IMG/VR virus record: IMGVR_UViG_3300020172_003834 | Location: 1 to 22,854 of that record | Source of the DNA: a virus | Direction: 5' to 3' (one strand) | Length of the DNA: 22,854 nt | In this document: positions 1-22,854 of the stretch, in pieces | Layout of the letters: every line of letters begins with the position of its first letter | Position numbering within the stretch: the first letter of the stretch is position 1 | The notes under the pieces: generated by a model | Database searches by the model: none | Told to the model about the DNA's origin: nothing | The model's input: the letters and a program-made list of their open reading frames with translations, nothing else | Position numbers and translations under genes: made by a program

Positions 1-3000
1 AATAACAAATATAGCACTTCAGTAACTTCAGTTTCTATTGGTACTTTTACTTCTTATATTGATGGTGGAGTATTAAAACTTGATTTTGCAAATCCAAGAT
101 CTACCGATCAACAAGTTAGACATAGAATCATTGGATTTGGAACAGAGAGTGTTGGATTGGGAACCTATAGATATGCGTTAGAGGGGCAAGCAAATGAAAG
201 AAGTGCCAGATATGTTACTAATGTAGTTCAAAGTGTTGGATCTGCATCAACAACTCTTGTTGGTGTTAGTACAAACTTAATTACATCATTTAAATCTTAT
301 GTAAATGTAAGTATTGGTGAAACACGTGCGGTTCATCAATTGATGACTATGCATGATGGCAGAGAAATTTATATTTTACAAGGACCATTTTTATCAATTG
401 GAAGTACAAGTGGTATTGGCAGCTTCAGTGCAGAGTATGTTGGTGAAAATCTTGAATTTAAATTTAATCCAAATCCAGAAATCACAGGGACTTGTAATAT
501 AATTTGTTTTAGTGAGCAACTTTATAGTGAAATAGACGCTGCTAATATCCCACCAGATTTAATTAATGGACCACTTACTGAAAAAGTTTTTCTAGGAGAA
601 TTTAATGGTTCACAAGGTGATAGAATTAATAGGTTGGATTTTACAGTAAGTTATGAGGGTATTCCAGTATTCAGCAAACTTTTTAATCCAAATAATATTG
701 ACCAAATAAATCTATCTACAGGAATTTTTAGACTTAGAGATCACTTTTTCTCTTCAAATGAGGAACTAACTTATACTGAAGGATCTACTTTTGTTGGTGT
801 TCCAGCTCTTCCTATAGGAATTGGATCAACTCTTGTTGGTGGAACAGTATTTACTGGAGATTTTCTTGCTGGATTTAGCACAATCACTGGTATATCAACC
901 TCTACAGGTTTAAATCCAGGTCAATCTGTTATTGGACTGGGAATCCCTGGAGGAAGTACAATCGTTAGCGTCGGGCAAACATATCGATATTTTTCTGGAA
1001 ATGTTTCTTCTGGATCAACAATAATTACTGGTGTTGCTAATACATCAATTTTAAATTTTGTTGGTGCTGGAATATTTTCGGGTAATGGCACTGGAATTGG
1101 AACGGTTGTTTCTGTTGGAATCGGATCAATTATTTCAAGCGGAACCATCTCAGTTGGAACTGGGGTAACGTATTATTTAAATGTTCTTGGTGTAGGAGTA
1201 TCTTTATCAACTATATCAACAGGATCAAGTTTCAGAAATTCTTATACATCAGGAATAACTACAAATGTTTGTCCAAATGATGTTTACACCATCAGACTTG
1301 ATTCTGATAGATTTAAATTAACTGGAACTAGAAACAGTGGTATTGGATTTACGTTTACAAGTCCAGGAAGTGGAAATGCCCACAAATTAACTATGAAGAA
1401 GAGATTGGAAAAATCTCTGATTATGATTGACAACGTTGTACAGTATCCACTTACTTATACACCATTAAATTATACTTTAGTTAACAATGGGGGGCAAATT
1501 AGTTTTGCATCAACTATTTTTGGTATCAGTGGAATTAGTTCGTTAAGAATTAGTGACGTTTTGGAAATTGACAATGAATTTATGAAGGTTGTTAATTTTG
1601 GATCGGCACCTTCACCATCTGGTCCAATAAGTGGAGTTGGAACTTATTTGGCAATGAATGTTCAGCGTGGATTCTCTGGCACAATAGCAACTACACATTC
1701 CGATGGATCTGTAGCAAGAGTTTATAGAGGTGGGTATAATATAGCAGATAGTACATTATACTTTACTCAAGCACCTCTTGGTAGTGGATTTTCTAGACTT
1801 GATAATAGTAACTTATTAAGACCTTATGCAAAATTTGATGGTAGAGTTTATTTGAGAAAAGATTACACAACAAATAAAATTTATGATGATATTTCCGATC
1901 AGTTTAGTGGTATTGGAGTAACATTTAGACTAACCTCTTCTGGAGAAAATACCACAGGTATAGAACCTGGTAACAGCATATTATTCAATAATCAAATCTT
2001 CCAAACACCTACAACGAGTAACAACGGTGGAAATAATTATGAATTGCAAGAAAGTTCTGGTAAAACAGAGATAGTTTATACTGGCATTACATCAAGTGAT
2101 GGATCCATTGTTAAATCATTGGTTGATATCAATCAAAATCAGTTGCCAAGGGGTGGTATTATTGTTTCTTTGGGGTCAACAAATGGATTAGGATATGCTA
2201 TCCCAGAAAATGCGACGGTTGGTATCATAACAGGTCCTAATGGTGCTATTACTAAAATTGTTTCATCTGCAACCACTGCATCTTATAATTCCTTTACAGA
2301 CTTTAAGTATTCACATGTAACTGGTATTGCAACGATTACAACCACAAATCCACATAATTTTGTGTATGGAGATTCTATTTCCATAAGAAACCTTAAACTA
2401 GAGTGTCCAGATGGATATGCTGGATTAACTCCAAATGTTGCTATTAGCACAGTTGTATATAATAAGACGACTGGAATTATGACCGTTACAACGGCAACCC
2501 CACATTATCTTGCAACGGGAGTTAATCTTAGATTAAGAAATCTCAATTTCACTTGCAGTGGACCATCTGGAATCACTACTACAGTATTCCCAGATGGAAC
2601 AAGAGGTTATATTTTTACAACGAATAAAATTATTAACTCAACTAATTTCGAAACTAATGTTGGTATTAGTACCATTACTCATAATTATGTGAGTGGTGGT
2701 ACAGTAGAGGTTGGAATTACAACTAATATTTTCCCTGATCAAAGAGGAATTCCATATACAATTAATAACTTCGATTATCATAAGACTACTGGCGTATCAA
2801 CAATAACATTTAATTACAATCACAATTTTAAAACTGGTGACACAATCAAATTGCAAAATATTCAGTTTGATTGCCCAGTGGGTGCTGGAGCAACTATTGG
2901 TATCACATCAGTAACTTATAATAATGTTACTGGTATTATGACTGTAAGTACTAACTGGAATCATTTACTATCTCCAGGAAATACTATTAGATTGTTTGGA

Positions 3001-5709
3001 ATGAATTTCTCATGCAATTCTTCTGGATATGGAACAACGACTATATTCCCAGATGGATCTCAGGGTTATTATTTCCCAGTAAATTCTGTTGGATTTGCTA
3101 CTGAATTTACCACTAACGTTGGAACATCAACAATTTCACACTATTACGTTAATGGTGGTTATGTTCAGGTTGGTATTACAACTAGTGTATTCCCAGATTC
3201 TGATAATAATTATCACATTGTAAGTATTCCTACTGCAGATTCGATCGTTGTTAATGTTGGTCCATCAACAATCACTCATAATTACGTTGGTGATGGTTAT
3301 GCATATGCTAAGAAGAGAGTTGGACCTTATAGAGTCAGAACAATTGTAAATACAAATACTTTTGAAACAGATCTTTATACTGTTGGTTTTGCACATACTT
3401 ATGTAAGTGGTGGTGAAGTCAGCAAATATTACAACTTTAATATTGGATCTGGATATAGGGGTGGTGAAGTTGGTGTTTCAGTAACTTCTCTAACTGGTTA
3501 TGGTGCAACTATAAGAGCATTTGCTGGAATTGGTGGAACTTTAGGGTTTACAGTTGATGCTGGAGGGGTTGGATATGCATTTACGAATACAACTGTAATT
3601 ATTCCCGAACCATCTTATGAAAATTTAAATATTAAAGGGGTTTCTAGAGTTGGAGTTGGATCAACTACAACAACTGGAATTGGTTTATTACTTTCTGTGG
3701 ATATTGGTCCCGCTCAAAGTGAATACGGCGGAACAATAGGAATTGTTACCGCACAATACGATAAAAATACGGGGATAATCACTGTTACAACTGACTCAAT
3801 CCATAGTTTGAGTGTTGGCAATCACTTCCAGATGTATGATCTTCAGTTTTTCTGTAGTGGACCTTCTGGAATTACAACAACAATATTCCCAGATGGAACT
3901 AGAGGATATGACTATAAGGTTACAAATGTTGTTGGTATAAAAACTTTTACAACTAATGTTGGAACTTCTACTATTACTCACAATTATATTAGTGGTGGAT
4001 ATATTAAACCTATTGGAATTGGTAGTGAAACTGGAGAAGTTAGATCGTTTAGAGTTTCTAGAACTGGTTATGCCTTCCAAAGAGGAGACATATTTACTGC
4101 TGTTGGATTAGTAACTGCAAAAGGTTATGCTCAACCAATAGCTCCTTTTGAGTTGACAGTTTTAGATGTATACACAGATACCTTTGCTGCTTGGCAATTT
4201 GGTGAACTAGATTTCATTGATTCTATCAAACCATTGCAAGATGGTGCTAGAACTAGATTCCCACTATTATATAATGGTCAACTCCTAAGTTTTGAAAAGA
4301 ATCCAGGAGATCCAGATTCATCGCAAATTGATTTGGATAGTGTACTCCTAATATTCATTAACGGTGTCCCACAGACACCAAAAACATCCTATCAATTTAC
4401 TGGTGGTACTACATTCACATTCACATCTCCACCAAGTGCAGACTCAAACATTGCTATTTTCTTCTATAGGGGATCAAGAGGTAGTGATAGTATATTTGTT
4501 AATGTCAATGAAACTATTAAAAAAGGAGACATCGTCCAAGTAGAATCAAATAATGATATAAGAACTACTGCTTCACAAAATCAAAGAGTAGTCTATGAAG
4601 TTGCTGCAGCGGATAAACTTGAAACTAATTTATATAATGAGCAAGGAATTGATAATTCTAATTTTAAACCTCTATCTTGGTCTAAGCAAAAAGTTGATAG
4701 ATTTATTTCTGGAGAAACTGTTTATAAAGTAAGAGATATTCTAGAATCTCAAGTATACCCAACAGCTCAGATTATTAAGAATGTTTCTTCGGATGAAATA
4801 GAGGAAATCTTTATTGATAAAGCAGAATTGTTTAGATATGAAGAAGATGAATCTGCTCTTGTTCTTGGTGAAATAAGTGCTTTTGTTGGTCTTGTTGGTG
4901 ATGATCCAATTGCTGCAAAACTATCATCTTCAGTCAGTGCTGGTGGAACTATTCAGGCAGTAAACGTAATCAATGGTGGAAGTGGATATAATGGTCCTTC
5001 GGTTGATATTGCTATAGCAGCACCAAAGACAATAGGAGTTGGTATAGGAACAACTGCAACTGCAACTGCATCTATTGTAAATGGTTCTATTGTATCTGTT
5101 TCAGTCAATAATCCTGGTCTAGGGTACAATACTGCAAAACCACCACAAGTTCTTGCACCAGTAGCAACACTTGCGTATGAAAACATTACTAGTATAAATG
5201 AAGTTTTTGGATTCTCGGGTATTATTACTGGAATAACAACCACAACTGGAATTGGTGGACATCCACTAGCACTTAAACTATTCCTAAATGCAAATACAAC
5301 TTTTGCACCATTGTTAGTTGGATATCCAATTAATGTATTTGATACAAACGTTGGATCTGGAGTAACTTCTGTTGACTTTGACAACAATTCGATTGTTGGA
5401 ATTGGAACTTCATATTTAGATAATATCTACTATATTCATAACATAGTATTTCTTGGTCAAAATGCGGAGGTAACCACAAATGTGGCTTCCTATAGTTCCA
5501 TAGTTGGAATTGTTACTGTTGGTAGTGCTACGACTAACGTTGGAAGATTTAGTTGGGGAAGATTGACTGGATTCGCAAGAGGATCTGAACCATTATCAAT
5601 AGCAGTTACAGGATTTACTGTTAATCCTGGTTTAACAACTTTCCCATACATTCAAAGAAGAGGATATGGTCTAAGAGATCAAGGACCGTTGAGAAAGATC
5701 CTACAGTAA
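1..5709 (+). CDS. Giant baseplate-region virion structural protein at the gp7 position (5'-partial)
   Basis: The frame is open from base 1 with no stop before TAA at 5707-5709, so the gene begins outside the window and 1902 residues are visible. In-frame TTG 157 is only an internal codon. It lies directly before gp8, where T4 has gene 7 (baseplate wedge, 1032 aa), so a wedge or wedge-attached role is inferred from position; I see no clear T4 gp7 sequence match. Order of parts: a beta-rich segment with the HFF..NEELTY motif near 740-780; a Gly/Ser/Thr-rich insert at about 790-1260; an 'EFM...QRG..GT...H' module at about 1540-1725; an array of repeated units at 2302-4006; a fibre-like segment (INGVPQTP, FFYRGSRG) at about 4200-4500; a GSGY module at about 4957-5170; and a C-terminus ending YGLRDQGPLRKILQ. 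No signal peptide or membrane segment is seen. Virion structural role is likely; the gp7 equivalence is tentative. Confidence 0.85.
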   Translation, partial: NNKYSTSVTSVSIGTFTSYIDGGVLKLDFANPRSTDQQVRHRIIGFGTESVGLGTYRYALEGQANERSARYVTNVVQSVGSASTTLVGVSTNLITSFKSYVNVSIGETRAVHQLMTMHDGREIYILQGPFLSIGSTSGIGSFSAEYVGENLEFKFNPNPEITGTCNIICFSEQLYSEIDAANIPPDLINGPLTEKVFLGEFNGSQGDRINRLDFTVSYEGIPVFSKLFNPNNIDQINLSTGIFRLRDHFFSSNEELTYTEGSTFVGVPALPIGIGSTLVGGTVFTGDFLAGFSTITGISTSTGLNPGQSVIGLGIPGGSTIVSVGQTYRYFSGNVSSGSTIITGVANTSILNFVGAGIFSGNGTGIGTVVSVGIGSIISSGTISVGTGVTYYLNVLGVGVSLSTISTGSSFRNSYTSGITTNVCPNDVYTIRLDSDRFKLTGTRNSGIGFTFTSPGSGNAHKLTMKKRLEKSLIMIDNVVQYPLTYTPLNYTLVNNGGQISFASTIFGISGISSLRISDVLEIDNEFMKVVNFGSAPSPSGPISGVGTYLAMNVQRGFSGTIATTHSDGSVARVYRGGYNIADSTLYFTQAPLGSGFSRLDNSNLLRPYAKFDGRVYLRKDYTTNKIYDDISDQFSGIGVTFRLTSSGENTTGIEPGNSILFNNQIFQTPTTSNNGGNNYELQESSGKTEIVYTGITSSDGSIVKSLVDINQNQLPRGGIIVSLGSTNGLGYAIPENATVGIITGPNGAITKIVSSATTASYNSFTDFKYSHVTGIATITTTNPHNFVYGDSISIRNLKLECPDGYAGLTPNVAISTVVYNKTTGIMTVTTATPHYLATGVNLRLRNLNFTCSGPSGITTTVFPDGTRGYIFTTNKIINSTNFETNVGISTITHNYVSGGTVEVGITTNIFPDQRGIPYTINNFDYHKTTGVSTITFNYNHNFKTGDTIKLQNIQFDCPVGAGATIGITSVTYNNVTGIMTVSTNWNHLLSPGNTIRLFGMNFSCNSSGYGTTTIFPDGSQGYYFPVNSVGFATEFTTNVGTSTISHYYVNGGYVQVGITTSVFPDSDNNYHIVSIPTADSIVVNVGPSTITHNYVGDGYAYAKKRVGPYRVRTIVNTNTFETDLYTVGFAHTYVSGGEVSKYYNFNIGSGYRGGEVGVSVTSLTGYGATIRAFAGIGGTLGFTVDAGGVGYAFTNTTVIIPEPSYENLNIKGVSRVGVGSTTTTGIGLLLSVDIGPAQSEYGGTIGIVTAQYDKNTGIITVTTDSIHSLSVGNHFQMYDLQFFCSGPSGITTTIFPDGTRGYDYKVTNVVGIKTFTTNVGTSTITHNYISGGYIKPIGIGSETGEVRSFRVSRTGYAFQRGDIFTAVGLVTAKGYAQPIAPFELTVLDVYTDTFAAWQFGELDFIDSIKPLQDGARTRFPLLYNGQLLSFEKNPGDPDSSQIDLDSVLLIFINGVPQTPKTSYQFTGGTTFTFTSPPSADSNIAIFFYRGSRGSDSIFVNVNETIKKGDIVQVESNNDIRTTASQNQRVVYEVAAADKLETNLYNEQGIDNSNFKPLSWSKQKVDRFISGETVYKVRDILESQVYPTAQIIKNVSSDEIEEIFIDKAELFRYEEDESALVLGEISAFVGLVGDDPIAAKLSSSVSAGGTIQAVNVINGGSGYNGPSVDIAIAAPKTIGVGIGTTATATASIVNGSIVSVSVNNPGLGYNTAKPPQVLAPVATLAYENITSINEVFGFSGIITGITTTTGIGGHPLALKLFLNANTTFAPLLVGYPINVFDTNVGSGVTSVDFDNNSIVGIGTSYLDNIYYIHNIVFLGQNAEVTTNVASYSSIVGIVTVGSATTNVGRFSWGRLTGFARGSEPLSIAVTGFTVNPGLTTFPYIQRRGYGLRDQGPLRKILQ
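790..1260 (+). repeat. Gly/Ser/Thr-rich low-complexity insert in the gp7-position protein
   Basis: The translation is dominated by Gly, Ser, Thr, Val and Ile in short pulses such as GLGIPGGSTIVSVG and VVSVGIGSIISSGT. It separates two more ordinary segments, LTYTEGSTF before it and CPNDVYTIRLDSDRFKL after it. The pattern suggests a beta-helix-like or extended beta insert, but no catalytic motif is visible. The reading frame is uninterrupted across it. Confidence 0.6.
1540..1725 (+). repeat. 'E(I/F)M...RG..GT...H' module, copy in the gp7-position protein
   Basis: The translation carries LEIDNEFMKVV, then QRGFSGTIATTHSDGS. The same arrangement occurs in the DUF4815-type protein (about 13200-13340) and in gp15 (about 20329-20510), so this is a module shared by otherwise unrelated structural proteins. 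Function is unknown; a small beta domain is the likely fold. Confidence 0.65.
2302..4006 (+). repeat. Degenerate protein repeat array with one Cys per unit
   Basis: Five 'head' units share the pattern Y..xTGI.T(I/V)(T/S)...H....G..(I/L)...(N/L)..F.C. Their tyrosine codons are at 2308, 2458, 2776, 2917 and 3757, and their single Cys codons at 2404, 2554, 2872, 3013 and 3853. Units 2, 4 and 5 continue into a 'tail' with FPDG (Phe codons at 2587, 3046, 3886) followed by TNVG.STI.H.Y(V/I).GG. Extra tail-only copies occur near 2730, 3190-3300 and 3390. Units 1+2 and 3+4 form a larger duplication with a period of about 460-470 bases. DNA identity between copies is partial, most obvious around the FPDG halves. 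Confidence 0.85.
4957..5170 (+). repeat. GSGYT-type module, copy in the gp7-position protein
   Basis: Two units are visible: VINGGSGYNGPSVDI and, after an ATATAS.VNG linker, VNNPGLGYNTAKPPQV. The shape (hydrophobic strand, N.G.GY, Pro-rich turn, strand, Ala/Thr-rich linker) matches the repeats in gp8, the DUF4815-type protein and gp14 in this window. Confidence 0.65.
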
Positions 5710-5714
5710 ACCCA

Positions 5715-5722
5715 CATAAATA
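5715..5722 (+). promoter_or_regulatory. Possible T4-type late promoter (CATAAATA) before gp8
   Basis: CATAAATA lies in the 31-base gap between the stop at 5709 and the gp8 ATG at 5741. It differs from the T4 late consensus TATAAATA at the first base only. In T4 this motif is the -10 element read by the phage late sigma factor gp55. Transcription would begin only a few bases before gp8, giving a very short leader. No strong Shine-Dalgarno sequence is seen before the gp8 ATG. Confidence 0.5.
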
Positions 5723-5740
5723 GAAAAAAAACCTAATAAA

Positions 5741-7294
5741 ATGGCATCAATTGTCACAGATCAATTAAGGATTTTAAATGCAAATAATTTTATAGAATCT
5801 GTTTCAGATTCTAATAATTCATATTATGTTTTTGTTGGATTATCAAATCCAACTCAAGTTGGATTTGGAAGAACTGGTGATTGGAATACAAATGTTCCAA
5901 ATCCAATTGATTCTATTAACGATTTAAACCATACATATGATAATATAATTTTTGGTAAAAAAATTACAGAATCAAACGTTAAGAGGTTGGTGAGAAGAAT
6001 TGATTGGACTCAAGGAAGTAGATATGAAATTTATAGGCATGATTATTCCATTAGCAATCCATCAGCAATAACGCAGTCTTCTCGTTTATACGATGCAAAT
6101 TACTACGTAATTAATGCTGATTACAGGGTCTATATTTGTATAGACAATGGTTCTTCGGGTATTAACACAGTTGGAAATGCATCACAAGATGAACCAACAT
6201 TTACAGATTTAGAACCTTCTAAAGCTGGTGAAAGTGGTGATGGATATTTGTGGAAATATTTGTATACAGTTTCTCCTAGTGATATTGTTAAATTTGATTC
6301 TACAGAATATATTGCCGTTCCAAGTAATTGGAATACTTCATCAGATGCTCAGAATCAAGCGATCAGAGAAAATGGAGACTCAACGGTAAATGAAAATCAA
6401 ATAAAAAAAGTTTATATTGAGAGGCAAGGTGAAAACTATGCAAGTGGATTAGGTCAAGAAGTTAATATATTAGGAGATGGGACAGGAGCAAAAGTTGTTT
6501 TAGATATTGTTGGTGGGAAAATAATTAATGCGGTTGTTTCTTCTGGTGGAAAAGGTTACACTTATGGAATTGTTGATTTGGGTCCAGTGAATGCTAACGT
6601 TATCCCAGCAAAAGCAGCAAAATTAATTCCAATTATTCCCCCATCCAAAGGACATGGATTTGATTTATATAAAGAATTGGGAACTGATAAAACTTTAGTA
6701 TATGCAAGATTTGATGATTCGACAAAGGATTTTCCAAGCGATACTAAGTTTTCGCAAATAGGAGTACTCAAAAATCCAACATCAATTGGATCAACTAATA
6801 CCTTCACAGAAAACCAGTTTTCTTCTGCATATGCTATTAAATTTGTGTCTACTAATGGATCATTAAACATTGGTGATATTATTAGGCAACCTGTTTCTGG
6901 CGGAATTGCTTTAGGTTATGTTTCAGCATATGATCTAGAAACAAAAGTTATAAAGTATACAAGAGATAGATCATTATTTTTTAATGATGGATCTTTAGAT
7001 CAAACTGATTATGTTGGTGTATCAACTGCTGGAAAAGTTTTAAATTTCGAATCTTCAGCAACAGTTGTTACTACAACTGGAGGATTTTCTGGTGCAGTTG
7101 ATGTTGGATTTAGTGGAATTACAACCAATCCAACTGGAACAAAAGTTCTTAATTTGGGTGTTCAGTTTACAAATGGTCTTGCTTCACCTGAAATAAATAA
7201 AGCATCTGGTGAAATTTTATACTTGGACAATCGCCCATTGATTTCTAGAAACCCTAGACAAAAAGAAGACGTCAAAATTATTCTGGAATTTTAA
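5741..7294 (+). CDS. 8: Baseplate wedge protein gp8
   Basis: 517 residues. gp8 is a wedge protein of the contractile-tail baseplate, in T4 working with gp7, gp10, gp6, gp53 and gp25. Matches to remembered T4 gp8 are collinear: VGFGRTGDW near the N-terminus (T4 FGRSEPW), RRIDWTQGSRYE near residues 86-97 (T4 RRDWGDTRY), GDGYLWKYLYTV at 166-177 (T4 GDGYVWEYLFEI), EYIAVPSNW after it (T4 EYIVVPW), and GEILYLDNRPLI at about 490-501 with a KEDVKIILEF end (T4 GEMIYMENRPPI, EEINILFTF). It is about 180 residues longer than T4 gp8 (334 aa); part of the excess is a GSGYT-type module at about residues 224-287. The start ATG is the first after the upstream stop and gives the N-terminus MASIVTDQLR. The next gene begins 2 bases after the stop, suggesting co-translation. 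Confidence 0.95.
   Translation: MASIVTDQLRILNANNFIESVSDSNNSYYVFVGLSNPTQVGFGRTGDWNTNVPNPIDSINDLNHTYDNIIFGKKITESNVKRLVRRIDWTQGSRYEIYRHDYSISNPSAITQSSRLYDANYYVINADYRVYICIDNGSSGINTVGNASQDEPTFTDLEPSKAGESGDGYLWKYLYTVSPSDIVKFDSTEYIAVPSNWNTSSDAQNQAIRENGDSTVNENQIKKVYIERQGENYASGLGQEVNILGDGTGAKVVLDIVGGKIINAVVSSGGKGYTYGIVDLGPVNANVIPAKAAKLIPIIPPSKGHGFDLYKELGTDKTLVYARFDDSTKDFPSDTKFSQIGVLKNPTSIGSTNTFTENQFSSAYAIKFVSTNGSLNIGDIIRQPVSGGIALGYVSAYDLETKVIKYTRDRSLFFNDGSLDQTDYVGVSTAGKVLNFESSATVVTTTGGFSGAVDVGFSGITTNPTGTKVLNLGVQFTNGLASPEINKASGEILYLDNRPLISRNPRQKEDVKIILEF
6410..6601 (+). repeat. GSGYT-type module, copy inserted in gp8
   Basis: The translation reads VYIERQGENYASG, then GDGTGAKVVLDIVGG, then AVVSSGGKGYTYG. 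It has the GTGA linker and G.GYT turn found in the modules of gp14, the DUF4815-type protein and the gp7-position protein. T4 gp8 has no such segment as I recall it, which helps explain the larger size here. Confidence 0.65.
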
Positions 7295-7296
7295 AA

Positions 7297-10200
7297 ATGC
7301 CACAAAAGACTAATCTCAATATAAATCCATACTATGATGATTTCGATAAAAATGATAATTTTTATCGAGTATTATTTAAACCTGGATTTCCTGTCCAAGC
7401 TAGAGAATTAACATCTCTGCAAAGTATTCTCCAAAATCAGATAGAATCTTTTGGTAGTCATATTTTTAAAGAAGGATCGATGGTAATTCCTGGAGGAATT
7501 ACTTATGATAATGCTTATTATGCAATTAAAATAAATCCAGATCATTTGGGGATCGATGTTTCATTATATTTGGATTCTTTAATAGGTATTACCTTACAAG
7601 GTCAAACTTCTGGATCTACAGCAGTTGTTGATAGTTATATTCTCCCTCCAACTTTAGATGTAGAAGTTCCAACACTTTTTATTAAATATAGAAGTGCTGG
7701 AGCTGAGGCAGCGTTTTCTACTTTTGAAGATGGAGAATTATTAATAACTCAATCAAATGTGCAATATGGAAGCAATGTAATTAATTCTGGTTCTTCTGTC
7801 GCAACCGTATTTTCCATAGGATCTTCTGCGATTGGAACTAGAGTTAATATTTCACAGGGTGTGTACTTCATTAGAGGTACTTTTGTAGACGTACAATCTT
7901 CTCAGATTATTTTAGATGCTTATGAGAATACACCATCATATAGAGTTGGTCTGACAATTTTAGAAGAAATTATTACAGCAGGTGATGATGAAGAATTATA
8001 TGACAATGCAAAGGGGTTTTCGAATTATGCAGCTCCTGGAGCTGACAGATTAAAAATTAGTGCTGTTTTATCAAAAAAAGCACTGACAGATTTTGATGAT
8101 AAAAACTTTGTTGAGTTAATTCGTTTAGACAATGGTGAAGTAAAAAAACTTGCTGATAAGACTCAATATAATATTATAAGAGACTATTTTGCGAAAAGAA
8201 CTTATGAAGAATCTGGAGATTATTCAGTTGATAAATTTTCTGTTGAAGTAGCAAACTCATTAAATGATTTAATATCGAGTGATGGAGTGTTTTTAGATAC
8301 TCAAAAAACAGATCAAGGAAATACTCCAGCAGAAAATCTTCTAGCAGTTAAAGTATCTGCAGGTAAAGCATATGTTCGAGGATTTGATGTAGAATCAAAA
8401 TCAACAACTATTATAGATGTTGATAAGCCTAGGGAAACAAAAACTGTAGCAACTTCTTTAGTCCCATTTGAATTAGGATCTCTAATACGAGTAAATAATG
8501 TCTATGGTACTCCTTTTATTGGAATAAATCAAACTAATAATACCGTAGATTTAAGAGATAGGAGAATAACAAACCCAACAGCATCTTCTGGATCAGCTAT
8601 TGGAAAGGCAAGAGTATATTCATTTGGGTTATCAGAATCTTCTTATGCAAGTCCATTAACTCAGTGGGATTTGTATCTTTTTGATATCCAAACATACACT
8701 ACATTAGAAATTAACACATCTCTTGTGGCGGCCCAATGCCCAGCTTCATCTTTCATTCGTGGTTTAAGTAGTGGTGCAACAGGATATGTTGTAACTGCAC
8801 CTTCAGGAACAACAGTTACGTTATCACAAGTTTCTGGAAAATTTATTGCTGGTGAGCAAATTTATGTTAATGAAACTTTAGAATTTACAAGATCAATTAA
8901 AAAAGTTAAAGATTATACTGTTGATGATATTAAATCAGTATATCAAGCGAGTAATTCTATCACTGCTGAATTAAAAACTATTTTTAACGCAGATGTAGTT
9001 CTTCAGCAAAAAACTGCTCCAGGTTTTAGTATTGTTGATAATCTTTTTATTGCTGCAAGTGGAATTTCAACTTGTGCTGGAAGATCATTTTTGGGAATCA
9101 GAACCGATGCTCTAGTTAGATACCAACAAGTTGGAGTTAATACAGCAACGTTTAACAGAGTTGAATATGTTTCTTCTGACGGAAGAACTCTTAAGTTAGT
9201 TGGAATTAGTAGTGATGTTGTTGGTGTCTCCTTAGGTAACTTACCAACAACACCATATGCTGGTCCGTTTTCAATTGTCACTCCCCTTCTAAGAGAAAAA
9301 GAAGATACATCTTTAACAGCACCAATCAACTCTACAAATGTTTCCCGAGTTGATCTAGGTCAATCAAATCTTTTAATTTCTTATCAATTCCGTCAGTTAA
9401 GTACAGATGCTGGGGGAACTTTAACTGTAAATGTCTCTGCATCTGGAATCAGTAGTGCATTCTTTGAGTCATTTGATGCGGATCGATATTCAGTTCATTA
9501 TGCTGATGGAATTATCGAAGATTTGACTCCAGACCAATTTACTCTACAATCCAATAGTACTATTCTAAGATTGGATGGATTAAAAGTTAGTCAATTAAAT
9601 AATGTAACTGTAAACGCAACAATAAGAAAAATTAGTGTTAAGAATAAGCAGAAATTATTTGTTAGAAGTGAAAAATTAGGAGTTACCAGAACAGTTTCAG
9701 CAGCTTCAACTGACATAACTGGATTAACAACTAGTTTTTATTATGGATCTAGAGTAGAAGATAGAGAAATAAGTTTAAATTATCCAGATGCTGTAGAAGT
9801 TATTGCAGTATATGAATCTTTAGATAAGAGTGTTCCTGTTTTAGATAAGTTAACCTTTGTTTCTGGTTTAAATTTAGATACTGCATCTGTAATTGGTGAA
9901 AAAATTATTGGTAAAAATAGTAAATCTGTAGCACAACTAGTCACAAGATCCTCATCAACAGAAGTTGAGTTTGTTTATCTGAACAAATCTAAATTCATTT
10001 TGGGAGAAGAAGTTACTTTTAGTGAATCAAACATATCATCAACTATTCAGGGAATAACTGCTGGTCAGTATTTAAACATTGGTGATAGATATTCCTTAGA
10101 AAAGGGTCAAAAAAATCAATATTATGATTATTCTAGAATCGTAAGAAAATTAGGTCAACCAGCACCATCCAAGAGATTATTGATTATTTTCAATAGATAT

Positions 10201-13200
10201 GATGTTCCAACAAACGATACTGGAGATATTTACACTGCCAATTCATATGAACAAGAAAGATATGCTAAAGATATTCCAACTTTACCCGATGGTACAAGAT
10301 TAAGTGATGTTTTGGATGTTAGACCAAGAGTTGCTTATTTTGATTCATATACTTCCTCACCATTTGACTATAGCACTCGCTCTTTTGGATCTGTTGCTTC
10401 CAATACAACATTAGTAGTTTCTCCCAATGAAAGCTCTTTAATTGGTTATTCTTATTATTTACCAAGAATTGATAAAATTGTTTTAAATAAAGAAGGTGAA
10501 TTCTCATATTTAAAAGGCACACCAGCAGATAATCCCAAACCACCAACAAATGCTGAATTTGCTATGGAAATTGCAACAATTCAATTTCCAGCATATCTCT
10601 ATAATCCAAGAAAAGACTCTAAAATAACTTTGGTGGATAATAGAAGATATACAATGAGGGATATTGGCAAACTAGAGGATAGAATTGAAAATCTAGAGAT
10701 TGTTACTTCATTGTCGTTACTAGAACTTGACACTAAAACTTTACAAGTTCAGGATGCTGATGGATTAACAAGATTTAAGAGTGGATTTTTTGTTGACGAT
10801 TTTAAAGATAATAATTTGCTTGGTGCTGGCACAAAGGCAGATATTAATGTAAATGAAAGTAAATTAATTACGGAAACTGATTTTTATTCATTCCAACCAT
10901 TATTAGCACTAGATCCATCTATTGATGAAAATGCTGCAGATTTTAATACTGATCTTTCTCTATTAGATTCAAATGTAAGAAAAACTGGAGAACTAATAAC
11001 ATTAAATTACGAAGAAAAGGGGTGGTTAGAACAACCTTTAGCATCAAGAGCTGAAAATGTCAATCCATTTAATATGATTGCATTTTTTGGATCTGTTGTA
11101 CTTCGCCCAAATGCTGATACTTGGATAAGAAATGTTTATGTTCCTGGTGGAACAAGACAAGTTACAGGTGGTAGTGATTATGAATTTATTGAGAATATTA
11201 AAATTGCATCAGCACCAGAACAATGGATGAGATCTAGAAATGTTGAGTTTGCTGCTGGTGGATTAAGACCTGGAGATACTTATTACACGTTCTTAGATGG
11301 TGTAAGTGGAATTGATATTATTCCAAAAGTTCTTGAGATTGAGATGACTTCTGGAGTCTTTAATATTGGAGAAACTGTTGAAGGATATGTTGGAAATGAA
11401 AGAATTATTAGATTTAGGGTTGCATCACCAGTTCATAAAGATGGCGCTTATGATAATCCATCAAGAGAGTATGCAGTAAATCCTTATAATTTCTCACAAT
11501 CAATGCCGAGAAATTATTCAGCATCATCTACAACTTTAACTATTGATACCAATGCAATGTCCAGACAAGCACTGGGTGAATATTTTGGTAGAGTTGAGAT
11601 TGGATGCACATTATATGGAAGATCATCTAATGCAATTGCAAAGGTTTCAAAAATTCGTTTAAGAACTGATAACTTTGGAGATCTTTTAGGATGTTTCTTC
11701 TTAAAAGATCCATTAACAACTCCACCACCAAATATTCGTATTGGAACTGGAGTAAAATCTTTCCAAATTACGACTAGTGCAACCAATGCACAACCTTTAC
11801 CAGGAAGTCTATTAATCAGTAATGCTGAAACAGTTTATTCATCTACTGGTATTGTTGACACATATCGTCAAGATAGAGTAATTGTTAGAAGACCACCTCC
11901 ACCTAGAGGAAAGGGTAAAGATCCACTTGCACAGTCATTTACAGTTGATGAAACTGGAGCATTCTTGACTTCTGTTGATCTTTTCTTTGCAAGTAAAGAT
12001 GAAGATGAAAGATGTTTTGTTGAGGTTAGAGAAGTTGAGTTAGGAACTCCTAGAAACTCTGCTATGGCAGATTTTGCTGGCCAGGCTTTAGAACCAAGTC
12101 AAATTGCAATCTCAACTAACGCATCAATACCAACAAGAGTTACTTTCCCATCACCAATTTATCTAGAACCAAGAAGAGAATATGCAATCGTTGTTCTTGC
12201 ACCATCAACAAATAATTATGAACTTTGGGTAGCAAGAATGGGTGAAAAAACTATAAACTCTCAGTTTTTACCAGATGCTGAAAGTGTCATTGTAACTAAA
12301 CAGTACACTGGAGGATCACTATTTAAATCTCAAAATGGATCAATTTGGACAGCAAGTCAATTTGAAGACATGAAGTTCAAGCTTTACAAAGCAAACTTTA
12401 CATCATCTGACGGAACAGCTTATTTTTATAATCCAAGTTTAGGAATTGATGATGATAATACGCCATCACTATTACCAAATCCATTAAAAGTTAATCCAAG
12501 AAAATTAAAAGTTGGAATTACAACCACAACTGTATTGGGAACTGTCTTAATTCCTGGTACTAAAGTTAGTGAGGGTACTCAACCTGGTCCTTATGGATTT
12601 ATTGAAAAACTAGGAAGCAAAATAACTTCCGTTAATATAACCAATGCAGGATCTGGTTATACTTCAAGTGCATCTTATACAGCAGTACCGCTTTATAATA
12701 TTACAGGATCAGGGACAGGAGCAACAGCTAATTTAACTTTCTTAGGAAATGCTCTTACTGGAATTACTGTAAATACAGCTGGTAATGGATATTCAGTTGG
12801 TGATGTTTTAGGAGTTACAACAAGTTCTGTCAGTAAAGGTAGAAATGCCCAAATTACAGTAACTGCCATTGATGGGATTGATACATTATACTTAACAAAT
12901 GTTCAGGGTGAGGCATTTACTGCTGCTCAATCACTTGTTTATTATAATGGAACTTCTTCAGTTTCCCTAGCACTAACTACAATTTTAAATTCTTATGTAT
13001 TGAGTGATTTTTACGATGGTACTGTTTTTGAGGTTACTTCTTATGGGCACTCAATGCATTCTCTGAACAATAGAGTTCAGATAAAAGGCATAGAACCCGA
13101 CACAGTTCCAACAGTATTGTCAAGTAATTTTGGTCTTTCAGATAATACATTATCTATTGCCAGCACTTCTGGATTTAATAACTTTGAGGGAATTAGCACT

Positions 13201-14343
13201 TCTAGTGGATACGTTAAAGTTGGATCTGAGATCATGTTCTACCAGACAATAGGATCTGGTTCACTAGGAATTACTTCTAGAGGAGTTGATGGAACTTCCA
13301 TTCTAACTCACGAATCTGGTGAATTACTTTATAAGTATGAATTTGGTGGTGTTTCTTTAGCTAGAATCAATAAAACACATTCTTTCCCAACCAACTCATC
13401 ATTACAGTCTAAAAATGATCTAAACAAATATTATATTCAAATTTCTAGATCTGCAGATAGAAATTCTGGAGATTCTCTCTTAAGTTTTAATAGGGAGTTT
13501 CAGGGTGGTGGAGATTTAGGAGAATCTTCTCGCAACTTCCAGTATTCTGGAATTACTCCACAAATTACTGCCATTGCTCCTGGGGACAGTACATCAATTT
13601 CAGCACAATTAAGAACTGTAAGTGGAACTAGTGCTGGTGGAAGCGAAGTTTCCTTCGTTGATCAGGGATATGAAAGCATTCAACTTGGCGCTATTAACTT
13701 TTTATCAACAACTAGGTTAGTTGCATCAAGACTTAATGAAACTACATATCTCACAGATCTTCCAAAAAATAGATCATTAACTGTTGGAGTTAGACTCCAA
13801 ACTGAAGATCCCAATCTTTCACCAGTTATCGATTTAAATACAACTAATATTACTCTTCGTAGAAGTTTATTAAATAATCCAATAACTGATTATGTTACTG
13901 ATGGAAGAGTAAATGAACTTAATAATGATCCTCACGCTGCTGTTTACCTATCAAGAAGAATAAACATTGCACAACCAGCAACATCATTGAAAGTTTTAGT
14001 TGCAGCAAATAGACCTGCATCTGCAGATTTTAGAGTTCTCTATAGACTTTTCCGCCCAGATTCCAGCGGTGTTGAACCAACTTTTGATCTTTTTCCTGGA
14101 TATGATAATTTAATTGATACGGACGGTGATGGATTTGGTGATACTATTGTTGACGATTCTTTAAAAACTGGTAAAGCAGATGCTGAAGTTAGAGCAAGTA
14201 AAACTGGTGAATTTTTAGAATATCAATTCTCGATTGATAATCTAAGCCCATTCAGTGGATATCAAATTAAAATTGTTATGAGTGGAACTGATGAGGCTAA
14301 TCCACCAGAATTTAAAGATCTTAGAACAATTGCATTGGCATAA
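7297..14343 (+). CDS. Giant DUF4815-type tail/baseplate structural protein
   Basis: 2348 residues, one uninterrupted frame. The N-terminus (NPYYDDFDKNDNFYRVLFKP, then QARELTSLQSILQNQIE, then FGSHIFKEGS) is the hallmark of the DUF4815 family of marine T4-like phage tail proteins, recognised from memory. Later landmarks: DGTRLSDVLDVRPRV near residues 995-1009; a short coiled coil with the family motif DIGKLEDRIENLE near 1122-1134; NVNPFNMIAFFGSVVLRP near 1253-1270; a beta domain starting DPLAQSFTVDETG near 1541 with YLEPRREYAIVVL after it; a GSGYT module near 1780-1835; an 'EIM...RG' module near 1975-2010; VLVAANRPASADFRVLYRLF near 2233-2253; and a DTDGDGFGD motif at 2274-2282 resembling thrombospondin type 3 Ca2+ loops. 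It takes the place of T4 genes 9-12, so baseplate periphery or fibre attachment is inferred. The start is 2 bases after the gp8 stop, without a clear Shine-Dalgarno sequence. Confidence 0.85.
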   Translation: MPQKTNLNINPYYDDFDKNDNFYRVLFKPGFPVQARELTSLQSILQNQIESFGSHIFKEGSMVIPGGITYDNAYYAIKINPDHLGIDVSLYLDSLIGITLQGQTSGSTAVVDSYILPPTLDVEVPTLFIKYRSAGAEAAFSTFEDGELLITQSNVQYGSNVINSGSSVATVFSIGSSAIGTRVNISQGVYFIRGTFVDVQSSQIILDAYENTPSYRVGLTILEEIITAGDDEELYDNAKGFSNYAAPGADRLKISAVLSKKALTDFDDKNFVELIRLDNGEVKKLADKTQYNIIRDYFAKRTYEESGDYSVDKFSVEVANSLNDLISSDGVFLDTQKTDQGNTPAENLLAVKVSAGKAYVRGFDVESKSTTIIDVDKPRETKTVATSLVPFELGSLIRVNNVYGTPFIGINQTNNTVDLRDRRITNPTASSGSAIGKARVYSFGLSESSYASPLTQWDLYLFDIQTYTTLEINTSLVAAQCPASSFIRGLSSGATGYVVTAPSGTTVTLSQVSGKFIAGEQIYVNETLEFTRSIKKVKDYTVDDIKSVYQASNSITAELKTIFNADVVLQQKTAPGFSIVDNLFIAASGISTCAGRSFLGIRTDALVRYQQVGVNTATFNRVEYVSSDGRTLKLVGISSDVVGVSLGNLPTTPYAGPFSIVTPLLREKEDTSLTAPINSTNVSRVDLGQSNLLISYQFRQLSTDAGGTLTVNVSASGISSAFFESFDADRYSVHYADGIIEDLTPDQFTLQSNSTILRLDGLKVSQLNNVTVNATIRKISVKNKQKLFVRSEKLGVTRTVSAASTDITGLTTSFYYGSRVEDREISLNYPDAVEVIAVYESLDKSVPVLDKLTFVSGLNLDTASVIGEKIIGKNSKSVAQLVTRSSSTEVEFVYLNKSKFILGEEVTFSESNISSTIQGITAGQYLNIGDRYSLEKGQKNQYYDYSRIVRKLGQPAPSKRLLIIFNRYDVPTNDTGDIYTANSYEQERYAKDIPTLPDGTRLSDVLDVRPRVAYFDSYTSSPFDYSTRSFGSVASNTTLVVSPNESSLIGYSYYLPRIDKIVLNKEGEFSYLKGTPADNPKPPTNAEFAMEIATIQFPAYLYNPRKDSKITLVDNRRYTMRDIGKLEDRIENLEIVTSLSLLELDTKTLQVQDADGLTRFKSGFFVDDFKDNNLLGAGTKADINVNESKLITETDFYSFQPLLALDPSIDENAADFNTDLSLLDSNVRKTGELITLNYEEKGWLEQPLASRAENVNPFNMIAFFGSVVLRPNADTWIRNVYVPGGTRQVTGGSDYEFIENIKIASAPEQWMRSRNVEFAAGGLRPGDTYYTFLDGVSGIDIIPKVLEIEMTSGVFNIGETVEGYVGNERIIRFRVASPVHKDGAYDNPSREYAVNPYNFSQSMPRNYSASSTTLTIDTNAMSRQALGEYFGRVEIGCTLYGRSSNAIAKVSKIRLRTDNFGDLLGCFFLKDPLTTPPPNIRIGTGVKSFQITTSATNAQPLPGSLLISNAETVYSSTGIVDTYRQDRVIVRRPPPPRGKGKDPLAQSFTVDETGAFLTSVDLFFASKDEDERCFVEVREVELGTPRNSAMADFAGQALEPSQIAISTNASIPTRVTFPSPIYLEPRREYAIVVLAPSTNNYELWVARMGEKTINSQFLPDAESVIVTKQYTGGSLFKSQNGSIWTASQFEDMKFKLYKANFTSSDGTAYFYNPSLGIDDDNTPSLLPNPLKVNPRKLKVGITTTTVLGTVLIPGTKVSEGTQPGPYGFIEKLGSKITSVNITNAGSGYTSSASYTAVPLYNITGSGTGATANLTFLGNALTGITVNTAGNGYSVGDVLGVTTSSVSKGRNAQITVTAIDGIDTLYLTNVQGEAFTAAQSLVYYNGTSSVSLALTTILNSYVLSDFYDGTVFEVTSYGHSMHSLNNRVQIKGIEPDTVPTVLSSNFGLSDNTLSIASTSGFNNFEGISTSSGYVKVGSEIMFYQTIGSGSLGITSRGVDGTSILTHESGELLYKYEFGGVSLARINKTHSFPTNSSLQSKNDLNKYYIQISRSADRNSGDSLLSFNREFQGGGDLGESSRNFQYSGITPQITAIAPGDSTSISAQLRTVSGTSAGGSEVSFVDQGYESIQLGAINFLSTTRLVASRLNETTYLTDLPKNRSLTVGVRLQTEDPNLSPVIDLNTTNITLRRSLLNNPITDYVTDGRVNELNNDPHAAVYLSRRINIAQPATSLKVLVAANRPASADFRVLYRLFRPDSSGVEPTFDLFPGYDNLIDTDGDGFGDTIVDDSLKTGKADAEVRASKTGEFLEYQFSIDNLSPFSGYQIKIVMSGTDEANPPEFKDLRTIALA
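12630..12810 (+). repeat. GSGYT-type module, copy in the DUF4815-type protein
   Basis: Two units are seen: VNITNAGSGYTSSASY and, after GSGTGATANLTF, VNTAGNGYSVGDVLGV. The NAGSGYTS core is identical in amino acids to that of gp14 near 18704, although the genes are unrelated. Confidence 0.7.
13200..13340 (+). repeat. 'E(I/F)M...RG..GT...H' module, copy in the DUF4815-type protein
   Basis: The translation has YVKVGSEIMFYQ followed by ITSRGVDGTSILTHESGELL, then YKYEFGGV. This matches the modules in gp15 (AIDDEIMLIN, VQRAYDGTIATEH) and in the gp7-position protein. In this family it appears to be a standard component, so this protein may be closest to the module's original setting (inference). Confidence 0.65.
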
Positions 14344-14344
14344 T

Positions 14345-14545
14345 ATGATTAAAGTAGAAGGGTATGGGAACTTGTTTAGAGATGAAGATAGTGGTGCTAT
14401 CATGAATTTAGATCATTCTGGATATCAAGAATATGTTAAAAAACGTAGTTTAAAAAAGAAAGAAAAAGAGGAAGTTCAGAATCTTAGATCTGAAATTGAA
14501 GAAATTAAGTCTATGTTGCACCAAATTCTAAATGATAGGAAATAG
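14345..14545 (+). CDS. Small coiled-coil protein, unknown function
   Basis: 66 residues, starting MIKVEGYGNLFRDEDSGAIM. I prefer ATG 14345, one base after the upstream TAA, over the in-frame ATG 14282: the longer form would overlap the previous gene by 62 bases and add a non-family N-terminus. The first 30 residues resemble a small protein family that I recall from cyanomyoviruses (a pattern like IKVE...L.RD..(S/T)GAI.N.D..GY..Y). Residues 31-66 are Lys/Glu-rich with heptad-like hydrophobics (V, L, I, I, M, L, I, L), consistent with a coiled coil. It lies between the giant tail protein and the promoter at 14551. Function is not known to me; an assembly or oligomerisation role would fit. Confidence 0.8.
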   Translation: MIKVEGYGNLFRDEDSGAIMNLDHSGYQEYVKKRSLKKKEKEEVQNLRSEIEEIKSMLHQILNDRK

Positions 14546-14550
14546 GTTGA

Positions 14551-14558
14551 TATAAATA
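14551..14558 (+). promoter_or_regulatory. T4-type late promoter TATAAATA
   Basis: An exact match to the T4 late promoter consensus sits in the 36-base gap between the stop at 14545 and ATG 14582. By eye it is the only exact TATAAATA in the window. It would drive the cluster of small fibre genes and perhaps the gp13-gp16 block after them. In T4 such sites need the late sigma factor gp55 and the co-activator gp33. There is no recognisable -35 box, as expected for this promoter class. Confidence 0.75.
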
Positions 14559-14581
14559 ACTATAGAATTTGATTTTGGTAA

Positions 14582-14923
14582 ATGGCAGCAGTCTATACTA
14601 GTAATCTGGTAATTAATGCTGGCACAGACTTCAGTCAGATCTTTTCTTTGGAAAATAATACTTCCAGTTCTGATTTAAATCTAACAAATTATTCTGTCAA
14701 TGCATTATTGAGAAAACATCATGGAAGCAGTTCTTCAACTGTTTTTTCTGCACAGGTAACCGATGCATTGGCTGGAAACGTTAGAATTGGTTTAGGTGCG
14801 ACAATAACCGCATCATTAAAACCAGGAAGATATGTATATGACGTTGTTATTATTGACAACGTAGGTGCCAAGACTCGTGTTGTAGAAGGGATGGCTTTAG
14901 TTAGGGAGGGAGTTACTCGCTAA
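14582..14923 (+). CDS. Small beta-rich virion structural protein
   Basis: 113 residues, starting MAAVYTSNLVINAGTDFSQI. The sequence alternates short hydrophobic strands and turns (SLENNTSSSDLNLTNYSVNA, ASLKPGRYVYDVVIIDN) and ends EGMALVREGVTR. I recall similar proteins in cyanomyoviruses, annotated as hypothetical or virion structural; the SLKPGRYVYDV segment with a V.EG..LV.EGVTR end is characteristic. The pattern suggests an Ig-like beta sandwich of the type used in phage baseplate and fibre adaptors. Its stop overlaps the next start (TAATG), which implies translational coupling. It is the first gene after the late promoter. No enzyme motif is seen. The virion role is inferred from family and place. 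Confidence 0.8.
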   Translation: MAAVYTSNLVINAGTDFSQIFSLENNTSSSDLNLTNYSVNALLRKHHGSSSSTVFSAQVTDALAGNVRIGLGATITASLKPGRYVYDVVIIDNVGAKTRVVEGMALVREGVTR

Positions 14924-15150
14924 TGGCAGACGTAAGAGTTAGAGTTGGACAACAACCTGCTATTAAAGTCGTATCATCTCTTGCTGGTGAAGTTGGTGGT
15001 ACATTAGCAAATTTGAGTGATGTTAATATCACCAACCCATCAAACGGAATGGTTCTTGTATATAATGGATCAACGGGAAAATGGGACGCAACTTTGGAAT
15101 TGACACCAGGCGTCACTCAGAATTTAGACATCAACGGAGGTAGCTTCTAA
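14923..15150 (+). CDS. Small fibre-linker-like structural protein
   Basis: 75 residues, starting MADVRVRVGQQPAIKVVSS. The middle carries LANLSDVNI and GMVLVYNGSTGKWDAT, a motif combination common in phage tail-fibre and appendage proteins. The C-terminus is TPGVTQNLDINGGSF; similar NLD(I)DGG.F ends occur in many marine phage appendage proteins and recur on the next gene (DAIDGGTF). The start overlaps the previous stop as TAATG; a purine run (AGGGAGGG) about 12 bases upstream may serve as ribosome binding site. Its own last codons carry GGAGGT, the ribosome binding site of the next gene. A minor virion component is likely, but the partner is unknown. Confidence 0.8.
   Translation: MADVRVRVGQQPAIKVVSSLAGEVGGTLANLSDVNITNPSNGMVLVYNGSTGKWDATLELTPGVTQNLDINGGSF
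15137..15142 (+). promoter_or_regulatory. Ribosome binding site inside the end of the 75-aa gene
   Basis: GGAGGT is a full Shine-Dalgarno match 7 bases before ATG 15150. It is encoded by the Gly-Gly codons of the NGGSF C-terminus, so the same bases specify protein and ribosome binding. Confidence 0.75.
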
Positions 15151-16808
15151 TGGCAAGTATCATAAGGGTCAAAAGATCTAGTGGTACTAATATACCAGGA
15201 TCCCTACAATGGGGTGAATTAGCATATGTTACTGGTATTGGTAGTTACGGTGGTTTAAACCAATACAAAGACAGGGTTTTCATTGGAGATGATGGATCCA
15301 ATGTTCTCTCAATTGGTGGTAGATATTATACCTCCATGATGGATCATCAACCTGGAACTGTTCAGGGAGTTGTTAATACAAGAAATTCCGATGGTGGCAT
15401 ACTTGCCATCATGGATAATAATAGAAAAGTTGATCAGTGGAACGTAGATAATCTCCGTTTAGACGGTAATACCTTCTCAAGTGAAAATACAAACGGTGAT
15501 ATTATAGTTTCCCCAAATGGAACTGGAGACTTTATTTTCACTGGTGGAGCATCTCAACAGTATAGAATTAATGATGGAGTTATTGATCGATTCATTGTTG
15601 ATACGATTAATGGATCAACGACGATTAATCAAGGAACTCTGACTGGCAATGAGCCAACTTTAGAATCTGGAGCAACTTGGAATAATCCTGGAGTAGCTTT
15701 TACAGGAATTACTTTTAATGCAATTAATCTCGATTCTGCTGCTGGTTCAAGTTTACTTCTTTTAAGAGCAAACAGCCAAGATGTATTTTCAGTTGGTGTA
15801 AATGGTATTACAACCACAACTGGTATTGGAACAGTAGTTTCTGGAGCAGGTGGTCCTGGTAATTTCTTTGTCAATAATCTTTTAAGTGCTCAAACAACTA
15901 CAACTCAGAACTTAAATGTTCTAAGTTCCTTTAACCTCATAGGAATCACTTCATTCTTAGGTAGAATTAATCAAACTGGATTATTCTACAATGAAGGTGG
16001 AGCAGTAATTGATAACATTGGAATTAGTTCTAATGTTATTTCTACAAAACCAGGTTCAGGTAATCAACTATTCATTGACCCATATCCTGATGGTAAGAGT
16101 AATGAAGGTACTGTTATCATCAAGGGTGACTTACAAGTTGATGGTACTACAGTTACTGTAAACTCATCATCAACAACTATTAATGATGCTATTCTTCGTC
16201 TTGGTGATGTAACAACTGAAAGAGTTGTTATGTCAAATGCCCTTGCTGGTGTTAGTACAATTCGTTTAGATTCGGTTGTTGGTCTCAATACAAATGATGT
16301 AGTTTCTGGATCTGCTAAACTTTCACCATCTGGAATTACAACTATTACATCAATTGATAGTGGAACCAAAATCATCACTATCAATGATACTGTACAGGCA
16401 GGTGGTATCTCAACAACAACTCAACTAGTTATTACGACTGGTTATGATACCAATACTGATCGTGGTATTTCATACAACTGGAATAGTGGAATTGGGTCAG
16501 GTAACAATAAACTAGGATTCTTTGGTTATGACGATAGCACTGGTTATTGGACTTATGTACCAGATGCAACTAATACTAATGAAGTTATTAGTGGAGTAAA
16601 GGGAACTTTAGATGTTGGTGCAATTTATCTTGATTGGGCAGTATCTGGCATACATACTAGAGGATCATTATACTTCGATTCTCTTGGAAAAATTATTAGT
16701 ACAAATTCACCAGAAACTGGATATGCATCCACTTCTAATTATGTACTAACAACTAATGCAAGTAATGTTCCTGTTTGGACTGATGCAATTGACGGAGGTA
16801 CTTTCTAA
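15150..16808 (+). CDS. Tail-fibre-like structural protein at the wac position
   Basis: 552 residues. The N-terminus (MASIIRVKRSSGTNIP, then LQWGELAYVTG, then RVFIGDDGS) has the 'K.SSG....L..GELAY...IGD' layout seen at the start of many phage fibre proteins and similar to the Mtd N-terminal domain. Then come LDGNTFSSENTNGDIIVSPN and GTGDFIF; a low-complexity, beta-rich middle; VDGTTVTVNSSSTTINDAIL near residues 330-350; and a second-half block DRGISYNWNSG, KLGFFGYDDSTGYWTYVPDA near 438-475. The end is NVPVWTDAIDGGTF. These are typical trimeric-fibre elements. T4 has fibritin (wac) between gene 12 and gene 13; this protein occupies that place but does not resemble T4 fibritin, so a head/neck whisker role is only one possibility beside a baseplate fibre. 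The start is supported by a strong GGAGGT and by TAATG coupling. Confidence 0.85.
   Translation: MASIIRVKRSSGTNIPGSLQWGELAYVTGIGSYGGLNQYKDRVFIGDDGSNVLSIGGRYYTSMMDHQPGTVQGVVNTRNSDGGILAIMDNNRKVDQWNVDNLRLDGNTFSSENTNGDIIVSPNGTGDFIFTGGASQQYRINDGVIDRFIVDTINGSTTINQGTLTGNEPTLESGATWNNPGVAFTGITFNAINLDSAAGSSLLLLRANSQDVFSVGVNGITTTTGIGTVVSGAGGPGNFFVNNLLSAQTTTTQNLNVLSSFNLIGITSFLGRINQTGLFYNEGGAVIDNIGISSNVISTKPGSGNQLFIDPYPDGKSNEGTVIIKGDLQVDGTTVTVNSSSTTINDAILRLGDVTTERVVMSNALAGVSTIRLDSVVGLNTNDVVSGSAKLSPSGITTITSIDSGTKIITINDTVQAGGISTTTQLVITTGYDTNTDRGISYNWNSGIGSGNNKLGFFGYDDSTGYWTYVPDATNTNEVISGVKGTLDVGAIYLDWAVSGIHTRGSLYFDSLGKIISTNSPETGYASTSNYVLTTNASNVPVWTDAIDGGTF
16794..16799 (+). promoter_or_regulatory. Ribosome binding site inside the end of the 552-aa gene
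   Basis: GGAGGT precedes ATG 16811 by 11 bases. As at 15137, it is encoded by the Gly-Gly codons of a C-terminal (N/D)GG(S/T)F motif. The spacing is longer than optimal. Confidence 0.6.
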
Positions 16809-16810
16809 AA

Positions 16811-17056
16811 ATGAATGGTGAAATTGATGTGAATATTTTAGCTTCTGTTTATAGTGAAAAAATAAATGCTTTAACCTCACAAAACATTTTATTAGAAGCA
16901 AAATTAAAATCCATTATTAAGGATTTTAGTGAGGAAAAAAATAAGTTGTTAATGGCAAACTTGGAATTGCAAAGACAACTTGATACACTCGATGGTGATG
17001 ATGATTTTACCCCCAAAAAGTTATCAAAAACAGAAACAAAAGATTACACGGAGTAA
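16811..17056 (+). CDS. Small coiled-coil protein before gp13, unknown function
   Basis: 81 residues, starting MNGEIDVNILASVYSEKINA. From about residue 10 to 60 it is almost continuously helical in composition with heptad-like leucines (INALTSQNILLEAKLKSIIK, MANLELQRQLDTL), so a parallel coiled coil is likely; an acidic DGDDDF and a charged tail follow. I recall equally small proteins with the IDVN.LASVY start next to gene 13 in cyanomyoviruses, without known function. It ends within the ribosome binding site of gp13. Being a coiled coil at the wac-gp13 boundary, it could take part in neck assembly, but this is only positional inference. Confidence 0.8.
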   Translation: MNGEIDVNILASVYSEKINALTSQNILLEAKLKSIIKDFSEEKNKLLMANLELQRQLDTLDGDDDFTPKKLSKTETKDYTE

Positions 17057-17060
17057 GGAG
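17055..17060 (+). promoter_or_regulatory. Strong ribosome binding site of gp13
   Basis: AAGGAG lies 6 bases before ATG 17067 and overlaps the stop codon of the preceding gene. It is one of few clear Shine-Dalgarno sites in the window and fixes the gp13 start. Confidence 0.8.
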
Positions 17061-17066
17061 TGAAAA

Positions 17067-17909
17067 ATGGCAAAACCAAGCACAAGACAGGAATTGATTG
17101 ATTATTGTTTAAGGAGACTTGGTGCGCCTGTTTTAGAAATCAATATCGATGATGATCAAATTGATGATTTGGTGGATGATGCCGTTCAGTACTTCCAAGA
17201 ACGTCATTTTGATGGCGTTGAAAGAATGTACTTAAAGTACAAGATTACTCAGAATGATCTTGATAGAGGTAGGGCAAAAAATACGAATGGGATTGGTATT
17301 GTAACAACAACTGCAAATTCTACTATTCCTGGATATGGAACTACATCATTTAATTTTTATGAAACATCCAACTACATCCAAGTTCCCGATTCTGTTATAG
17401 GGATAGAAAAAGTTTTTAAATTTGATACTAGTTCCATATCTGGTGGTATGTTTAGTATCAAATATCAGTTATTCTTAAATGATCTTTATTATTTTAATTC
17501 AGTCGAGTTATTGCAATATGCAATGACTAAAACATATTTGGAAGATATTGACTTTTTACTCTCTACAGATAAACAGGTTAGGTTTAATAAGAGACAAGAT
17601 CGTCTTTATCTTGACATTGATTGGGGATCAGAATCAAAAGATAATTGGATAGTTCTTGATTGTTATCGAGCACTAGATCCAGCATCTTTCAGTCAAGTAT
17701 ATAATGATTCTTTCCTTAAAAAATATCTAACGGCATTGATTAAGAGGCAATGGGGTCAAAATCTTATTAAATTTAATGGTGTTAAGTTGCCAGGTGGAAT
17801 TGAGTTAAATGGTAGGCAATTGTATGATGATGCCGAAAGAGAATTAGATGACATTAAGTCAAGAATGACTTTAGAGTACGAATTACCACCTTACGATTTT
17901 ATTGGATAA
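17067..17909 (+). CDS. 13: Neck protein gp13
   Basis: 280 residues (T4 gp13 is 309). gp13 and gp14 form the neck that closes the DNA-filled head and provides the surface to which the tail binds. The N-terminal block RQELIDYCLRRLGAPVLEIN followed by DDQIDDLVDDAVQYFQERHF and DGVE corresponds to remembered T4 gp13 (LKDVILRRLGAPIINVE, then [20 protein letters not shown]). The C-terminal half holds WIVLDCYRALDP and a basic helix LTALIKRQWGQNLIKF, also usual for the family; the last segment ends MTLEYELPPYDFIG. The start is set by AAGGAG at 17055. The gene ends in TAATG overlapping gp14, so the two neck proteins are probably translationally coupled. Confidence 0.95.
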   Translation: MAKPSTRQELIDYCLRRLGAPVLEINIDDDQIDDLVDDAVQYFQERHFDGVERMYLKYKITQNDLDRGRAKNTNGIGIVTTTANSTIPGYGTTSFNFYETSNYIQVPDSVIGIEKVFKFDTSSISGGMFSIKYQLFLNDLYYFNSVELLQYAMTKTYLEDIDFLLSTDKQVRFNKRQDRLYLDIDWGSESKDNWIVLDCYRALDPASFSQVYNDSFLKKYLTALIKRQWGQNLIKFNGVKLPGGIELNGRQLYDDAERELDDIKSRMTLEYELPPYDFIG

Positions 17910-19579
17910 TGGCACTTAATCCATTTTTTCTTCAGGGATCTTTTAGTGAGCAAAGACTTGTACAGGAGTTGATTAATGAACAACTCAAGATATATGGTGT
18001 CGAAGTTACTTATATTCCAAGAAAAGTTGTTGGGAGAGGAAAACTTTATGGATATGAAGATCTGAAAGAAATTAGTTCGTCAACTTTCGACGATAATTTT
18101 TTATTAGAAGCATACGTACAAAACTACGAAGGATATGCTGGTTCTGGAGATATTCTAACAAAATTTGGAATGTCTTTAAGAGATGAAGTTACGTTAATTA
18201 TCTCAAGAGAAAGATATGAAGATTTTATATCTCCATTTTTGTCAGGGTTACCCGAAGATGAAATTTTACTAAGTGCAAGACCCAAAGAAGGTGATTTAAT
18301 ATATTTCCCATTAGGTGGAAGATTATTTGAAGTTAAATTTGTTGAGCATGAAAGTCCATTTTACCAGTTAGGTAAAAATTATGTTTATGAATTAAAATGT
18401 GAACTCTTTGAGTATGAAGATGAAGTCATTGATACTTCAATTGATGAGATTGATCGCACAATTGAGGATGATGGTTATATTACGACATTAATTTTATCTG
18501 GGTTAGGTGTAACTGCAACTGCTAACCCAACAGTTAATACTGGATATATTAGAGAAATATTTTTAAATGATGATGGGTATGATTATACCTCAACTCCAAC
18601 GATTACTTTCTCATCTCCATCTGGAGGAACTCAGGCAACTGCGGTTGCCATTACAACTAACAAAAGTGGAGTTTATTCGATATCACAAATTTTATTAACA
18701 AATGCAGGTAGTGGATATACTTCTACACCAAGTATAATAATTACTGGTGGAAATGGAACTGGGGCGGCAGCAACTTGCAGCATAGCAAATGGATTTGGAT
18801 ATTTTGGGTTAACCCAACTTACTTTGGGTGCTCAAGGATCTGGATATCCAACTCCACCAATTGTTACAATATCAAATCCAACTGGTGTCGCAGGAGTTGC
18901 CACTGTTGGAATATCAACTCTTGGATCAGTTAATGCAATAAGTATTGCTAACGGTGGAACTTTCTATGATCCAAATAAAAATCCAGTAGTTACCTTCTCC
19001 ACACCAAGTCCACAACCATCTGGATTTGTAACTGCAACTGGATATGCTGTAGTAGGATCTGCAGGTACTATAACCTCAATTGTATTATCCAATGTTGGAT
19101 TTGGATATACTGTACCACCGACAATAAGTATTGGTAGTAGTTTTGCTGACAAAGTTGGATTAAATACTGCAAGAGCTGTGGCAGTTGTTAATAATGCAGA
19201 CCAAGTTTCAGGTTTAAGAATTGTCGATCCTGGTAATGGATATATTTCTGGTAATGTAACAGTTACTATTGCAAATCCACCAAGAATTACTGGAATAGGT
19301 ACATATCAATTTAATGAATTGGTTGTTGGATCACAATCCAGAACTACCGCAAGAGTTAAATCTTGGGACTCGGATACGAGGATTCTCAAAGTTGGAATAA
19401 ATAGTGCAACCTTCTATGAAGGTGAGGACATAGTTGGTGCTGCTTCTTCGGCAATTTTCTCACTGTCTTCATATGATCAAATGGATATTTACGATCCATA
19501 TGCACAAAATGACGAGATAGAAGCAATAGCGGATCAACTTGTAGATTTTTCAGAATCGAATCCATTTGGTAATTACTAA
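17909..19579 (+). CDS. 14: Neck protein gp14 with a large repeat insertion
   Basis: 556 residues, more than twice T4 gp14 (256). The first 190 residues are a clear gp14: GVEVTYIPR at 30-38 (T4 GVECYYVPR), EDLKEI at 50-55, FGMSLRDEVTL at 86-96 (T4 FGMQVQDEVTL), PKEGDLIYFPLGGRLFEV at 125-142 and SPFYQLGKNYVYEL at 149-162 (T4 DPFYQLGQNAIRKI). Residues about 195-455 are six GSGYT-type repeats absent from T4 gp14. After them, residues about 460-520 hold another beta-like stretch (ELVVGSQSRTTARVKSWD), and the end FSESNPFGNY aligns with T4 FESSPFDNDF. The insertion therefore lies between conserved ends, is in frame, and probably forms a domain projecting from the neck. The gene is coupled to gp13 and gp15 by TAATG overlaps. 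Confidence 0.94.
   Translation: MALNPFFLQGSFSEQRLVQELINEQLKIYGVEVTYIPRKVVGRGKLYGYEDLKEISSSTFDDNFLLEAYVQNYEGYAGSGDILTKFGMSLRDEVTLIISRERYEDFISPFLSGLPEDEILLSARPKEGDLIYFPLGGRLFEVKFVEHESPFYQLGKNYVYELKCELFEYEDEVIDTSIDEIDRTIEDDGYITTLILSGLGVTATANPTVNTGYIREIFLNDDGYDYTSTPTITFSSPSGGTQATAVAITTNKSGVYSISQILLTNAGSGYTSTPSIIITGGNGTGAAATCSIANGFGYFGLTQLTLGAQGSGYPTPPIVTISNPTGVAGVATVGISTLGSVNAISIANGGTFYDPNKNPVVTFSTPSPQPSGFVTATGYAVVGSAGTITSIVLSNVGFGYTVPPTISIGSSFADKVGLNTARAVAVVNNADQVSGLRIVDPGNGYISGNVTVTIANPPRITGIGTYQFNELVVGSQSRTTARVKSWDSDTRILKVGINSATFYEGEDIVGAASSAIFSLSSYDQMDIYDPYAQNDEIEAIADQLVDFSESNPFGNY
18540..19280 (+). repeat. Six GSGYT-type repeats inserted in gp14
   Basis: Repeat cores in order are GYDYTSTPTITF (about 18575), GSGYTSTPSIII (18707), GSGYPTPPIVTI (about 18836), GGTFYDPNKNPVVTF (about 18953), GFGYTVPPTISI (about 19097) and GNGYISGNVTVTI (about 19232). 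Spacing is roughly 38-48 residues. Ala/Thr/Gly-rich linkers such as GGNGTGAAATCSI join them. The fourth unit is degenerate. Confidence 0.85.
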
Positions 19580-20622
19580 TGTTAGGAACTTATTTTTATC
19601 ATCATATTATTAGAAAAACTGTAGTATCTTTTGGTACTATTTTTAATCAAATTCACATCAAACACAAAGATGATGATGGATTGGCAATTAGTGATATGCG
19701 GGTTCCACTGGCATATGGTCCAAGACAAAAGTTTTTAGCGAGAATTGAACAGCAACCAGAGTTAAATAAACCAACTCAGATTAGTTTGCCAAGAATGTCA
19801 TTTGAGATGAATTCTTTGCAATATGACGCAACTAGAAAGGCAGGCGTAACGCAAACATTTAAAGCTTCTGATGGAACTAATTTAAAAAAGGTATATTTAC
19901 CAGTTCCATATAATATTGGATTTGAACTTAATATCTTAACTAAACTAAATGATGATGCTCTTCAGATAGTGGAGCAAATACTACCATTTTTTCAACCAGC
20001 ATTTACAATCACAATTGATCTCATTGATTCAATTGGGGAAAAAAGAGATATTCCTGTTGTCTTGGAATCGATAAACTTCCAAGATGATTATGAAGGAGAT
20101 TTCTCAACTCGAAGATCACTAATTTATACACTTCAGTTTACAGCAAAAACTTATCTCTTTGGTCCTATTGCTGAGACAACTGATGGACTCATTAAGAAAG
20201 TTCAGGTTGATCAGTACAGTTCTCTCGATAGAACAACTGCTAAGAGAGAAATGAGATATACTGTGACAGCGAAGGCACTTAAAGATTATGATTCTGATGC
20301 CACAACGTTTATAACTGATCCAATTAATAAAGCAGTTATAACTTTAGAAGTTAATGATGCATCACTTCTTTCAGTTAATAATAGAATTGCCATTGATGAT
20401 GAAATTATGTTGATTAACTCCATATCTGGAAATACGCTTACAGTACAAAGAGCATACGATGGTACAATCGCTACAGAACATACAGATAATAGTACTATTA
20501 ATGTTTTAACCGCTGCAGATGATGCGAGAATAGATCCAGATGATGACTTTGGATTCTCAGAAAACTTTGATTACTTTGCAGATTCTAGGACTTATAGCCC
20601 AGTTCGCCAAATTGATGTTTGA
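19579..20622 (+). CDS. 15: Tail sheath stabiliser / tail terminator gp15
   Basis: 347 residues (T4 gp15 is 272). gp15 is the hexameric terminator that caps the sheath and tube and joins the tail to the neck. Matches to remembered T4 gp15: the N-terminus GTYFYHHIIRKTVVSFGTIF (T4 GYFYNSSFRRYATLMGDLF), IHIKHK, DMRVPLAYGPRQKFL near 39-53 (T4 FIRVPITYASKEHF), LPRMSFEM near 70-77, LQIVEQILPFFQPAF at 128-142 (T4 FQIVEQILPYFQPHF), and YEGDFSTRRSLIYTLQFT at 171-188. Residues about 250-310 hold an extra 'IDDEIM...VQRAYDGTIATEH' module. The tail ARIDPDDDFGF recalls the T4 C-terminal RDIDPEDWDG. The start overlaps the gp14 stop (TAATG); no Shine-Dalgarno sequence is seen. Confidence 0.95.
   Translation: MLGTYFYHHIIRKTVVSFGTIFNQIHIKHKDDDGLAISDMRVPLAYGPRQKFLARIEQQPELNKPTQISLPRMSFEMNSLQYDATRKAGVTQTFKASDGTNLKKVYLPVPYNIGFELNILTKLNDDALQIVEQILPFFQPAFTITIDLIDSIGEKRDIPVVLESINFQDDYEGDFSTRRSLIYTLQFTAKTYLFGPIAETTDGLIKKVQVDQYSSLDRTTAKREMRYTVTAKALKDYDSDATTFITDPINKAVITLEVNDASLLSVNNRIAIDDEIMLINSISGNTLTVQRAYDGTIATEHTDNSTINVLTAADDARIDPDDDFGFSENFDYFADSRTYSPVRQIDV
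20329..20510 (+). repeat. 'E(I/F)M...RG..GT...H' module inserted in gp15
   Basis: The translation has ITLEVNDASLLSVNNRIAID, DEIMLINSISGNTLTVQRAY and DGTIATEHTDNSTINV. It lies between the conserved gp15 core and the conserved C-terminal tail and matches modules in two other genes of this window. I do not recall an equivalent segment in T4 gp15. Confidence 0.7.
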
Positions 20623-20628
20623 TAAATT

Positions 20629-21051
20629 ATGTCAAATTCTTTCGATAAATTAGATAAAATTCTTTCTACAGAAAGTAATATTGTTGATGTTGATTCTGAT
20701 AGCACTGCGATAGAACTTGTAAGTGATGATAAAGGTGATATAAAAAAAGATTATGATTATACAAGGGCAAATCTTTATTCATTGATTGAGAAAGGTCAAG
20801 AAGCAATCAATGGCATCTTGGAACTTGCTGGAGAAGGTGGAAGTCCAAGAGCATATGAAGTTGCTGGTCAATTAATTAAAAGTGTTGCAGATACAACTGA
20901 TAAATTAATGGATCTACAAAAGAAACTGAAAGATGTGGAGGAAGAATCTACAAAATCAACAACAAATGTTACCAATAACTCTTTATTTGTTGGGTCTACT
21001 GCTGAGTTATCAAAATTATTAAAACAAGGTTTTCTAAATAATAAAGAGTAA
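20629..21051 (+). CDS. 16: Small terminase subunit gp16
   Basis: 140 residues (T4 gp16 is 164). gp16 forms a ring that recognises replicated concatemer DNA and stimulates the gp17 packaging motor. The layout matches: an acidic N-terminus, KDYDYTRANLYSLIEKGQEA at about 40-59 (T4 DDYGVVRRNMHFQQQML), a helical middle with GSPRAYEVAGQLIKSVADTT at about 71-90 (T4 DSPRHMEVFATLMGQMTTT) ending in a coiled-coil-like LMDLQKKLKDVEEE, and SLFVGSTAELSKLLK at 118-132 (T4 TVFMGSPTELMDEI). The ATG is 6 bases after the gp15 stop, without an obvious Shine-Dalgarno sequence. In T4 gene 17 follows directly; here a different gene follows. Confidence 0.94.
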   Translation: MSNSFDKLDKILSTESNIVDVDSDSTAIELVSDDKGDIKKDYDYTRANLYSLIEKGQEAINGILELAGEGGSPRAYEVAGQLIKSVADTTDKLMDLQKKLKDVEEESTKSTTNVTNNSLFVGSTAELSKLLKQGFLNNKE

Positions 21052-21063
21052 TCTTTTATTAAT

Positions 21064-22584
21064 GTGCATAAGTTAAAGTCTCACAAAACAGTTGAGCAGA
21101 TTGCAAAGAAGCATCGTATGGAGGTTTCTTTTATTCAAAAGCAACTGGATATGGGGGAACCAATTGAGCACGAGCACACAAAAAATCATGATCTTGCCAA
21201 AGATATTGCTCTTCAACATCTAGATGAAATTCCAGATTATTATACTCGATTAATTAAAATGGAAAGAAGTGCGAAGAAAGAGCATAAGAAATTTAAAGAT
21301 GTAAAAGAAGATCTTCGCAACTGGTTTGATCCATCGCACCCAGAGGGCGGTTGGAGGCGTTACAACACTAAAGGAGAATCAATAGGACAATGTGCCAGAA
21401 AAGAGGGGGAACCCAAGCCCAAGTGCCTGTCCAACGAGAAGGCAGCGAAATTACGTTCTCAAGGGGGTGTAAAGGCAATTGCCAGTGCCGTAAGGAGAAA
21501 GAGGAGTCAGGATCCAGTGGCAAATCGTAAAGGTAAGGGGGGAAAACCAGTCATGGTCTCAAATAAAATTAAGGAAGATATGGATCCAGTAAGATACTGC
21601 CCTAAGTGCCAAAAGAATGAAACACAATCTGAGTGTAAGTATGGTCCAAGTTTTTGGGCAATGTATTCCTCCCCATCAATGCTCACAACTAATCAAATGA
21701 AGTTTGATATTGCACAGGTTCATCCTACAAATGAGGGAAAAGATCATGAGTACTCAATGGCAAGATCTGAACTTTCCACAATCGTTAAGGCGGCAAAAAG
21801 ACTGCAGAAAAAAATGAAAGGAGAGGGTGAAATTGAGGCTTGGGTACAATCAAAGATTACCAAAGCAGCAGATTATATTGACACTGCGGCAGATTATCTT
21901 GAGAGTGGAGAACATAAAGTAGATGAAGCGTGTTGGGATGGGTATGAACAACGTGGAATGAAAAGGAAAGGAAAAAGAACGGTTCCTAATTGTGTAAAAG
22001 AAGAGAATAAACCAACCAATCCTAAACTTTGGGCAAAGTGGAAATCAAAGGCAAAAGCAAAATTTGATGTATACCCATCTGCATATGCTAATGGTTGGGC
22101 AGCGAAGGGATATAAATCAGAAGGTGGTGGATGGAAATCTGTAAGTGAGGGAGTAAGTTTTGACATTGGTTCTGGACATAAACAAGCGCAGAAACAAGCA
22201 AAGATCAGAAATCTTGCAACTGGTACAACTAACCCTAATGAGAAGTCTGCTGCCCTCAGAAAGTTAAGTGGACCTTCACTTCCTCTTGCAGATTCATACT
22301 CAAATTGGAGAACGGATTTGGGTGAAGACTGGCAATCAGTAAATCGCAAAGATAAAACTGATGGTCTCAGTCAAAAAGCTGTAGATGCTTATCGTCGTGA
22401 GAATCCAGGTTCCAAACTTCAGACTGCAGTAACTGAGAAGAAACCAACTGGTAAGAGAGCAAAGCGTCGTAAAAATTTTTGCAGCAGAATGAAAGGTATG
22501 AAGTCTAGACTAACTTCTGCTAAAACTTCTAGAGATCCTGATAGCAGAATAAATAAAGCATTACGTCGTTGGAATTGTAACTGA
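21064..22584 (+). CDS. Basic mosaic protein between gp16 and the window end, possibly head-internal
   Basis: 506 residues. The start is GTG 21064; the ATG two bases earlier (21062) meets a stop after four codons, and the next in-frame ATG (21121) would cut the first domain. Segments: 1-75, a DUF5661-like helical domain (HTKNHDLAKDIALQHLDEIP, DYYTRLIKMERSAKKEH); about 83-168, a DUF5872-like part (GGWRRYNTKGESIGQC, NRKGKGGKPVMV); 179-191, CPKC...C, a possible partial zinc site; about 229-288, a helical domain (EYSMARSEL, EAWVQSKITKAADYIDTAAD) that I recall from many marine T4-like phages; 289-310, ACWDGYEQRGMKRKG; 319-358, PKLWAKWKSKAKAKFDVYPS; and 435-506, a very basic tail (SQKAVDAYRRENPGSKLQ, RRKNFCSRMKGMKS, DPDSRINKALRRWNCN). 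High Lys/Arg content and clear segment boundaries suggest a DNA-contacting packaging or internal head protein, but no activity can be assigned. Domain names are from memory. Confidence 0.75.
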   Translation: MHKLKSHKTVEQIAKKHRMEVSFIQKQLDMGEPIEHEHTKNHDLAKDIALQHLDEIPDYYTRLIKMERSAKKEHKKFKDVKEDLRNWFDPSHPEGGWRRYNTKGESIGQCARKEGEPKPKCLSNEKAAKLRSQGGVKAIASAVRRKRSQDPVANRKGKGGKPVMVSNKIKEDMDPVRYCPKCQKNETQSECKYGPSFWAMYSSPSMLTTNQMKFDIAQVHPTNEGKDHEYSMARSELSTIVKAAKRLQKKMKGEGEIEAWVQSKITKAADYIDTAADYLESGEHKVDEACWDGYEQRGMKRKGKRTVPNCVKEENKPTNPKLWAKWKSKAKAKFDVYPSAYANGWAAKGYKSEGGGWKSVSEGVSFDIGSGHKQAQKQAKIRNLATGTTNPNEKSAALRKLSGPSLPLADSYSNWRTDLGEDWQSVNRKDKTDGLSQKAVDAYRRENPGSKLQTAVTEKKPTGKRAKRRKNFCSRMKGMKSRLTSAKTSRDPDSRINKALRRWNCN

Positions 22585-22760
22585 TGAAATTAGATCCTGA
22601 CGAGATTTCTTTAAATAATCTTACTAAAATATTCGAATATGAGAGAATTTCGAGAGAAATAGATTCTTGCGAAAATATAGAAGAATTGAGAAATATTTGC
22701 AAATGTTCTGTAAAACTTTATTTTAGTCAACAAGAAACAATCGCAGCAATGGTCAAATGA
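22584..22760 (+). CDS. Small conserved phage protein, unknown function
   Basis: 58 residues, reading MKLDPDEISLNNLTKIFEYE, then RISREIDSCENIEELRNICK, then an end at ETIAAMVK. The ATG shares its first base with the preceding TGA (TGATG) and the stop overlaps the next ATG (ATGA), so it is tightly coupled on both sides, which supports its being real despite its size. It looks all-helical with three Cys residues. I recall closely similar short proteins (D.I.L.NLTKIFEYE..SREID) in cyanomyoviruses near the terminase genes; no function is known to me. Confidence 0.8.
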   Translation: MKLDPDEISLNNLTKIFEYERISREIDSCENIEELRNICKCSVKLYFSQQETIAAMVK

Positions 22761-22854
22761 AATCATTCAATCAATTTCTATCAGAAGCCATCAACATTGC
22801 TGGTGACTTTAACGGCAACCTATACGTCAATGGTTCTGAACCACAATCGCAACC
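22757..22854 (+). CDS. Start of a protein with a capsid-targeting-like N-terminus (3'-partial)
   Basis: The frame is open to the window end, giving 32 complete codons. It begins MKSFNQFLSEA, followed by INIAGDFNGNLYVNG. The first 11 residues closely resemble the T4 capsid-targeting sequence MKTYQEFIAEA of internal protein III, which directs proteins into the prohead and is cut by the gp21 protease after (L/I)-x-E; here LSE-A would be the corresponding site. The ATG overlaps the previous stop as ATGA. The INIAGDFNGNLYVNG part matches N-termini that I recall from cyanomyovirus proteins of unknown function. The rest of the protein is outside the window, so identity cannot be given. Confidence 0.75.
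   Translation, partial: MKSFNQFLSEAINIAGDFNGNLYVNGSEPQSQ

Follow-up and report, generated by a model that had tools for sequence, protein, structure and literature searches.

A T4-like cyanophage fragment ends within a gene of the family PHROG_1742 whose product starts with a tag of the capsid-targeting sequence (CTS) type, the mechanism of which is already known from T4. It is quite probable that this gene encodes a small protein with a T4-type CTS at residues 1-10, and that the protein is loaded into the head and processed as proposed below. More interesting than this single gene is the use of the tag across cyanophages: T4-like cyanophages (Kyanoviridae) probably use a general CTS-addressed head-cargo route, which would explain the cytosolic enzymes found in their virions. 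The tag, the conservation of its functional positions, its likeness to the capsid cleavage site and its recurrence on unrelated proteins are all evident at the sequence level.

The window (the whole stretch of DNA analysed, 22,854 bases) is a complete IMG/VR record, and its last gene is therefore truncated. The 5' part of this gene, comprising 32 whole codons on the plus strand (22757..22854), starts at ATG 22757 and reads MKSFNQFLSEAINIAGDFNGNLYVNGSEPQSQ; full-length PHROG_1742 relatives are about 102-109 aa long. No function is assigned to the family, whose orthologue is T4-GC 1019. The ORF is a real gene on the evidence of its phrog_1742 match (residues 1-31, E 1.9e-12) and of tblastn matches of the window protein in 135 phage records, named as Synechococcus and Prochlorococcus phages or as cyanophages. 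The full-length homologues of S-SRM01 and of locus L163 replaced the 32-aa window protein as queries for related loci. An ORF cut by a contig end could be spurious, or its tag a chance match, but the family is kept in more than 130 phage records and only 0.05 chance matches are expected per window; family conservation refutes this explanation, to which we give practically no weight.

The gene overlaps its upstream neighbour, a 58-aa ORF of phrog_27081 (22584..22760, plus strand; unknown function), the TGA of which overlaps the ATG at 22757 (ATGA). Further upstream on the same strand are a protein of 506 aa that combines DUF5661 and DUF6321 domains and lacks a CTS (21064..22584), the terminase small subunit gp16 (phrog_445, 20629..21051), and the connector and tail-completion genes (17067..20622), namely head-tail adaptor Ad2 (17067-17909), head closure Hc2 (17909-19579) and tail sheath stabiliser (19579-20622). 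In S-SRM01, DSL-LC02, S-SCSM1 and S-SZBM1, the PHROG_1742 gene lies between gp16 and gp17/gp18. A CTS on the upstream 506-aa ORF was ruled out, an in-frame stop preceding its GTG and no tag being present there. Homologues of this DUF5661/DUF6321 protein carry a CTS at seven other loci (L106, L121, L143, L156, L157, L159 and L172), and S-SZBM1_192, which adjoins PHROG_1742 and has a DUF6321-like C-terminus, starts with the CTS MKTFKQYITEA.

The N-terminal tag and its cleavage site

The predicted targeting propeptide, MKSFNQFLSE, occupies residues 1-10 (22757..22786, plus strand), and its assignment draws on the T4 IPII/IPIII start and on conservation in 43 homologues. The preliminary description had aligned MKSFNQFLSEA without gaps to MKTYQEFIAEA of T4 internal proteins, an alignment that was confirmed with the IPII/IPIII start taken from the T4 record and is strengthened by the rarity of the motif: M-x2-[FY]-x2-F-[LIMF]-x-E occurs a single time in the window, both strands counted, and exactly at the 22757 start codon, whereas mononucleotide-shuffled windows average 0.05 occurrences. 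For a protein of S-CREM2 proteome composition, the chance of a start matching [FY]4 F7 [LIMF]8 E10 is 3.8e-5. The first 10 residues of T4 IPIII suffice for head entry, and within the T4 CTS residues 4 and 7 serve mainly in targeting and residues 8 and 10 in processing (PMC9026906). The window protein has F4 and F7 at the targeting positions. In the PHROG_1742 alignment of 43 rows, M1, K2, F7 and E10 do not vary; position 4 holds F in 42/43 rows and Y in 1/43, position 8 has L, I or M only, and positions 5 and 9 are the most variable of the tag. The PHROG_1742 N-terminus thus has all the sequence determinants of a T4-type CTS.

The gp21 protease cleaves after L/I-x-E, and residues 8-10 of the window protein form such a site (FLSE↓A, the arrow marking the predicted cut), so that gp21-type cleavage is predicted after Glu10 (codon 22784-22786, plus strand) and before Ala11. 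A conserved (L/I)-x-E-A site had been claimed; L/I/M8 and E10 do hold in 43/43 rows, but position 11 is Ser in 39/43 aligned rows and in 82/82 other proteins collected. The family motif therefore reads (L/I)-x-E-(S/A) in the alignment, with Ala11 of the window as the rarer variant. In five cyanophages, the pre-sequence junction of the major capsid protein (gp23), which in the alignment falls close to where T4 gp23 is known to be cleaved, reads [LI]-x-E↓A, and that of S-SRM01, FLSE↓A, is identical to window residues 7-11. S-SRM01, a close relative, encodes a gp21-type protease (phrog_207, E 8.5e-82), a scaffold and a major head protein, and the phrog_207 protease was found in 3/3 large contigs carrying the PHROG_1742 gene. 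Neither gp21 nor gp22 is present in the window, a 22.9-kb record that ends before that region. The S-SRM01 gene for this head maturation protease (MW015081, 135233-135883) was deposited as a 'primosomal protein'.

In the proposed mechanism, F4 and F7 would dock the PHROG_1742 protein on the gp22-type scaffold core during prohead assembly, and the gp21-type protease would then cleave LSE↓A behind E10. What is left, a body of about 92 aa predicted to consist of a disordered linker and a small beta-beta-alpha-beta domain, would be retained in the head, probably in few copies, and could exit together with the DNA.

The PHROG_1742 protein

The AlphaFold2 model of the L060 homologue shows a short helix at residues 4-8, a disordered stretch at 11-34 (pLDDT below 50 at 11-17 and 19-34) and a compact body at 36-103; the folded body has pLDDT mostly above 80 in the predicted models. 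This modelled layout is as expected for a detachable tag. In the window, the predicted mature protein would start within the low-confidence linker (22787..22854, plus strand), the folded body lying beyond the contig end. The body of the S-SRM01 protein contains 12 acidic and 8 basic residues by direct count, and T4 internal proteins are basic (PMC9026906). No homologous basic IPI/IPII/IPIII body was found: the body matches phrog_1742 only and is acidic by this count. The PHROG_1742 protein may thus work like an internal protein without being a homologue of one.

The fold invites comparison with T7 Gp2, an RNA polymerase inhibitor. For both models Gp2 (4lk0_M) is the top PDB hit, at a probability of 0.99 and with TM scores, normalised to the target, of 0.71 and 0.67; YkzG (epsilon) is one of the hits that follow. 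A protein delivered to the host and binding its RNA polymerase would fit this resemblance. However, the Foldseek E-values are 0.16-0.23, no PDB match falls below 0.001 and no sequence family match was obtained; small beta-beta-alpha-beta folds match easily. An RNA polymerase-binding cargo is accordingly a remote prospect. As for the anti-restriction role that had been raised for this gene, the searches give it no support: PHROG_1742 matches no known anti-defence or defence-related family, with no PADLOC match and no Pfam match above cut-off, although S-CREM2 virions do contain a CTS-bearing SAM lyase, described below, that is a plausible anti-restriction enzyme.

The virion data likewise fail to bear out the description of the protein as head-packaged. 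SSCSM1_30 (PHROG_1742) was not flagged in the published virion MS of S-SCSM1, and SSZBM1_191 (PHROG_1742) is not listed in the published virion table of S-SZBM1 (30 proteins); proteins of 61-93 aa, smaller than PHROG_1742, were detected in those proteomes. Because PHROG_1742 is not among the virion proteins detected in these two phages, its head packaging and delivery remain putative. Low copy, a detection limit or loss at maturation may account for the absence. Such loss would be expected if the tag acts as a CTS but the protein serves assembly in the prohead core and, in the manner of T4 gp67/gp68, is fragmented or removed when the head matures, so that it never reaches the host. This is the most serious alternative, though an improbable one. 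It accords with the absence from two virion proteomes, with a gene neighbourhood of head and packaging functions, in which a phrog_1645 virion structural protein is adjacent, with a second L-x-E within the helix of the body (L[AT]EQLQ) and with the published cutting of T4 core proteins into fragments by gp21. The predicted compact folded body (pLDDT mostly above 80) speaks against it, as does the fact that one of the proteins detected in S-SCSM1 virions is a multidomain protein with related domains. We know of no T4 core protein with a CTS-type N-terminal tag. The PHROG_1742 domain is also found within neighbouring proteins of the DUF5661/DUF6321 type (E 2e-8 for the best domain), and its fold matches a 517-aa S-SCSM1 virion protein (E 5.7e-4); these sequence and model comparisons argue for a head or virion setting. 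Overall, a place in the head or its core is likely for this tagged protein, and loading into the head by the tag is the preferred reading.

Tagged proteins in phage genomes and virions

A nucleotide pattern for M-x2-[FY]-x2-F-[LIMF]-x-E gave 29 matches in 12 phage genomes versus 3 with the pattern reversed. The T4 matches are exactly ipII, ipIII and gp61.1, and cyanophage genomes hold up to four tagged genes each. Lys2 is present in 24 of the 27 matches that start a plausible ORF (manual count), although the pattern does not require it. The S-PM2 genome has no match to this relaxed nucleotide pattern, and the tag is thus not seen in every cyanophage. In IMG/VR, a stricter pattern gave at least 75 uncut matches; among the matches listed, 75/75 uncut ones open a reading frame of 60 aa or more (median 349 aa), as against 28/74 (median 26 aa) for an E10K control, which was compared by ORF length and not by match number. 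The bodies behind the tag fall into at least 29 unrelated clusters, foremost NMNAT/cytidylyltransferase and DUF5661 proteins, with GNAT acetyltransferase and DUF6267 proteins among the others, so that the tag occurs on unrelated bodies within the same phage group. Work on T4 had already proposed the CTS as a means by which phages of this type package a variety of proteins (PMC9026906). T4 gp61.1 (AF158101, gene 61.1, 18966-19130) has the CTS-like start MKTFKEFIKED, and its TSGAVVNKGP is close to gp23 TSGAVTQIGP just past the gp23 cleavage region.

The N-terminal helix could also serve a function outside the head, such as contact with the terminase or a tail protein, its likeness to T4 being convergent. 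Within PHROG_1742 the motif is simply inherited with the gene, and the protein was not found in virions, both of which would suit such a role. Against it, dozens of unrelated proteins share this start, several of them in virions, and the T4 functional positions are conserved, with E10 required according to the E10K control. A non-head function is therefore quite unlikely, if slightly less so than the RNA polymerase contact considered above.

Published virion proteomes support the head-targeting reading for other tagged proteins. The S-CREM2 virion proteome (PMC10665884 Table 3) was mapped onto the S-CREM2 genome, in which the strict motif starts four proteins: SAM hydrolase gp6, kinase gp14, gp136 and cytidylyltransferase gp154. 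All four (4/4) are in the virion set of 52/219 proteins (Fisher p 0.003, an optimistic value because the strict expression was fixed after the S-CREM2 virion N-termini had been seen); a looser expression, run earlier on S-CREM2, placed 2/3 annotated genes in the virion set. With S-SCSM1 included, 5/6 strict-motif proteins are in virions (p 0.0013). Enrichment at N-termini was borne out in S-CREM2, where the motif starts four proteins; absence elsewhere was nearly so, with a single match in 48,308 internal residues. S-CREM2 gp13 and gp12 have weaker or displaced versions of the tag. A case kept aside for checking agrees: the kinase of S-CRM01, a reported virion protein, starts MISFDQFLSE. The kinases of S-B68 and MA01, considered here from sequence, have degenerate starts. 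NMNAT is both tagged and found in virions in S-CREM2 and S-SCSM1, and the virion NMNAT of S-SZBM1 has a tag one residue shorter, MRFRQFIIEA. The studies that published the S-CREM2 and S-SCSM1 proteomes did not decide between packaging and contamination as the source of such enzymes (PMC9602691, PMC10665884); the tag favours packaging. Use of the T4 loading route, as originally suggested, is thus supported by the CTS determinants, by the protease and scaffold of relatives and by other CTS proteins in virions, but not by the virion lists as regards PHROG_1742 itself.

Several further features of these proteins were observed. S-CREM2 gp6 (OR473000, 3837-5081; L097), with 19 unique virion peptides and the CTS-like start MKDFDSFLEE, has a Pfam S-AdoMet lyase match (E 2.3e-19) and could be an anti-restriction enzyme delivered from the head. 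The start of a marine relative (L428) reads MKTFKEFLEES. S-CREM2 gp12 (OR473000, 7704-10313) is a virion protein annotated as Cas9-like and without a Pfam match; it and its relatives in L426 and L427 keep a CTS-like RFASFMAEA or GFSSFIAEA about 17-27 residues from the start. That gp12 is a Cas9 with a misannotated start was rejected, since CTG precedes the tag-like stretch and no Pfam family matches. In several otherwise different cargo proteins (S-CREM2 gp12 and gp14, the NMNATs in L084, L089 and L091, and an ORF in L113), a shared module some 35 residues long, GLxxDGHGxWYDxxGxxVAKTxxGxLxF, comes after the tag. S-CREM2 gp160 (128342-129235), S-SCSM1_97 (93121-93306) and the L182 ORF at 339 contain a stretch, GFTGxxAxxGPxAGYDPLM, that repeats the N-arm of the mature major capsid protein; these proteins are small, two were detected in virions, and the L182 protein combines a CTS with the N-arm copy, which is possibly a second head-attachment motif. 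S-SCSM1_93 (91626-91835), a 69-aa virion protein, has a C-terminal CTS-like stretch, KKRTFKEFLEYIE.

In the proposed head-cargo route, a 10-residue tag would be cut by the protease that processes the capsid protein, at the same kind of site, and the cargo would comprise dozens of unrelated proteins, including NMNAT, kinase, SAM lyase, an acetyltransferase-like protein and PHROG_1742. Such a tag offers a mechanism for the enzymes (NMNAT, kinases, SAM hydrolase) that recur in cyanophage virion proteomes, and a simple way to predict head cargo across whole genomes in viruses that rank among the most abundant in the ocean. If the route is real, hypothetical proteins become candidate first-minute host-takeover or anti-restriction factors. 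No report of the tag in cyanophages was found in the open-access literature searched, other papers being outside its scope; the only paper with both 'capsid targeting' and 'cyanophage' in this text search has the latter solely in a reference title. The cyanophage-wide cargo route is thus an extension of the T4 CTS mechanism that is apparently unreported.

Comparison with known systems

How does the PHROG_1742 protein compare with known head proteins? T4 IPII and IPIII share with it 1) a 10-residue tag with F/Y4, F7, L/I8 and E10, 2) a small residue after the cut, 3) a tag separate from a non-conserved body, and 4) an encoded gp21-type protease, here in close relatives. Unlike them, the window protein has an unrelated body (PHROG_1742) that is acidic and not basic, belongs to a phage of a cyanobacterial host and is known here from genes alone. 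T4 gp67 and gp68 are likewise small proteins encoded among head genes, but they are cleaved into internal peptides. Within its own family, the window copy has Ala in place of Ser after the predicted cut. The virion enzymes of cyanophages (NMNAT/cytidylyltransferase, APH-like kinase and SAM lyase) share this N-terminal tag and come from phages of the same family; unlike PHROG_1742, they are larger and were detected in virions by MS.
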